A stretch of 64,000 bases of DNA from Solilutibacter silvestris (GTDB lineage: Bacteria > Pseudomonadota > Gammaproteobacteria > Xanthomonadales > Xanthomonadaceae), in the NCBI RefSeq assembly GCF_002895945.1, contig NZ_NPZB01000001.1, forward strand, positions 573,501 to 637,500. Direction: 5' to 3'. The stretch's first letter is position 1, and each line of letters starts with the position of its first letter. Below the pieces are notes generated by a model that was not told the DNA's origin, searched no databases, and saw only the letters and a program-made list of their open reading frames with translations. The translations under genes and the position numbers were made by a program. Shown piece by piece: positions 1-64,000 of this stretch.

Positions 1-780
1 TATCGTGAATTTCTCGCGAAGGCTGATCCAGCTCTGGACATCAAATCGACGGCATGGCTGGCTGATTTCCCTATCAGCAACCGGGAAATTATCCTGCGAG
101 TAGGCAACGACGAGGACGACGAGAACTTTGCGTGGGCGAATGATCGGCTCCTTCAGGAATATGAGAAGGGCACGACTGGTTTGACGCGCGATTTTGTTGG
201 CCCTGCCATCGATACCGGGTTTCGCTTGGGAGCAGCGTCCTCCACTCGACAGCTGATGCTATCGGTTGAACTTGCCCATTTGCTCAGTGGGGAAGAATGC
301 GGCGCAAGCGAAAAGTACTCTGCTGGTCCGTACCAGATGCCATGGAGCAAGTTGAGGTACTCGGGACGTCAGACGCTCAAGGGCGTTATGAATGGCCTTC
401 CCTATCCCCAACTCTGGATCGACGCCAATCCGACCAAGGCGATCAATAAGGCCGAAGACGTGCTCATCGCGCGTCCTGAGCCACGATGCGAGCAGATCCA
501 TGCGTTCACCACTGCATTCATTGAAGAGCATCCGACTAAGTTTTGCACGGGCTTGAGTTTTGCCCACGGCCCCGCTCCGGCCGCGTACATGGAATATTGC
601 AAAGCCATCAACGAGCAGATTCTCGCGGACGAGAAGAATTACCTCGAACATGAGCAAGCTCAGAAAGAGCGGTTGGACGCGGCGGTCATTCCGGAATCGT
701 CTCCAGCCAAAATGATTGAGGATATCGATATCCCTGGGCCTGCCGCGAACACTTCGCCCACATTGCCGGTCGCCGAGTGA
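1..780 (+). CDS. Putative class III nucleotide cyclase-like protein, 5'-truncated by window edge
   Basis: The frame is open from the first base, so the N-terminus lies outside the window; 259 residues are visible. The stretch at about residues 64-96 (FVGPAIDTGFRL, then a SVELAHLL segment) resembles the G-x-x-x-N-x-x-x-R region and following strand of class III adenylate/guanylate cyclases, with Asp in place of the usual Asn and the Arg kept four residues later. Cyclases of this divergent kind occur in Pycsar anti-phage systems, usually with a membrane or TIR effector. The metal-binding half of the domain is not in view, so cyclase identity is inference. The C-terminal about 60 residues are low-complexity and acidic. 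It converges on the two-helix membrane protein gene at 838-1608, with 57 bases between. Confidence 0.55.
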   Translation, partial: YREFLAKADPALDIKSTAWLADFPISNREIILRVGNDEDDENFAWANDRLLQEYEKGTTGLTRDFVGPAIDTGFRLGAASSTRQLMLSVELAHLLSGEECGASEKYSAGPYQMPWSKLRYSGRQTLKGVMNGLPYPQLWIDANPTKAINKAEDVLIARPEPRCEQIHAFTTAFIEEHPTKFCTGLSFAHGPAPAAYMEYCKAINEQILADEKNYLEHEQAQKERLDAAVIPESSPAKMIEDIDIPGPAANTSPTLPVAE

Positions 781-837
781 TAGCTAAACCAATAACGAAT
801 CCCGAGGCAAAAGTCTGAAGTTGGATCGGACTGGGCC

Positions 838-1608
838 TTAGCGAACCGTCGCGTAAACCAGGCCGACAAAGCCGACTGCGACAACGACATGGGCAATGAA
901 GATGGCGCGACGATGCATCTTTTCGCCTTGCTTGATTCGATTCCATTCCGGTTTAATGACCAGATTTCCTAGTAATGTGGCGCGCATGATCTTCTCGTCG
1001 ATCTTCTCGTAAGCACCTTCGGTGCCCATCTTGTCGTAGTCACCGAGCATACCGGTCAGTAGCTGATCGAGTTCGCTCACCAGCTCAATGGCGGCAGGAG
1101 TCGCTTGTTCCAAGCTATCTAGCTTCTGACTCTTTTTCTTTGCTTCCAGCAACAGTCGTTCTGCCAACGTTCTTGGATTGTCGCTCAGGCGCCTCCAGAT
1201 GTCCTCTGGGCTACGACCTCTAGTTTGCGGGGGGTTTGTACGCTCGCAAAACAGCTGGACGCTCGTTTCGGCAAAATTCAAGTGCAATAGTACGTCCCTA
1301 TAGGAACGGCGGTAGTTGTTCCAATGCGCGATGAGCTCGCCCTCGAGCTTCTCACGGTCAAAGGGAGAGAGCTTCACGGAAGCCTCCGGGATGCCCTGTG
1401 CTGCCGCAATATGTTTGATGCGAATTTTGATACGACCGGCAATGACATGGGCCTCCCCCAAACATTCGGCCAGCGCAGCTCTGAAGGTAGTGATCCAGTC
1501 CTTTCTGAAATCGGAAATCTTGCCTTCCTTGTCGGAGACAAGCTTGGAGGTAGCCAATATCGCCGTCACGACGGCAGCCGTGACGGCCAACATATCCTTT
1601 GCTTCCAT
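838..1608 (-). CDS. Hypothetical membrane protein with N- and C-terminal transmembrane helices
   Basis: A 256-residue protein with a hydrophobic helix at about residues 6-21, a long helical charged middle (including a SDFRKDWITTFR segment just after the first helix) and a second hydrophobic helix in the last 22 residues. The ATG at 1608 is chosen because AAGGAG lies four bases upstream; a TTG five codons earlier has no such site. I do not recognise a named family; proteins of this plan recur in phage-defence neighbourhoods, but no function can be read from the sequence. It converges on the cyclase-like gene, so it is not in the same transcript. Confidence 0.65.
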   Translation of the reverse strand: MEAKDMLAVTAAVVTAILATSKLVSDKEGKISDFRKDWITTFRAALAECLGEAHVIAGRIKIRIKHIAAAQGIPEASVKLSPFDREKLEGELIAHWNNYRRSYRDVLLHLNFAETSVQLFCERTNPPQTRGRSPEDIWRRLSDNPRTLAERLLLEAKKKSQKLDSLEQATPAAIELVSELDQLLTGMLGDYDKMGTEGAYEKIDEKIMRATLLGNLVIKPEWNRIKQGEKMHRRAIFIAHVVVAVGFVGLVYATVR

Positions 1609-2017
1609 AATGCTCCTTCCCAAAGTGATCGTTCAAGCGTGGCCGGCCGCGCAAGAAGTGCCCCGACTCTTGATTTTGCTCGCTGCACGACAACCCTTCA
1701 TATTTACCAAACTTTTAACAACTCGTCGACTATGCGTCCGTGCACATCAAGTCTTCAGAATGGGGGGAGGGCCGATCGCGGATATGGTGTGCGCGCCGGG
1801 ATGCCTGGGTCAGTTGACCGAGCTGTGATGATCAAGTTGTCGACGGCACGATCAGGTTGCTTCCGGCCCGAAGCGGACTTCGTCATTAAGAAAAGTCGTA
1901 CGGCTAATTTTTTTAGCGCCTAATCTTTCATGGGCGAGACTGATGTACGACTCATGATGAGGTATAGCATTCGATAGTGCCGGATATAAATAGTTGATTA
2001 GCCAAGGAGCGTACTCA
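1609..2017. other. Intergenic region between divergent cargo genes
   Basis: This stretch separates the leftward membrane-protein gene from the rightward DUF4062 gene and must hold both promoters. Composition falls sharply to AT-rich from about 1880 onward, marking the edge of the DUF4062 block. A short imperfect inverted repeat with a run of seven T (around 1900-1921) could be a weak hairpin. Overlapping open frames on both strands here have no supporting start site or recognisable product. Confidence 0.5.
2004..2009 (+). promoter_or_regulatory. Ribosome binding site deciding a TTG start
   Basis: AAGGAG is followed by eight bases and then TTG at 2018. This fixes the start of the DUF4062 gene at 2018 rather than at the upstream in-frame TTG at 1994, which has no such site. 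Confidence 0.7.
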
Positions 2018-3283
2018 TTGAAAAAACCAACCTTTTTTATTTCTTCAACAATATTTGACTTCAAGGATCTTAGATCGTCGCTCAAGTTCTATCTTGAGCA
2101 GCAAGGATGTAACGTTCTTGCATCAGAATACCCAGATTTTCGAGTGGATCTTGATAAGCATTCATATCAGGCGTGCCTGGATGCCATCCGGCAAGCAGAT
2201 TATTTCGTCTTACTCATTGGGGCAAGAGTTGGAGGGTGGTATGACAAAAAGCAAAGCATTAGCATTACGCAGCAAGAGTATCGCGTTGCATATGAGCTTC
2301 ATAAAGCGGGAAGGCTCAAAATTCTCGCCTTTGCTAGATCGGAAATATGGGAGCTAAAAGAGAGCAGAAGTGAGCTTGTTAAATATCTGGATGGAATCGA
2401 TCTTGCTCCGGAGCAAGTGAAAGCAATCGCTCAACATCCATCGAAAAGATTTGAGAATGCAAATTTTATCATCAACTTCCTTAACGAAGTATCCAGAAAT
2501 ACAGATACAAAGGCTGCTCTCGAAGATAATTCGCTAAAGTTTCCAACGGCGAACTGGTTGTATAGCTTTTCGTCTTTCAAGGATATTGCTGATGCCATCC
2601 AAAGCCAGATTTTTCGTGATACTCCCCTTGAAGAGGCAGCAACAAAGCATCTATTGTCTTTGGAGATCAGGGAGAATCTGAAGGTTCTGCTTTGCAAGAT
2701 GGGTGGCGCAATATACGACCCAGAAATTAGTGTCCAGAATCTCTACAAAGAGCACAATATTTCGAAGGCCTGTCTTAATTTAAGTGCAATAGATGTTAAT
2801 CCAAAGCGATGGAGTCTTCTCGCGACTTTTGGAATTCATCTCCTGGGGAGCGAAGTGAGTGATCGTGTTCTCGATTACTGCCTGAAGTCTTCCTTATTTA
2901 TTGATTTTGATGCCCAAAAAAATAAAGTGGCTAGCACTCGCGTATTCGATGCATTGGCGTCATTGAATCATGAGATTCAAAAGTTTCGCTTGGCGAATGT
3001 TACTAAAACAGTATCGGTAGTGTTCGAATACTCAAAAAAGAATGGTTATTCTGGCAATCTACCAATTCCAATCGAGCCCAAGAAGCTGCTGGCGCTTTTG
3101 CACCTTTATGACAGGTGGGTCAACATAATTAAGCTCAGCGTTGCGTTGCAGATATATCTTGATACCGGTGAGTTTACGGAGCCTGATTTGCGGCCAAAGT
3201 CGCCCATACCTGACATGATTCCTGAGTTAGACCGTGAAGCAATTTCAGATAACGAATTGTCTGCGTATATAGAGAATAGGTAA
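2018..3283 (+). CDS. DUF4062 domain-containing protein
   Basis: A 421-residue protein. With the TTG at 2018 it begins MKKPTFFISSTIFDFKDLR, the canonical opening of the DUF4062 domain (about residues 1-90), followed by the ASEYPDF segment and the LLIGARVGG segment typical of the family. The remaining about 300 residues are not recognised and contain no obvious NTPase motifs or membrane helices. DUF4062 is a Rossmann-like N-terminal module often joined to NTPase or repeat domains and frequently found in accessory and defence loci; its biochemical activity is unsettled. The gene is markedly AT-rich with AT-ending codons, unlike every other gene in the window, so it was probably acquired separately from the rest of the island. 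Confidence 0.75.
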   Translation: MKKPTFFISSTIFDFKDLRSSLKFYLEQQGCNVLASEYPDFRVDLDKHSYQACLDAIRQADYFVLLIGARVGGWYDKKQSISITQQEYRVAYELHKAGRLKILAFARSEIWELKESRSELVKYLDGIDLAPEQVKAIAQHPSKRFENANFIINFLNEVSRNTDTKAALEDNSLKFPTANWLYSFSSFKDIADAIQSQIFRDTPLEEAATKHLLSLEIRENLKVLLCKMGGAIYDPEISVQNLYKEHNISKACLNLSAIDVNPKRWSLLATFGIHLLGSEVSDRVLDYCLKSSLFIDFDAQKNKVASTRVFDALASLNHEIQKFRLANVTKTVSVVFEYSKKNGYSGNLPIPIEPKKLLALLHLYDRWVNIIKLSVALQIYLDTGEFTEPDLRPKSPIPDMIPELDREAISDNELSAYIENR

Positions 3284-3443
3284 TTGTATAACTAGATGCC
3301 TATCGGTGATGGGGGCCTATAATGTCGGCTGCTGGCCGATTCCATTGGAGAACTCGGTTGAAAGCCGACGTCAGACTAATGATTGGGTCAGTTTGTTGAT
3401 CGGCTCGACTTGGTTGCAGTGATCAGCCTCATCGGTGTGAACT

Positions 3444-4196
3444 TCAGTCTTTGAATATCTTGATAATTTCAGACCGCACATATTTGGCATCTTGAATTGC
3501 ATCGAATTTATCTCCGACCTGTACATATTCGAGGCGCGTTGTCACAGTACATTTGGAGCCGTCGTGGTATGTGACGCATTCGAGGTGGGCGCGCCGAGGC
3601 TTATTGTTGATCGTGATGCAATAGACGCCATCGCCATACGAAGAATCAATTTCCCCAAGATGATTTTGGATATAGTGGTGAGAGCAGTTCTTGTCGGTAA
3701 GTCGGTCGAAGTTTGCCAAAACAGCCTCCTTCTTGAACTCGGATGTGTAGCTCACCTCATATAGAAATTGTGGGGTCTCTTTCAAAACACTGATTGGTAG
3801 AAACTCTGGTTCCGGCCAAATATTGACTAGTCCGCCCTTCTTGTAACGCTCGGGCGCTCCGTTTGGGACAAGCGTTAGGGTGCACGTACTTTGATTCCGA
3901 TTTACCGTTTTTCTAAATTCTTGTTTGGTGCCTTTCCCTGTGCTCTCATCGGCGGAGCCATTGAAAGTCCATACGCCAATTAAGTTTGGCCCCTTAAGTT
4001 GAATTTGTCCCGAACGTGTCCCATGGACATTGTCAGCAACCGTGACGAAGCCAAAAGACATGCCGCAGCCAATGTCATCGTTCAGATTCAGGTTATCGCC
4101 TGGCCCTATGAATATGAGTGCTGAACTCTCTATTTGCTGTGCTGATATCCGGCCGGTAAACAGTGCCAAAGACAACAGAATCATGCCCTTCTTCAT
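3444..4196 (-). CDS. Hypothetical secreted protein
   Basis: A 250-residue protein beginning MKKGMILLSLALFTGRISAQQ, a clear signal peptide with likely cleavage after the Ala at about residue 19. The start at 4196 has GGAGGA a few bases upstream, which rules out the ATG six codons earlier. The mature part has several cysteines that could form disulfides, consistent with a periplasmic or exported product. No family is recognised. It converges on the DUF4062 gene and is divergent from the XRE regulator gene, so the 81 bases between it and 4278 should contain two promoters. Confidence 0.6.
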   Translation of the reverse strand: MKKGMILLSLALFTGRISAQQIESSALIFIGPGDNLNLNDDIGCGMSFGFVTVADNVHGTRSGQIQLKGPNLIGVWTFNGSADESTGKGTKQEFRKTVNRNQSTCTLTLVPNGAPERYKKGGLVNIWPEPEFLPISVLKETPQFLYEVSYTSEFKKEAVLANFDRLTDKNCSHHYIQNHLGEIDSSYGDGVYCITINNKPRRAHLECVTYHDGSKCTVTTRLEYVQVGDKFDAIQDAKYVRSEIIKIFKD

Positions 4197-4277
4197 CGCG
4201 CCTCCTCCAAACACGCCTAAAGGTGTCCCACCGAAAAGACTGTAGAGCTTTAGGTGGTAAATTTCTAGGGTGGCACC

Positions 4278-4502
4278 ATGAGTCCGCCGCTCCCAGAACG
4301 TATTGGCTTGGTGATCCGCCGCCGTCGCGAAGCCTTAGGCGTCAGCCAAGAGGCATTTGCGGAACAGGTAGGTATGCATCGCAATTACTACGGCTCAATT
4401 GAGCGGGGACGAAAGACGATGCGTCTGGACACGCTCGAGAAATTGGCTGTAGGCCTAGGCACGGAAGGCTGGCGTCTGCTGAAGGAAGCCGGGCAGCTGT
4501 AG
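4278..4502 (+). CDS. XRE-family helix-turn-helix regulator
   Basis: A 74-residue protein that is essentially one Cro/C1-type helix-turn-helix domain: residues 7-65 fit the pattern, with the recognition segment SQEAFAEQVGMHRNYYGSIERG. Small single-domain regulators like this usually repress their own promoter and neighbouring island genes. AGGGTGG precedes the ATG by a few bases. It sits divergent to the secreted-protein gene, so it could control both. No partner toxin was found next to it. Confidence 0.85.
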   Translation: MSPPLPERIGLVIRRRREALGVSQEAFAEQVGMHRNYYGSIERGRKTMRLDTLEKLAVGLGTEGWRLLKEAGQL

Positions 4503-4907
4503 TCAATTGCTGTTAAAAGTTGGCCTTTGACATCAACGGCCAGGTTTCGGGCAGGCCCTTGGATGCCAACAGACAGCACTTCAGAGCCGGCGACCGATAA
4601 CGGCGTACCGTATGCTGAAATGACGATGGCGTCAGCATATCGACAGGGGTTGCCAATTTTTCAAAGCAACCATTTTAAATCAATAACTTATCGATTGAGT
4701 CGGCAGCTGCTCGGCTAAACCTACGAGCGAAAGATCTCAACACCTATTGACTGTCGATTTTTCCGGGAGGGTGCAATTGGACGTTTTCTAGAGCTAGATG
4801 GAACCGGGTGCTGCACAGCCAGCTCACGTTTATAATAGCAATAGGTAGGGTGGCACGCCAAGACTAAGCGCTCACTGTGCAACTCATGCAAACGCAGACA
4901 GCATGCT
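4503..4907. other. Gene-poor stretch in island, possibly decayed
   Basis: About 400 bases with no convincing gene. A 63-codon frame on the plus strand (4527-4718) and a minus-strand frame from 5041 to 4721 lack credible ribosome binding sites and resemble nothing recognised. The stretch may contain a decayed gene ahead of the small antitoxin-like frame at 4908. Confidence 0.45.
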
Positions 4908-5078
4908 ATGAAACCACGCATCATCAAGAAAAGTTCTATACCCAAACTTGAGGAACTCCTGAAAGGGGTTACTAAGGCGGATTTCAAGAAGTTGCGTTCA
5001 CCTATTGCCGATCGAAAGCCTACGTTGGCGGACTGGGGCATTGAGCTAGGTGGTGGTCATGCGAATCAGAAAAAATAG
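4908..5078 (+). CDS. Small antitoxin-like protein (doubtful)
   Basis: A 56-codon frame encoding a basic peptide with the segment PKLEELLKGVTKADF and a C-terminal TLADWGIELG. The LEELL...DWG arrangement is reminiscent of the C-terminal, toxin-binding tail of MazE-like antitoxins, but the AbrB DNA-binding half is absent and no toxin gene follows. There is no clear ribosome binding site. It may be a remnant of a toxin-antitoxin pair or a small orphan gene; the frame could also be non-coding. Confidence 0.3.
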   Translation: MKPRIIKKSSIPKLEELLKGVTKADFKKLRSPIADRKPTLADWGIELGGGHANQKK

Positions 5079-5179
5079 TTTCCAGTGAAACTGATTAGGG
5101 GCAAGTAGCTCGTAAAGTCGAGTTATTAAACGAAGAGAAATATCAATTGCCCTCTTACAGCGCTACTAACTGACGATAA

Positions 5180-5461
5180 CTAGCCTGTCGGCCAAGCAAG
5201 CCGCGTAGAATGGCTCAAGGGGCCATACCGGCAGTCTTTTGCCCAGAAAGGTACCTCATCGGGGAGCGCTAGCCCAATAGCTGGCCCGGACGAATATCGG
5301 AATAGAGCCAGGGCCGAAACGTCTTCGATAGTTGGAAAATGCCGTGCGATAACTACCGCGTGACGGCGTATGTCGAGAGGCAAGCGGTTGTCTCGAGCAA
5401 GTTCAATCAGAAAGCCGCCGGCCCATAGAAGCGCTCTGGTTCTTTCATCAGGCATGGTCAT
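5180..5461 (-). CDS. BPSL0761 family protein
   Basis: A 93-residue protein starting MTMPDERTRALLWAGGFL, the characteristic N-terminus of the BPSL0761 family, followed by the LPLDIRRHAVVIARHFP segment. Members are small proteins of unknown function common on genomic islands of beta- and gammaproteobacteria. AGAGGA lies upstream of the ATG at 5461, which is preferred to an ATG seven codons earlier and to one two codons later. The 3' end is longer than in typical members and lacks recognisable motifs. Confidence 0.65.
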   Translation of the reverse strand: MTMPDERTRALLWAGGFLIELARDNRLPLDIRRHAVVIARHFPTIEDVSALALFRYSSGPAIGLALPDEVPFWAKDCRYGPLSHSTRLAWPTG

Positions 5462-5594
5462 GGCGAATCCTCTTGGATGCAATTTTTAGTCAATACCCTT
5501 CGAAACGTCGCATGTGCTGGGATCACTGTTACACGTTTACCAACGCATGATTTTTGTCATGACCATGCTTCACGAGGGACTTGGTCACAATCGA

Positions 5595-5912
5595 TCAGGA
5601 TAAGTTGTAGTGGAGATGGGCAACGTATTCGCCTGATGCCGGAGGAATTTGCTGCAAAATTCTCTTGGCGGCGTCCGGGATCCATTCGATCATTTTTGCA
5701 ACCTCCATATCGGCATAGGCATCGATAGGCGCCGTAACGATGTGTGGATGAAAGTATCCTGGGAGTTGATATTTGAGTAATTTCTCAGAGCGTTCGGCGC
5801 TTCCACTTACTGCGATGATAGAAGTGACTCCCTCGCCAGTCGCGCAGTAATTCATATAGCTGATGTACCAACCGGCCCGGATAAAAGTGAGTGCTTCCAA
5901 ATCTTTATTCAT
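5595..5912 (-). CDS. Hypothetical protein
   Basis: A 105-residue soluble protein with no recognised domain. The ATG at 5912 has GGAG about eight bases upstream, supporting that it is translated. It follows the GIY-YIG gene on the same strand with a gap of 42 bases and could be the last member of the recombination operon or an independent cargo gene. No signal peptide or membrane helix is apparent. Confidence 0.5.
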   Translation of the reverse strand: MNKDLEALTFIRAGWYISYMNYCATGEGVTSIIAVSGSAERSEKLLKYQLPGYFHPHIVTAPIDAYADMEVAKMIEWIPDAAKRILQQIPPASGEYVAHLHYNLS

Positions 5913-5954
5913 GGCGTGTCTCCGTTGGTGGTGTATGCCTCGGTTGTATTTAGG

Positions 5955-6491
5955 TCAGGTGATCCTTGCATGTGCATCATGAGTGTGTGAATAAGGTGAA
6001 TTTAGATGAAATGCGGCCTGGATAAGGGCTGTGAATTTCTGACTTCTAACGACAATTTCTTCAAATAGAGTGGGATCAATCTCCAAAACCGCATAAGCGC
6101 TGTCCAATGGCATGTGCGCGAATGCGCTTACGAAGAGCACAAGGTGGCAATCAAGGCGAATCTCACGGAACTTCAAATCCACAATGCTATGGACGCGATC
6201 TATTTCATCATCCCCTTGCTGCGAATTAACCAGGCCAAACTGTTCAAACAGTTGAAGCTTTCGCCGGGGCTTCCAGGCTTTGACCTGTTTTTCGAAGCGT
6301 TGAGCGTACGTGCGTGAGCCGACGGGAATGGCCCCAATCAGTTCGATGGGAGTGAAAAGACGGGTAAATAGTGCGCCGTGACCACTTTTGTGTTGCTTGT
6401 ACCGAGCAACCACATCGCATGAAACGCCGGCGTAGAGGCGATTCGTTTCGCAACGAATCAGATAGGCATACCAAAGATCATTGGTGCCCAT
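5955..6491 (-). CDS. GIY-YIG nuclease domain protein
   Basis: A 178-residue protein. The N-terminal 85 residues fit a GIY-YIG domain: WYAYLIRC supplies the first motif, LYAGVS the second, followed by the Arg in VARYKQHKSGHGALFTR and a distal FEKQVKAW segment with Glu67, in the position of the metal-binding Glu of the family. The C-terminal half is not recognised. Its start overlaps the 3' end of the preceding 607-residue recombinase-like gene by 14 bases, so it is probably translated from the same message. GIY-YIG enzymes cut DNA or resolve branched structures; here a role in processing recombination intermediates or in host competition is inference. Confidence 0.8.
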   Translation of the reverse strand: MGTNDLWYAYLIRCETNRLYAGVSCDVVARYKQHKSGHGALFTRLFTPIELIGAIPVGSRTYAQRFEKQVKAWKPRRKLQLFEQFGLVNSQQGDDEIDRVHSIVDLKFREIRLDCHLVLFVSAFAHMPLDSAYAVLEIDPTLFEEIVVRSQKFTALIQAAFHLNSPYSHTHDAHARIT

Positions 6492-8301
6492 AGCGCCTCA
6501 TGACATGGCCGGCAACACGCTGCTGGGACGCTCCGAGCTGCTCGATGTACATGTGACCGCGGCTTTGGCTGATCCCAAATAGGTCTTGGAGTATGCGCGG
6601 GTTTGCAATCCCTCCCAGAACAAGATTGGCCATGGCCGTCACTCGACCACGCCGAGCGTCATAGCCGTGGAGATTTCGGTAATTTTGAAATGCCGTGGAT
6701 TGAATGTGGGTTCCAGAGCGTGTGCCTGGGAACAAATAGCGGCTGGTGTTCTGTTCGTCGAATGCACCGCGCTCTCGGCGTTGTGTCATCCACCGCTGCA
6801 TCGATGGCACGATGGACTCGTCGAGAGGGATGAACACCTTCGAAAAACGAATTTCATACCCCTCGTCCGCTTCGCGGACATTGGATCTTTCGAGTTGAAC
6901 GAGATCGAAGATGGTCTGCGCATAGATCAAATTGAGCTGGGCAATCAGTGCCCAATGGTTCTTTCGTGGGTCATTCGTAGCCTGGAAGAGGGAAAGAAAG
7001 TGGTTGCGCTCTTCTTCAGAGTAGACAAGATGCGTGGGGATGGGAGGCGCCGGAACCTTGACGCGATGGAGCTTGTGAAACGACAGCTTCCGTTTGTGGT
7101 GATAGCGCAGGAAGGCGCCAGATGCAAATGAATGCAGCTTGTCGGCAAGGGCCATCTCAAACATTTCTTGCGTGATGTCCTGGACGCTTTCAGCGCCGTG
7201 ATTGTTCGCGCAATAGCGAAGAAGTCGGATCGCAGTGCGCACCGCTGATTCGATACTTTTCGCCATGCGTACCAACCGCTGGGTGCGGCGCTGTACATTG
7301 GCTTTCTTCCTCGTCTCCAGCAGGTATCCGATGAAGTCTTGTGTGACAGCCTGAATCCAGGGAACGTCGTCAGTCGACAGCGCTCGGATTCTGCTGATTG
7401 CAAGTTCAAGGCCAAAGTCTGGGTCATCATCCAGCACGACGTAGCCCATGTAGGAGAGAAACGACATCACTCGGCGGTACTTTTTCGAGAACTGATGTCC
7501 GAGCCGTCGAACGATCAAGACGCCTGAGAGCTCCTCCGCAGACGAAAAGACAGATTCGAGATCCTGAAATGCTGCGATATCCCGTTTCAGCGCGTTGCGC
7601 CAAGGTCCACGCAAAGTCTTGATGCGCGCCTCATAGTGATAGGACTCAAAAAGGGCACGAGCCCAGACCGATTGAAGTTGAGGCTTGAGGGTGTGAAGAA
7701 GCCTGAGATGGCTCGCTTCCCACGCGCAATCCTCGCATTGCGTCTTGCTAAAGCCGTATTTCGTTTTTCCGCAGGTGACGCAAACGATGACAGGTGGGTG
7801 CCCAGTCGGCAGGCAGTCTTTGCAATAAGGTTTGCCGTCCCGAAATCCTTCGGCATTTCGCGGACGCCGGCACCCCGCGCAGAGTGGCGTGGTATTCCGG
7901 GTGCTCCGGCATTGTGGACAGGCGGGCTCGGTGAAGCCGAGCTTTAAGTCGCGCCAGACGCGAATGCTGACCTTCTTGCAGTAGTGGCACTCTTTTGGTG
8001 GCGCAAGTTGAACAGCGCATGCGCTACACGCGAGGGTGCCATCAGCGTAAGTGGTCCGCTTGTGCGGCAGGGTTTCTCGGCCGCAGCGCTTGCAGGTCTT
8101 TCCTTCATAGAGGGCAGCATTGATACAGCGGCCGCACAGTTTTGGATTGGCAGTCGGCAAGATTCTCGTCAATCGACCGCACTTTGAGCATGTCAAATGC
8201 TCGGTCTGTTTGTAGTAGCACTTCCGACACAGTTGATATCCCTTGCGGGCACGATAAGCCCCCATTTCCTCGGTGCAGGCTGTACATGGGAAATCAGTCA
8301 T
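6478..8301 (-). CDS. Zinc-ribbon protein with degenerate tyrosine-recombinase C-terminus
   Basis: A 607-residue protein in two parts. The first 192 residues contain twelve CxxC motifs (Cys pairs 6/9, 25/28, 38/41, 56/59, 70/73, 92/95, 105/108, 128/131, 141/144, 160/163, 174/177, 189/192), enough for six zinc ribbons. The C-terminal about 190 residues follow the fold pattern of a tyrosine recombinase: an Arg at 553 in GRVTAMANLVLGG matches the HxxR-box arginine, and Tyr585 sits where the nucleophile belongs. The box I arginine, the His of HxxR and the LGH histidine are missing (AQT, AR and FGIS instead). It may therefore be a DNA-binding accessory of the integrase rather than an active enzyme. 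Overlaps its upstream neighbour by four bases. Confidence 0.75.
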   Translation of the reverse strand: MTDFPCTACTEEMGAYRARKGYQLCRKCYYKQTEHLTCSKCGRLTRILPTANPKLCGRCINAALYEGKTCKRCGRETLPHKRTTYADGTLACSACAVQLAPPKECHYCKKVSIRVWRDLKLGFTEPACPQCRSTRNTTPLCAGCRRPRNAEGFRDGKPYCKDCLPTGHPPVIVCVTCGKTKYGFSKTQCEDCAWEASHLRLLHTLKPQLQSVWARALFESYHYEARIKTLRGPWRNALKRDIAAFQDLESVFSSAEELSGVLIVRRLGHQFSKKYRRVMSFLSYMGYVVLDDDPDFGLELAISRIRALSTDDVPWIQAVTQDFIGYLLETRKKANVQRRTQRLVRMAKSIESAVRTAIRLLRYCANNHGAESVQDITQEMFEMALADKLHSFASGAFLRYHHKRKLSFHKLHRVKVPAPPIPTHLVYSEEERNHFLSLFQATNDPRKNHWALIAQLNLIYAQTIFDLVQLERSNVREADEGYEIRFSKVFIPLDESIVPSMQRWMTQRRERGAFDEQNTSRYLFPGTRSGTHIQSTAFQNYRNLHGYDARRGRVTAMANLVLGGIANPRILQDLFGISQSRGHMYIEQLGASQQRVAGHVMRRYGHQ

Positions 8302-8750
8302 TTCGTCTCTCCCTTGGTGGGGTCTCGACCTGCTTGATGCGGCGCCATGGCGCGCATGGAGGGGCCCACGACCTTTCCCCTCAGATTTGGATCCAGTGGT
8401 GCGATCCCGTCGGGCAAGTCGACAGAGTCTGAAACGCCGCCTGCAACCGCACGCTTGCGCGCCTCGGCAGTGAATGCCGTCATTCCCGGGTTCAGATCGA
8501 CGACGTTATCGGGCGGTGTCCATCCAAAGAGATCGTTTGGCGTGCATTTGAGAATCCTGCACAGCGATCCGATCAACAGGATCGGGACGGTTTCCGGCGA
8601 TTGTCCGAGAAGACGCGTCACCTGCTTGCGGGTTTGCGGATAGTCTCCGTCGAGTTCAATTTGCCTGACCAACTCGGCGATGGTGAACTGCGCGTTCTGC
8701 TCGAGGAGATTACGGAGGGACCATTGAACACTGGCGCGCGCCGGACTCAT
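8298..8750 (-). CDS. XRE-type (HTH_26-like) transcriptional regulator
   Basis: A 150-residue protein. Residues 10-77 form a helix-turn-helix domain of the HTH_26 kind, ending in the typical SLCRILKCTPNDLFGW segment. The C-terminal about 70 residues are Pro/Gly-rich and probably disordered. Start and stop both overlap neighbouring genes by the four bases ATGA, placing it inside the integrase operon. It most likely regulates island excision or the operon promoter, as directionality regulators of other islands do; this is inference from position. Confidence 0.8.
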   Translation of the reverse strand: MSPARASVQWSLRNLLEQNAQFTIAELVRQIELDGDYPQTRKQVTRLLGQSPETVPILLIGSLCRILKCTPNDLFGWTPPDNVVDLNPGMTAFTAEARKRAVAGGVSDSVDLPDGIAPLDPNLRGKVVGPSMRAMAPHQAGRDPTKGETK

Positions 8751-8977
8751 GCGTCGTCCTCCGTTTGCAGACTGCAGCGAATCACCTCGGTAGCGATCTT
8801 TCGCAAGAACTCAACCGGAAGGCGGGTGTAGTGCGCAGTCGTGGATACGAATTCGTATCCCACGGTTTTGGAGGTGATAGGAATCTCGTCAGGCGCGGAT
8901 GTCCGCTGCAGTGTGTGTGTCGAAAGCGGGGCCTTGGCAATTCCGCGATGACGGCGAGTGACGTGTGCCCGAGTCAT
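8747..8977 (-). CDS. Mini-protein paralogous to the integrase catalytic tail
   Basis: A 76-residue protein whose last 42 residues align without gaps to the last 42 of the adjacent integrase: TSKTVGY...STTAHYTRL...FLRKIATEVIR against TSKSMGH...STTARYTHL...FLRNVAVNVIR. The nucleophile-position Tyr is kept, the LGH-box His is replaced by Tyr, and nothing upstream of that box is present. The first about 35 residues are basic and unrelated. Four-base overlaps on both sides and the maintained frame argue that it is a translated gene and not debris from a duplication, but a decaying partial duplicate remains possible. Confidence 0.65.
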   Translation of the reverse strand: MTRAHVTRRHRGIAKAPLSTHTLQRTSAPDEIPITSKTVGYEFVSTTAHYTRLPVEFLRKIATEVIRCSLQTEDDA

Positions 8978-10185
8978 GTCTCGTCCTCCCTGTACAAGTC
9001 GCGGCGAATCACATTGACAGCGACATTCCGTAAGAATTTGTCCGAGAGGTGGGTGTAGCGTGCGGTGGTAGATCCATGCACGTGGCCCATGCTCTTGGAG
9101 GTGAATTGCATGGGGACATCGGCTTCGCTCTGATGGGACGCGAACATGTGCCGCAGTCCATGTGTCGAGAAGAGTTTTTCATCGAGACCACACGTACGGA
9201 TCAGGAACTTGTAGCGGCCCCAAATCGATGCGCGGCAGAGACGCTTGCCAACCTCGGACAACCACATGGCGGATTCGTGGCCAGGCAAGACCGCGAATTT
9301 CGGCCGGATCTCCTCCAGATACCAATCCAGGATCGACGGGATTGCTGGGGTGATTGGTGGTGCCATCCGGAATTTGGGGCCACTGCCCCGGCTCCCTTTG
9401 CCGTATACGCCAGCAAATCCATAGCGACCGAGTTCAGGGAGATCAGGGTTCTTCCTGAAGCTCGTCATATCGAGCTTGTGTCCCTCGCTCAATCGCAGGC
9501 CATAGGCGTAGTACGTACAGAACATGGCTTTGTCACGCTGCAAGGTCTTGAGGAGCCGTTTCCGCTCGCCACCTGCGATTTCGATGAGGATGTCGATCAT
9601 CCGGAAGAAGGCGTCCAGTTCTTGCGCATCCATGTGGTAACGCTCGGTCACCTCGCCGTCGTCCGTGACATGGACAATGCGGTTTTCGACGGTCACGACC
9701 TGTTCGATGCGTTCCCCGCAGAGGGCATGCACCTGGTTTTGCCAGTTCCGGTTGGTGACCAGGTAGTCGTAGAGCGTCGAGACGGCCGTTTGCATGCCAC
9801 GCTGGGTCTTCGACTTCAACTTGCGTTCGGCGCTCAGATGGGAGCACCACGATTCGAAGTCGTCTGACGTACAGGCCCAGATCGGCTGGCCGGCATAGGC
9901 CAGGAATTCTTCCGCATGCCGACGGTCGCGTTGGACCGTTTTGGCCGTGTGCCGCCGGGCCCCGCGATGGCCGACGAAATACCCATCCAGCATCTGGGTT
10001 TGGAGCTTCATCTCTGCCTCGGTGAGATCCCGGGGTGGACGTTGGAGAGGTAGGACCGTCGGTTGCTTGGCCTTTCGGGCACGCCGACGGCGCTCTTCCC
10101 GCGCCTCTTCCGGGGTCGGGACCGGGACTTCGTTGGCAGCTTGGGCCAGCGGAGCTTGTCCAAAAGGGAGAATGGTGGCGGTCAT
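8974..10185 (-). CDS. Tyrosine-type site-specific integrase
   Basis: A 403-residue integrase with a complete catalytic set: Arg231 in AYGLRLSEG, Lys263 in GKGSRG, His342 and Arg345 in HGLRH, His368 in MGH, and the nucleophile Tyr377 in TTARYTHLS. An N-terminal SAM-like core-binding domain occupies about residues 70-155, preceded by a basic low-complexity arm. The ATG at 10185 has GGAGG eight bases upstream and is preferred to the TTG at 10200. It is the first gene of the operon reading away from comM and is the likely enzyme for integration and excision of the island. No inactivating change was found. Confidence 0.92.
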   Translation of the reverse strand: MTATILPFGQAPLAQAANEVPVPTPEEAREERRRRARKAKQPTVLPLQRPPRDLTEAEMKLQTQMLDGYFVGHRGARRHTAKTVQRDRRHAEEFLAYAGQPIWACTSDDFESWCSHLSAERKLKSKTQRGMQTAVSTLYDYLVTNRNWQNQVHALCGERIEQVVTVENRIVHVTDDGEVTERYHMDAQELDAFFRMIDILIEIAGGERKRLLKTLQRDKAMFCTYYAYGLRLSEGHKLDMTSFRKNPDLPELGRYGFAGVYGKGSRGSGPKFRMAPPITPAIPSILDWYLEEIRPKFAVLPGHESAMWLSEVGKRLCRASIWGRYKFLIRTCGLDEKLFSTHGLRHMFASHQSEADVPMQFTSKSMGHVHGSTTARYTHLSDKFLRNVAVNVIRRDLYREDET

Positions 10186-10466
10186 GGCGAGCGCCTCCAA
10201 CGGAGTCGGGTGGGCCTAGACGCAGCCCCGGGGTGGTGGTGGTGTGTGTGCATGACAAAGGCGATAGCACACAGTCGCGATATCCAAAATTGGCGATTCA
10301 AACCGCACTGACTACCTCAGGCGGATGAATGTCAATCATGTGCCCTCAAGGCGTATTTCCCACCCTGGAACCAACCTCTAAAACGACGCTAAACTTCTTT
10401 CAGAACAAAGAGTTAGAGTTGGATTTCGAGGCTGAATGGCCGGGGACGGGATCCTTCGAATCTTCT
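10186..10466. other. Island/comM junction and integrase promoter region
   Basis: The stretch between the integrase start and the last base of comM homology (10467). It must contain the integrase promoter (minus strand) and the attachment site. The comM-derived side begins with the Walker B coding sequence at 10467-10490. The other copy of the core repeat lies outside the window, so the exact crossover cannot be fixed. No terminator or gene was recognised. Confidence 0.6.
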
Positions 10467-11372
10467 GAGTTCGTCGAGGAAGAGCACGCCATTGTGGGCC
10501 AGCGAAATCTCGCCGGGACGCGGATCGCTGCCGCCGCCGACCAATGCGACAGCGCTCGAGGAATGGTGGGGTGAGCGGAACGGACGCTGGCGCCAGCGTG
10601 CTGCATCGAAACCGCGTCCGCTGATCGACGCCAGCGTCGCCGACTCCAACGCTTCCTGTTCGCTCGCTTCCGGCAGGATGCCAGGCAGGCGCGCCGCCAG
10701 CAGGCTCTTGCCGCAGCCGGGCGAACCGGTGAACAGCAGATGGTGACCACCGGCCGCGGCGATCTCCAGGGCACGGCGCGCGTGTTGCTGGCCGCGCACG
10801 TCGGCAAGATCGGGATAGGTTCCGGCGATATCGGCATCGGCGCAGGCGCGCGGCAGCGCGGTGTGTCCCTGCAGCATCGCGCAAACTTCCGACAGCGTGC
10901 GCGCGACGTGGACTTGGGCATTGCGCGCGAGCGCGGCTTCGGCGGCGTTGCCGGGCGCGACGATCAGCCGGCGTCCCTGCGCCTGCGCGGCCAACGCCGC
11001 CGGCAGCACGCCATCGACCGGACGCAGTTCGCCGGTGAGTCCGAGTTCGGCGATGCATTCGACTTCGTTCAATGCGTCCTGCGGGATCTCTCCGGCGGCA
11101 GCGAGGATGCCGAGCGCGATCGGCAGGTCGAAGCGACCACCGTGCTTGGGCAGATCGGCAGGCGCGAGATTGACGGTGATATTGCGACTGGGAAATTCCA
11201 TCTGCGCGCAGGAAATCGCCGCACGGACGCGGTCCTTGGCTTCGCGGACGGCGGCTTCCGGCAATCCGACCACCGACATCCGCGGCAAGCCACCGGCCAG
11301 ATGCACTTCCACGGTGACAGCGGGCGCGGACACACCGACCCGCGCACGGCTGTGCGCAAGCGCGAGTTGCAT
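10413..11372 (-). pseudogene. comM: comM (YifB-type Mg-chelatase-like ATPase), truncated by island insertion
   Basis: The first 302 codons are a normal ComM: an N-terminal ChlI-type domain, then the AAA+ core with Walker A GSPGCGKS (216-223) and Walker B LFLDE (297-301). Right after LFLDEL the reading frame leaves the family and continues for 17 unrelated residues to a stop at 10413, so about 180-200 residues of the ATPase and C-terminal domain are lost. Intact ComM is a hexameric helicase that promotes branch migration during natural transformation. The fragment keeps nucleotide-binding residues but lacks sensor and arginine-finger regions and should be inactive. It lies 17 bases after ubiK. 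Confidence 0.9.
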
Positions 11373-11389
11373 GGCGAATCAGCCGCGGG

Positions 11390-11656
11390 TCAGTGCTGGG
11401 TGCCGGCGCCGCGGGTCCGCGCGCTTTCCAGCTCGGCGACCTGGCGTTCCAGCGCATCCAGCTTCTCGCGGGTGCGCAACAGCACCGCGCGCTGGACGTC
11501 GAATTCCTCGCGGGTCACCAGATCGAGCCGGCCGAGGCCGGCCTGCAGCACCGACTTGAAGTTCTGCTGCAGTTCCTCGCGGCTGTCGCGCAGGCTTTGC
11601 GGCACCAGGTTGCTGAGGCGGCGGGCGAGGTCGTCGAGTTGGCTGAGGTCGATCAT
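11390..11656 (-). CDS. ubiK: UbiK (YqiC) ubiquinone biosynthesis accessory factor
   Basis: An 88-residue protein starting MIDLSQLDDLARRLSNLVP with a C-terminal coiled coil (about residues 45-80), matching the UbiK/BMFP family in length and layout. UbiK assists assembly of the Ubi complex for aerobic ubiquinone synthesis and binds UbiJ. The ATG at 11656 has GGAG nine bases upstream; longer upstream open frames are spurious. comM follows after 17 bases, the usual gene pair in this group, and now loses its distal part to the island. Confidence 0.88.
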   Translation of the reverse strand: MIDLSQLDDLARRLSNLVPQSLRDSREELQQNFKSVLQAGLGRLDLVTREEFDVQRAVLLRTREKLDALERQVAELESARTRGAGTQH

Positions 11657-11791
11657 GGCGTGCTCCGTGGGTACGTGTCGCCAGCGTCGCGCAGCGTCCT
11701 CGCCACGCCCATCGGCGACTGCCGCGCCTGGACCTCGGAAAAATCCGGGGCCACGCGCTAAGCTGTCACCAAGGATACCCGGAGGTCGTGC

Positions 11792-12130
11792 ATGAAAATG
11801 GTGATGGCGATCATCAAGCCGTTCAAACTCGATGACGTGCGCGAGGCGCTGGCCGATGTCGGCGTGGCCGGCATCACCGTGACCGAGGTCAAGGGCTTCG
11901 GTCGCCAGAAGGGCCACACCGAGCTCTATCGCGGCGCCGAATACGTGGTCGATTTCCTGCCCAAGCTGAAGCTGGAAATCGCCGTGCCCGGCGACCAGGC
12001 CGAGGCCGCGATCGAGGCGATCATGAAGGCCGCCGGCACCGGCAAGATCGGCGACGGCAAGATCTTCGTGTGGGATCTCGACCGCGTGGTGCGCATCCGC
12101 ACCGGCGAACTGGACGCCGACGCGCTGTAG
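11792..12130 (+). CDS. glnK: P-II family nitrogen regulatory protein (GlnB/GlnK)
   Basis: A 112-residue P-II protein of normal length. The T-loop carries Tyr51, the uridylylation site, in [15 protein letters not shown], and both signature segments KGFGRQKGH and [11 protein letters not shown] are present. P-II proteins sense 2-oxoglutarate and ATP/ADP and control glutamine synthetase adenylylation and, for GlnK, the ammonium channel AmtB. The N-terminus ([11 protein letters not shown]) and C-terminus (TGELDADAL) lean to GlnK, but no amtB follows in the window, so the GlnB/GlnK choice is uncertain. GGAGG precedes the ATG. Confidence 0.93.
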
Positions 12131-12135
12131 TTCGA

Positions 12136-12984
12136 TCAATCCTTCAGCGCGGCTTTCACGAACGGCGGCAACGAGGCCGCGCCGCGATGGATGTCGGCGG
12201 TGTAGTACTTGGTGTCGAACGTCTTCGCCGCGGAATCGGCCTCGCGGAAATCGAAACCGCCGGCCTTGCGCGCCATCGTCACGCTCCACCAGCCGGTGGG
12301 ATAGCACGGCTGCGGGAATGGCAACGTCTGGAACGTGGTGAAGCCGGCCTTGCGCATTTCATCGCGCATCTGGTTGATCAGGCCAAGCAGTTTGATTGGT
12401 GATTCCGACTGCTGCACCAGCAGGCCGTCGTCCTTCAATGCGCGACCGCAGTCGGCGAAGAATTCGGCGTTGAACAAGCCTTCCGCCGGGCCGATGGGAT
12501 CGGTGGAATCGACGATGATGACGTCGACGCTGTTTTCGGGGAGATTCTTGACGTAGGCGAGGCCGTCGTCGAACAGCAGTTCCGCGCGCGGATCATGATT
12601 GGATTCGCACAGTTCCGGGAAATACTTCTCGGCCATGCGCGTGACCTGTTCGTCGATGTCGCACTGGGTCGCTTTCGCCACGCCCTTGTGCTTCAGCACT
12701 TCGCGCAAGGTGCCGCAATCGCCGCCACCAATGATCACCACGCGCCTGGGATCGCGGTGGGTGAACAGCACCGGATGCGCGATCATCTCGTGGTAGAAGA
12801 AATTGTCGTCGGTGGTGAGCATCATCGCGCCGTCGATCAGCATCAGGTTGCCCCAATCGGTCGACTCGAAGATCTCGATCTTCTGGAACGGCGATTGCAC
12901 CTCGTCGAGCTTGCGGGTAATGCGGAAGCCGATGGCCGAACCGGTCGGTTCGAAGGGTTCGTAATGCCAGTTGGACTCGGTCAT
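12136..12984 (-). CDS. speE: Spermidine synthase
   Basis: A 282-residue polyamine aminopropyltransferase that transfers the aminopropyl group of decarboxylated SAM to putrescine. Visible motifs are YHEMIAHP (64-71), the nucleotide-binding GGGDCGTLREVL (86-97), and the catalytic VDSTDPIGPA (158-167). Length is typical. It converges on the P-II gene five bases from its stop and lies near speA on the opposite strand, so the window holds both the arginine-to-agmatine step and the spermidine step; the agmatine-to-putrescine genes are not here. Confidence 0.95.
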   Translation of the reverse strand: MTESNWHYEPFEPTGSAIGFRITRKLDEVQSPFQKIEIFESTDWGNLMLIDGAMMLTTDDNFFYHEMIAHPVLFTHRDPRRVVIIGGGDCGTLREVLKHKGVAKATQCDIDEQVTRMAEKYFPELCESNHDPRAELLFDDGLAYVKNLPENSVDVIIVDSTDPIGPAEGLFNAEFFADCGRALKDDGLLVQQSESPIKLLGLINQMRDEMRKAGFTTFQTLPFPQPCYPTGWWSVTMARKAGGFDFREADSAAKTFDTKYYTADIHRGAASLPPFVKAALKD

Positions 12985-13027
12985 CTGCTGCAGGCTCCGC
13001 CAGATCGGCTATATCAGGCCGGCGATT

Positions 13028-14095
13028 TTACCGGGCTGGAGCGGTCGGCGTGATGACAGGCCCATCCACCCCGCGCCACCACGCTTCGGCCGGTGGCGGA
13101 TCGCCGATATCGATGCGCTGGCCGATGCGCGGCGTGGCGAGGCGCAGGCCGCGTTCGCGTGCCAGTGCGGTCACGCGTTCGAAGGGATCGAACCACGCAT
13201 GCATCGACAGGTCGAAGGTGCCGTTGTGGATCGGCAGCATCACGTTCGCACCGAGATCGACATGCGCCTGCACGCTCTGTTCCGGCGCCATGTGCACATA
13301 GGGCCACGCCGCGTTGTAGGCGCCGTCTTCCATCAGGCTGAGGTCGAACGGCCCGTAGCGCCGGCCGATTTCGCGGAAACCGTCGAAGTAGCCGCCATCG
13401 CCACTGAAGAAGATCTTGCGATCGCCATGCGCGATCACCCACGAACACCACAGCGTCGAATTGCCATCGCGCAATCCGCGTCCGGAAAAATGCTGCGCCG
13501 GCGTGCAGGCGAGGCGGACATCGCCCACCGCTGTTTCCTGCCACCAGTCGAATTCGTGCACTTTCGCCGCAGGCACGCCCCATTCGATCAAGCGTTGGCC
13601 GACCCCGAGCGTGGTGATGAAATCCTGCACCTTCGGCGCGAGTTTGCGGATCGCGGCCTTGTCGAGGTGATCGTAGTGATCATGCGAGAGGATCACCGCG
13701 CGGATCGGCGGCAGGTCCTTGATCGCAATTGGTGGCGCATGGAAACGGCGTGGCCCGAACCACTGCACCGGCGAGGCGCGCTTGCTGAACACCGGATCGG
13801 TGAGGAAGAACGCACCGCCCAGCTTCATCAGCACGGTCGAGTGCCCCAAGCGCCACAGGCTGTGATCGGGCGCGGCGTCAAGATCGGCGCGGGTGATCGC
13901 CTGCACCGGGATGCTCCCGTGCGGCACGGTGTCCTTCGGCTTGTTGAAGAAGAAGTCCCACAGCGTGGTGCGGTTTTCGCGATTGATCGTCGGCGGCGCA
14001 GGCACTTTGTTGCGGAAACGGCCGTTTGACCACTGGGGCGAAGTCTCGCGGGCGGCGGCGGGGGACGGCGGAAAACCCGAGGTTGGTTGGTCCAT
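13028..14095 (-). CDS. MBL-fold metallo-hydrolase (NAPE-PLD/UlaG-like)
   Basis: A 355-residue metallo-beta-lactamase-fold protein with SHDHYDHLD (metal ligands His138, His140, Asp142, His143), a distal Asp in FFSGDGGYF and a C-terminal PIHNGTF histidine. The layout, with about 80 residues before the fold and the LGHSTVLMKL segment, matches bacterial relatives of N-acyl-phosphatidylethanolamine phospholipase D. Substrate is unknown. It is on the same strand as speE, 43 bases upstream, so the two may be cotranscribed. Confidence 0.8.
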   Translation of the reverse strand: MDQPTSGFPPSPAAARETSPQWSNGRFRNKVPAPPTINRENRTTLWDFFFNKPKDTVPHGSIPVQAITRADLDAAPDHSLWRLGHSTVLMKLGGAFFLTDPVFSKRASPVQWFGPRRFHAPPIAIKDLPPIRAVILSHDHYDHLDKAAIRKLAPKVQDFITTLGVGQRLIEWGVPAAKVHEFDWWQETAVGDVRLACTPAQHFSGRGLRDGNSTLWCSWVIAHGDRKIFFSGDGGYFDGFREIGRRYGPFDLSLMEDGAYNAAWPYVHMAPEQSVQAHVDLGANVMLPIHNGTFDLSMHAWFDPFERVTALARERGLRLATPRIGQRIDIGDPPPAEAWWRGVDGPVITPTAPAR

Positions 14096-14132
14096 GCAGC
14101 CAATATGGGCACTGTCGGCGTCGTTGCAATGA

Positions 14133-14155
14133 CCGCCGCAACACCGTTGTGGCGG
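14133..14155. promoter_or_regulatory. Inverted repeat upstream of speA
   Basis: CCGCCGCAAC, a three-base loop, then GTTGTGGCGG form a ten-base-pair stem with one mismatch, followed by CG and four T. It lies between the divergent hydrolase and speA genes, 58 bases before the speA start. It could act as a leader hairpin or operator for speA. As a terminator it has no upstream plus-strand gene to serve. Confidence 0.35.
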
Positions 14156-14213
14156 CGTTTTGCCGGGCTCCGACTACACTATCCGCCCGTTTTCCCCGTC
14201 CGGCCTGCCTGAA

Positions 14214-16103
14214 ATGACCTGGTCCCTCGACCTCGCCCGCAAGACCTATTCGATCCCGCACTGGTCGGACGGCTATTTCGACGTCGATGCGCAGGGCCGG
14301 ATCGTGGTGCGGCCCAAGGGCGCCGGCGGTCCGCAAGCCGCGCTGTCCGAGGTGGTCGATCGCGCGCTCGCCAACGGCGCGCACCTGCCGCTGCTGGTGC
14401 GTTTCCCCGACATCCTCGGCGATCGCCTCGGCAAGTTGCAGGGGGCGTTCGCGCAGGCTCAGACGGATTGGGATTACCGCGGCGGTTACACCGCGGTGTA
14501 CCCGATCAAAGTCAATCAGCATGCGGGTGTCGCCGGCACGCTGGCCTCGCACGCGGGCGAAGGTTTCGGGCTGGAAGCCGGCAGCAAGCCGGAACTGATG
14601 GCGGTGCTGGCGTTGTCGCGTCCGGGTGGCGTGATCGTCTGCAACGGGTACAAGGATCGCGAATACATCCGTCTCGCGCTGATCGGTCGCAAGCTCGGGC
14701 TGCAGACCTTCATCGTCATCGAGAAGCCCTCCGAGCTGAAGTTGGTGCTGGAGGAATCGCAGGCGCTGGGCGTGACGCCGGGCCTCGGCGTGCGCATGCG
14801 GTTGGCGTCGCTGGGCGCCGGCAAGTGGCAGAACTCCGGTGGCGACAAGGCCAAGTTCGGCTTGAACCCGCGCCAGGTCCTCGACCTGTGGAAGCAGCTG
14901 CGCGATGCCGGCATCGGCGATTGCCTGCAGCTGCTGCACTTCCACATGGGCTCGCAGATTTCCAACGTCCGTGACATCGCCAACGGCATGCGCGAAGCGA
15001 CGCGCTATTTCGTCGAACTGTCGAAGCTGGGCGCCAAGATCGATTACGTCGATGTCGGTGGCGGCCTCGGCGTCGATTACGAAGGCACGCGTTCGCGCAG
15101 CTACAACTCGGTCAACTACGGCCTGCATCATTACGCATCGAGCATCGTGCAGCCGCTGGCGCAGGCCTGCGAACAGAACGACCTGCCGCAGCCGCGCATC
15201 ATCACCGAATGCGGCCGCGCGATGACCGCGCACCACGCGGTGCTGGTGGCGAACGTCTCGGAAGTGGAGCAGGCGCCGGAAGGCCGGGTGCCGCCGCAGA
15301 ACGACGACGAATCGCAGCCGGTGCGCGACCTGCGCGATCTGCATGGCGAACTGGCGACGCGGCCGGCGGTGGAAGTGTTCCACGAGGCCGCGCAATCGCA
15401 TGCCGAAGGTTTGAGCCTGTACGCACTCGGGCAAATCGATCTGGTCCAGCGCGCACGCATCGATGATCTGTTCTACGCCATCGCACATGCAGTGAAATCG
15501 CGCCTGACCTATGACGAAAAGAGCCATCGCGACCTGCTCGATGAACTCAATGAGCGTCTGGTCGACAAGTATTTCGTCAACTTCAGCGTGTTCGAATCGA
15601 TGCCGGACGTGTGGGCGATCGATCAGGTGTTCCCGATCGCGCCGATCGAGCGTCTCGACGAAGCGCCGCTGCGCCGCGGCGTGATCTGCGACCTCACCTG
15701 TGATTCCGATGGCAAGATCGACACCTATGTCGAGAACGAAGATCTCGACAGTTCGCTGCCGCTGCACGAACTGAGGTCGGGCGAGTCATACCGGCTCGGC
15801 TTCTTCCTGATCGGCGCCTACCAGGAAATCCTCGGCGACATCCACAATCTGTTCGGCGATACCGACGCGGTGGAAGTGCGCGTCAATGGTGGCGATTGCG
15901 TAATCACCCAGCAACGTCGCGGCGACACCACCGATGTCATGCTCGACTACGTCGGCTACAAGCTCGATGACCTGCGTCGCGTCTATCGCGCGCGCGTCGA
16001 AGCCGCCGACCTGTCGCCGGGCGAAGCCGAACGCCTCCAGCACGCGTTGGAATCCGGGCTCACCGCCTACACCTATCTGGACGACGCGCCGCTTTCGACC
16101 TGA
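14214..16103 (+). CDS. speA: Biosynthetic arginine decarboxylase
   Basis: A 629-residue PLP enzyme of the alanine-racemase-fold (fold III) type that decarboxylates arginine to agmatine. The PLP lysine is Lys99 in YPIKVNQH; downstream are FHMGSQISN, the glycine-rich DVGGGLGVDY and the CDLTCDSDGKI segment near the C-terminus with the active-site cysteine. The ATG at 14214 gives MTWSLDLARKTYSI, the usual beginning; longer frames are not supported. The 3' end overlaps the convergent zeta-toxin gene by 31 bases. Confidence 0.95.
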   Translation: MTWSLDLARKTYSIPHWSDGYFDVDAQGRIVVRPKGAGGPQAALSEVVDRALANGAHLPLLVRFPDILGDRLGKLQGAFAQAQTDWDYRGGYTAVYPIKVNQHAGVAGTLASHAGEGFGLEAGSKPELMAVLALSRPGGVIVCNGYKDREYIRLALIGRKLGLQTFIVIEKPSELKLVLEESQALGVTPGLGVRMRLASLGAGKWQNSGGDKAKFGLNPRQVLDLWKQLRDAGIGDCLQLLHFHMGSQISNVRDIANGMREATRYFVELSKLGAKIDYVDVGGGLGVDYEGTRSRSYNSVNYGLHHYASSIVQPLAQACEQNDLPQPRIITECGRAMTAHHAVLVANVSEVEQAPEGRVPPQNDDESQPVRDLRDLHGELATRPAVEVFHEAAQSHAEGLSLYALGQIDLVQRARIDDLFYAIAHAVKSRLTYDEKSHRDLLDELNERLVDKYFVNFSVFESMPDVWAIDQVFPIAPIERLDEAPLRRGVICDLTCDSDGKIDTYVENEDLDSSLPLHELRSGESYRLGFFLIGAYQEILGDIHNLFGDTDAVEVRVNGGDCVITQQRRGDTTDVMLDYVGYKLDDLRRVYRARVEAADLSPGEAERLQHALESGLTAYTYLDDAPLST

Positions 16104-16723
16104 GACAGCGCCGTTTCCAGGATCGGTTTTGCCCAGTCGGGGGTGTCGCGCAGGGCGCGTGCATGCGTCGGCCAAGTGATGCGGCCATGCTCCATCTGCA
16201 GCAGCAGGCGCGGGTCCGCGACGGGCGATCCTGGTGCGGCATCGGTGCTGTTGTCGTAGACCTGCAATTGCGCCAACTGCGGCAATAGCGCAGTCAGATT
16301 CGCGATGGATGAGACATAGCGTTCGCGGATTTTTGTCTCGGGAATGTCATGGCCGCCACGGCTTACACGCAGGCGCACGCGTTCGACGTGGTGTTCTGGC
16401 GAATCCAGTCCGCAGAACCACATCAACACGTCATGGGTCGCCGAGGCTTCACGCAGTTTGCGCGCGATGGTATTGCCGCCCAATGTGGTTTCAAAAGCGT
16501 AGCTCGTGCCATTGGCGATGGCTGCGTCCAGCTGCCGCACACCCTCGTGCCACGCCGCTGCATTGGCGTCTTCCGGTGGACTTCCAGTGGCTTCGCGCAA
16601 GTCTCGCGCAAACGTATCGGGGTTGAACCATTCGATGCCGATTTGGCGCAGTGCGTGACCGCCCAGAGAACTCTTGCCGGCGCCATTGACGCCTGCCAGC
16701 ACATACAGGAACGGACGTGCCAT
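16073..16723 (-). CDS. Zeta-type toxin (P-loop kinase)
   Basis: A 216-residue P-loop protein with Walker A GVNGAGKS at residues 11-18, the NPDTFARDLR segment with the substrate-binding Asp, the FETTLGG motif and the RVRLRVSRGGHDIPETKIRERY segment typical of zeta-toxin-like kinases. Zeta toxins phosphorylate UDP-N-acetylglucosamine and block cell-wall synthesis; many chromosomal relatives have unknown substrates. It starts six bases after the stop of a Phd-like antitoxin gene, so the pair is probably a toxin-antitoxin system. The last 31 bases overlap speA on the other strand. Confidence 0.85.
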   Translation of the reverse strand: MARPFLYVLAGVNGAGKSSLGGHALRQIGIEWFNPDTFARDLREATGSPPEDANAAAWHEGVRQLDAAIANGTSYAFETTLGGNTIARKLREASATHDVLMWFCGLDSPEHHVERVRLRVSRGGHDIPETKIRERYVSSIANLTALLPQLAQLQVYDNSTDAAPGSPVADPRLLLQMEHGRITWPTHARALRDTPDWAKPILETALSQVESGASSR

Positions 16724-16729
16724 TTTCGA

Positions 16730-17086
16730 TCAGTGCCCTTCGCCGGCAATCACCTGGCCATCGAGTTTCAGTGTCCGACGCAGGATCGTGCGGATCTTTT
16801 CGCGCGCTTCCGGGGTTTGCAGGACTTTCAGGCGCTCGTCGTACTTGCGGCGCAGGTTATCCAGCATCGCCTCGTCGCGTGCGGACATCTCGCGCAAGAC
16901 TTCCAGAATGGCGGCGTACTCCTCCACCGGCAGGATCACCGCCTCGGGCTCGTCGTGGTTGGTGACCAGCACCTGGCCGTTGCGGGCCATGGCCTTCATC
17001 ATCCCGCGCCAGCCCAGCTTCTTCACGTCCGAAGCCGGCGTGCGCGGCAGGGACTCCAGCGACTTCAGGGCAAGGGCGGCAGACAT
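16730..17086 (-). CDS. Phd/YefM-type antitoxin
   Basis: A 118-residue protein. The N-terminal 65 residues (DVKKLGWRGMMKAMARNGQV, then VLVTNHDEPEAVILPVEEYAAI) match the DNA-binding Phd/YefM fold, followed by a long charged C-terminal helix that would wrap the toxin. Classical zeta toxins pair with epsilon antitoxins, so a Phd-type partner is a variant arrangement. The ATG at 17086 gives the expected domain start; the 30 codons before it are not conserved-looking. Inverted and direct repeats lie just upstream. Confidence 0.82.
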   Translation of the reverse strand: MSAALALKSLESLPRTPASDVKKLGWRGMMKAMARNGQVLVTNHDEPEAVILPVEEYAAILEVLREMSARDEAMLDNLRRKYDERLKVLQTPEAREKIRTILRRTLKLDGQVIAGEGH

Positions 17087-17109
17087 GGCGGCATTCCAGC
17101 GAGGGAAAG

Positions 17110-17156
17110 GTCCAATATACCCTTTTTGGACAATTTTGCCTGAATGTCCCAATATG
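17110..17156 (-). promoter_or_regulatory. Candidate operator/promoter of the toxin-antitoxin pair
   Basis: GTCCAA (17110-17115) and TTGGAC (17126-17131) form a perfect inverted repeat with a ten-base spacer, and a third related half-site, GTCCCAAT, occurs at 17146-17153. On the minus strand a TATATT hexamer (17114-17119) lies inside the repeat and could be the -10 box. This is the layout expected for autorepression by a Phd-type antitoxin. Confidence 0.5.
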
Positions 17157-17187
17157 GATGCCCCATGACTTCCCACGGTGGCTTCGC

Positions 17188-18297
17188 ATGACGCGGATGC
17201 CCGGGCTCGACCTGCTGCGTGCCATCGCCATCGTCTGGGTGATGCTGTTCCACAGTTTCATCGTCGGTGGACTCGGCGACGACTGGAGCTGGCTGTCGAA
17301 ATACGGATGGATGGGCGTCGACATCTTCTTCGTGCTCAGTGGCTACCTGATCGGCAGCCAAGTGCTGCAGCGGTTGCGCGATCACGGCCGGCTCGGCTTC
17401 GGCGATTTCTACCTGCGCCGTGCCTTCCGCATCCTGCCGGCGTTCTGGGTGGTGCTGGCGATCTACGTGCTGTTGCCGTCGTGGCGCGAAGTGGACGGCA
17501 TGGAGCCATGGTGGAAATTCGCGGCGTTCATCTACAACCTCGACGTCGATTACAACGCGCATGCGGCGTTCTCGCACGCGTGGTCGCTGTGCGTGGAAGA
17601 ACATTTCTACCTGCTGTTCCCGTTGCTGGCGATGGGGCTGTTCCGGCGGAATTCCACCTTGCTGGTGATCGCGACGATCGCCTTCGTGCTGCTGGGTGGG
17701 ATCGCCCTGCGCAGCGCGATCTGGCTGCACGACGATGCATTGAAGCCGGATCGCAACTGGTTCATCGAAGATCTCTACTACCCGACGTGGTGCCGCCTCG
17801 ATGGCTTGCTGGTCGGCGTCGCACTGGCCGCGATGAAGGTGTTTCGGCCGCAGTGGTGGTTGCGCCTGCGTTCGCAGGCGAATGTCGCGTTGCTGATCGG
17901 ACTCGTCGGCGTCGTGGTGTCGTTCTGGCTGCACGCGCAACGTGACGGCTTGCTCGCCAACAGCATCGGTTGGCCGCTGTTGGCGCTGTCGTTCGGATTG
18001 CTGGTATTCGCAGCCGCCGAACGCGACAGCTGGATCGGTCGTTGGCACGCACCGGGTGCCGGTTGGATCGCGGCGATCTCCTACAGCCTGTATCTCAGCC
18101 ACAAGCTGGTGATGCACGGTGTCAGCGTGATGATCGACGGTCGCGTGCATGGCTTCGCGGCGTTCATGTTGTACGCGCTGGCCATTCTCGCGGCGGGGGC
18201 GTTGTTGCATGTCGCGGCCGAACGGCCGGGATTGCGGCTGCGCGAATTCATGTTGATGAAACTGCGAACGACGCCCGAATTCCGAATGATTCAGTGA
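17188..18297 (+). CDS. Acyltransferase 3 (OafA/YrhL-type) membrane protein
   Basis: A 369-residue multi-pass membrane protein of the acyltransferase 3 family. It opens with MPGLDLLRAIAIVWVMLFHSF, containing the conserved R and the catalytic-type His, followed by GWMGVDIFFVLSGYLIG and the R-x-x-R segment FYLRRAFRILPAFW, and SLCVEEHFYLLFPL. Such proteins O-acetylate or O-acylate cell-surface sugars. Ten or so hydrophobic helices are visible. The ATG at 17188 has GGTGG six bases upstream; an ATG ten codons earlier is also possible. It is divergent from the antitoxin gene. Confidence 0.88.
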   Translation: MTRMPGLDLLRAIAIVWVMLFHSFIVGGLGDDWSWLSKYGWMGVDIFFVLSGYLIGSQVLQRLRDHGRLGFGDFYLRRAFRILPAFWVVLAIYVLLPSWREVDGMEPWWKFAAFIYNLDVDYNAHAAFSHAWSLCVEEHFYLLFPLLAMGLFRRNSTLLVIATIAFVLLGGIALRSAIWLHDDALKPDRNWFIEDLYYPTWCRLDGLLVGVALAAMKVFRPQWWLRLRSQANVALLIGLVGVVVSFWLHAQRDGLLANSIGWPLLALSFGLLVFAAAERDSWIGRWHAPGAGWIAAISYSLYLSHKLVMHGVSVMIDGRVHGFAAFMLYALAILAAGALLHVAAERPGLRLREFMLMKLRTTPEFRMIQ

Positions 18298-18393
18298 CGA
18301 CAGTCGTGATGAATCCATCACGATCGCGAAAATCCCGTACCTATACTCCCGCCCGAGCAAAGTCGTGGATAGGACAGGTCCGGGGGGATCGCA

Positions 18394-20709
18394 ATGGAAT
18401 GGATGAGTGCGGCGCGAATTTCCCTGCGCCGGATGATGCAGCGTGGAATGTATGCGGCAGCGCTGATCGCGATATCCGCGCCCGTGACTGCGCAAGTACA
18501 GCGCAGCATCATCAATCCGTCGTTCGAGTTTCCGGACCTTGGAAGCGGAAGCCCCGGATGCCGTGTCTATATCGACTCGTCAAGAGTGCCTGGGTGGTCG
18601 ACAACGCACCCAGCCAGCACGGAGGGGACAGGCTCGGAGGCATGTTCCGCCACCGGTGGTTTTGCTGGCTGGCCCAGATCCAACGTGCCGATCATCGAAT
18701 TGTGGAAAACGCCAAGAAGCGCTGGTTCAGGCGGCACGGTCATTGCCCCGGCTGGCTCACAGATTGCCGAATTGAATGCAGCGGTGGCTTCACGCCTGTA
18801 CCAGAACGTCTGCCTGATCCAGGGCGAAAGTTTCAACTGGCAGTTCAGTCATCGTGGCCGCAACAAGGACGCTCCGACGCCGGGCGCATATGACGTCGCC
18901 ACGTTCGAGGTCGGCGCATCGACACCGATTGCCACGGTATCGACCGACAACACCGGTGGTACCGCACCTCCGATAGCAGGTGCAGGCGAAGGACCGATCA
19001 GTGCGAACACTGTCGCGACATGGGCGAACTACAGCGGGACTTACGCGTATTCCGGTGCCACGGGATCGACACTGATTGGATTCCGCGCGGTCAGCACCGC
19101 CAGTGGTGACCCAGCTTTGGGTAATTTCCTCGACAACATCCAGATCAAGCTGGCGCCGTTCGTCGAGTTCGTGCAGTCGTCGAGTTCCGGACTGGAAGCG
19201 GCGGGCAACAACCTGCCGCAGATCCGCGTCAACGGCTGGGTGCCCTCGTCGATGACGATCACCGTGCTGATCACCGGCGGCACGGCCAAGGGACCGGGGG
19301 CCGCAGCGGGAATTCCGGCCGACTTCAGTACGCCGGGAAACAGCAGCACGTTGACCATCACCGTCCCGGCAGGAACCTACGACGGGACCAGCGCCGGCAG
19401 TATTTTCACCGTGCCCGTCACCATCATCGACAACATCATTCCCCAGCCGAATCGCACCATCCAGTTCCAGGTGCAAGCATCCGCAGCTTCGCCGAAGGCC
19501 TATCTGCTCAGTTCCAGCAACACATGCGGCGCGGCCGCCCAGGCGACCAGTACCTACACCATCATCGACGATGATGCCGGCGTGGCCGTGACCAAGAACG
19601 TGACCTCGAAGACACCGGTCGCCGGCAACCCGAGCCAGTTCGATATCGTTTATACCGTCACGGTGAAGAACACCAGCGCACTCGTCGCTGCATCGTATTC
19701 GCTCTCCGATACCCCGCAATTCGATTCCGACGTCAGCATCGTCAGTGCCTCCTTCACCAAAAACGGAGGAGCAAGCACGACATTGTCAGGCGCGACACCT
19801 TGGGCCCTGCAAGGGCAATGGGGCAGCCTCGCGGGCGGCGCCACCGACAGCTACCTGGTGACCATCCGCGGCCAGGTGGCACGCAGCGGCAGCACGGCAA
19901 ACGATGCCTGCACCACGCCGGGCAGCAGTGGCAATGGTTTGCAGAACAGCGTGTCCGCAACCTACAAGGCGACGGTTGGGCCGAATCCGACCGTGAGCGG
20001 AGACGCTTGCAGCAACACGCCAACACCGGCCTGGGTGGAACTGAAGAAAACCCTGAACGGACGCACGGTGGCAGGCGATCAGGCGCAAGTACGCATCTAT
20101 GCCGGCGGTATCCCGTCGACATCGGCCACCACCAGTGGTGCCACCGATCCCACCGCGGCGACGACCGGCGCGACGGTGCTTGCATCGGGTACTGCAGTGG
20201 AATTGCGCGAGACGATTCGCCGCAGTGGCGCCGACACCGCGCCATCGGCAGGGTATGCGACGTCGATGAGTTGCAGCAACGCGACTGCAGGATCGACCAC
20301 GGTACTGCCAAGCGGCAGTGGCAGCGCATCAGGCACCGAACAAGCGTGGAGCGGCATCGCGCTGGCGGCGGGCGACGACATCACCTGCACCATCACCAAT
20401 ACGCCGAACCAGGTCGATCTCTCCATCACCAAGAGCAATGGCACGACGACTGTGGTGTCCGGCACCACTACGACCTACACCATCGTGGTCAGCAATGCCG
20501 GGCCAGCGGCCGTGACCGGCGCGACGGTGAAGGACACACCCGTCAGTGGCTTGACCTGTCCGCCGGCCAACGTCGTAACTTGCACGGGGACGGGCTGTCC
20601 GGCAGGACCGATCACCACCAGCAATTTGACGACCGGATCGGGCGTCACGATGGGCACGATGGCAGCGGCGACATCCGCGACGTTCACCGTGACCTGCAAC
20701 GTGCAGTGA
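18394..20709 (+). CDS. Exported DUF11 repeat-containing surface protein
   Basis: A 771-residue protein with an N-terminal signal sequence (about residues 12-33, ending in PVTAQ), a region beginning INPSFEFPDLG typical of secreted proteins with a carbohydrate-binding-like fold, a Calx-beta-like middle, and DUF11-type repeats, the last from VDLSITKSNGTTTVVSG to the end. It is rich in Thr, Ser, Ala and Gly. DUF11 proteins are surface or matrix proteins. The chain stops inside what is normally the end of a DUF11 repeat, with no anchor, sorting or secretion tail, so it may be shortened or released. GGGGGG lies upstream of the ATG. Confidence 0.75.
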   Translation: MEWMSAARISLRRMMQRGMYAAALIAISAPVTAQVQRSIINPSFEFPDLGSGSPGCRVYIDSSRVPGWSTTHPASTEGTGSEACSATGGFAGWPRSNVPIIELWKTPRSAGSGGTVIAPAGSQIAELNAAVASRLYQNVCLIQGESFNWQFSHRGRNKDAPTPGAYDVATFEVGASTPIATVSTDNTGGTAPPIAGAGEGPISANTVATWANYSGTYAYSGATGSTLIGFRAVSTASGDPALGNFLDNIQIKLAPFVEFVQSSSSGLEAAGNNLPQIRVNGWVPSSMTITVLITGGTAKGPGAAAGIPADFSTPGNSSTLTITVPAGTYDGTSAGSIFTVPVTIIDNIIPQPNRTIQFQVQASAASPKAYLLSSSNTCGAAAQATSTYTIIDDDAGVAVTKNVTSKTPVAGNPSQFDIVYTVTVKNTSALVAASYSLSDTPQFDSDVSIVSASFTKNGGASTTLSGATPWALQGQWGSLAGGATDSYLVTIRGQVARSGSTANDACTTPGSSGNGLQNSVSATYKATVGPNPTVSGDACSNTPTPAWVELKKTLNGRTVAGDQAQVRIYAGGIPSTSATTSGATDPTAATTGATVLASGTAVELRETIRRSGADTAPSAGYATSMSCSNATAGSTTVLPSGSGSASGTEQAWSGIALAAGDDITCTITNTPNQVDLSITKSNGTTTVVSGTTTTYTIVVSNAGPAAVTGATVKDTPVSGLTCPPANVVTCTGTGCPAGPITTSNLTTGSGVTMGTMAAATSATFTVTCNVQ

Positions 20710-20710
20710 T

Positions 20711-21202
20711 TCAGCGCTTCTGAAGCACCGCGGCCTGCGTCGGCGCCGACCGCCACGGCGCTGCCACCAGGATCACGCCCGCCAGCACCAGCAACGCGCC
20801 AGCAATCCGTACTGCATCAACCGTGCGCGGTGCGCTTTGCAACACGCCGAACTTGTCGAGCAACAGCGCCGCAACGACTTGCCCGAAGATGACGAGGCAC
20901 ATCACCGTCGCCGGGCCGAGGCGCGGCATCAGGAGGGTGACGATGGCGACGTAGACCGCGCCGAGCAGTCCGCCCGCCCAGATCCACATCGGCATGGTTG
21001 CGGCATCACCAATTCCGATGCGCTGGCGCGCGATGACGAGATAGATGCCGAGTGCGAGGGTGCCGATGAGGAACGACACGAATGCGGCGACGATCGGGCC
21101 GCCAATCTGCGTGCCCAATCGTGCGTTGACCAGTCCCTGCAGCGGCAACATCATGCCGATCAGGGCGGCGAGTCCCATCATCCACCACGCATTGCCGCTC
21201 AT
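20711..21202 (-). CDS. YdcZ/DUF606-type DMT transporter
   Basis: A 163-residue membrane protein with five hydrophobic helices and the family's MMLPLQGLVNARLG segment near the start, matching DMT-family transporters of the YdcZ (DUF606) type, in which two such halves probably associate. Substrate is unknown. The ATG at 21202 overlaps the stop of the SDR gene by four bases, so the two are translationally coupled. It converges on the DUF11 protein gene with one base between the stops. Confidence 0.82.
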   Translation of the reverse strand: MSGNAWWMMGLAALIGMMLPLQGLVNARLGTQIGGPIVAAFVSFLIGTLALGIYLVIARQRIGIGDAATMPMWIWAGGLLGAVYVAIVTLLMPRLGPATVMCLVIFGQVVAALLLDKFGVLQSAPRTVDAVRIAGALLVLAGVILVAAPWRSAPTQAAVLQKR

Positions 21203-21957
21203 GTCTTGTCCTCGCGATGGAGTTGGAAGCCGGCGAAACTCTGGCTGGTCGGCATCACTTCCAGTCGGTTGATGTTGAGATGCGGCGGCAGGTTGGCGAT
21301 CCACCACGTCGCGTCGGCGATGTCATCGCCAGTGATGGGATGCGTGCCGCGGTAAAGATCGTCCGATGCCTGCTGGTTGCCGCTGGTGCGCACCAGGGTG
21401 AATTCGGTTTCGGCGAGGCCGGGTTCGATGCTGGTCACGCGCACGCCGCTGCCGTGCAGGTCGCTGCGCAGGCCGAGCGAAAACTGGCTGACGAAGGCCT
21501 TGGTGGCGCCGTAGACATTGCCGCCGGTATAGGGATACGTGGCCGCGATCGAACTGATGTTGATGATGGCGCCGCGCGTTTCGATCAATCGCGGCAACAA
21601 CGCGTGTGTCAGATTCACGAGGCCGAGTGTGTTGGTTTCGATCATCTGTCGCCATTGGTTGGTGTCGGCCTTCTGCGCCGGCGCGGTGCCGAGCGCGAGT
21701 CCGGCGTTGTTCACCAGCAGGTCGATGCTGCGGAACGTGTCCGGCAACGCGGCGATCGCGGCATCGATGGCGGCGCTGTCGCGGATGTCGAAGCAGAGTG
21801 GATGGACGGCATCGCCGAGTTCATCACGCAGGGCCTGCAGGCGATCCATGCGCCGTCCAGTCGCGACCACGCGCCAGCCGCCTTGCACAAAGCGCGTGGC
21901 GATGGCACGGCCGAAGCCGGAGGTGGCGCCGGTGACGAAAGCGATCTTGTTCGACAT
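21199..21957 (-). CDS. SDR-family oxidoreductase (YdfG-like)
   Basis: A 252-residue short-chain dehydrogenase with cofactor motif TGATSGFG (about 9-16), NNAG, the catalytic Ser in NISSIA and YGATK with Tyr and Lys. The Arg residues after the first strand (GRRMDRL) point to NADP(H). The PGLAETEFTLVR segment and overall length match YdfG-type 3-hydroxy acid/serine dehydrogenases, which reduce malonic semialdehyde or oxidise L-allo-threonine. First gene of a pair with the YdcZ-type transporter. Confidence 0.88.
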   Translation of the reverse strand: MSNKIAFVTGATSGFGRAIATRFVQGGWRVVATGRRMDRLQALRDELGDAVHPLCFDIRDSAAIDAAIAALPDTFRSIDLLVNNAGLALGTAPAQKADTNQWRQMIETNTLGLVNLTHALLPRLIETRGAIINISSIAATYPYTGGNVYGATKAFVSQFSLGLRSDLHGSGVRVTSIEPGLAETEFTLVRTSGNQQASDDLYRGTHPITGDDIADATWWIANLPPHLNINRLEVMPTSQSFAGFQLHREDKT

Positions 21958-22008
21958 GGGATGCAGTGCGGGTGGGGAACCGCGATTGTGCCGCAGCGTG
22001 GTGACGAT

Positions 22009-22587
22009 TCACCAGACGAATGGAATCAACCGCTTCGTCGTGCGGGCGTATTCGGGGTAGTCCTTCGGGAATGCCAGGGACAACACCGATTCCTCGATGC
22101 GGATGCGATGCAGGAACGCCAGCGTCGGCACCACGATCAGCAGCAGCAGCGACACCCAGCTGCCGAGCACCAGTCCGGTGCCGTAGAAGCACATCAGCGC
22201 GCCGGTATAGGAGGGATGACGCAGCAACGCATACGGGCCGCTGCGGATCAGGCGGTGATCGTCGCGAATCGCGACATCGACGGTGAATTGCCGCGCCAGC
22301 ACGCGGATCGACCATGCCCGCAACATTAATCCGCCAATCAGCAGGATCAAGCCCAGCCACGCCAGCGATGCGCGCAACACGACGGGTACCGGCATCCAGC
22401 CGCTGACTGCGGCGTAGATGGCCAGCGCGATCGAACTCCACAGCGCGATGCTGAGCACGCGCAACGAGCCGTGGTCGCGCGACTGGCCCGCCGGCGCGCG
22501 GCGCGTCAGTGCCAGCACCAACTCGCCGAGTCCCCACAGGATCACGACATCGCGAATCAACCAGGCGGACGGTGGTTGCAGGCTCAT
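22009..22587 (-). CDS. Isoprenylcysteine carboxyl methyltransferase-family membrane protein
   Basis: A 192-residue membrane protein with about five hydrophobic helices and the family signature LIRSGPYALLRHPSYTG followed by FPKDYPEYARTTKRLIPF, as in ICMT/PEMT-type SAM-dependent membrane methyltransferases. Bacterial members methylate lipids or small molecules; the substrate here is unknown. The ATG at 22587 overlaps the stop of the upstream hypothetical gene by four bases. Confidence 0.85.
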   Translation of the reverse strand: MSLQPPSAWLIRDVVILWGLGELVLALTRRAPAGQSRDHGSLRVLSIALWSSIALAIYAAVSGWMPVPVVLRASLAWLGLILLIGGLMLRAWSIRVLARQFTVDVAIRDDHRLIRSGPYALLRHPSYTGALMCFYGTGLVLGSWVSLLLLIVVPTLAFLHRIRIEESVLSLAFPKDYPEYARTTKRLIPFVW

Positions 22588-22952
22588 GTCGTCTTCTTTC
22601 TGGCGCGGGGTTTGGTGGGGGCGGGCTTGGGCACGGCATCGGGCGCTGTCGCGGCAGGCGTGCGCTTGCGATGCACCGATGCGGTCTTGCCGCTGGTGCG
22701 CGATTTGGTGGCGCGATGTTTGCGCAGCATGTCCTCGGCCAAGACGATGTCCTCGCTGAGGATGCCGGCGGCCTTGGCGATGGCAATGCGCGCTGCCGCC
22801 TTGTTCTCGTCGGGATTGGCCAGCAGCAGTTCGCGGATGGCCTCGCGCAGGGCCTTTTCCGCGTTGTTCTGCAGATGCACGTTTTCGCCACGGCGTAGCA
22901 GCGCCATCAATGCGTCGACGACGGGTTTGATCAGTGCGGCTTCTATGGACAT
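22584..22952 (-). CDS. Hypothetical protein with basic alanine/proline-rich tail
   Basis: A 122-residue protein. Residues 1-80 look helical and soluble; the last 40 are a Lys/Ala/Pro-rich disordered tail resembling nucleic-acid-binding or histone-like tails. No family recognised. It overlaps the ICMT-family gene by four bases, so both are likely made together, but no functional link is evident. Confidence 0.6.
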   Translation of the reverse strand: MSIEAALIKPVVDALMALLRRGENVHLQNNAEKALREAIRELLLANPDENKAAARIAIAKAAGILSEDIVLAEDMLRKHRATKSRTSGKTASVHRKRTPAATAPDAVPKPAPTKPRARKKTT

Positions 22953-23044
22953 GAATCGGCGGCCATGGCGATGCCCGGTTTGCGGGAATCGCCAGTGTGC
23001 CGCGATTGCATCTCAGGCGCTGCGAACGCCCGGATTCGCTGTGT

Positions 23045-23914
23045 TCAGCGTGCCTTGACCGCGACCGCCGCCAGTCCGCCACCGGACAGTTTCGATTTGG
23101 CACCGGCCAGATCACCGGCGCTGGCATACGGCCCCATGCGCACGCGATAGACCGTCTTGCCACCGACGTCCGCCGATTCCACCCGTGCGTTCAGTCCGAG
23201 CAGGGCGATCTTCGCTTTCACCGCTTCGGCCTGGCCGGCATCGCCGAACGCACCGGCCTGCAACAGGTAGGGCGTTTCGCTGGTGGCGGGCACGGGCTTG
23301 GAGATCGGCACGCTGGCGCCATCTGCAGCCTTGGCATGCGCGATCGTGACGGGAGCGGGGGTGTCGTCGTCGCTGTTCGCCTTCGCAGGTGCAGCCGAAT
23401 GCGGCGTCGCCTGCGCTTTCGGCGCATCGGCCTTGGCGACCTGTTGCGCGGAGTCGATCGGCTGCGGCAACGCATTCGCGTTGGTGCTCGCCGCGGCATC
23501 GGTGGTCTTGGCGGCAGCGGCCTTGCGCTTGGCTTCGGCCTGCGCCATCGCCGCGAGCTGCGCGTCGGAGAGGCGTACTTCGTTCTTGGGCAGCACGTCG
23601 TAGAAGGAATAATCCTCGCCGGCGGCGGCCTTGCCATCGGCGGGCTTGGTTGCAGCTTCGGCAGTCGCTACGGGCGTTGCCGGCGCAGGTGCGACTTCTT
23701 CCGCCGGTGTGCTCGCTTCAGCCTTGGCGTCGGGGTTGGGCGTGGGCTTGAAGAAGCTGTCGCCCCCCTTTGATTTCATCAGCCGCGGCGCAGCGATCAC
23801 CACTACCAGCGTCAGCAGCACGCCGATCACCAGCCAGGCCCAGCCCGGCATTCCCGATCCACTACCGCCACCGCCATTGCGTCGGGCTTGCGAGCGTCCG
23901 CGTTGTTGCGCCAT
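23045..23914 (-). CDS. SPOR domain protein (FtsN-like)
   Basis: A 289-residue protein with a short basic cytoplasmic tail, one membrane helix (about residues 24-43), a long Ala/Pro/Lys-rich periplasmic linker and a C-terminal SPOR domain (about 213-289, PYLLQAGAFGDAGQAE...VYRVRMGPY). SPOR domains bind denuded glycan strands at the septum, so a role in cell division is likely. It begins directly after the stop of argS, the order seen for FtsN-like genes in many proteobacteria. The linker is of low complexity and poorly aligned to FtsN. Confidence 0.85.
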   Translation of the reverse strand: MAQQRGRSQARRNGGGGSGSGMPGWAWLVIGVLLTLVVVIAAPRLMKSKGGDSFFKPTPNPDAKAEASTPAEEVAPAPATPVATAEAATKPADGKAAAGEDYSFYDVLPKNEVRLSDAQLAAMAQAEAKRKAAAAKTTDAAASTNANALPQPIDSAQQVAKADAPKAQATPHSAAPAKANSDDDTPAPVTIAHAKAADGASVPISKPVPATSETPYLLQAGAFGDAGQAEAVKAKIALLGLNARVESADVGGKTVYRVRMGPYASAGDLAGAKSKLSGGGLAAVAVKAR

Positions 23915-25603
23915 TTACATCGTCTCCGGGGCAGTCATGCCCAACAAATCCAGTCCATTCTTCAACACCTGCGCGGTCGCGGTGCACACGGCCAGACGCG
24001 CATTGCGTTCGGCTTCAGCTTCCACCAGTACCGGTTGCGCGTGATAGGCGGTGTGAAATGCCGTGGCGAGATCGCGCAGGTATTGGGCGATGGCGTACGG
24101 CTCGAGATCGGCGCCGGCCTGTTCCACCACTTCCGGCCAGCGCGAGAGTTCGCGCATCAGTTCACGGCTGGACTCATCCGTGATGGCATGGAGATTCGCC
24201 AACCCGGAAGCGTTATCGACCACGTAGCCTTTTTCTTTCGCCTGCCGCAGCAGGCTGCAGACGCGGGCGTGGGCATATTGCACGTAGTAGACCGGGTTGT
24301 CGTTGGACTGCGAACGTGCGAGGTCGATGTCGAAGGTCAGTTGCGAATCGGGTTTGCGCGCGACCAGGAACCAGCGCACGCCATCGCGCCCGACCTCTTC
24401 GATCAAATCGCGTAGCGTCAGGTAGCTGCCGGCACGCTTGGACAGTTTCACTTCCTCGCCGCCACGCATCACCGTGACCATCTGGTGCAGCACGTAGTCG
24501 GGATAGCCCTTGGGGATGCCGAGGTCGAGCGCCTGCAGGCCGGCCTTGACCCGCATCAGCGAGCCGTGGTGGTCGGCGCCGAGTTCGGTCACCGCGCGCT
24601 GCCAGCCGCGCTGCCACTTGCCGAGGTGATAGGCGACGTCCGGCAGGAAGTAGGTATACGTGCCGTCGGACTTGCGCATCACGCGGTCCTTGTCGTCGCC
24701 GAAGTCGGTGGTGCGCAACCACAGCGCGCCGCCTTCCTCGTAGGTGTGGCCGGCGGCGCCGAGACGCTGCACGGTTTCCTCGACCTTGCCATCGGCGTAC
24801 AGCGACGATTCCAGGAAATAGTTGTCGAACCCCACGCCGTAGGCCGCGAGGTCGGCGTTCTGTTCGCGACGCAAGGCGGCGACGGCGAACTGGCGGATGG
24901 CATCGAGGTCGGCGGGGTCGTTCTTGCCAGTGACGACATGCCCTTCGATTTCGACGCTGTCGCCGCGCAAATAGCTTTGCGCGACATCGGCGATGTAGTC
25001 GCCGTTGTAGGCATCGGCCGGCCATTCGGCATCACCGGGCTTGAAGCCCTGCGCGCGCGCCTGCACCGAGCGCGCGAGATTCTCGATCTGCACGCCGGCG
25101 TCGTTGTAGTAGAACTCGCGGATCACGTTCCAGCCGTTGGCGGCGAGCACGCGTGCGATCGAATCACCGATCGCCGCGGCGCGGCCGTGGCCGACATGGA
25201 GCGGGCCGGTCGGGTTGGCGGAGACGTATTCGACGCCGACCGTCTGCCCGGCATGGCTGGTATTGCGGCCGTAGTCGGTGCCTTGGGCGTGGACGTCACG
25301 CACCACCTGCTGCCAGGCCTGCGAGGCGAGATGGAAGTTGATGAAGCCTGGGCCGGCGATCTCGACCTTGGCGATGGCGTCGCTTTGGGGCAGCGCATCC
25401 AGCAGTTGCTGCGCCAGCGCGCGCGGGTTGCTGCGCGCCGCCTTGGCCAGCAGCATCGCGGCATTGGTGGAGAAATCGCCGTGCGCGCGCTCCTTCGGCC
25501 GTTCGATCACGAAGTCGGGGGTGGCGGTGCCGGCGGGCAGGGTGCCGGCGGCGATGAGGGCATCGATGCCCTGCGAAACGAGGGCGCGGAGCTGGGATTT
25601 CAC
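23915..25603 (-). CDS. argS: Arginyl-tRNA synthetase
   Basis: A 562-residue class I aminoacyl-tRNA synthetase. The Arg-specific N-terminal domain is followed by the HIGH-type motif HVGHGR within [20 protein letters not shown], and the C-terminal anticodon-binding DALR domain closes the protein. The KMSKS-equivalent loop is VKLSKRAG. The start is GTG at 25603. Length matches the family. Confidence 0.96.
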
Positions 25604-25661
25604 GGAATCTTGGGTGTGCGGCGCTGGTTGGACATTGTACGGCAGCGCGCGGGCACGCCCT

Positions 25662-26336
25662 TCAGATCATCCCGCGCGCCGCCATCGACACCGCCGGGCC
25701 GTCGCCGACGACGAAATGGTCGAGCAGGCGGATGTCGACCAGCGCCAGCGATTGTTTCAGCCGTTGCGTCACCGCGCGATCGGCGGCGCTGGGCTCGGGA
25801 TTGCCGCTGGGGTGGTTGTGGCCGACGATCACTGCGGCGGCGTTGAGCGCCAGCGCGCGCTGCACCACCTCGCGCGGGTGCACTTCCGAGCCATCGATGC
25901 TGCCGCGGAATAGTTCCTCGAAGGCGAGGCTGCGATGGCGGGTGTCGAGGAACATCGCGGCGAAGACCTCGCGGTGATGCCCGCGCAGGCGCTGGCTGAA
26001 ATAGCGTGCGGCGACATCGGGATTGGCCATCGCCTCGCCGCGTTGCAGTTGCCCGGCCAGATGGCGGCTGCCGAGTTCGAGTGCGGCGGCCAGCCGGCAG
26101 GCGCGGGCCGGGCCGAGGCCGCGCAGCTTGGTCAATCCGGCGGCATCGCGATCGAGCAGGCCGCGGACGCCGCCGGTATCCGTCAGCAGGGTGCGCGCGG
26201 TCGCCACCGCATCCTGCCCACGCACGCCGGAGCCGAGGAACAGCGCCAGCAATTCGGCGTCGGAGAGGTGGGCCGCGCCGGAGCGCAGCAGTTTTTCGCG
26301 GGGACGTTCGTGTTCTGGCCAATCGCGGATGTGCAT
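25662..26336 (-). CDS. radC: RadC-family JAMM-domain protein
   Basis: A 224-residue protein starting [17 protein letters not shown], with a helix-hairpin-helix region ([11 protein letters not shown]) and the JAMM metal motif [14 protein letters not shown]. RadC was once linked to DNA repair; its biochemical role is not established. The ATG at 26336 matches the family start; the long upstream frame is antisense to coaC. Divergent from coaC, 87 bases away. Confidence 0.93.
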
Positions 26337-26423
26337 GGGTGTTCCGAAGCTTGATCTCCCACACACTCTCGCTGCCACGGCTGCAATGCGGCATCGGGGA
26401 TTGGTGGTCATCGGGTAAGCTGC

Positions 26424-27011
26424 ATGCCGGTAATCGCGTCGGAAAATGCCGTCATGGCCGCCCCTGCAGCCACCTCCGGGAACATCCTGCTGTGCGTGTG
26501 CGGCGGCATTGCCGCGTACAAGGCGGCCGAATTGGTGCGCCGCCTGCGCGACGCTGGCGCCACGGTGCAGGTGGCGATGACCGACAACGCACAACGCTTC
26601 ATCACCGCGCAGACGTTCCAGGCGCTGAGCCATCGCCCGGTGCGGACGTCGCTGTGGGATGAGCATGCGGAAGCTGCGATGGGCCATCTCGAACTGGCGC
26701 GCTGGGCGCAGCGGATCGTGATCGCGCCGGCCACCGCCAACACGCTGGCGAAACTGGCGCACGGTTTCGCCGATGATCTGGTCAGCACCTTGTGCCTCGC
26801 CTCGACCGCGCCGCTGTCGGTGTGCCCGGCGATGAACCACGTGATGTGGAACCATCAGGCAACGCAGGCCAACATCGCCACCTTGCGTGCGCGCGGCGTG
26901 CAGGTGATCGGGCCGAACGACGGACCGTTGGCCGAGGGCGAAAGCGGACCGGGACGAATGAGCGAGCCTGCAGAAATCGTCGCGGCGTTGTCGGGACGTG
27001 CATCGACATGA
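26424..27011 (+). CDS. coaC: Phosphopantothenoylcysteine decarboxylase (separate CoaC)
   Basis: A 195-residue flavoprotein corresponding to the CoaC half of the usual bifunctional CoaBC. Visible are GGIAAYKAAELVR near the start, the substrate-clamping PAMNHVMW and the GRMSEP end of the domain. It decarboxylates 4'-phospho-N-pantothenoylcysteine in coenzyme A synthesis. The frame stops right after the domain, and coaB starts in another frame with a four-base ATGA overlap. Start is uncertain between 26424 and 26454. Confidence 0.85.
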   Translation: MPVIASENAVMAAPAATSGNILLCVCGGIAAYKAAELVRRLRDAGATVQVAMTDNAQRFITAQTFQALSHRPVRTSLWDEHAEAAMGHLELARWAQRIVIAPATANTLAKLAHGFADDLVSTLCLASTAPLSVCPAMNHVMWNHQATQANIATLRARGVQVIGPNDGPLAEGESGPGRMSEPAEIVAALSGRAST

Positions 27012-27667
27012 GCACGTTGCATGGACGCCGCGTGCTGGTGAGCGCCGGCCCGACCTTCGAGGACATCGATCCGGTGCGCTTCATCGGCAATCGCAGCAGT
27101 GGGCGCATGGGTTTCGCGATTGCCGAAGCCGCGATCGCGCGTGGCGCGCAGGTGACGCTGGTGGCCGGTCCGGTGCATTTGTCGACACCGTCCGGCGTCC
27201 AGCGCATCGACGTGCGTTCCGCTGCGCAGATGCACGAGGCGGTAATGTCGGCGCTGCCGGCGGATGTCTACATCGGCACCGCGGCGGTCGCCGATTTCAC
27301 CCCGCAACACGTTGCCGGCCACAAGTTGAAGAAGGTGCCGGGACAGGACACGCTGGTGTTGGAACTGGTGAAGACGCGCGACATCCTCGCCGACGTCGCC
27401 GGTGCAGAGACGCGTCCGCGACTGGTGGTGGGATTCGCCGCCGAAACCTGTGACGTCGAAACCTACGCGCGCGGCAAACTGGCCGCGAAGCGCATCGACA
27501 TGATCGCTGCCAATCGCGTCGGCATCGCCGGCTGTGGTTTCGAATCCGACGACAACACGCTTGACGTGCTGTGGACGGATGGACAACGCCGCCTTGGCCC
27601 GGACAACAAGCGCGCGGTGGCCGAAGGGCTGCTCGATCTCATCGAAGAGAGAATGACGAACGCATGA
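27008..27667 (+). CDS. coaB: Phosphopantothenate-cysteine ligase (separate CoaB)
   Basis: A 219-residue protein equal to the CoaB half of Coa[26 protein letters not shown] at the start (nucleotide and CTP contacts), KLKKV in the middle (substrate Lys) and AANRVG later. It joins cysteine to 4'-phosphopantothenate. It overlaps coaC and dut by four bases on each side, so the three genes are coupled. Relative to coaC it is in the -1 frame. Confidence 0.88.
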
Positions 27668-28122
27668 ATCACGTCTTGCAGATCAGGCTGCTCGATCCGC
27701 GCTTCGGCGCCGAATGGCCGTTGCCGGAATACGCCACGCCGGCCAGCGCCGCGCTCGATCTGCGCGCTGCCATCGACGCGCCGCTGACGATCCCGCCCGG
27801 ACAGGCGGAACTGGTGCCGTCGGGTATCGCGATTCATCTCGCCGATCCCGGGCTGTGCGCGCTGGTACTGCCGCGTTCCGGGCTCGGCCACAAGCATGGC
27901 CTGGTGCTCGGCAATGGCACCGGATTGATCGACGCCGATTACCAAGGGCCGCTGATGATCAGCGTGTGGAATCGCGGCGGCGAGGCGTTCACGATGGCGC
28001 CGGGGGATCGCATCGCCCAACTGGTGGTGGTGCCGATCGTGCGGGTCACGCCGCAAGTGGTGGATGCATTCGAGGACAGTGCCCGCGGTGCGGGCGGATT
28101 CGGCCATACGGGCTTGCGATAA
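27664..28122 (+). CDS. dut: dUTP diphosphatase
   Basis: A 152-residue trimeric dUTPase with its motifs in order: [36 protein letters not shown] (uracil-binding), GDRIAQLV and the C-terminal P-loop-like [10 protein letters not shown]. It removes dUTP and supplies dUMP. The start overlaps the stop of coaB by four bases. The coaC-coaB-dut-algC order is the one known from pseudomonads. Confidence 0.95.
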
Positions 28123-28152
28123 AGCCGGCCTGACAATGAGGAACGACGAACA

Positions 28153-30459
28153 ATGAAGACTTTGAGTCTGGGCGACGCTGCATCGACGAAGCGCCTGTTG
28201 CCGTTGCTGGCCGTCGCGTTGGTACTGCTTGGCGTGTGGTTCGGCTGGTCGGCATGGCGCCAGTGGCGCGAGTCCGGGCAATCGTCGCAACTCGCCGCCG
28301 GTCGCGATCGTGTCGCCGCCGATGTCTCGGCATTGCTGGCGAAACAACTTGCCATTGCCCAGAAGGCCACGCAGGCACCGGCGGTGGTGGGCGCATTGCA
28401 GGCCGGCAACTTCGTCAATGCATCGGAAGGATTGGCTGCCGCATGGCCGGGCAGCGATCACGCCGAAGTCGCCGCTGCCGATCTGCAGGCGTTGCAGGCC
28501 GGGTTGCCGGCAACGGGTTATGGCCGCGCCGGTGTCGCGCAGGCCGCGCTGGCGAGCGGCAAGCCAGTGGCCGTGGTCGCGCGCGATGGCGGACAGGCGA
28601 AGTTGCTGATCGCGCTGCCGCTCGCCGATGGCGCAGCAGTCGCGTTGGCGGCACAACCGGCGAAACCGCTGATCGATGCCGTGGCCAAGGCCTCCATCGG
28701 CGGTGGCTACCTTGCGCTCAAGCAGGCCGATGCCACGTTGGCGCAAGTTGGCGACAAGGCGCTGGAGGCGTCGGGCGACAAAACCTCGGCGACGATCAAG
28801 GGCAGCGACTGGACGCTCTATGCGTACACCACGCCGGTCGAGCCCGGTCCGCTCGGATTCGGTTTGGCAATGTCGGCGATTGCAGCGGTATTGCTGCTGG
28901 GCGGTGTCGGCGCATTGCTGTGGCTGCGCCAGCGCTCCACGCAACTGGATGTCGTGGAAGAGGATGCAGTCGTCGCGCCGACGGAGAGTGATGAGCCGAC
29001 CGTGGGCGACCTCGCCGCCCAGAACCAGACTGCGGCTGCCGCAGAGGCTGCGGCGAAAGCCGACGCCGCGAAGGCCGATGGACCAGCGCTCCCCGACCCA
29101 AGCATCTTCCGTGCGTACGACATCCGCGGCGTGGTCGGCAAGACCTTGAGCATCGACGTTGCGCGACAGATCGGCCAGTCGATCGGCACGCTCATGCACG
29201 AAAACGGGCTCTACGACATCGTGGTCGGTCGCGATGGCCGTCTCTCCGGCCCCGACATGGTGAGCGGTCTGGTCGATGGCCTGCGTCGCGCCGGCCGCAA
29301 CGTGATTTCGATCGGCCTCGCGCCGACGCCGCTGGTGTATTTCGGCGCCTACCACCTGCGCACCGGTTGCTGCGTGGCGGTGACCGGCAGCCACAATCCG
29401 CCCGACTACAACGGCTTCAAGATCGTGGTCGGAGGCGAGACCTTGTCCGGCGAGACCATCACCGCGCTGTACACGCGGATGGCAGAAGGGCGCCTGCACG
29501 AAGCCGAACAACCCGGTCGCCTCGAAGAGCGTGACATCTCCGACGACTACATCCATCGCATCGCCTCCGACATCCGCCTCGAACGCCCGCTCGACGTGGT
29601 GGTCGATGCCGGCAACGGCGTCGCCGGCGACCTCGGTCCGCGCGTGCTGGAAGCGATCGGCGCCAACGTGTTCCCGCTGTTCTGCGAAGTCGATGGCACC
29701 TTCCCCAACCATCACCCCGATCCCAGCGAGCCGCACAATCTCGAAGACCTGCGCCACATCGTGCAGACCCGCAAGGCCGATCTCGGTCTCGCCTTCGATG
29801 GCGACGGCGATCGCCTTGGCGTGATCACCCCGCAGGGCCACAACATCTTCCCCGATCGCCTGCTGATGCTGTTCGCCGCCGACGTGCTGGAGCGCAATCC
29901 CGGCGCGATCATCGTCTATGACGTCAAGTGCACCGGTGCGCTGGCGCCGTACATCATGGGGCGTGGTGGCAGTCCGTTGATGTGGAAGACCGGGCATTCG
30001 CTGATCAAGTCGAAGATGCGCGAGGAGGAAGCCGAACTCGCCGGCGAGATGAGCGGCCACTTCTTCTTCATGGAACGCTGGTACGGCTTCGACGACGGCA
30101 TCTACTCGGCGGCGCGTCTGCTGGAAATCCTCGCCGCGCGCAGCGAGGACGCCGATGCCGTGTTCGCCGAGATTCCGGAATCGATCTCCACGCCAGAGAT
30201 CAAGGTGCCGGTCGCCGATCCGCACGCCTTCGTCGACAAGCTGGTGGCGAACGGCAGTTTCGACGGCGCCCGCGTCACCACGCTGGATGGCATCCGCGCC
30301 GATTGGGCGGATGGTTGGGGACTGGTGCGTGCATCCAACACCACGCCGGTGCTGGTGCTGCGCTTCGAAGCGAACACGCAGGAACGGCTGGAAGACATCC
30401 AGGCACTGTTCCGCAGCCGCTTGCGCGCGGTCGACCCGGCGCTGGAGCTGACGTTCTAG
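28153..30459 (+). CDS. algC: Membrane-anchored phosphomannomutase/phosphoglucomutase
   Basis: A 768-residue protein. Residues about 480 to the end plus the preceding lobe form an alpha-D-phosphohexomutase with the phosphoserine loop TGSHNPP (Ser413) and metal-binding DGDGDR (549-554). Unlike the about 460-residue AlgC of pseudomonads it carries an N-terminal extension of about 310 residues with a membrane helix at about 14-32, a periplasm-like alpha-rich domain and a second helix at about 232-256, then a Glu/Ala-rich linker. The catalytic part thus lies in the cytoplasm, fed with mannose-6-P or glucose-6-P for exopolysaccharide and LPS precursors. Such long forms are known in xanthomonads. 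30 bases after dut. Confidence 0.9.
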   Translation: MKTLSLGDAASTKRLLPLLAVALVLLGVWFGWSAWRQWRESGQSSQLAAGRDRVAADVSALLAKQLAIAQKATQAPAVVGALQAGNFVNASEGLAAAWPGSDHAEVAAADLQALQAGLPATGYGRAGVAQAALASGKPVAVVARDGGQAKLLIALPLADGAAVALAAQPAKPLIDAVAKASIGGGYLALKQADATLAQVGDKALEASGDKTSATIKGSDWTLYAYTTPVEPGPLGFGLAMSAIAAVLLLGGVGALLWLRQRSTQLDVVEEDAVVAPTESDEPTVGDLAAQNQTAAAAEAAAKADAAKADGPALPDPSIFRAYDIRGVVGKTLSIDVARQIGQSIGTLMHENGLYDIVVGRDGRLSGPDMVSGLVDGLRRAGRNVISIGLAPTPLVYFGAYHLRTGCCVAVTGSHNPPDYNGFKIVVGGETLSGETITALYTRMAEGRLHEAEQPGRLEERDISDDYIHRIASDIRLERPLDVVVDAGNGVAGDLGPRVLEAIGANVFPLFCEVDGTFPNHHPDPSEPHNLEDLRHIVQTRKADLGLAFDGDGDRLGVITPQGHNIFPDRLLMLFAADVLERNPGAIIVYDVKCTGALAPYIMGRGGSPLMWKTGHSLIKSKMREEEAELAGEMSGHFFFMERWYGFDDGIYSAARLLEILAARSEDADAVFAEIPESISTPEIKVPVADPHAFVDKLVANGSFDGARVTTLDGIRADWADGWGLVRASNTTPVLVLRFEANTQERLEDIQALFRSRLRAVDPALELTF

Positions 30460-30469
30460 TCGTTGCGGC

Positions 30470-31153
30470 TCAGTTCTGCGGCACGGCGGGCGCGATCCCG
30501 CCGTTTTGCTTGTAGTCGCGATATTTCTGCAGCGCTTGCTGCAGTTCGTCATCCATTGCCGCGTATTCGCCGCGCTTGTGCTGCAGGTCGGTGAAGGCGG
30601 TGTTTACCGTGCCGACCTGTTGGGCGATGCCGTCCTGCAATTGCTTGTTGACGGGCTTGCCCTGCAATTCCAGATTCGCCGCGCGCAACAGCGCGCGCGA
30701 CAGTTCCAGGCGATGGCTGGCGAGGCTGGATTGCGCGGCCACCATCGCGGCATGGACGCTCTGCGTGCGTTCGGCATAGGCCTTGCGCAAGGCATCCTCG
30801 CTGGCATAGGTGCTGGCCAGTGCGATCTGCTGGCGGGTCTGGCTGGCCTGTGCGGCCAGTCGCGCGGCTTCGGCCTTGTCGGCGGCATCCTTGGCGGCCT
30901 GCTCCGTCGGCGTCAGCGGGCGCGGGAAGGTCTGGACGGTCACGCCGCTGGCATTGATCTCGCGCTGGGCGCTGCCGGCGGCATTGGCGGGGATGGTGTC
31001 GCCGCACACCGTCTGCCCGCGTTCGGTCCAGCAGCGGACCGTGCTCCCGGGCTTGCCTTGCGGCGGTGTTTGCGCGGATGCCGGGATGCCAACGAGCGCG
31101 AGCACGCAGGCGATGGCGATGCGGAGGTCAGTGGCTGGACGATGCGCTTCCAT
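30470..31153 (-). CDS. DUF4124-type exported protein
   Basis: A 227-residue protein with a signal peptide (cleavage after PASAQ, about residue 27), a DUF4124-like segment (TVRCWTERGQTVCGDTIPAN) and a long coiled-coil region to the end. DUF4124 proteins are periplasmic proteins of unknown function. The start at 31153 lies inside the 3' end of pyrE (26-base overlap); upstream in-frame codons are not credible. Confidence 0.7.
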   Translation of the reverse strand: MEAHRPATDLRIAIACVLALVGIPASAQTPPQGKPGSTVRCWTERGQTVCGDTIPANAAGSAQREINASGVTVQTFPRPLTPTEQAAKDAADKAEAARLAAQASQTRQQIALASTYASEDALRKAYAERTQSVHAAMVAAQSSLASHRLELSRALLRAANLELQGKPVNKQLQDGIAQQVGTVNTAFTDLQHKRGEYAAMDDELQQALQKYRDYKQNGGIAPAVPQN

Positions 31154-31790
31154 AGCGTGAACGATACGCCAGCAGCGCGGGCTGGTCAGCACCCGATGCG
31201 CCATTGCGGGCGGTCCATTCGAGCAGATCATCCAGAGTCGCGACCGAGATCACAGGAACGCCGGCGCTGTCGCGGACGCGTTGTACTGCGGAGCGGCGGT
31301 CGCTGTCGTCCAGCACCTCCTGGCGATCGAGCGCGACAACAATCGCGGAGACGATGCCGCCACCTGCCGCGACCAGGTCGAGCGCCTCGCGGATCGCAGT
31401 GCCGGCGGTGATCACGTCGTCGATGATCAGCACGCGTTTGCCCTCCATCGACGCGCCGACCAAGGTGCCACCTTCGCCGTGGTCCTTGGCTTCCTTGCGG
31501 TTGTAGGCGAGGCCGACATCCTTGCCGCGGCGCGACAGTTCGCAGGCGACCGCGGCAGCCAGCGGGATGCCCTTGTAGGCCGGCCCGAACAACACCTCGA
31601 CGTCGAGTGCGGCGTGTTCGATGGCATCTGCGTAGCACGAAGCGAGTCCCGCCAGGCGCGCGCCGCTGTCGAAGCGGCCGGCGTTGAAGAAGTACGGACT
31701 GATGCGTCCCGACTTCAAGGTGAATTCACCGAAACGCAAGGCGTCGGCGGCGAGGGCGAGTTCGAGGAAACGTTCGCGGGAGCGGCTCAT
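31128..31790 (-). CDS. pyrE: Orotate phosphoribosyltransferase
   Basis: A 220-residue type I phosphoribosyltransferase with the PRPP-binding motif VLIIDDVITAGTAIREA and the AYNRKEAKDHGEGG loop that closes over the active site. It converts orotate and PRPP to orotidine monophosphate in pyrimidine synthesis. Length is normal. Divergent from xth, with 103 bases between. Confidence 0.95.
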   Translation of the reverse strand: MSRSRERFLELALAADALRFGEFTLKSGRISPYFFNAGRFDSGARLAGLASCYADAIEHAALDVEVLFGPAYKGIPLAAAVACELSRRGKDVGLAYNRKEAKDHGEGGTLVGASMEGKRVLIIDDVITAGTAIREALDLVAAGGGIVSAIVVALDRQEVLDDSDRRSAVQRVRDSAGVPVISVATLDDLLEWTARNGASGADQPALLAYRSRYGSASSSH

Positions 31791-31893
31791 GGCGGCGATG
31801 CGGGATACGAAGGCGGCGATCCGCGAATGATACGGGCAGCGTCGCTATTCCGGCGCGTTGCTATGATCGGGCGATTCCAGCGAGCGGATTTCC

Positions 31894-32712
31894 ATGCGTA
31901 TCCTCAGCTTCAATGCCAACGGCCTGCGTTCCGCGGCCAGCAAGGGCTTCTTCGACTGGTTCGGCAAGCACGACATCGACGTGATGTGCGTGCAGGAAAC
32001 CAAGGCGCAGGAACATCAACTGCGCGTGCCGGGATTCGTGCCGGACGGATACCAGGCCTGGTTCCGCGACGCGACGACGAAAAAGGGTTACAGCGGCGTG
32101 GCGATCTACAGCCGGCGCGAACCCGACGAGATCCGCACCGCGCTCGGACGTCCCGATTTCGACGAGGAAGGTCGTTACATCGAGGCGCGCTTCGGCAATC
32201 TGTCGGTGGTGAGTTTCTACATCCCGTCGGGCAGTTCCGGGGAAGTGCGCCAGGCGGTGAAGGAAGACGTGATGGCGTGGCTGCGTCCGATCCTCGATGA
32301 ATGGCTGGCGAGTGGCCGCGACTATGTGCTGTGCGGCGACTGGAATATCGTTCGCGCAAAGAACGACATCAAGAACTGGACCGGCAACCAGAAGAATTCC
32401 GGTTGCCTGCCGCATGAGCGCGCATGGCTGAATTCGATGATCGCCGACGACTGCGGCGATGGTCTGATGCCACCACCGAAGAAAGGCTGGAAAGACAGTT
32501 TCCGTGTCGCCAAGCCCGATGCGGTGGAATACAGCTGGTGGAGCCAGCGCGGCGCGGCGCGCGCCAACAATGTCGGTTGGCGCATCGATTACCAACTGGC
32601 GACGCCGAAGCTCGCGGAACGCGTCCGCAGCGTGGAAATTTTCGCGGAGCCGAAGTTCTCCGACCATGCGCCGTATCTGGTTGATTACGACACACCGGAG
32701 TTTGTCCGTTGA
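31894..32712 (+). CDS. xth: Exodeoxyribonuclease III
   Basis: A 272-residue EEP-fold nuclease with MRILSFNANGLRSA, the QETKAQ metal site, GYSGVAIYSR, the CGDWNIV active-site segment, WWSQRG and the C-terminal SDHAPYLVDY. It is the main AP endonuclease and 3' repair exonuclease. Its stop overlaps the TTG start of the AmpG-like gene by four bases. Confidence 0.95.
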   Translation: MRILSFNANGLRSAASKGFFDWFGKHDIDVMCVQETKAQEHQLRVPGFVPDGYQAWFRDATTKKGYSGVAIYSRREPDEIRTALGRPDFDEEGRYIEARFGNLSVVSFYIPSGSSGEVRQAVKEDVMAWLRPILDEWLASGRDYVLCGDWNIVRAKNDIKNWTGNQKNSGCLPHERAWLNSMIADDCGDGLMPPPKKGWKDSFRVAKPDAVEYSWWSQRGAARANNVGWRIDYQLATPKLAERVRSVEIFAEPKFSDHAPYLVDYDTPEFVR

Positions 32713-34094
32713 ATATCGCAACTGAAGGCCGCTGGACGCGCGCGCTGGGCGTGTACGCCAATCCGCGCGTGCGCACGATGCTGTTCCTCGGCTTCTCGTC
32801 GGGGCTGCCGTTCGCGCTGGTGCTGACGACGTTGTCGGCGTGGCTGCGACAGTCGGGGATCAATCGCGCCACCATCGGCACCTTCAGCTTGGTCGGGTTG
32901 GCCTATTCGTTGAAATATTTCTGGGCGCCGGTCGTTGATCGCCTGCCGTTGCCGATCCTCCATCGCATGGGGCGTCGTCGCAGCTGGATGCTGCTGGCGC
33001 AAGCGTGCATCGTCATCGGCTTGGTGATGATGGCGACGTCAGACCCTGCATCCGATGTCACGCGCATGGCCACGCTCGCGGTGTTCACCGCCTTTGCATC
33101 GGCGACGCAGGACATCGCGGTCGATGCCTATCGCATCGAGGCTGCCACGGAAAAGGATCAAGGCGGCATGACCGCGGCCTACCAGATCGGTTATCAGATC
33201 GCATTGATCTGCGCCGGCGCCGGTGCATTGCACGCGGCCGCCGACCATGGCTGGATGACCGCGTATCTGGTGATGGCGGCGTGCGCGTTTATCGGCATCG
33301 TCACCACCTTCGTGATCGCCGAACCGGATGCGCGGGTGGATCGTGCAACGCTGCCGCCGGAACCGCTGGTCGAGCGCTTCGAGCAATCGGCGGCGCAGTG
33401 GCCGGAATTGCCGCGCAAGGTGGTGGCATGGCTGATCGGCGCGGTGGTGTGTCCGTTCGCAGATTTCTTCGAGCGCAAGGGCTTGAAGATCGGCCTGCCG
33501 ATCCTGCTGCTGATCGTCACCTTCCGTTTCAACTACACCACGATGGGCGTGGCGGCGAATCCCTTCTACATCGACATGGGATTCACGCTCGACCAGATCG
33601 CGCTGGTGTCGAAGGTCTACGGCGTGATCATGACGATGGTCGGCGCGGTCCTGGCCGGCGTGCTGATTCGCCGTTTCGGGCTGCTGCGCACGATGTTGTT
33701 CGGGTTGGCGATGCTGAGCGTCGCCAACCTGCTGTACGCCCACATGGCGGCGATCCATCCGACGCTGCCGTGGCTGGCGACGATCGTCAGCGCCGACAAT
33801 CTCGCCAATGGCATCGCTGGCACGTCGTTCATCGCCTACATGTCATCGCTGACCAGCGCGCGCTACACCGCAACGCAGTACGCGCTGTTCGGCACGTTGT
33901 GGAGCCTGCCGGCGAAATCGTTGGCCAGCCAGTGGGGCAAGATCGTCAATGCCTGGGGTTATCCGGCATTCTTCGTCTATACCGCCGCGATTGCGGTTCC
34001 GGCGATGTTGCTGCTGCTGTGGATGTTGTGGCGCGAGCATCGTGGTGAGACGACAGGCGTTGATGCTGCGGAGCCTGCGCAGAAGCAGGGTTGA
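32709..34094 (+). CDS. ampG: AmpG-like MFS permease
   Basis: A 461-residue major facilitator with about 12 helices, beginning in the membrane part with MLFLGFSSGLPFALVLTTLS, then YSLKYFWAPVVDR and GRRRSW, the AmpG pattern. AmpG imports anhydromuropeptides for cell-wall recycling. The TTG at 32709 overlaps the stop of xth as TTGA, which supports this start. An anhydromuramic-acid kinase lies 1.4 kb away on the other strand, in keeping with the role. Confidence 0.85.
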   Translation: MNIATEGRWTRALGVYANPRVRTMLFLGFSSGLPFALVLTTLSAWLRQSGINRATIGTFSLVGLAYSLKYFWAPVVDRLPLPILHRMGRRRSWMLLAQACIVIGLVMMATSDPASDVTRMATLAVFTAFASATQDIAVDAYRIEAATEKDQGGMTAAYQIGYQIALICAGAGALHAAADHGWMTAYLVMAACAFIGIVTTFVIAEPDARVDRATLPPEPLVERFEQSAAQWPELPRKVVAWLIGAVVCPFADFFERKGLKIGLPILLLIVTFRFNYTTMGVAANPFYIDMGFTLDQIALVSKVYGVIMTMVGAVLAGVLIRRFGLLRTMLFGLAMLSVANLLYAHMAAIHPTLPWLATIVSADNLANGIAGTSFIAYMSSLTSARYTATQYALFGTLWSLPAKSLASQWGKIVNAWGYPAFFVYTAAIAVPAMLLLLWMLWREHRGETTGVDAAEPAQKQG

Positions 34095-34137
34095 ATCTGC
34101 GCTGGCTGGTTCTTGGTCCGCGCTAGCTCCGCATTGC

Positions 34138-34170
34138 CATCCCGAGCGCAGTGAGATATCTACTTTCTCG
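34138..34170. repeat. REP-like dispersed repeat copy
   Basis: CATCCCGAGCGCAGTGAGATATCTACT belongs to the same family as the copies near 47.9 kb (shared core CATCCCGAG-N-AGTGAG/GCGAG-ATCT). It sits in the 232-base convergent gap between the AmpG-like gene and an acyltransferase gene. No gene was found in that gap. Confidence 0.5.
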
Positions 34171-34326
34171 CGCCCGGCGTGCGGCAAGTGGGTGGTCTTG
34201 CCCGATGCGCGGGCACACGAGGCAGGATGCCGAGTCGAGCCTCCATGGACGGATTCACGGCGTCCCGCGCAGTGGGTCTGACCGGCCACGCCAGCCAGCG
34301 CGTGCGATGCTTCTCGTGCGATTGCC

Positions 34327-35487
34327 TCACCGCCGCCGGGGCAGCAACCAGTCACGAACCTTGTTCGAGAACGTGATCGCCGGCGAGTCGACGAAGCGAT
34401 GGAACACCGTCGCAGCGAGATAGATCACCGGCAGCACGATCGCGCAGGCGGTGATCGCCGAGACGTCGTAATCCCAGTCGCGCGCCTGCAATGCATTGAA
34501 GATCATCGCGGCGAGGCTGGCGACGATGCACAGATGGATCAGGTAGACCGAGAACGACACCTTGCCGAGGAACATCAGCGGTCGCGTGGCGGCGAGTTTG
34601 GCGAACAACGCGTTGTTCAACAACGCCGCGACGATCAATCCGCCGGAGATGAAATTGCCGACCATGTAGGCGTGTTCGCCCAGCAGCGGCTGCATCCACA
34701 GATATGACGCCGAGGTGTTGTGGACACCAGCGAAATAGAGTCCGGCGGCGAGCACCAGAATCGACACCAGCACCGACATCCGCCGGACGTACAACTGGAT
34801 GCCGATGCCGATGACGAACGCGACGAGGCCGTAGGTCATCTCCTCGTCGAGAAGCTTGCTCGCGCCCAACCACGCCAGCGCAGCGGTGGCAATCAGCAAC
34901 AACGGCGCACGCAACTTCGGCCAGCGCGTGAATGCGATGCACAGCGCGAACACCATCCACGAACCCCACAGCTCGATCCGCATCGTCCACAGGATCGGGT
35001 TGTAGCGACTTTGCCCGGTGACGAACACTTCCCACGCGCCGTTGCGCAGCGCACCGAGGAAGGACGCCGGGAAATCGCCGTAGCCCTGGATCCACACCGA
35101 CAGATCGTTGTAGTCGACGTTCATCCATTCGATCACCGCCCACGCGAACACGCAGGCGGCGATGCACGGCAGCGCAAGGCGCGGGTAGCGTTTCAGCACC
35201 AGTCCGAAGATGTCGCGTGGGCTGCGACCGATGGCGACGTGGCTGAGGATGAAGCCGCTGAGCACGAAGAAGATGAAGACCGCGGCGCTGCCCGAATACA
35301 GGAAGGCGAATGGCGAATCGTGGACGAAGCGTTGCACGGGATGGTCATCGGGATCGGCGACGCCCCAGAACGCGTGCAGCCACGGCCAGAACACCAGCGC
35401 GAAGTGCGAGCACACCACCTGCAGGCAGGCGAGGCCACGAATGGCTTCGACCGGGGCGATCTTCGCGGTGGCGGGTCGTGCGTTCAA
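34327..35487 (-). CDS. Acyltransferase 3 family membrane protein
   Basis: A 386-residue multi-pass protein of the acyltransferase 3 family, with [20 protein letters not shown] near the start (Arg and His of the active site), [14 protein letters not shown] and ending in RHRR-like basic residues. The TTG at 35487 overlaps the anmK stop as TTGA, which fixes the start. The predicted role is O-acylation of a surface glycan; coupling to anmK and an M23 peptidase hints at peptidoglycan as the acceptor, but that is inference. It is the second acyltransferase of this family in the window, not closely similar to the one at 17.2 kb. Confidence 0.85.
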
Positions 35488-36608
35488 GCCGGATAGACCG
35501 CGCCAAGCACGCGCGGCCCGCGCGCACCGGTGACCGAAGGCAGATTGCCGGGAAGACCAAGCATCGTCTGTCGCGCCAGCCACGCGAAACCGATCGCTTC
35601 GACGTGATCGGGATCGATGCCGTGGTGACCGACCGATTCCACCGTCGCCTGCGGCAACTGTGTCGCGAGTTTCGCCATCAGCACCGGGTTGTGCACGCCG
35701 CCACCGCAGACCAGCACGCGTTGCACGTTCGGCAAGGTCGAATTCAGTGCATCGGCAACGGTGCGCGTGCTCAGTTCCGCCAGCGTCGCTTGCACGTCGG
35801 CGGGCGATTCGCCACTACGCAGGCGCGATTCCAGCCAGCGCATGTGGAAATGTTCGCGTCCGGTGCTTTTCGGCGGCGGCGTCGCGAACCAGGGATCGTC
35901 GAGCAGGCGATCGAGCAGCAACGGATCGACACGACCCGCTGCAGCCATCGCGCCATCGCGGTCGTAGCGTTCGCCGGTATGGCGTTCGCACCAGATATCC
36001 ATCAACGCGTTGGCCGGCCCGGTATCCCAGCCGCGCACGCCATCGCCACTCGCCGGCAACAGGGTGATATTGGCGATGCCGCCGAGATTCAATACCGCGC
36101 GATCTTCGCTGGCGTCGTGCAACAACGCCGCGTGCAGGGCGGGCAGCAGTGGCGCGCCGTGTCCGCCGGCGGCCATGTCGCGACGGCGGATGTCACCGAT
36201 CGTGGTAATGCCGGTGCGTTCGACCACGAGATTGGGATCGCCGATCTGCAGGGTGAACGGATGCTTGGCGTAGGGACGATGCCGCAGCGTCTGTCCGTGC
36301 GAGCCGATCGCGGTGACCTGCGCACGCTCGATGCCTGCTTCGGCGATCAGCCGGTTCGCGGCGATGGCGAAGGCGGCGCCGACGGCGTGGTCGAGTTCTC
36401 CGAATTCGTCGATTGGCGAGACATCGATCCCTTGCCCGAGCACCAGCAATCGTTTGCGCAGCGGCTCATCCCACGGCTGCGCCAGCGCGTGCAGGCAATC
36501 CGCGTGCAGACGGCCATCCTTGTGCGTGAATCGCACCAGCGCGGCATCGATGGCATCGACGCTGGTGCCCGACATCAACCCGATGTAGAGGCCATCGGCT
36601 GCAGTCAT
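35484..36608 (-). CDS. anmK: Anhydro-N-acetylmuramic acid kinase
   Basis: A 374-residue kinase of the ASKHA fold with [15 protein letters not shown] at the start, [32 protein letters not shown] and [10 protein letters not shown]. It converts 1,6-anhydroMurNAc to MurNAc-6-phosphate in wall recycling. The ATG at 36608 follows the M23 stop closely; a TTG two codons earlier would overlap that stop as TTGA and is possible. Middle gene of a three-gene operon. Confidence 0.95.
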
Positions 36609-36610
36609 GC

Positions 36611-38026
36611 TCAACCGCGTCCTGGCTTCGTTGGCGCAGTGGCGACGATGACGTTGCGATCCATGTCTGGATAGATGATTTTTTCGACGGTGCGGATCTT
36701 GTCCATCGCGCGTTGCGTCTGCTGGCGGAACGCGACCAGCATCGCGCCCGAGAGCGGCGCCGGCGGTGCCATCGTCACCGTCAGCGGATTGCGATAGACG
36801 CCGTTGACGCGGAATTCGTAGTGCAGGTGCGGGCCGGTGGCGAGGCCGGTGCTGCCGACGTAACCGATCACCGTGCCCTGCTCGACATGCTGGCCGGGAC
36901 GAATGTGGGCGAAGCGCGACATATGCGCATAGAAGGTGGTCTGGCCGCGGCCGTGGTCGAGTTCGACGACGTTGCCGTAACCGTGCTGCTGGCCGACGTA
37001 TTTCACCCGCGCATCGCCCGCGGCCATGATCGGCGTGCCGGCGCTGGCGGCGTAATCGACGCCCTTGTGCATGCGCATGCGGCCGAGGATCGGGTGCATG
37101 CGGTTGCCGAAGGTCGACGACAGGCGTGCGTACGGAATCGGCATGCGGATGAAGGGACGCTTCAACGACGTGCCGTTGGCGGTGAAGTATTCCGGCTTGC
37201 CATCGCGCAGGTAGCGGAAGCCGGTGTGCAACTGGCCATCGATGGTGAACGCCGCAGCCAGCACGCCGCTGGTCGTCACCAGTTCACCGTTCTTCCACGC
37301 CTGGTCCACCACCACGCTGTAGCGATCGTTCGGGGACAGGTCGGAATCGAAATCGATGTCGTACTTGAAGATCTCGTCGGTCATTTCCTCGACGTTGGCA
37401 CGCGTCAGGCCAGCCTTGCGCGCCGATTCCCACAGGTCGTCGCCGACGGTGCCGGACAGCACCACGGTGCGCACTTCGGTGTCCTGCGGCAGCACCTTGG
37501 CGGCGACCGCACCATCCTTCATGCTCAATTCGACCTTGTCGCCACCACGCTGGAAGCGGATCGCGCGCAACAGGCCGTTGCCCGGCGCGTCGATCGACAG
37601 TTCCGCGCCGGGGCGCAGTTTCGCCAGTGACGCGCGGGCATCGGATGACTTCATCATCTGCGCGACCTGCGCCTTGCTCACGCCCAGCGAACCGAGCAGG
37701 GTGTTCACCGATTCGCCCTTGCGCAGGTTCACCACCGCCCATTGGCCGTTGGCCTTCTGCACCGGTGCGGCGAGTTGCGGCAACGGCAGCGCCAGCGACG
37801 CCAGCGGCATCGGCTGCGAACGCGCCATGGCGTGATCCATGCCCGGCACCAACACCGCGCACAAGGCGACTATGCTGGCGAGCAGGGTGGCGTGGGCCCA
37901 GTGACGATGCGTCCAGCGGCCATGGAAGCCCGGCGGCAGGCGCGAGACGACATGGCGGGTGAGGGCGGCTTCGCGGAGTTGGCGCAGTCGGGAGTGGCGC
38001 GCGGCATCGGCGATCGGGTCTTTCAT
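36611..38026 (-). CDS. M23 family metallopeptidase (MepM/Csd3-like)
   Basis: A 471-residue membrane-anchored endopeptidase. A basic N-terminus precedes one membrane helix (about 46-65); then an OapA/LysM-like segment with [17 protein letters not shown], a Csd3-type domain, and the LytM domain with [14 protein letters not shown] (ligands His, Asp), the FYAHMSR loop and [10 protein letters not shown]. It cleaves peptidoglycan crosslinks for cell growth. First gene of the operon with anmK and the acyltransferase. Confidence 0.9.
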
Positions 38027-38188
38027 TCAGCGGTGTCCAGATGGCGTGAAGATCGCCCGGTGCGCGAACCTTAGCCGCGGCGGCAATCCCGCGTCAATTC
38101 CATGATTCCATTGGATTTTCAGGGGTCGGACGGTTTAACGTAATGTTGACGATTCCGCCTTCCCCATCTCCCCATTCAGGAAACTGCC

Positions 38189-39415
38189 GTGCCTGCTGCT
38201 GCCTCCAACCCCGATCCCGCTGTCATGAGCCTCCTCGCCCGCGGGGCCGATGAGCTGCTCAAGCGCGAGGAGCTGGAGGCGCGCCTGAAGGAAGGGCGGC
38301 CGCTGCGGATCAAGGCCGGCTTCGATCCCACCGCGCCCGACCTCCACCTCGGCCACACCGTGCTGCTCAACAAGATGCGGCAGTTCCAGGACCTTGGCCA
38401 CCAGGTGATCTTCCTGATCGGCGACTTCACCGGGATGATCGGCGACCCCACCGGCAAGAACATCACCCGCAAGCCGCTGACCCGCGAGGACGTGCTGCGC
38501 AACGCCGAGACCTACGCGACCCAGGTATTCAAGGTGCTCGACAAGCAGCGCACCGAGGTGCGCTTCAACAGCGAGTGGTTCGACAAGATGAATGCCGCCG
38601 ACATGATCAAGCTGGCGGCGCAGCACACCGTGGCGCGCATGCTCGAACGCGACGATTTCGCCAAGCGTTACGCCGCGCAGCAGTCGATCGCCCTCCACGA
38701 ATTCCTCTATCCGCTGGTGCAGGGCTACGACTCGGTGGCGTTGAAGGCCGATGTCGAACTCGGTGGCACCGACCAGAAGTTCAACCTGCTGATGGGCCGC
38801 GGCCTGCAGGAGCACTTCGGGCAGAAGCCGCAGATCGTGTTGACGATGCCGCTGCTGGAAGGCCTCGACGGCGTCAACAAGATGTCGAAGTCGCTGGGCA
38901 ACTACATCGGCATCGACGAACCGGCGATCGACATCATCACCAAGACGATGAAGATCGGCGACGAGCTGATGTGGAAGTGGATCGACCTGCTCAGCTTCGA
39001 GATATCCATCGACGAGGCGAAGCAGTTGCGCGCGGCGATTGCCGGCGGTGAACTCAATCCACGCGACGTGAAACTGCGTCTCGCCCGTGAACTGGCCGCG
39101 CGTTTCCAGGGCGATGCCGAAGCGGAGAAGGCCATCGCCGGCTGGCACGCCGCAGTGCGCGGCGAAGGCGACGTCGCCAATGTGCCGTTGCAGGAAATCG
39201 CGATTCCCGCAGAAGGATTGCGCATCGCCGCGTTGCTGACCGCCGCCGGCATCACCTCGAGCAATTCGGAGGCGAACCGCAAGCTCAAGGAACGTTCGGT
39301 GCGCGTCAATGGCGAAGTGTTCGAGGATGCCGCACAGGCGTTCCTGCCCGGCTTCGAGGGCATGCTGGCGGTGGGCAAGCGCAATTTCGCGCGGGTGAAG
39401 CTGGTCGCGGCGTAA
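38189..39415 (+). CDS. tyrS: Tyrosyl-tRNA synthetase
   Basis: A 408-residue class I synthetase starting at GTG. HLGH (53-56), the KMSKS loop at about 231-235 and the C-terminal S4-like domain ([13 protein letters not shown]) are present. The [14 protein letters not shown] sequence is of the TyrZ-type branch. The 162 bases upstream separate it from the divergent M23 gene and show no leader or T-box structure. Confidence 0.95.
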
Positions 39416-39460
39416 GCGTTCGTCTCAACCGTTGCGAGCGGTCCGGCGTACCCTGCGTCG

Positions 39461-40120
39461 ATGAGCGCAGGACGCTATTCGCAGGCACAGGCCAAATTCG
39501 CCGACAGCACGACGCATGGCGCCGGCTGCGAACTCATCCTGGTGGAAGGCGATTCCGCCGCGCGATCGGTGGTGGCGGTGCGCGATGCCCGCACCCAGGC
39601 GGTGCTGCCGTTGCAGGGCAAGCCGCTGAACGCGTGGCGTGCCGATGCCGCGAAGGTCCGCGACAACATTCTTTACCGGCAGGTCGCGCAGGCACTGGGA
39701 TTGCCCGATGCCATCCTCTCGGAACCCGCCAATGGTCCGCAGGCGATGCGCTTCGAACGGGTGGTGCTGTTGTTCGATCCCGACGCCGACGGCATCCACA
39801 TCACAGCGCTGATGTTGCTGTATTTCGCGCGCTGGCTGCCGGAGTTGCTGGAGCGCGGTCAGGTGTGGGTCGTGCGGCCACCGATGTTCACGCTCACCGA
39901 TGCCGCCACCGGCGAGATCGTGCAGGCGTATTCACCGGCGCATCGTGATGCGTTGCGGGCAAGCATGGGAGGCGACGTGCAGTGCCATCGTCATCTCGGG
40001 TTGGGCAGCCTGCCGCCGGAATTGCTGCGACGCACCTGCGTCGATCCGCGCACGCGCCAGTGCCGGCGCGCGGGCAAGGAAGACGTCGATGCGGTGCTGG
40101 CGAGTCTGATGCCGGGATAG
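39461..40120 (+). CDS. Stand-alone TOPRIM-domain protein (ParE/GyrB C-terminal-like)
   Basis: A 219-residue protein matching only the TOPRIM and following part of type II topoisomerase B subunits. The catalytic Glu29 is in VEGDSA and Asp106, 108, 110 in DPDADG; PLQGKPLNAW corresponds to PLRGKILNT/NV of ParE/GyrB. The GHKL ATPase and transducer domains are missing, and the start sits directly before the TOPRIM, so the gene is not an obvious truncation at an insertion. The upstream gap to tyrS is 45 bases. Function unknown; a role with a separate ATPase, or an accessory nuclease-like action, is speculation. No clear ribosome site. Confidence 0.75.
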   Translation: MSAGRYSQAQAKFADSTTHGAGCELILVEGDSAARSVVAVRDARTQAVLPLQGKPLNAWRADAAKVRDNILYRQVAQALGLPDAILSEPANGPQAMRFERVVLLFDPDADGIHITALMLLYFARWLPELLERGQVWVVRPPMFTLTDAATGEIVQAYSPAHRDALRASMGGDVQCHRHLGLGSLPPELLRRTCVDPRTRQCRRAGKEDVDAVLASLMPG

Positions 40121-40132
40121 CCAGCGCGTGCG

Positions 40133-40522
40133 TCAACCCACGTGCGCGATCGCCATTCCCATCAAGCCGAGCACACAGAACAACCCCGCGAACCACGACA
40201 GGCTGCGGAACTGGTGCTTGTTTCCGACATAAAACACGCCGTGCAGCACCCGGAACACCACGAAGCCGATCGCCAGCCAGGTGATCCTGCCGTGATCGAC
40301 ATTGGCGAACTGCGCCATCAACACCGCCGCCGCGAACGCCGGGAACGTCTCGAAGCCGTTCAATTGCGCGGCATTGGCGCGGTGACTGCGGGCGTCATCC
40401 TGGCGGGCAAGCCATGCCCGCGGATCGCGATTGTCGTAACGCTCGCCGCCGGCCTTGGCGATCGTCACCCAGACATAGGGCAACAACGCGGCGATCAGGA
40501 TGCAGAGATAGGGAATGGTCAT
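40133..40522 (-). CDS. MAPEG family membrane protein
   Basis: A 129-residue protein with four membrane helices and the MAPEG signature (RANAAQLNGFETFPAFAAAV). Eukaryotic relatives are glutathione-dependent enzymes of eicosanoid metabolism; bacterial members are of mostly unknown function. The start at 40522 overlaps the stop of the upstream repeat protein by one base (TAATG), so the two are cotranslated. Confidence 0.88.
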   Translation of the reverse strand: MTIPYLCILIAALLPYVWVTIAKAGGERYDNRDPRAWLARQDDARSHRANAAQLNGFETFPAFAAAVLMAQFANVDHGRITWLAIGFVVFRVLHGVFYVGNKHQFRSLSWFAGLFCVLGLMGMAIAHVG

Positions 40523-41196
40523 TATTTCACCGGCGCAGTCGGCGTCGAGAACGCGATCGCGGTGGCGCCCTCGATCGGACCGGTCTTGGCGCTGGAGTGG
40601 ACGTAGAGCTTGACCTGGTGTTCGAACACCAGGCCGCCCTGCACCACTGCATCCGGCCCGATGATGATGGTGGGAATGCGGCTGATCTGCAGCGGCAACC
40701 CGTTCCAGCCACCCTTCGACTTCTTCACGATCAACTTGCCGGCCACGTGCGAACCGACGCCGATGGTGACATCGCCATTGACGGTGGTGACGTCCTTGCC
40801 GACCTGCGCGCGCACCAGGCCGATGCCGCCGTTGACGGTGGTGACGCCGCCCTTCACGTTGCCACCATCGGGCAGGTAGATATCGCCGTTGACGGTGGTG
40901 ATATCGCCATTGACCGTCGCCCTGGTGCCGAAGCGGATGCCGCCGTTGACCGTTGTCGCGTCTTCGGTGACGGTCACCGCATTGCCGGCCTTGATGCTGC
41001 CGTTGACGGTGGTCGCGCTGGAGACGCTGGCGCCGTCGGCGAGGTTCACGCTGCCGTTCACCGTACTGGCCGAACCGGCATGTTCGCCAGCTGCCACTTC
41101 CACGGAGCCGTTGACCTTGGAGACGTCCTTTTGGGCGTAGGCGGTGGAACATGCAGCCAGCAGGGACAGGACGATCAGTGAACGGTGCAGGGCCAT
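40522..41196 (-). CDS. Exported repeat protein with TVNG beta-helix-like repeats
   Basis: A 224-residue protein with a signal peptide (LSLLAACSTAYAQ, cleavage at about residue 22) and eight to nine irregular repeats of about 15-22 residues each centred on [ST]-[TK]-V-N-G-[SGD] followed by hydrophobic residues (positions roughly 28-150). This is the pattern of a right-handed beta helix as in polymer-forming (bactofilin-like) proteins. A C-terminal LVFEHQVKLYVHSSA segment follows. The Cys in the signal region is not in a convincing lipobox. Function unknown. Confidence 0.7.
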   Translation of the reverse strand: MALHRSLIVLSLLAACSTAYAQKDVSKVNGSVEVAAGEHAGSASTVNGSVNLADGASVSSATTVNGSIKAGNAVTVTEDATTVNGGIRFGTRATVNGDITTVNGDIYLPDGGNVKGGVTTVNGGIGLVRAQVGKDVTTVNGDVTIGVGSHVAGKLIVKKSKGGWNGLPLQISRIPTIIIGPDAVVQGGLVFEHQVKLYVHSSAKTGPIEGATAIAFSTPTAPVK

Positions 41197-41286
41197 CGCG
41201 GACTCCGGGGATGCGGGAACATGCAGGAAGCATAGGACGCCTCCGCTACAATCGCATGCGCCGAAAGTCACCAGGCCCAAAGACCC

Positions 41287-42843
41287 GTGTCCCAACTTGC
41301 CGCTGATCGTCCCAAGCCCGTCGTCCTGCTCATCCTGGATGGCTGGGGCCATCGCGAGGACCCCGCCGACAACGCGCTGGCACAGGCCGACTTGCCGAAC
41401 TGGCGGCGCCTGTTGGCGACCTGTCCGCACACGCTGATCCATACCGAAGGGCGCCATGTCGGCCTGCCCGATGGCCAGATGGGCAATTCCGAAGTCGGCC
41501 ACATGAACCTCGGCGCCGGACGCATCGTCTACCAGGACCTGACGCGGGTCGATGCCGCGATCGAGGACGGTTCTTTCTTCGCCAATGCCGCGCTGGTTGC
41601 TGCCTGCGCTGCAGTGAAGGCCGACGGCGGCACCCTGCACGTGATGGGCCTGCTCTCGCCCGGCGGCGTCCACAGCCATGAATCACACATCGTCGCGATG
41701 TTGGAGCTGGCGCATCGCCTTGGCGTGGCGAAAGTCGCCGTACATGCCTTCCTCGACGGCCGTGACACCCCGCCGCGTTCCGCCGCTGCCAGCATCGCCG
41801 CGCTGCAATCGCTGTGCGATCGCCTCGGCAACGTGCATATCGCCAGCGTCGGCGGCCGTTATTTCGCCATGGATCGCGACAAGCGCTGGGATCGCGTCGA
41901 ACGCGCGTGGGATGCCATCGTCGAAGCGCGCGGTGAATTCACCGCACCGACCGCGATGCAGGCGCTGGACGCTGCCTACGCGCGCGGCGAGAACGACGAG
42001 TTCATGCAGCCGACGATCATCGCCGGTGCCGCGCCAATGCAGGATGGCGATGCCGTGGTGTTCATGAACTTCCGTGCCGATCGCGCGCGCCAGATCACCG
42101 CTGCGTTTGTCGATCCCGCCTTCGATGGCTTCGCCGCACGTCGTCCGAAACTCGCGATGTTCGTCTGCCTCACCGAATACGACGCGAAACTTCCGGCCAC
42201 GCTCGCCTATGCGCCGGATGCATTGCACGACACCTTGGCGGAAGTGCTGGCCGCGCACGGGCTCAGCCAGTTGCGCATCGCCGAAACCGAAAAATACGCA
42301 CACGTCACCTTCTTCTTCAGTGGCGGTCGCGAAGACCTGTGGCCGGGCGAGGATCGCGTGCTGGTGCCGAGCCCGAAGGTCGCGACCTACGACCTGCAGC
42401 CGGAAATGAGCTGCCCGGAAGTCACCGCGAAACTGGTCGACGACATCCGCCACCAGCGCCACGACGTGGTGATCTGCAACATCGCCAATCCCGACATGGT
42501 CGGTCACACCGGCCTGCTTGCCGCTGCGATACAGGCGGCGGAAGCGGTCGATATCGCCATCGGTGAAGTCGTCGCCGCGGTGCGATCGGTACATGGCGCG
42601 TTGTTGATCACCGCCGACCACGGCAACCTTGAACAGATGAGTGACCCGGCCACCGGCCAGCCGCATACCGCGCATACGGTCGGTCCGGTGCCGTTCGTCT
42701 ACGTCGGTGAACGCGATGCCCATTTGCGCGTCGGTGGGGCCTTGCGCGATGTCGCACCGACCATGCTCGATCTGCTCGGCATCGCCAAACCGGCGGACAT
42801 GACCGGTTCGAGTTTGATCGAGGCAGGTCTGGGCGACGCATGA
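41287..42843 (+). CDS. gpmI: 2,3-bisphosphoglycerate-independent phosphoglycerate mutase
   Basis: A 518-residue alkaline-phosphatase-superfamily enzyme with the metal-binding DGWG at 19-22, nucleophile Ser68 in [15 protein letters not shown], the DGRD segment, and C-terminal ADHGN and HTAHT. Start is GTG at 41287. It interconverts 3- and 2-phosphoglycerate. The stop overlaps the envC start by four bases. Confidence 0.95.
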
Positions 42844-44123
42844 GTCGAGCGCGCCTCGCCATCGCGGGAATGCTGCTGGCGATGGTTGCAGTGGCGTCGG
42901 CGCAGCAATCGCAGCGCGCGACCGAACACAAGCTGGAACAGGTGCGCAAGGAAATGCGCGCGGTCAGCAGCGAGCGCAAGGAGATCGGTGGCGAACGCGT
43001 CGATGCCAATGTCGACCTCAAGGACGCGCAACGGAAGGTCGGCGATACGTCGCGCGCGGTGGCGAAGACCGACGCCGACATCCGTTCGCAGCAGGGCTCG
43101 CTCGATGCGCTGGAAGTGAAGCGCATCGAACTGGAAACGCATCTGCAGGTGCAGAAAAAATCGCTGGCCGCGCTGGTGCGGCAGGCCTATCTCGCCGGCG
43201 ACAACGCACCGCTCAAGGTGTTCCTGTCGCAGGATCGTATCGCCGAAGGCCAGCGCGCGCTCACCAACTACGCCTACCTGCAGCGTGATCGCAGCGTGCG
43301 CATCCGCTCCATCTCCGGCGACCTCGCAGCGTTGAAGCAGACGCGTGCGCAGATCGAGCAGAAGCGCGGTGAATTGCAGGCATCACGCCAGAAGCAACAA
43401 GCACAGTTGCTGCAACTGGAACAGGATCGCAAGAGCCGCGCGACGGTGCTCGCGCAACTCGACACGCAATACCAGCAGCACATCCAGCGCGAACAGCAGC
43501 TCGGGCAGAACGCCAAGGCGCTGGAAGGCTTGCTCGCGCAATTGCGCGCCGAGGCTGCACGCGCCGCGCGCGAACGCCAGCTTGCCGCCGAACGTGCGCG
43601 CAAAGCCGCGGCCGCCGAAGCCGCGCGGATCGCCAGGGAACAGGCGCGTGCAGAAGACGCCGCACGAGCGAAGGGCCTGCCGCCACCGCCACCGCCGAAG
43701 CGCGAGTCACCGAAACAGGTCGTGCACGGGCCGATGATCCAGGTCGGCGGGCTCGGCTGGCCGGTGTCAGGCACCTTGCTGGCGGGCTACGGCGGCGAAC
43801 TGCCGGAGGGCGGGGCGAGTTCCGGCCTGTTGATCGCGGCGGCGGCCGGCACGCCGGTGCACGCGGTCGCCGACGGTCGCGTGGTCTTCGCGGAATGGAT
43901 GAACGGTTATGGCCTGATCAGCATCGTCGACCATGGCAACGGCTACATGAGCCTGTACGCCCACAACGACACCCTGCTGCGCGACGTCGGCGCCAGCGTG
44001 CATCGCGGCGATGCGCTCGCCAGCGTCGGCACCTCGGGCGGCCTGTCGCGGCCGGCGGTGTATTTTGAATTGCGCCGGAATGGCAGCCCGGTGAATCCTG
44101 CGGTATGGCTGCAGAAACGCTAG
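42840..44123 (+). CDS. envC: EnvC-type murein hydrolase activator
   Basis: A 427-residue protein with a signal peptide (cleavage after VASA, about residue 21), two long coiled coils (about 25-110 and 170-285), a polyproline link and a C-terminal LytM domain. The zinc ligands are absent: the HxxxD position reads SGLLIA and HLHFE reads AVYFE, as in regulatory EnvC that recruits and activates amidases at the septum. The envC position between gpmI and ctp is conserved. Confidence 0.9.
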
Positions 44124-44181
44124 CCTGTCCGTTGTTGTCGCCTGTCATTCGATCCACCGGACCGATCTCCCGGAGCCCAAG

Positions 44182-45528
44182 ATGCGTCGTTCGCTTATCG
44201 CTGTTGTCCTTGCATTCGCCATGGTGCCGTTGGCGGCGCAAACGACCGCGCCCGCGCAGAAGCAGGACAAGGACATCAGCGCCAGCGATGATCCCACCGC
44301 CGCGACCAGCGAGAGCAAGGCGGTGCCGCTCGACGAGATCCGCCGCTTCGTCACCACCTACGAGGCGGTGAAGAACGCCTACGTCGAACCGAAGACCGAT
44401 ACCCAGCTGATGCATTCGGCGGTGCGCGGACTGCTGCTCGATCTCGATCCGCACAGCGTGTATTTCGATCATGACGATGCCGAACGCTTCGACGAGGACG
44501 CCGAGGGCCAGTACGAAGGGCTCGGCATCCAGGTGCAGCAGCAGCCCAATGCCACCCTGAAGATCGTCGCGCCGATGGATGGTTCGCCGGCGCAGAAAGC
44601 CGGATTGAAGTCGGGCGACATCATCACCGCCATCGATGGCAAGCCGGTCGACAACGACAACGGCAATCGCCAGTTGCGCGGCAAGGCCGGCACGCCGGTG
44701 CGCCTGACCATCCGCCGCAAGGCTGTCGCCAAGGCGTTCGACGTCAAGGTCACGCGCGCCAAGATCGTCGTTCCCAGCGTCGAGGCGAAACTGCTGGAGC
44801 CCGGCTTCGGCGCGGTGCGTGTGAGCGGTTTCCAGGCCAACACCGCCGTCGAATTCGAACAGGCGATCGCCAAACTCAAGCAACAATCGGCTGGCAAGTT
44901 GCGTGGACTGGTCATCGATTTGCGCAGCAATCCCGGCGGCCTGCTCAATGCTGCGGTGCAGATGGCCGATGACGTCGTCAATGCCGGCACGATTGTCAGC
45001 ACGCGTGGACGCCAGAAGGATGGCGACACCGTCTACACCGCCAATCGCGGCGACCTGCTCGATGGCGCGCCGATCGTGGTGCTGGTCGATGCCGGTTCCG
45101 CCAGCGCGTCGGAAGTACTGGCCGGCGCGCTGAAGGATCTCAAGCGCGCGCGCATCGTCGGCAGTCGCACCTTCGGCAAGGGTTCGGTGCAGAGTCTTCT
45201 TCCGCTCGACAACGGCGATGCCGTCAAGCTCACCACCGCGCGCTACTACACGCCCAGCGGCAAATCGATCCAGGGCGTCGGCATCAAGCCCGACGTGATC
45301 GTGCGCGCCGACGGCAAGCAGGCGTCGGCAGGCGACTACCGCGAATCGGCATTGCCGGGCCATCTGCGCGGCGATGACGAAGGCGCGGCTGCCGATGACG
45401 ATACCGGCGGCGAAGTGCTGGATGGACAGGCGCCGTTAAACGCGGCACTGGCGGAGTTGAAGCGGATGGCTGGCGTGACCGTTGCGCCGCACGCGGCGAC
45501 AACCGCACCCAAGCGCAAGGCTCAGTAA
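44182..45528 (+). CDS. ctpA: S41 family C-terminal processing peptidase
   Basis: A 448-residue periplasmic serine protease with a signal peptide (about residues 1-19), a PDZ domain (about 105-190) and an S41 catalytic domain. The Ser/Lys pair is Ser308 in GSASASE and Lys333 in SRTFGKGSVQ, a spacing of 25 as in Prc. The third gene of the gpmI-envC-ctpA set. The 3' end overlaps the convergent rhomboid gene by seven bases. Confidence 0.92.
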   Translation: MRRSLIAVVLAFAMVPLAAQTTAPAQKQDKDISASDDPTAATSESKAVPLDEIRRFVTTYEAVKNAYVEPKTDTQLMHSAVRGLLLDLDPHSVYFDHDDAERFDEDAEGQYEGLGIQVQQQPNATLKIVAPMDGSPAQKAGLKSGDIITAIDGKPVDNDNGNRQLRGKAGTPVRLTIRRKAVAKAFDVKVTRAKIVVPSVEAKLLEPGFGAVRVSGFQANTAVEFEQAIAKLKQQSAGKLRGLVIDLRSNPGGLLNAAVQMADDVVNAGTIVSTRGRQKDGDTVYTANRGDLLDGAPIVVLVDAGSASASEVLAGALKDLKRARIVGSRTFGKGSVQSLLPLDNGDAVKLTTARYYTPSGKSIQGVGIKPDVIVRADGKQASAGDYRESALPGHLRGDDEGAAADDDTGGEVLDGQAPLNAALAELKRMAGVTVAPHAATTAPKRKAQ

Positions 45529-46214
45529 CCGCTTTGCCGGCGCAGGCGCCGCGCGATGGCGCCGCGCTGGAGAAAGGCGAAGACGAGGCCGAACACGAAG
45601 CCGGCGAGGTGCGCCACCCAGGCGACTTCGCCGAAGGCCGGGCCGATGTAGGCGAAGCCGACCTGCAGCAGGGCCCAGATGCCGATCAGCAGCGAGGCCG
45701 GCGCGCGCACGAATTCCAGGAACAGGCCGAGCGGGATCACCACGCCCAGTCGCGCGCGCGGAAACAGCGCCAGATAAGTGCCGATGATCGCCGAGACCGA
45801 ACCGCTGGCGCCGATGATCAGTCGCGACGGGTTGTCGATGGTGACTGCTGCGGCCAGGTTCGCCACCGCGCCACCGAGCAGGAACAGGACCAGCAGGCGC
45901 AGGCTGCCGAGCTTGCGTTCCGCCGGCATGCCGAAGATCAGCAGGAACACCAGGTTGCCGAGTAGATGCGCCCAGTTGGCATGGAGGAATTGCGAGGTCA
46001 GCAACCGCAGCGCCGGGTGGAGGACCGCCGCAGGCCCTTGCCGCACTGCGGAAAAAAGATTGGCGGGCAGCGTCGCCCATTCGTTCAGCAAACGGCCGGT
46101 GACCGCGTCCGAAGGCGCCCACACCGCGATGTAGCCCGCGATCATGGCCAAGGCCAGTGCTGGCGTGGCCCACGGGCGGCCGGGGCGGCCGTGGTCGGGA
46201 ACGGGGATGAACAT
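45522..46214 (-). CDS. Rhomboid family intramembrane serine protease
   Basis: A 230-residue protein with six membrane helices and both active-site elements: Ser in GASGSVSAIIG and His in WVAHLAGFVFG, along with the LLTSQFLHANWAHLLGN segment. Rhomboids cleave membrane helices; the substrate is unknown. It converges on ctpA and overlaps it by seven bases. Confidence 0.9.
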   Translation of the reverse strand: MFIPVPDHGRPGRPWATPALALAMIAGYIAVWAPSDAVTGRLLNEWATLPANLFSAVRQGPAAVLHPALRLLTSQFLHANWAHLLGNLVFLLIFGMPAERKLGSLRLLVLFLLGGAVANLAAAVTIDNPSRLIIGASGSVSAIIGTYLALFPRARLGVVIPLGLFLEFVRAPASLLIGIWALLQVGFAYIGPAFGEVAWVAHLAGFVFGLVFAFLQRGAIARRLRRQSGY

Positions 46215-46259
46215 CGAAAACGCGCCTCATGCGGGGGAGTGGCGGTTCAGGGAAACATG

Positions 46260-46288
46260 TTACCAATCAGTTAAAACCACGCTATAGT
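46260..46288 (+). promoter_or_regulatory. Sigma-70-type promoter of fadL
   Basis: TTACCA (46260-46265) and TATAGT (46283-46288) are separated by 17 bases and lie 88 bases upstream of the fadL start, in a gap with no gene. Matches four of six bases at each box. Confidence 0.5.
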
Positions 46289-46376
46289 CCGGCCGCATAC
46301 CCTGCCGTACCGAACCGCCCCAGATGGGAAATGACCGCCACGGTGGCGGGATTCCCGAATGCTTCCGGAGATTTGC

Positions 46377-47819
46377 ATGCACAAGAATACCCGCCGTCTC
46401 TCGACCCTCGCGGTCGCCGTGATCGGATTGATCGCCGCCGGCCAGGCTGGCGCGTCCGGCTTCCAGCTGCGCGAAAACAGCGTCAAGAACATCGGCCGCG
46501 CCTATGCCGGCTCGACCGTCGCCAGCGATGGCTCGTCGGTCTACAACAATCCGGCCGCGATGGTGAATGCCAACGGCAACCTGTTCCAGGCGGACGTCGC
46601 CGGCATCGACCTGACCGCCAAGTTCAGCGGTTCGGCATCGTTCCCGACCCCGCTCGGCCCGCAGCCCATCAGCGGTGGCAACGGTGGCGATCCCGGCAGC
46701 CTGACCGCAGTGCCGGCCATGTCGGCGATCTTCAAGATGAAGGGCGCGCTGGAAGGCCTGACCCTCGGCGTCGGCGTCGACGCGCCGTACGGCCTCAAGA
46801 CCGAATACGAAAAGGGCTGGATCGGTCGTTACAACGCCACCGTGTCCAGCGTGAAGGCGGTCGATCTGACGCTGTCGGCGGCGGTGCAGGTCACCCCGAT
46901 GCTGAGCGCCGGTATCGGCCTCGTGTACGAGCGCATCGACGTGACGCTCGGCAAGGACATCCCGCTGAGCGCGATTCTTGTTGGTGGTCTCTGCAGCAAT
47001 CCGCAAAGCCCGTGCCCGCCGGCTCAAGCCGGCGCGCTGGCAGCCACTCCGGACGGCAACAGCACCCTGAAGGGCAAGGACAATGCCGTCGGCTTCATCG
47101 CCGGCCTGCAGTTGAAGCCCAGCGACACGTTCACCATCGGCTATGCGCATCGCTCGGCGATCCGCCACCACATCGATGGCAACGCGGCATTCACCACGCC
47201 GGGTCAGTTCCAGGGCATGCAGCCGGGCTTCCGTCTGCTTTCGACCAACCCGGCGCTGCCGGCTGCGCAACGTGCGGGATTGGCTGTACTCGGCAACGGT
47301 TTTGTCGATGCCAAGGGTCGCGCTTCGGTGTCGACGCCGTCGACCGACACCCTGAGTGTCGACTGGAAGGTCTCGGATCGCGTCAACCTCTACGGTGAAG
47401 TGCAGCAGACCGGCTGGAGCTCGCTGAAGAGCGTCGACATCAGCTTCTCCAACCCGTACCAGCCGCAGAGCAGTGAAGCCTTCAACTGGAAGGATTCGAC
47501 CTTCGCCTCGATCGGCGTCGACTACAAGCTCAACGATGCCTTCACCCTGCGTGGCGGCGTCGGCTTCGACAAGACCCCGACCAACAACACCGACCGCACC
47601 CCGCGCCTGCCCGACAACGACCGCACGCTGTTCTCGGTCGGTGGCACGTGGAACGCGACCAAGGCGTTGTCGGTCGATGCCGGCTACACCCGCGTCGAGA
47701 TCAAGAGCCCGACCGTCAACCTGTCGGCCAATGCCGCAGCGGGTCGTTACAACAACCTGACGGGCAGCTTCAAGGGCCACGCCGACGTGTTCGGCTTCGC
47801 GGCTTCGTACAAGTTCTGA
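46377..47819 (+). CDS. FadL/OmpP1-family outer membrane transporter
   Basis: A 480-residue outer membrane beta-barrel with a signal peptide (MHKNTRRLSTLAVAVIGLIA, cleavage after GASG or QAGA), the hatch-domain pattern FQLRENSVKNIGRAYAG and NPAAMVN, and a terminal aromatic residue (YKF). FadL proteins import long-chain fatty acids and hydrophobic compounds. The ATG at 46377 has GGAG seven bases upstream; a start six codons earlier is not supported. Strong, well-defined promoter and terminator flank it. Confidence 0.92.
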   Translation: MHKNTRRLSTLAVAVIGLIAAGQAGASGFQLRENSVKNIGRAYAGSTVASDGSSVYNNPAAMVNANGNLFQADVAGIDLTAKFSGSASFPTPLGPQPISGGNGGDPGSLTAVPAMSAIFKMKGALEGLTLGVGVDAPYGLKTEYEKGWIGRYNATVSSVKAVDLTLSAAVQVTPMLSAGIGLVYERIDVTLGKDIPLSAILVGGLCSNPQSPCPPAQAGALAATPDGNSTLKGKDNAVGFIAGLQLKPSDTFTIGYAHRSAIRHHIDGNAAFTTPGQFQGMQPGFRLLSTNPALPAAQRAGLAVLGNGFVDAKGRASVSTPSTDTLSVDWKVSDRVNLYGEVQQTGWSSLKSVDISFSNPYQPQSSEAFNWKDSTFASIGVDYKLNDAFTLRGGVGFDKTPTNNTDRTPRLPDNDRTLFSVGGTWNATKALSVDAGYTRVEIKSPTVNLSANAAAGRYNNLTGSFKGHADVFGFAASYKF

Positions 47820-47840
47820 TCGCACCGTTCGCTGCAATCA

Positions 47841-47866
47841 AAAGCCCCGCTTCGGCGGGGCTTTCT
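47841..47866 (+). terminator. Rho-independent terminator of fadL
   Basis: AAAGCCCCGC-TTCG-GCGGGGCTTT forms a ten-base-pair perfect stem with a stable TTCG loop, followed by TCTC, 22 bases after the fadL stop. Confidence 0.9.
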
Positions 47867-47875
47867 CATGGTGAA

Positions 47876-47941
47876 GCGGATTCCTCACTGCGTTCGGAAT
47901 GACACAACCGGCATCCCGAGTGATGCGAGGGATCTGCCTCC
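47876..47941. repeat. Inverted pair of REP-like repeats
   Basis: A left unit GGATTCCTCACTGCGTTCGG (reverse complement of a copy reading CGAACGCAGTGAGGAATCC) faces a right unit CATCCCGAGTGATGCGAGG. They are related and inverted, so the transcript can fold. The pair lies between fadL and putA, a typical place for repeats that end or stabilise convergent transcripts. Confidence 0.55.
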
Positions 47942-47958
47942 ATGATGACGATCCGCGC

Positions 47959-50900
47959 TCAATCCCCCAGCGTCAGCAGGCTGGCATTGCCGCCCGATGC
48001 CGTGGTGTTGATCGTCACCGTTTTCTCGGTGGCGAAGCGCGGCAGGTAGTGCGGGCCGCCGGCCTTGGGACCGGTGCCGGACAGGCCCTGGCCGCCGAAC
48101 GGCTGCACGCCGACCACTGCGCCGATCTGGTTGCGGTTGACGTAGATGTTGCCGACCTTGGCGCGATTGACGATGCGATCGATGGTGCCGTCGATGCGCG
48201 AATGGATGCCGAGGGTCAGGCCGTAACCACTGGCGTTGATGGCATCGATCACCTTGTCGAGGTCGGCAGCTTTCCAGCGCACCACATGCAACGCCGGGCC
48301 GAAGTTCTCGCGGGTGAGCTGGTCGATCGACTGCAACTCCCACGCCACCGGCGCGAAGAAGGTGCCGTGTTCCGTGCCGGGTTCCAGCGTGGCACGGGCG
48401 ATTGGCTTGGCGATCTGCTGCATCTTCGCGGCGTGGGCATCGAGCAGCGCCTTGGCATCGGCATCGATCACCGGGCCGACGTCTGTCGACAACAATCCGG
48501 GATCACCGACCTTCAGTTCGGCCATCGCACCGGCCAGCATCGTGATCACCTTGTCGCCGATGTCGTCCTGTACCAGCAGGATGCGCGCGGCCGAACAACG
48601 CTGGCCCGCCGAGGTGAACGCCGACGCCAGCGCATCCTTCACCACCTGTTCCGGCAATGACGACGAATCGGCGATCAATGCATTCTGGCCACCGGTTTCG
48701 GCGATCAGCACGGCGAGCGGACCGGCGTCGCGGGTGGCGAGCGCGCGGTTGATCAGGCGCGCGGTGTCGGTCGATCCGGTGAAGGCGACGCCGGCCACGC
48801 GCGGATCGCGGGTGAGCGCGGCACCGACGGTGGCGCCATCGCCCGGCAGGTATTGCAGCACTGCCGCCGGGACGCCGGCTTCGTGCAGGATTTGCACGGC
48901 GGCGTAGCCGATCAGGTTGGTTTGTTCGGCGGGCTTGGCGATCACCGAGTTGCCGGCGGCGAGCGCGGCCGCGACTTGCCCGGTGAAGATCGCCAGTGGG
49001 AAATTCCACGGGCTGATGCACACGAACACGCCACGTCCGGACAGTTGCAGCGTGTTGCTTTCGCCGGTCGGGCCGGGCAGCGCTTCGACCACGAACTGTT
49101 CGCGCGCCTGCAGGGCGTAATAGCGCAGGAAATCGACGGCTTCGCGCACTTCGGCGACGCCATCGGATAGCGACTTGCCGGCTTCCTTGGTGCACATCGC
49201 CATCAGCTGCGGCATCCGCGCTTCCATCAGCTCGGCGGCTTTTTCAAGAATTGAAGCGCGCGCATCCACCGGCGTCGCGTCCCATGCCGGCTGCGCATCG
49301 ACGGCGTTCTTCAATGCCTGCGCAACGATGGCTTCGTCGGCGGCGCGCCAGTGGCCAACCACTTCGCGACGATCGGCCGGATTGGTCACCGTCTGCACGT
49401 CGCCGCCCGCAGCCGCGCCCGGGACCAGCGGACCCGCGGTCCAGGTGCCGGCGCCGGCACTGTCGAGTTGCGTCGCGAGCTGGCGCAATTGGTCGTCGTT
49501 GGCGAGGTTGATGCCCATGGAATTGTCCCGTGCCTGATGTTGCGCGCGATAGAGCTGCTGCGGCAGCGGAATGCGCGGATGGGGAATGGAATCGAAGCTT
49601 GCGACGACATCGAGCGGATCGCGGACCAGATCCTCGACCGGGATCGATTCATCGGTGATGCGATTGACGAAGCTGGAATTGGCGCCGTTTTCGAGCAGGC
49701 GTCGCACCAGATACGGCAGCAGGTCTTCGTGCGAACCGATCGGCGCGTAGACGCGGCAGGGCACGTTCAGGCGATCGGCCGGGATCACTTCGGCGTAGAG
49801 ATCGTCGCCCATGCCGTGCAGTTTCTGGAACTCGAAGGTGCGACCCTTCGCCATCTGGTGCACGGCGGCGATCGTCTGCGCGTTGTGGGTCGCGAACATC
49901 GGATAGGTCGCGTCGCTGGCATCGAGCAACCGGCGCGCATTGGCCTGGTAGCTGACGTCGGTGTTCTGCTTGCGGGTGAACAGCGGATAGCCGGCCTGTC
50001 CTTCCATCTGCGCACGCTTGATCTCGCCATCCCAGTACGCGCCCTTGACCAGGCGCACCGGGATGCGACGACCGAGTTCGCGGGCCTTGGCGGCGATGTA
50101 GTCGATCACGAACGGTGCGCGCTTCTGGTACGCCTGCACCACGATGCCGAAGCCGTTCCAGCCCGCCAGCGAAGCATCCGCCAGCACGTCGAAGATGAGA
50201 TCGAGCGACAGCTCGAGGCGATCGGTTTCCTCGGCATCGATGGTCATGCCGATGTTGTAGCGCTTGGCCTGTTGCGCCAGCGACAGCAGGCGCGGCGCGA
50301 GTTCGGCCAGCACGCGCTGGCGCTTGGCATGCTCGTAGCGCGGATGCAGCGCGGACACCTTGACGGAAATCGACGGCGCGGAGACTTCGTCGGCGAACGG
50401 CCCGGTTGCGCCGATGGCGTCGATCGCCTTGCGGTAGGACTCGAAGTAGCGATCGGCGTCGGCCTGCGTCAACGCGGCCTCGCCGAGCATGTCGTAGGAA
50501 TAGCGATAGTTGGCGCCGTCGCCCTTGCGCGCACGCTCCAGTCCTTCCTGGATGGTGCGGCCGAGTACGAACTGGTGGCCCATGATCTTCATCGCCTGGC
50601 GCACCGCGCTGCGGATCACCGGCTCGCCGAACTTGCCGATCATGCGGCCGAGGGCACCGTAGGCGTCGCGCTGGGTGTCGTCGGCGAGATTGACCATCTT
50701 GCCGGTCAGCAGCAGGCCCCAGGTCGAGGCGTTGACCAGCAGCGAATCGGACTGGCCGAGGTGGCGCTTCCAGTTGGCATCGCCCAATTTGTCGCGGATC
50801 AGGGCGTCGGCGGTGGCCTGGTCGGGAATGCGCAGCAGCGCTTCGGCCACGCACATCATCAACACGCCTTCCTCGCTGCCGAGGTCGTACTGGCGCATGA

Positions 50901-51117
50901 AGGCCTCGACCACGCCCTGGCTGGCGGTGTGGGTACGGACGCGGCGCACCAGATCGACGGCGGTGTCGTGGATGGCGGCGCGGTCGGCATCGGGCTGGCG
51001 CGCCTGCGCCATCAGGGCGCGGACATGCGTGGCCTCGTCGAGGATCCAGGCGCGGGTGATCGCCTCGCGCAGCGCCGGCGGCGTGGGCGGGAGTTCGGGG
51101 GAAAGCAACTCGGACAT
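47959..51117 (-). CDS. putA: Bifunctional proline dehydrogenase / L-glutamate gamma-semialdehyde dehydrogenase
   Basis: A 1052-residue PutA. The first about 550 residues carry the PutA arm and FAD barrel ([15 protein letters not shown], the [12 protein letters not shown] segment and [18 protein letters not shown]); the rest is an aldehyde dehydrogenase with [17 protein letters not shown] and the catalytic Cys (about residue 839) in GQRCSAAR. It oxidises proline to glutamate in two steps. The N-terminal ribbon-helix-helix repressor of E. coli PutA and the C-terminal extension of the longest types are missing, so it is not autorepressing. Confidence 0.95.
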
Positions 51118-51222
51118 GCCGAAACCGGGCTGGGAGGGGCGATCATTCTAATGGCGCTGCGGCCCTCGCGGTTGCCGGTCAAGGGCTAGGGCCGCTAACA
51201 TGGTTGGGTTGCGCCGGTTTCC

Positions 51223-52065
51223 ATGGGGTTCAAGAGAATGATGCAAATGCGTTGGTTGCGATTTGGAGCTGCCCTGGCGGCGTGCTTGCCCGCCTTGGCT
51301 TGGGCGCAGTCCGCCGATCCACATCGCTGGCAGCTCAACATGGGCAAGGGCGTGACCCCGATGGCCCATAACGCCTACAACACCCATATGTGGGGGCTGT
51401 GGACGTGCGTGGTGATCGGCATCATCGTTTTTGGCGCGATGTTCTACGCCATCTTCACCTTCCGCAAATCGAAGGGCGCGGTCGCTGCCAAGTTCAGCCA
51501 CAACACCAAGGCCGAGATCATCTGGACGGTCATTCCGGTGCTGATCCTGACCGGGCTGACCATTCCCACCATCCGCAACCTGATCTACGTCTACGACACC
51601 AGCGATTCCGCGCTGACGGTGCGCGTGACCGGTTACCAGTGGATGTGGAAGTACGACTACCTGGGCCAAAACGTCGAGATCACCAGCCGCCTGTCGAAGG
51701 AAAGCAACGACATCCGCCAGAGTGGCAAGGACGCGCGCGATTTCAACGATCCCAACTACCTGCTCGCCGTCGACCATCCGATCGTGCTGCCGGTCCACAC
51801 CAAGATCCGCTTCGTGGTCACCGCCGATGACGTGATCCATTCGTGGTGGGTGCCGGCCTTCGGCCTCAAGCAGGACGCCATCCCCGGCATCGTCAACGAG
51901 GCTTGGGTGAACATCGAGGAGCCGGGCGTCTATCGCGGCCAGTGCGCCGAACTGTGCGGCAAGGACCACGGCTTCATGCCGATCGTGGTCAAGGCGGTGT
52001 CGATGGATGAATACAAGGCGTGGCTGGCCGAACAGAAGGCCGCGAAGGCCACCCCAGCGGGCTGA
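51223..52065 (+). CDS. coxB: Cytochrome c oxidase subunit II
   Basis: A 280-residue subunit with a signal peptide, two membrane helices (about 60-80 and 98-118), the aromatic YQWMWKYDY electron-entry segment and the CuA site Cys241, Cys245, His249, Met252 in CAELCGKDHGFM. It takes electrons from cytochrome c. No C-terminal heme c domain. Start is uncertain between 51223 and 51238. Confidence 0.95.
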   Translation: MGFKRMMQMRWLRFGAALAACLPALAWAQSADPHRWQLNMGKGVTPMAHNAYNTHMWGLWTCVVIGIIVFGAMFYAIFTFRKSKGAVAAKFSHNTKAEIIWTVIPVLILTGLTIPTIRNLIYVYDTSDSALTVRVTGYQWMWKYDYLGQNVEITSRLSKESNDIRQSGKDARDFNDPNYLLAVDHPIVLPVHTKIRFVVTADDVIHSWWVPAFGLKQDAIPGIVNEAWVNIEEPGVYRGQCAELCGKDHGFMPIVVKAVSMDEYKAWLAEQKAAKATPAG

Positions 52066-52110
52066 GCGCGACACGCGCCGCCCTGACCCAGATACAGCGA
52101 GGTTCCTCCC

Positions 52111-53748
52111 ATGTCCGCGACCCATCCCGCCGTCGATCACGACCATCATGACGATGCCCACCACGGGCACACGCAATCGTTCGTCGAGCGTTGGTTCTTC
52201 TCCACCAATCACAAGGACATCGGCACGCTGTACCTGCTGTTCGCCTTCGTGATGTCGATCATCGGCGCCGCGCTGTCGGTCGGAATCCGCGCCGAACTGA
52301 TGCAGCCGGGCTTGCAGTACTTCAAGCCGGAAACGTTCAACCAGCTCACCACCATGCACGCGCTGGTGATGATCTTCGGCGCGATCATGCCGGCCTTCGT
52401 CGGCCTCGCCAACTGGATGATCCCGATGCAGGTGGGCGCGCCCGACATGGCGATGCCGCGCATGAACAACTGGTCGTTCTGGATCATGCCGTTCGCTTTC
52501 ACCCTGCTGCTGTCGACCTTCTTCATGAAGGGGGGTGCGCCGGCCGGTGGCTGGACCATGTATCCGCCGCTGTCGCTGCAGGGCGGCACCAATGTCGCGT
52601 TCACCGTGTTCGCGATCCACATGATGGGCATCAGCTCGATCATGGGCGCGATCAACATCATCGCCACCGTGCTCAACATGCGCGCGCCGGGCGTCGACCT
52701 GTTGAAGATGCCGATTTTCTGCTGGACGTGGCTGATCACCGCCTTCCTGCTGATCGCGGTGATGCCGGTGCTCGCCGGTGCGGTGACGATGCTGCTCACC
52801 GACCGCTTCTTCGGCACCAGTTTCTTCGATGCCGCCGGTGGCGGCGACCCGGTGATGTACCAGCACATCTTCTGGTTCTTCGGCCATCCCGAGGTCTACA
52901 TCATGATCCTGCCGGCGTTCGGCGTGGTCAGCGAAGTGATCCCGACCTTCAGCCGCAAGCCGCTGTTCGGCTACCAGGCGATGGTCTACGCGACCGCCTC
53001 GATCGCCTTCCTGTCGTTCATCGTGTGGGCGCACCACATGTTCACCGTCGGCATGCCGCTGGGTGGCGAGATCTACTTCATGCTGGCGACGATGCTGATC
53101 GCGATCCCGACCGGCGTGAAGGTGTTCAACTGGGTCAGCACGATGTGGCGCGGTTCGCTCAGCTTCGAAACCCCGATGCTGTGGGCGGTGGCCTTCGTCT
53201 TCCTGTTCACCATCGGCGGCTTCTCCGGCCTGATGCTGGCGCTGGTACCGGCCGATTACCAGTACCAGGACACCTACTTCGTGGTGGCGCACTTCCACTA
53301 CGTGCTGGTGACCGGCGCGCTGTTCTCGATCATCTGCGCGATCTACTACTGGTGGCCGAAGTGGACCGGCCGCATGTACAACCAGAAGGCCGCGGACTTC
53401 CACTTCTGGTGGACGGTGATCTTCGTGAACCTGCTGTTCTTCCCGCAGCACTTCCTCGGACTGGCCGGCATGCCGCGCCGCATCCCCGACTACAACGTGG
53501 TGTTCGCCGACTGGAACATGGTGAGTTCGATCGGCGCGTTCGGGATGTTCCTGACGCCGTTCATGATGTTCGCCATCCTCCTCCATTCGAAGTTGCACGG
53601 CGCCAAGGCATCGGCCAATCCGTGGAACGCCAAGGGCCTGGAATGGACGCTGTCGTCGCCGCCGCCGCACCACAGTTTCACCACGCCGCCGGTGATCAAC
53701 CTCGGCGATCTGGCGCATGGCGATCCCGAACACATGGATCATGACTGA
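52111..53748 (+). CDS. coxA: Cytochrome c oxidase subunit I
   Basis: A 545-residue heme-copper oxidase core with twelve membrane helices. Heme and CuB ligands are visible in TTMHALVMIF, FWFFGHPEVYIMILP, VWAHHMFTVG and VVAHFHYVL; the Tyr in HPEVY is the crosslinked residue of A-type oxidases. It reduces oxygen and pumps protons. coxB lies 45 bases upstream; GAGG precedes the ATG. Confidence 0.97.
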   Translation: MSATHPAVDHDHHDDAHHGHTQSFVERWFFSTNHKDIGTLYLLFAFVMSIIGAALSVGIRAELMQPGLQYFKPETFNQLTTMHALVMIFGAIMPAFVGLANWMIPMQVGAPDMAMPRMNNWSFWIMPFAFTLLLSTFFMKGGAPAGGWTMYPPLSLQGGTNVAFTVFAIHMMGISSIMGAINIIATVLNMRAPGVDLLKMPIFCWTWLITAFLLIAVMPVLAGAVTMLLTDRFFGTSFFDAAGGGDPVMYQHIFWFFGHPEVYIMILPAFGVVSEVIPTFSRKPLFGYQAMVYATASIAFLSFIVWAHHMFTVGMPLGGEIYFMLATMLIAIPTGVKVFNWVSTMWRGSLSFETPMLWAVAFVFLFTIGGFSGLMLALVPADYQYQDTYFVVAHFHYVLVTGALFSIICAIYYWWPKWTGRMYNQKAADFHFWWTVIFVNLLFFPQHFLGLAGMPRRIPDYNVVFADWNMVSSIGAFGMFLTPFMMFAILLHSKLHGAKASANPWNAKGLEWTLSSPPPHHSFTTPPVINLGDLAHGDPEHMDHD

Positions 53749-53884
53749 GCAGCTCGCCAGCACTGATCCGCAAGTCGCCGAGGCGCGTCGTCGCGCCCGG
53801 CGCACGGCATGGAAGGTCGCCGCCGTTGCGCTGGCGATCTATCTGGCGTTTCTGGTATTGGGAATGACCGGCCATGTCCGCTGA
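53741..53884 (+). CDS. Small membrane protein in cox operon
   Basis: A 47-residue single-helix protein: a basic, Arg-rich N-terminus ([12 protein letters not shown]) and one membrane helix ([17 protein letters not shown]). Its start overlaps the end of coxA by eight bases and its end overlaps the ctaG start by 11, so it is probably translated by coupling. Small one-helix proteins often occupy this place between coxA and ctaG; the function is not known here. Confidence 0.7.
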
Positions 53885-54473
53885 TCCGGCAGCGCATCCC
53901 GCGCCCGGTTCGACCCGTGGCATGGGCAAGCTGGTGGTGGTGATCGCCGTTGCCTTCCTGGTGACGTTCTCGCTGGTGCCGTTCTATCGCATCGCCTGCG
54001 AGAAAGTGCTGGGCGTGCGCCTGACGAAAGGCCCGAACGAAGTGGCCGCTGTCGCGGCGGCACCGGTGGCTTCGCGCTGGATCACCGTGCAGTTCGATGG
54101 CCGGGTCAATTCCAAGCTGTCTTGGGATTTCGCGCCGAACCAGCTGCAGATGCGCGTGCAGACCGGCAAGCCGTATTCCGCCAGCTACCGCGCGCACAAC
54201 AACAGCGCGCACCTGGTGGTCGGCAACGCGGTACCGTCGATCGCGCCGGCGCAAGGTTCCAAGTATTTCGCCAAGACCGAATGTTTCTGCTTCACCGAGC
54301 AGAAGATGCAGCCGGGCGAGACGCGCGACATGCCAGTGCGCTTCGTGGTTGATCCCGCGTTGCCGTCCGACATCGACACGCTGACGCTGTCCTACACGTT
54401 CTACCAGAATGACACCCTGACCGCGCGCGCACTCGCCGCCGGTGCAACAACGGCGGCTGCGGCCGCGCCCTGA
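53874..54473 (+). CDS. ctaG: Cytochrome c oxidase assembly protein CtaG (Cox11)
   Basis: A 199-residue protein with one N-terminal membrane helix (about 18-38) and a periplasmic copper-delivery domain with CFCF (about 137-140) in [10 protein letters not shown], and FVVDPALP later. It supplies copper to the CuB centre of subunit I. Length is typical. Confidence 0.94.
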
Positions 54474-54489
54474 CGAGAGAAGCAAAGAC

Positions 54490-55374
54490 ATGGCCAACAC
54501 GGACGCCCACGCACCGGATCACGATGTCTATTACGTGCCGCACAGCAGCCCTTGGCCGGTGATCGCATCGGTCGCGCTGTTCACCACCATGTTCGGCTTC
54601 GGCGGATTGCTGAACCACGAGAGCTGGGGCAAGACCACCTTCCTCGTCGGCCTGGTGTTCCTCGCCCTGATCCTGTTCAAGTGGTTCTCCGACGTCATCA
54701 CCGAATCGGTGCGCGGCTACTACAACAAGCAGGTCGACACCTCGTTCCGCATGGGCATGGTGTGGTTCATCTTCTCGGAAGTGATGTTCTTCGCCGCGTT
54801 CTTCGGCGCGCTGTTCTACGCCCGCCAGTTCGCGTTGCCGTGGCTCTCCGGCGAAGGCCATGGCGGCAGTACCAACGCGCTGCTGTGGGACGGCTTCACC
54901 GGCGGCTGGCCGACCAATGGGCCAGCGAGCATCGGCGGCACCTTCAACACCGTGCCGGCCTGGGGCCTGCCGCTGCTCAATACATTGATCCTGCTGACCT
55001 CAGGCGTCACCGTCACCATCGCGCACCACGCGTTGAAGGCCAACAAGCGCGGCGTGCTGCTGCTGTTCCTCGGACTGACCATCCTGCTGGGTTGCCTGTT
55101 CCTGTATTGCCAGGCCACCGAATACCGCGAGGCCTATCACGAGCTCAACCTGACGCTGGCCTCCGGCATCTACGGCTCCACCTTCTTCATGCTCACCGGT
55201 TTCCACGGCCTGCACGTCACCCTCGGTACCTTCATGCTGCTGGTGATCTGGCTGCGTTGCCTGAAGGGCCACTTCACCCCGCAGGATCACTTCGGTTTCG
55301 AAGCGGTGGCGTGGTATTGGCACTTCGTGGACGTGGTGTGGTTGATGCTTTTTCTCTTCGTGTACGTGCTCTGA
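54490..55374 (+). CDS. coxC: Cytochrome c oxidase subunit III
   Basis: A 294-residue protein with seven membrane helices and the expected FIFSEVMFFAAFFGALFYA, TSGVTVTIAHHAL, YREAYHELNLTLASGIYGS and FHGLHVTLGT segments. It stabilises the proton-pumping core. ATG at 54490, 16 bases after ctaG. Confidence 0.96.
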   Translation: MANTDAHAPDHDVYYVPHSSPWPVIASVALFTTMFGFGGLLNHESWGKTTFLVGLVFLALILFKWFSDVITESVRGYYNKQVDTSFRMGMVWFIFSEVMFFAAFFGALFYARQFALPWLSGEGHGGSTNALLWDGFTGGWPTNGPASIGGTFNTVPAWGLPLLNTLILLTSGVTVTIAHHALKANKRGVLLLFLGLTILLGCLFLYCQATEYREAYHELNLTLASGIYGSTFFMLTGFHGLHVTLGTFMLLVIWLRCLKGHFTPQDHFGFEAVAWYWHFVDVVWLMLFLFVYVL

Positions 55375-55525
55375 CCTCTGGAGCTCGTGCTGGCGTTGTT
55401 GGCGACGGTTTCGCATCCCCTCATTGACTTCAGTCAACTTCGGGTCTGCTCAACCGCCGCCGCCTAGCCAGCCCATCGCCCAGAGGCCAGAGGTGTCGCG
55501 ATGATGCGCATCAGACTTTCGGGTT

Positions 55526-55560
55526 CGTCATCCCCGCGCAGGCGGGGATCCAGCATCTTT
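55526..55560. repeat. Dispersed repeat with internal palindrome
   Basis: CGTCATCCCCGCGCAGGCGGGGATCC has inverted arms CCCCGC/GCGGGG and resembles the GTCATTCCCGCGAAAGCGGGAATCC elements of gammaproteobacterial intergenic DNA. Lies in the convergent gap between coxC and the next minus-strand gene, so it may also end transcription. No gene in 55375-55562. Confidence 0.6.
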
Positions 55561-55562
55561 CA

Positions 55563-55790
55563 TCAACCCGGATTGCTTCCCACGCCATGCGGCGTGATCC
55601 AGCCCATGTAGATGGCCAGGATGATGAACAGGATCAGCGCAACGGATAGCGCGATGCGCCGCGTGAGTGCATTGACCGTGCGTTTCGACTGGCCGCGATC
55701 CGTCAGCATGTAGTACAGGCCTTGACCGAGGTTCCAGACGATCAGGATGAGAACGCCCACCACCAGCACGAGTTTCAGCGAAGGGTTCAT
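55563..55790 (-). CDS. DUF2909-type twin transmembrane protein
   Basis: A 75-residue protein with two membrane helices (about 7-29 and 46-67) separated by LTDRGQSKRTVNALTRRIALS, matching the DUF2909 (twin transmembrane) family that sits between coxC and surf1 in pseudomonads. Here it is on the strand opposite to its neighbours. The ATG at 55790 gives the usual length. Confidence 0.82.
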   Translation of the reverse strand: MNPSLKLVLVVGVLILIVWNLGQGLYYMLTDRGQSKRTVNALTRRIALSVALILFIILAIYMGWITPHGVGSNPG

Positions 55791-55853
55791 GGCAAGCTCC
55801 CGTGCAGTGGCGATGGCTGGATTATCGCAGCCTGCGCGTGCGGGTGCAGGCCG

Positions 55854-56570
55854 GTGAAACGCCTGCGCTGGTGGTTGCTGGCGATCGCCGTCGCGGCGTT
55901 GTTCGCGACGTTGGGCATGTGGCAGCTCGGTCGCGCGCAGCAGAAGCGCGCGATGCTGGAACAGGCGCGGGCGACCATCGCCGCACAGGTGCCGCTGGCA
56001 TTGTCCGCCGCATCCGCTCCGGCGCATCTGTCGACTTATGACTGGGTGGCCGGGTCGGGGCGGTTCCTGCCGACGCCGGCAGTCCTGCTTGATAGCCAGG
56101 TCCACGGCGGACACGTTGGCGTGCGCGTGTATCGCGTGTTCCTGGCCGATGGCGCGACGTCACCGCTGCTGGTCGATCTCGGCTGGCTGCCGGTGCTCGA
56201 TCGTCGCCACATGCCGACGCTGCCGCTGCCGGAATTGCGCGAGGTGCGTGGATTGCTGATGCCGCCGCCATCGCATGGCTTGATGGCGCCGATCGCCACG
56301 CGCCTGCCCGATGGCGACGTGCTGGCGACGGCGTTGCCGGTGAAAGAATTGCCGGCGATGCTCGGGCAAACGACACTCGCGCCGCGCGTGTTGCGCCTCG
56401 ATCCAGCCGTGCCCATCGGTGGCGAGCGCGATCTCGACGTGCTGCCCAACACCATGCCGCCGGAACGCCACATCGCCTACGCCGTGCAGTGGTTCGCGAT
56501 GGCGGCCACCGTGCTCATCCTCGCCCTTCTGTTGAATCGCCGTTCGCGGCGACACGATCCCGATGCCTGA
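55854..56570 (+). CDS. surf1: SURF1 family cytochrome oxidase biogenesis protein
   Basis: A 238-residue protein with helices at both ends (about 8-24 and 213-231) and the SURF1 signatures LGMWQLGRAQQKR near the start, DSQVHGGHVGVRVYR and the AYAVQWFAMA end. SURF1 helps insert heme a into subunit I. GTG at 55854 is the only start giving the normal length. Confidence 0.9.
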   Translation: MKRLRWWLLAIAVAALFATLGMWQLGRAQQKRAMLEQARATIAAQVPLALSAASAPAHLSTYDWVAGSGRFLPTPAVLLDSQVHGGHVGVRVYRVFLADGATSPLLVDLGWLPVLDRRHMPTLPLPELREVRGLLMPPPSHGLMAPIATRLPDGDVLATALPVKELPAMLGQTTLAPRVLRLDPAVPIGGERDLDVLPNTMPPERHIAYAVQWFAMAATVLILALLLNRRSRRHDPDA

Positions 56571-57132
56571 TTCGTCCATTTCCAATGCACGTCGTCGCAA
56601 CCGCCGCATGTTGCTGGTGCTCGCGGCATTGTTCCTCGGCAGCTTCGCGCTGGCCGGCGCGCTGCGTTTTTCCGGTTGGCGTCCGCAAGGATTGAAGAAC
56701 AAGGGTGAATTGTTGAATCCGCCGGTTGATCTGCGCGACGTGTCGTTGCGTCTCGCCGATGGCGCCGCGTATCCGTGGTCGCCCGAGGCACGGCGCTGGC
56801 GCATCCTCGCGGTGCCCGCGGTCGATTGCCGCGAACGTTGCGACAAGCTCGCGCGCGATCTCGACGTGGCATGGCAGGCGTTGGGCCACGATCGCGACCA
56901 CGCCGACGTGCTGTGGGCCGGTGCGGTGCCGGCCAGCGCGCCCGCGACCAGCCATCCGCGCGCAGTCGTGCCGCTGGATGTGCTGAAAGTCCGTTTGCCG
57001 CGTGCCGGCGCGCCCGCTGACGCAGTGGTCTACGTGATCGATCCCAATGGCTTCGTGGTCTTGCGGTACGCTCCCGGGTTCGATCCGGCCGATCTGCGCA
57101 CGGATCTCTCCCGCCTGCTGAAGTTGCAATGA
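56563..57132 (+). CDS. SCO-like thioredoxin-fold protein
   Basis: A 189-residue membrane-anchored protein (helix at about 15-35). It has a CxxxC (CRERC) motif in PAVDCRERCDKLARD where SCO/Cox copper chaperones bind copper, and the YVIDPNGFVVLRY segment of the fold. The distal His of SCO1 is not present in its usual place just before YVIDP. It overlaps surf1 by eight bases and ctaA by four, so it belongs to the oxidase operon. It could be a divergent copper chaperone or thiol protein. Confidence 0.7.
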   Translation: MPDSSISNARRRNRRMLLVLAALFLGSFALAGALRFSGWRPQGLKNKGELLNPPVDLRDVSLRLADGAAYPWSPEARRWRILAVPAVDCRERCDKLARDLDVAWQALGHDRDHADVLWAGAVPASAPATSHPRAVVPLDVLKVRLPRAGAPADAVVYVIDPNGFVVLRYAPGFDPADLRTDLSRLLKLQ

Positions 57133-58325
57133 GCCGACCCCTCGTTCCCATCCTGTCCCGTCATTTCGCGCGCCTGGCCTGGCTGGCGGTGGCGCTGGCG
57201 TTCACCGTGATCGTGTTCGGTGCGTTCGTGCGCTTGTCGAACGCCGGCCTGAGCTGCCCCGATTGGCCAACCTGCTATGGCCGCGCGGCATGGCCGCAGG
57301 TCGCCGGCGACATCACCAACCATGCCGCGAGCGCGATCCGCACGCTCGATCCGACCAAGGCCTGGCGCGAACAGATGCATCGCCATCTCGCGGCGACGCT
57401 CGGCTTCCTGGTGTTCGTGCTGGCGGTGATCGCCGCGCGCCGTCGCCGCCTCGGCATGCTGCAGGTGATCGTGTCGGCGATGTTGGTGGCGCTGGCGATC
57501 CCGCTCTACATGCGCGGCATGCACGATGCATCGGCAACACTGGCGATTGCAGCGGAAGCGATCCTGCTCGCCGCCGCGTGGCGCTGGAACAACGAAGACT
57601 TGTCGCGCGTGGCGATGCTGGCCTTCGCGGTGATCATCGTGCAGGCGTTGCTCGGCATGTGGACGGTGACTTGGTTGCTGAAACCGATCGTGGTGATGGG
57701 CCACCTGCTCGGCGGTTTCACCACCTTCGCGTTGCTGGCATGGATGGCGTGGCGCGCGACCAACGTGCCGATCCAGCTCGCCGACACGCGCCTGCTGCGG
57801 CGCCTGCTGATCGCGGGTGTCACATTGCTGGCGATCCAGATCGCGCTCGGCGGCTGGACCAGCTCCAACTACGCGGCGTTGTCCTGCGGCGCCGGCAGCA
57901 TGTCGATCGACAATTTCCCGAAGTGCGCGGGCCATTGGTGGCCGAACGCCGATTGGCACAACGGCTTCGTGCTGTGGCGTGATGCCTTCATCGGCAACGG
58001 TGGCGTCGATTACGAAGGCGGCGTGCTCAATGGGCAATCGCGCATCGCGATCCAGATGGCGCACCGCCTGATGGCCTGCGTGGTGTTCCTCTACGTGTGG
58101 TGGCTGGGCCTGCGTTTGATCCGCACGCCGGGCATGCGCACCTGGGGCGTGCTGCTGGCCTTGATGGTGACGGTGCAATGCGCGCTCGGCATCAGCAACG
58201 TCAAGCTGGCATTGCCGCTGCATGTGGCGGTGCTGCACAACGCCGGCGCGGCGATCCTGCTGTTCCTGCTGGTGTCGCTGCTGGCACGGATCAAGCGTCC
58301 GCAGCGGACGGTGCAGCCGGCATGA
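57129..58325 (+). CDS. ctaA: Heme A synthase
   Basis: A 398-residue COX15/CtaA-type protein with eight membrane helices and the family [21 protein letters not shown] start, then [22 protein letters not shown] and [15 protein letters not shown] with heme-ligand histidines. It converts heme O to heme A. Overlaps ctaB by four bases. Confidence 0.94.
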
Positions 58326-59242
58326 GTTGGGCGCACTACTGGCCATTGACCAAGCCGCGCGTGGTGGCGCTGATCGTGTTCACCGCGCTGGTCGGCATTT
58401 GCCTGGCGATTCCCGGGTTGCCGACGGCGGAGGACCTGCGCCATGGCGTGCTCGGCTTGCTCGGCATCTGGCTGGCGGCCGCATCGGCGGCAGCGATCAA
58501 CCACCTGATCGATCGTCGCATCGACGTGTTGATGGCGCGCACGCAACATCGCCCCTTGCCATCGCATTCGCTCACACCACGGCAGGTGCTGGTGTTCGCG
58601 CTGTCGCTTGGCGCGATATCGATGGCGATCCTCATCATCGGCGTCAACTGGATCTGCGCGCTGCTCACCTTCGCGTCATTGATCGGATATGCGGTGGTCT
58701 ACACCGCATGGCTGAAACACGCGACGCCGCAGAACATCGTGATCGGCGGCATCGCCGGCGCCGCGCCGCCACTGCTCGGCTGGTCGGCGATCACCGGCAT
58801 GGAACGCCCGTGGGATTGGGCGCATGCGTTGCTGCTGGTGCTGATCATCTTCGTGTGGACACCACCGCATTTCTGGGCGCTGGCGATCTTCCGTCGCGCC
58901 GATTATGCCAAGGCGCTGGTGCCGATGCTGCCGGTGACGCACGGCGTCGAATACACCCGCAAGCAGATCCTGCTCTACACCATCCTGCTGGTGGCGGTCA
59001 CCGTGATGCCGTGGGTGGCGGGCATGAGCGGCGTGTTCTACCTCGGCGGCGCGCTGGTGCTCGGTGCGGTCTTCGTCTGGTACGCGTGGAAGTTGCAGAA
59101 CCCGCCCGACGAGCTATTCGCGATGCAGGTGTTCAAGTATTCGATCATCTACCTGATGGCGTTGTTCGCCTTCCTGCTGATCGACCACTGGCTGTTGCCG
59201 TGGTTGCAGCCGGTGCCGCCGTTTGTGATGGATCGGGTTTGA
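58322..59242 (+). CDS. ctaB: Protoheme IX farnesyltransferase (heme O synthase)
   Basis: A 306-residue UbiA-superfamily membrane protein starting [15 protein letters not shown], with the prenyl-diphosphate/Mg motif [12 protein letters not shown] (about 60-71) and [20 protein letters not shown]. It makes heme O for ctaA. ATG overlaps the ctaA stop (ATGA). Also called cyoE. Confidence 0.95.
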
Positions 59243-59281
59243 GGCGTTGGATCGTGGCTGGTCGAGCGAGAGCGCCGAGCG

Positions 59282-60319
59282 TTAGTGTCCAAACAACCGC
59301 ATCACCCCGATATTCACCAGCAATCCGCCCACGATCAACCATGCGAACAACGCCGTCGCCAGCAACAATGGCTTGAGGCCCGCCTGACGGATTGCACCGG
59401 CGTGCGTGCGAATGCCGAGCGCGCCCATCGCCATCGCCAGCAGGAAGGTGTCGATCTTCAACAGGGCATCGACCAACGCCTTCGGCAGCAGGTGGAAGGA
59501 ATTGAAGGCGCCGACCACCAGGAACAGGATCGCGAACCACGGGATGACGATCGGTGCACGCTTGCCGCTGGCGTCGTTCTTGTCGCGCAGCCACGCCGAG
59601 AGCAGCAGCAGGAACGGCGCCAGCAGGATGACGCGGATCATCTTCTCGATCACCGCGATGTTCGCCGCGTCATCGCCCACCGATTTGCCGGCGACGACGA
59701 CCTGCGCGACTTCGTGCACGCTCGATCCGACGTAGAGACCGAAGGCGTGCTGGGTGAAGCCGAGGTGTGATTGCAACATCGGCCAGAACAGCGGGTAGAG
59801 GAACATCGCGATGGTGCCGAACACCACCACCGTCGCCACTGCGACCGAGACCTTGTGCGCCTGCGCCTTCACCACCGGTTCGGCGGCCATCACCGCGGCG
59901 GCGCCGCAGATCGCTGCGCCGGAGCCGATCAGGATCGAGCTGTCGCGATCGAGCTTGAACACGCGGCGGCCGAGGAACAGCGCAAGGAAGAACGTCGCCG
60001 CGACCATGATGATGTCGATGACGATGCCGGAGACGCCGACACCCAGGATGTCCTGGAAGGTCAAGCGGAATCCGAACAGCACGATGCCGATGCGCAGCAG
60101 GCGCGAACGCGCGTAATCGACACCGGCGCCTGCGTGCCCTGAGATGCGCGGAAACACGCTGTTGCCGAGGATGATGCCGAGCACGATGGCGGTCGGCAGC
60201 GCGCTCATGCCGAAGCGCTTGGTCCACGGTTCCAGCAGCATCGCGGCGAGGGCGAGCGCAGCGGAGAGCAACAGGCCGGGCAGGCGCGCGCGCCAGGGAT
60301 TCGATGCGGTGGAGGTCAT
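59282..60319 (-). CDS. YeiH/UPF0324-family putative transporter
   Basis: A 345-residue protein with about ten membrane helices and the family segments LGIILGNSVFPRI, RIGIVLFGFRLTF, GSGAAICGAAAVMA and GSSVHEVAQVV. Members are annotated as putative sulfate exporters; substrate is not proven. The ATG at 60319 lacks upstream homology beyond it. Converges on ctaB. Confidence 0.87.
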   Translation of the reverse strand: MTSTASNPWRARLPGLLLSAALALAAMLLEPWTKRFGMSALPTAIVLGIILGNSVFPRISGHAGAGVDYARSRLLRIGIVLFGFRLTFQDILGVGVSGIVIDIIMVAATFFLALFLGRRVFKLDRDSSILIGSGAAICGAAAVMAAEPVVKAQAHKVSVAVATVVVFGTIAMFLYPLFWPMLQSHLGFTQHAFGLYVGSSVHEVAQVVVAGKSVGDDAANIAVIEKMIRVILLAPFLLLLSAWLRDKNDASGKRAPIVIPWFAILFLVVGAFNSFHLLPKALVDALLKIDTFLLAMAMGALGIRTHAGAIRQAGLKPLLLATALFAWLIVGGLLVNIGVMRLFGH

Positions 60320-60350
60320 GTGGTGGGAATGGTGAGGAGTGAGGGGAGGG

Positions 60351-62075
60351 TTATTGCCGGGTCGGGGCCGCAAAGCGCAACTGCAGCAGCTCGCGCAATT
60401 CGGTTTTTTCGTGTTCGTCTAGTTCGCGGATGCGCGCCTGCAGCTGGTCGACGCGCTGTTGCGTGGATTGTTTCGCCAGCTGCGCCAACACGCCGTCGAA
60501 ATCGACCACCCATTCCTGCGCGCCACCGGGTTCGTTTTGTGTCGCGAGTTTTTGCAACGAGGCGACATCCGGGTGATCACCGAATGCTTCGAGGATGCCG
60601 ACCGCGGTCATGCCGGGTCGTGTCTTCAACACGTCGAGCAATTCAACGAGCAAGGGAATTCCCGCGAGCTCCAGCGCTTCGAAGGCGTAGGGAAACGGCG
60701 CGCGCTCGGCCAGCGGCGGATGCTGCAACAGCAAGGTGATGGCATGGCGGACGAGGCTGCGTTTCGCATGCATGTTCGAGTTCGATGTCATCGCTGTGCG
60801 CGGTATCGCCGCGGCATCGGTGACATCGACGCCGGTGAGTTCGCGGATGCGCGCGATCATCGCATCGCGGAAACCACCATCGGGAATCCTGGCGATGTCG
60901 GCGCGGCAGCGATCGACCAGGGTCGCCTTGCCGGTGATCGATGTCAGCGATATACCCTGCAATCGTTCGGCGAAATACACTTCGGACAGCGGTGTCGCCG
61001 CGTGCAATCGTTGAACGAAGCCGGCGTGGCCCTCCTGGCGGATCAGGGTGTCGGGATCCTCGCCATCGGGCAGGAACAGGAAGAACGCCTGGCGTCCGTC
61101 CTTCATGCGCGGCAGCACCGATTCCAGTGCCTTCCACGCCGCGCGGCGGCCGGCGGCGTCGCCATCGAAACAGAACACCACGTCCGGCGCGTTGCGGAAC
61201 AGCAGTTCGGCGTGTTCGGGCGTGGTCGCGGTGCCGAGCGTCGCCACCGCGTAAACGATGCCGTGCTGCGCCAGCGACACCACGTCCATGTAGCCTTCGA
61301 CCACCAGCAACCGTTCCAGCTTCGGATTGGCCTGGCGCGCCTGCCACAGCCCATAGAGTTCGCGGCCCTTGTGGAACAGCGCGGTTTCCGGCGAGTTGAG
61401 GTATTTCGGCGAGCTGTCCTTGTCGAGCACGCGGCCACCGAAGGCGATCACGCGGCCACGACGATCGTGGATCGGGAACATCACGCGATCGCGGAACTTG
61501 TCGTAGACGTGGTCCTTGTCGTTGCGCGAGAACAACCCGGCGCGTTCCAGCAGTTGCATGCGCCGTGGGTCGGTGCCGAGTTCGTTGCGCAGTCCGTCGT
61601 AGCCCTGCGGTGCATACCCGATGGCGAAGCGTTCGCGGGTCGCGGCATCGACGCCGCGCTGGTCGAGATAGGCCTGGGCGCGACTGCTCGACGCCAGTTG
61701 CCGCTTGAAGAATGCCGCCGCCGCATCGAGTGCGCCGAACAGCGGCTGCGTTTCCGGATTGGCATTGCGCTGGGCGGTGTCGCGCGGGATTTCCATGCCG
61801 GCGCGTTTCGCCAGCTCGTCGATGGCGTCGAGGAATTCGAGGCGATCGAACTGCATCAGGAAGTTGATCGCACTGCCATGCGCGCCGCAGCCGAAGCAGT
61901 GGTAAAACTGCTTGGTCGGCGAGACGAAGAACGACGGCGAACGTTCGTCGTGGAACGGGCAGCAGGCGGTGTATTCGTTGCCCTTCTTCTTCAGCGGCAC
62001 CCGCGCATTGACGATCTCGACCACATCGGTGCGGTTGAGGAGATCGTCGATGAAGGCGTCGGGGATGCGTGCCAC
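60351..62075 (-). CDS. dnaG: DNA primase
   Basis: A 574-residue primase starting at GTG. The zinc-binding domain has Cys39, His42, Cys60, Cys63 in CPFHDE and CFGCGAHG. The RNA polymerase domain includes VEGYMD and FCFDGDAAG of the TOPRIM fold. The C-terminal DnaB-binding domain is present. It starts replication primers. Read with GNAT, yqeY and rpsU in one direction, as in the macromolecular synthesis operon, with rpoD outside the window. Confidence 0.96.
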   Translation of the reverse strand: MARIPDAFIDDLLNRTDVVEIVNARVPLKKKGNEYTACCPFHDERSPSFFVSPTKQFYHCFGCGAHGSAINFLMQFDRLEFLDAIDELAKRAGMEIPRDTAQRNANPETQPLFGALDAAAAFFKRQLASSSRAQAYLDQRGVDAATRERFAIGYAPQGYDGLRNELGTDPRRMQLLERAGLFSRNDKDHVYDKFRDRVMFPIHDRRGRVIAFGGRVLDKDSSPKYLNSPETALFHKGRELYGLWQARQANPKLERLLVVEGYMDVVSLAQHGIVYAVATLGTATTPEHAELLFRNAPDVVFCFDGDAAGRRAAWKALESVLPRMKDGRQAFFLFLPDGEDPDTLIRQEGHAGFVQRLHAATPLSEVYFAERLQGISLTSITGKATLVDRCRADIARIPDGGFRDAMIARIRELTGVDVTDAAAIPRTAMTSNSNMHAKRSLVRHAITLLLQHPPLAERAPFPYAFEALELAGIPLLVELLDVLKTRPGMTAVGILEAFGDHPDVASLQKLATQNEPGGAQEWVVDFDGVLAQLAKQSTQQRVDQLQARIRELDEHEKTELRELLQLRFAAPTRQ

Positions 62076-62087
62076 GTTGCGTCCAGA

Positions 62088-62585
62088 CTATTCCGGTTGG
62101 GCGGTCGTGGCGAGTTTGCGCAACGCCGCGCCGCTGACGCGTTGCACCGTCCATTCGTCCATGCCGACGGCGCCGAGGGTGCGATAGAAATCGATCGCCG
62201 GCTGGTTCCAGTCCAGCACCGACCATTCGAAGCGGCCGCAGTCGCGTTCAATCGCGATCCGCGCCAGTTCCGCCATCAGCGCCTTGCCGAGGCCGCTGCC
62301 GCGATGTTCCGGGCGCACGAACAGGTCCTCCAGATACAGGCCGGGCTGGCCGAGGAAAGTCGAGAAATTGTGGAAGAACAACGCGAAGCCGGCTGGCTGG
62401 CCATCGACTTCGCCGATCAGCACCTCCGCAGCCGGCTTCTTCCCGAACAACTGGGCGTGGAGACCAGCCTCCGTCGCGACGACCTCATGCGCCAACCACT
62501 CGTATTCACCGAGCGCGCGGATCAGGTCGAGGATCAGCGGGACGTCGGCAGCGACCGCCGGGCGAATGGCGATGCGCGCAGGCAT
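62088..62585 (-). CDS. GNAT family N-acetyltransferase (SSAT-like)
   Basis: A 165-residue GNAT protein with the acetyl-CoA loop LEDLFVRPEHRGSGLGKALM and the DWNQPAIDFYRTLGA segment. The order of segments resembles spermidine/spermine or thialysine acetyltransferases, but substrate is unproven. Located between dnaG and yqeY with gaps of 12 and 4 bases. Confidence 0.85.
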   Translation of the reverse strand: MPARIAIRPAVAADVPLILDLIRALGEYEWLAHEVVATEAGLHAQLFGKKPAAEVLIGEVDGQPAGFALFFHNFSTFLGQPGLYLEDLFVRPEHRGSGLGKALMAELARIAIERDCGRFEWSVLDWNQPAIDFYRTLGAVGMDEWTVQRVSGAALRKLATTAQPE

Positions 62586-62589
62586 GGGG

Positions 62590-63036
62590 TCAGCCTGCGA
62601 GCTTCTGCTTCACCAGCTTCGAGACCTCGGCCATGTCGGCCTTGCCGGCCAGTTGCGGCTTCAGCACGCCCATCAGCTTGCCCATGTCGGCGGCGCCGCT
62701 GGCGCCGGTCCGGGCGATGGCGGCATCGATCGCGGCGAGCACGTCGGCTTCGTCCAGTTTCGTCGGCAGGTAGTGCTGGATGATCGCCATCTCGTCGCGC
62801 TCGATCTTGGAGAGGTCTTCGCGGCCGGCGGCATCGAACTGGCTGATCGAATCGCGGCGCTGCTTGACCATCTTCTCGAGCACGCCCAGCACCGCGGCAT
62901 CGTCCAGCTCGATGCGCTCATCGACTTCGCGCTGCTTGATCGCGGCGTTGACCAGGCGGATCACGCCCAGGCGGGCCTTCTCGCCGGCCTTCATCGCGGT
63001 CTTCATGTCGTCGGTGAGCTGGGTCTTCAGGGACAT
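62590..63036 (-). CDS. yqeY: GatB/YqeY domain-containing protein
   Basis: A 148-residue protein of the YqeY family (MSLKTQLTDDMKTAMKAGEK...), related to the tail domain of GatB that binds tRNA. Free-standing function is unclear. The normal rpsU-yqeY-dnaG order is kept. The ATG at 63036 follows a good GGAAAT-type site. Confidence 0.92.
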   Translation of the reverse strand: MSLKTQLTDDMKTAMKAGEKARLGVIRLVNAAIKQREVDERIELDDAAVLGVLEKMVKQRRDSISQFDAAGREDLSKIERDEMAIIQHYLPTKLDEADVLAAIDAAIARTGASGAADMGKLMGVLKPQLAGKADMAEVSKLVKQKLAG

Positions 63037-63090
63037 CGGGATTTCCTCTAAGGAGTGGACGCGCTGGTGATCGCGACATCCAGAAATGCG

Positions 63091-63121
63091 AAAAGCCGGC
63101 CACGCTCGCGCGTGCCGGCTT
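63091..63121 (-). terminator. Hairpin terminator/attenuator after rpsU
   Basis: AAGCCGGC(C)ACGC and GCGTGCCGGCTT form a 12-base-pair stem with one bulged base, and on the minus strand it is followed by TTTTCGC. It lies between rpsU and yqeY, where a leaky terminator is known to tune expression in this operon. Confidence 0.8.
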
Positions 63122-63143
63122 CGCGGAACCGAAACGCGTGCGC

Positions 63144-63359
63144 TCAGTACAGGCGCTGGCGCTTGGTCACGTCGCGCGACATGCGGCGCGACTGACGCTT
63201 CACGGCAGCAGCTGCCTTGCGCTTGCGTTCCTGGGTCGGCTTTTCGTAGAACTCGCGCTTGCGCACTTCGGCCAGCACGCCTGCCTTCTCGCAGGTGCGC
63301 TTGAAGCGGCGCAGGGCAAATTCGAACGGTTCGTTTTCGCGGACTTTGACGGCAGGCAT
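63144..63359 (-). CDS. rpsU: 30S ribosomal protein S21
   Basis: A 71-residue basic protein of exact S21 length, with [20 protein letters not shown] and [13 protein letters not shown]21 takes part in start-site selection on mRNA. First gene of the operon toward dnaG; divergent from tsaD. Confidence 0.97.
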
Positions 63360-63406
63360 GTGATGTTCCGAGTGAAAACCGACCAGACGGCCGGAGTGAG
63401 CCGGGG

Positions 63407-63412
63407 ATTATA
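63407..63412 (-). promoter_or_regulatory. Consensus -10 box for rpsU
   Basis: The minus strand reads TATAAT 48 bases upstream of the rpsU start, in the divergent region to tsaD. No convincing -35 at the right spacing was found, so only the -10 is called. Confidence 0.4.
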
Positions 63413-63453
63413 GTCCAACAAAAGTGAATGGCGCAAGCCGGTATCATTGGCCG

Positions 63454-64000
63454 ATGAAAGTGCTGGGCATCGAATCCTCCTGTGACGAAACCGGGGTGGC
63501 GGTCTACGACACCGCCCTCGGCGGTGCGCGCGGGCTGGTGGCGCAGGCGATCTACAGCCAGATCGCGCTGCACGCCCAGTACGGCGGCGTGGTGCCGGAG
63601 CTGGCCAGTCGTGACCACGTGCGCAAGACCCTGCCGCTGGTCCACCAGACCCTGGATGAGGCCGGGATCGCCCCCGGTGACCTCGATGGCGTGGCCTATA
63701 CCGCCGGACCGGGACTGGTCGGGGCGCTGCTGGTCGGGGCCGGGGTGGCGCGGTCGCTGGCTTGGGCGCTGGATATTCCGGCGGTTGGCGTCCACCACAT
63801 GGAAGGCCATCTGCTGGCGCCGCTGATGCAGGATGATCCGCCCGAGCCGCCGTTCGTTGCCCTGCTGGTCTCCGGCGGGCACACCCAACTGGTCCATGTC
63901 GAAGCGATCGGCCATTACCGCCTGCTGGGCGAGACGCTGGACGATGCCGCCGGCGAGGCCTTCGACAAGACCGCCAAGTTGATGGGGCTGCCGTATCCGG
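63454..64000 (+). CDS. tsaD: tRNA N6-adenosine threonylcarbamoyltransferase, 3'-truncated by window edge
   Basis: The first 182 codons of Tsa[20 protein letters not shown] at the start, the metal site His-x3-His in [13 protein letters not shown], the [11 protein letters not shown] nucleotide loop and the [21 protein letters not shown] segment. It makes t6A37 in tRNA with TsaB, TsaC and TsaE. The frame remains open at the end of the window. Confidence 0.96.

Follow-up and report, generated by a model that had tools for sequence, protein, structure and literature searches.

The five overlapping genes at positions 5955-10185 of the 64,000-nucleotide stretch of Solilutibacter silvestris DNA analyzed here (the window) are almost certainly the recombination genes of a Tsy transposon, an element some 31,040 bp long that is inserted in comM. 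The gene content and order, the ends of the element to within a base or two, its insertion point and the unbroken comM of related genomes were all established directly. In the accessible part of the paper by Faure et al. (2023, PMC10293859), Tsy is a non-Tn7 transposon that carries YRec, HTH, TnsF-like and GIY-YIG genes, with the 5′ part of comM upstream and the 3′ part downstream, and the element of Zoogloea sp. LCSB751 (ZooTsy) was reconstituted in E. coli. The same text gives TnsF as the comM selector of the Tn7-like element Tn6022. The first-pass annotation of this DNA had taken the operon for an undescribed system; this falls away, as the gene order YRec-HTH-TnsF-GIY-YIG in comM is that of Tsy, described in 2023.

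Operon genes and the comM insertion site

The open reading frames of the operon lie head to tail on the minus strand and overlap by 4, 4, 4 and 14 bases. They are listed with the adjoining features.

5955-6491, minus strand: GIY-YIG nuclease, 178 aa (PF01541, 1.9e-9; homologs in loci L009 and L058)
6478-8301, minus strand: TnsF-like target selector, 607 aa, with N-terminal zinc ribbons and a degenerate recombinase-like C-terminus with Y585 (sequence matches, alignments)
8298-8750, minus strand: HTH protein of the Cro/C1 type, HTH_26, 150 aa (Pfam, 9e-8)
8747-8977, minus strand: 76-aa ORF, an incomplete and degenerate C-terminal copy of YRec (34% over 87 aa; 68.7% DNA identity over 131 bp)
8974-10185, minus strand: integrase (YRec), tyrosine recombinase with full catalytic set (PF00589 Phage_integrase, 1.3e-15; alignment)
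10186-10464, minus strand: end1 leader between comM and YRec, 279 bp
10445-10464, no strand assigned: end1 terminus, a 20-nt arm repeated in inverted orientation six bases inside end2 (18/20)
10465-11372, minus strand: comM/yifB 5′ portion, about 302 codons, interrupted inside the Walker B region (TIGR00368, 3.9e-115 for ORF 10413-11372; tblastn)
1-5954, no strand assigned: Tsy cargo, portion within the window; the element extends left to about G000:C1:552925
L007:19426-18830: comM 3′ portion (tblastn)

Pfam placed three of the five operon proteins in families above cut-off (Phage_integrase, HTH_26 and GIY-YIG). It assigned no family to the 76-aa ORF, and for the 607-aa protein it gave zinc-ribbon matches below cut-off without a family assignment. 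A PHROGs search matched the integrase alone among the operon proteins. YRec is 403 aa long when read from its ATG and 408 aa from an upstream TTG start. Aligned by eye with five other YRec proteins it shows R, K, H, R, H and Y at the catalytic positions. A search for a GMT system was dropped since YRec gave only a weak GmtY match (E 0.041).

The element interrupts comM. A tblastn comparison with an intact relative matched residues 1-307 of the 5′ part at 91%, the last few of these residues being already element sequence. The gene resumes at about G000:C1:552924 and below, on the same contig but outside the window, 31 kb from the 5′ part. The interval between the two parts, C1:552925-583964, measures about 31,040 bp, of which positions 1-10464 of the window are the portion in view. 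Among 11 genomes of the genus, eight have an open comM frame no shorter than 509 residues. In the other three, G000 (the window genome), G010 and G005, the gene is interrupted, twice by Tsy and once by a Tn7-like element. A tRNA insertion site was set aside, the window containing no tRNA.

The 5′ junctions of four elements read GACGAACTCAG (window), GACGAGCTCCC (G010), GATGAATTGCC (G858) and GATGAGTTACC (G836). In all four the left comM part stops about 11 nt past the start of the Walker B Asp codon, and the junctions agree within a base or two, which is also the precision of each junction base. The window break would lie one base earlier if the host had a Thr codon as in G002 and G007, and two C's at the G010 junction are common to comM and the element. 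Both comM parts lie on a single contig in G000, G010 and G858, all three genomes where this could be read, and in each of these three elements the left and right parts join in frame.

Much of what the first-pass annotation had read from the letters stands after this comparison. The ORF coordinates agree exactly with its four overlaps, YRec is the one protein with a full catalytic set, and its multi-gene integration module at an island end is an operon that adjoins a broken comM, the island border lying where comM stops at about window position 10465 and resumes at about G000:C1:552924.

The TnsF-like protein and other integration systems

In Tsy, TnsF is described with several zinc fingers at its N-terminus and, at its C-terminus, a recombinase domain that holds a catalytic Tyr. 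The TnsF-like protein of the window contains Cys pairs and Y585, as judged from its sequence and alignments. A Tyr equivalent to Y585 is kept in all five proteobacterial TnsF-like proteins aligned and is absent from five actinobacterial ones. By eye, none of the eight TnsF-like proteins aligned has the first Arg of the recombinase set, and catalytic residues other than the Tyr are not conserved in TnsF. The profile comparison of eight TnsF-like proteins with six YRecs by hhalign gave a weak match (probability 1.4%, E 0.037), and the AlphaFold model was poor (pLDDT 48). The accessible text on ZooTsy reports that a ZooTnsF Y584F mutant was made and that the recombinase activities of YRec and TnsF are both essential (PMC10293859); the conserved C-terminal Tyr of the window protein fits this reported requirement in ZooTnsF (Y584).

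The zinc-ribbon part of the window protein could be matched to the last gene of Tn7-like operons that lie beside 3′ comM parts, with identities of 29, 26 and 22% (G005, G130 and G038). A zinc-ribbon protein paired with a Tn7-like operon beside comM is the hallmark of TnsF. The Tn6022-like Tn7 elements thus share with the window element the target, comM, and the zinc-ribbon part (26-29% over residues 2-349 in loci L010 and L011, 22% over residues 23-292 in L012), but they differ in several respects. They encode Mu-transposase, TniB and TniQ family proteins (L010, L011 and L012) as well as TnsA in L011, the sole locus scanned for it; their TnsF proteins are shorter (491-522 aa) and have no C-terminal Tyr; and their comM break lies some 20 codons upstream. 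In the window, TnsF adjoins the HTH and GIY-YIG genes instead of a Tn7-like set of TnsA, TnsB, TnsC and TniQ. Tn7 components were found neither among 10 island proteins outside the window nor among the scanned window proteins, for which the cargo ORFs were covered in part.

Likeness to ZooTsy was judged from the published description rather than from the ZooTsy protein sequences. According to the part of that description at hand (PMC10293859), the two elements share the gene order, the position of the operon on the 5′ side of comM, the Walker B codons as insertion point, the bases CCAGTC at end2, a cargo region ahead of the 3′ comM part and a Tyr at the TnsF C-terminus. The window operon holds YRec, HTH, TnsF-like and GIY-YIG genes, and an additional small ORF separates YRec from HTH. 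This probable 76-aa YRec relict and an end1 leader of 279 bp instead of 135 bp set it apart from ZooTsy. Within the literature library searched, no second experimental study of Tsy was listed, and a search for comM islands with GIY-YIG in Xanthomonadaceae found none.

An island carrying several recombinases, of the GInt, RIT or SE (strand-biased circularizing element) type, was also considered, and we give it next to no credence. Recombinase-like genes and a small protein do lie at one end of the island. As far as the accessible text on GInts goes (PMC5385486), these also place an operon of four genes at one end of an island, their excision is consistent with cuts staggered by six bases, and their GinC is a recombinase-like protein that likewise has no first Arg. 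The accessible text on SEs (PMC10214605) similarly describes inverted repeats of 13-19 bp beside a six-base spacer, with translational coupling suggested. However, GInts comprise three integrases and a small protein and use other targets, and Pfam revealed no third integrase here; the ginABCD layout is not present. SEs have the order intA-tfp-intB-srap with two RHRY recombinases, whereas only one window protein has the full set, and in their circle the spacer is left-flank sequence from the donor site, while that of Tsy looks element-borne. The three tandem tyrosine recombinases of RIT elements are likewise not present: Pfam finds one integrase among the five proteins, and the first-pass annotation had rightly set this layout aside. 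Zinc-ribbon TnsF and GIY-YIG are not named among the GInt or SE core genes in the available parts of these reports (PMC5385486, PMC10214605), and the target is comM.

Gene packing, the 76-residue frame and related operons

Related operons were compared for the spacing of their genes, with all overlap figures resting on annotated or longest-ORF starts. In seven other operons (L009, L058, L059, L031, L032 and two in L035) the junction of YRec with HTH consists of overlaps of 32 (8 with a later start), 4, 4 and 17 bases, a gap of 10, and overlaps of 8 and 4. The corresponding values from HTH to TnsF are an overlap of 4, two gaps of 6, an overlap of 4, a gap of 6, an overlap of 8 and a gap of 61; L034 and L036 each have an overlap of 4 at this junction. 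The range is from a 32-base overlap to a 10-base gap in eight operons for the first junction, and from an 8-base overlap to a 61-base gap in ten for the second. Close packing is general among these operons and the exact four-base chain is not conserved. The first-pass annotation had concluded from the coupling that the products occur in fixed stoichiometry, and since the overlaps vary between operons this is unsupported.

The variation also bears on the idea of a separate integration system, as yet undescribed, whose five proteins, the 76-aa one among them, act in a fixed complex. Five consecutive genes do overlap, with the small frame open and coupled on both sides, but Tsy accounts for the target and for four of these genes, the overlap lengths differ, and in seven of the seven other operons the 76-aa gene is missing and YRec is adjacent to HTH. 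We consider such a module very improbable. The first-pass annotation had staked its module on the genes beside the integrase not being variable, and this holds in part: HTH and TnsF accompany YRec, but according to the accessible text (PMC10293859) GIY-YIG belongs to the Tsy branch near Tn7 and some Tsy relatives lack it, and the 76-aa gene is confined to the window operon among those compared.

The 76-aa ORF aligns with the C-terminal third of YRec at 34% over 87 residues with internal deletions, and its DNA is 68.7% identical to the 3′ DNA of YRec over 131 bp. By eye, the alignment shows that the Tyr and the C-terminal helix region are kept, while at two catalytic positions Q replaces R and Y replaces H. 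Most likely the ORF is a relict of a tandem duplication of YRec and not a working part. It might instead serve the Tsy operon as a regulator, for example as a C-terminal piece of YRec that enters the tetramer of recombinases and restrains or biases it. The open frame with its four-base coupling on both sides, the kept Tyr and helix region and the larger share of differences from YRec at third codon positions (18 of 41) speak for such a role. However, the differences by codon position are 13, 10 and 18, a third-position excess that is not significant (p = 0.10), and the two altered catalytic positions, the internal deletions and the occurrence in a single element make a regulator unlikely.

Relatives of the Tsy operon occur beside a broken comM in other genomes. 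G010 has no 76-aa gene, and the identities there are 54% for YRec, 39% for HTH, 44% for TnsF and, over 95 aa, 44% for GIY-YIG. The G010 contig, from a Lysobacteraceae MAG, was the sole match in one genome-contig scan. G858 has the same gene order with 37, 31, 22 and 38% identity, respectively; its comM 5′ part was found for residues 177-306 only, and thus the flanking gene there is partly decayed or diverged. In G836 the order comM-YRec-HTH-TnsF can be followed as far as the contig end. The HTH proteins of L058 and L031 belong to the same Pfam family as that of the window.

Full-length Tsy-type TnsF proteins are rare in the genomes searched. Among 199 genomes including its own there was one further Tsy (G010), beyond the window there was none in 397 genomes of the order or 369 of the class, and 398 genomes of the phylum gave two (G858 and G836); these samples overlap and the first look of the search may miss distant copies. 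Excluded from the count were matches to the C-terminus only (G1103, G835, G1171, G923, G1169, G1092 and G366), matches at contig ends (G1055 and G999), loci that are Tn7-like by their ORF lists (G1038, G112 and G355) and, by eye, a TniQ-zinc-ribbon fusion (G318). Among plasmid records, 61 matched TnsF, six of them over at least 80% of the query. In four of five plasmid loci opened (L031, L032, L034, L035 and L036) YRec lies beside HTH and TnsF-like genes, and the fifth has a YRec fragment only, near an IS110 copy; none of these five stretches matched comM. Scans of viral contigs returned 65 and 39 pattern matches with no TnsF relative, and two short Acinetobacter-labelled phage records match the N-terminal part of TnsF.

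Element ends and a possible spacer

The 20 bases at end1 of the window element and the 20 bases inside a six-base stretch at end2 form inverted repeats with 18 of 20 positions matching, a score that was reached by none of 200,000 random stretches of L006. The G010 ends match at 13 of 20 positions in the same register, with 12 of 13 in the first bases (by eye, without a null distribution), and those of G858 at 11 of 20 at best and in other registers (also without a null distribution). As judged from these alignments, the repeat is clear in the window element, partial in G010 and doubtful in G858. In the accessible part of their paper, Faure et al. state that inverted repeats were not detectable in their loci (PMC10293859), which differs from the window element.

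The six bases preceding the right comM part are CCAGTC, CCAACC and CCAGTA in three elements, CCAGTC being that of the window. In the published text as available (PMC10293859), the 30-base end2 string of ZooTsy has CCAGTC after one G, and the circle joint is printed as ...AATCCCAGTC / AAGTTCTGAT...; G010 end1 begins AAGTTTCTAG. Since these related hexamers recur at end2, in ZooTsy as well, while the bases preceding end1 are comM, strand exchange may be biased toward the spacer of the element. We tentatively propose that Tsy keeps its own spacer of about six bases in each cycle, with YRec acting on the circle's inverted arms and TnsF on the comM side. We hold this possible with the odds against it, an estimate slightly lowered because the last one or two spacer bases are indistinguishable from comM.

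By analogy with ZooTsy, TnsF would bind the Walker B codons of comM and thereby bring the element there. The element would move as a circle joining end2 to end1, in which YRec would bind the 20-nt inverted arms flanking the six-base spacer. YRec and TnsF would each supply a catalytic tyrosine, the HTH protein would be required, and GIY-YIG would be helpful but dispensable.

What is new here is a Tsy copy that carries a probable duplicated remnant of its recombinase gene and has unusually clear ends. What looked like an unknown system can be read as a case of a transposon described in recent years, its ends placed within a base or two, and comM is a shared target within one genus. From the inverted arms with their short spacer one can draw a specific model for the binding sites of the two recombinases, which the accessible part of the founding paper leaves unsettled. 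If the spacer bias is true, Tsy would differ from SEs, where the donor flank is copied, and from GInts, which show both, and labour would be divided between two recombinases, YRec and TnsF.

Cargo of the comM-borne transposon Tsy

Part of the Tsy cargo lies in the window or runs into it. To the left of it, the cargo is covered by two loci of the same genome, L006, which lies outside the window, and L067.

L006:1824-7023, MacB-like exporter, sigma-54 response regulator and histidine kinase
L006:9339-13650 (-), RamC/LanC-type lanthipeptide synthetase (888 aa) and ABC transporter
L006:14841-18128, nucleoside deoxyribosyltransferase/PfkB, QueC-like, nitroreductase-like and Ogg-type glycosylase proteins
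L006:19087-19638, M78 peptidase (PADLOC capP, 4e-25)
L067:638-1780, reaching window 1-780, 380-aa protein
window 1994-3283 (+), DUF4062 protein (Pfam, 7.8e-17)

The exporter and signalling genes are close to those for the lanthipeptide synthetase and the ABC transporter. PADLOC was applied to three of the four proteins of the nucleoside deoxyribosyltransferase cluster, and QueC was the sole match. The gene for the 380-aa protein follows that of the M78 peptidase; its start appeared nucleotide cyclase-like by eye, and a Pfam scan of the protein gave no match.

Paired trios on an Arthrobacter plasmid

Two adjoining, divergent YRec-HTH-TnsF-like trios were found on an Arthrobacter plasmid (L035:10-2933 and L035:3411-6338), both without the C-terminal tyrosine.

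Tn7-like loci with TnsF-like genes

In three loci Tn7-like genes and a TnsF-like gene occur close to a DUF5131 gene (each Pfam E < 1e-106). In L010 the gene adjoining the DUF5131 gene encodes a GMT-like wHTH domain.

L010:5359-6108, DUF5131 gene
L043:13191-13928, DUF5131 gene
L061:1711-2499, DUF5131 gene

The Tn7-like element of L043 adjoins comM (3' part at L043:482-1147) and carries a 674-aa ORF (L043:4770-6794, +) with a TniQ-like start and a TnsF-like zinc-ribbon stretch at its end. With TniQ assigned by eye, this ORF is a predicted TniQ-TnsF fusion. Faure et al. (PMC10293859) mention a single such fusion, which the L043 ORF resembles.
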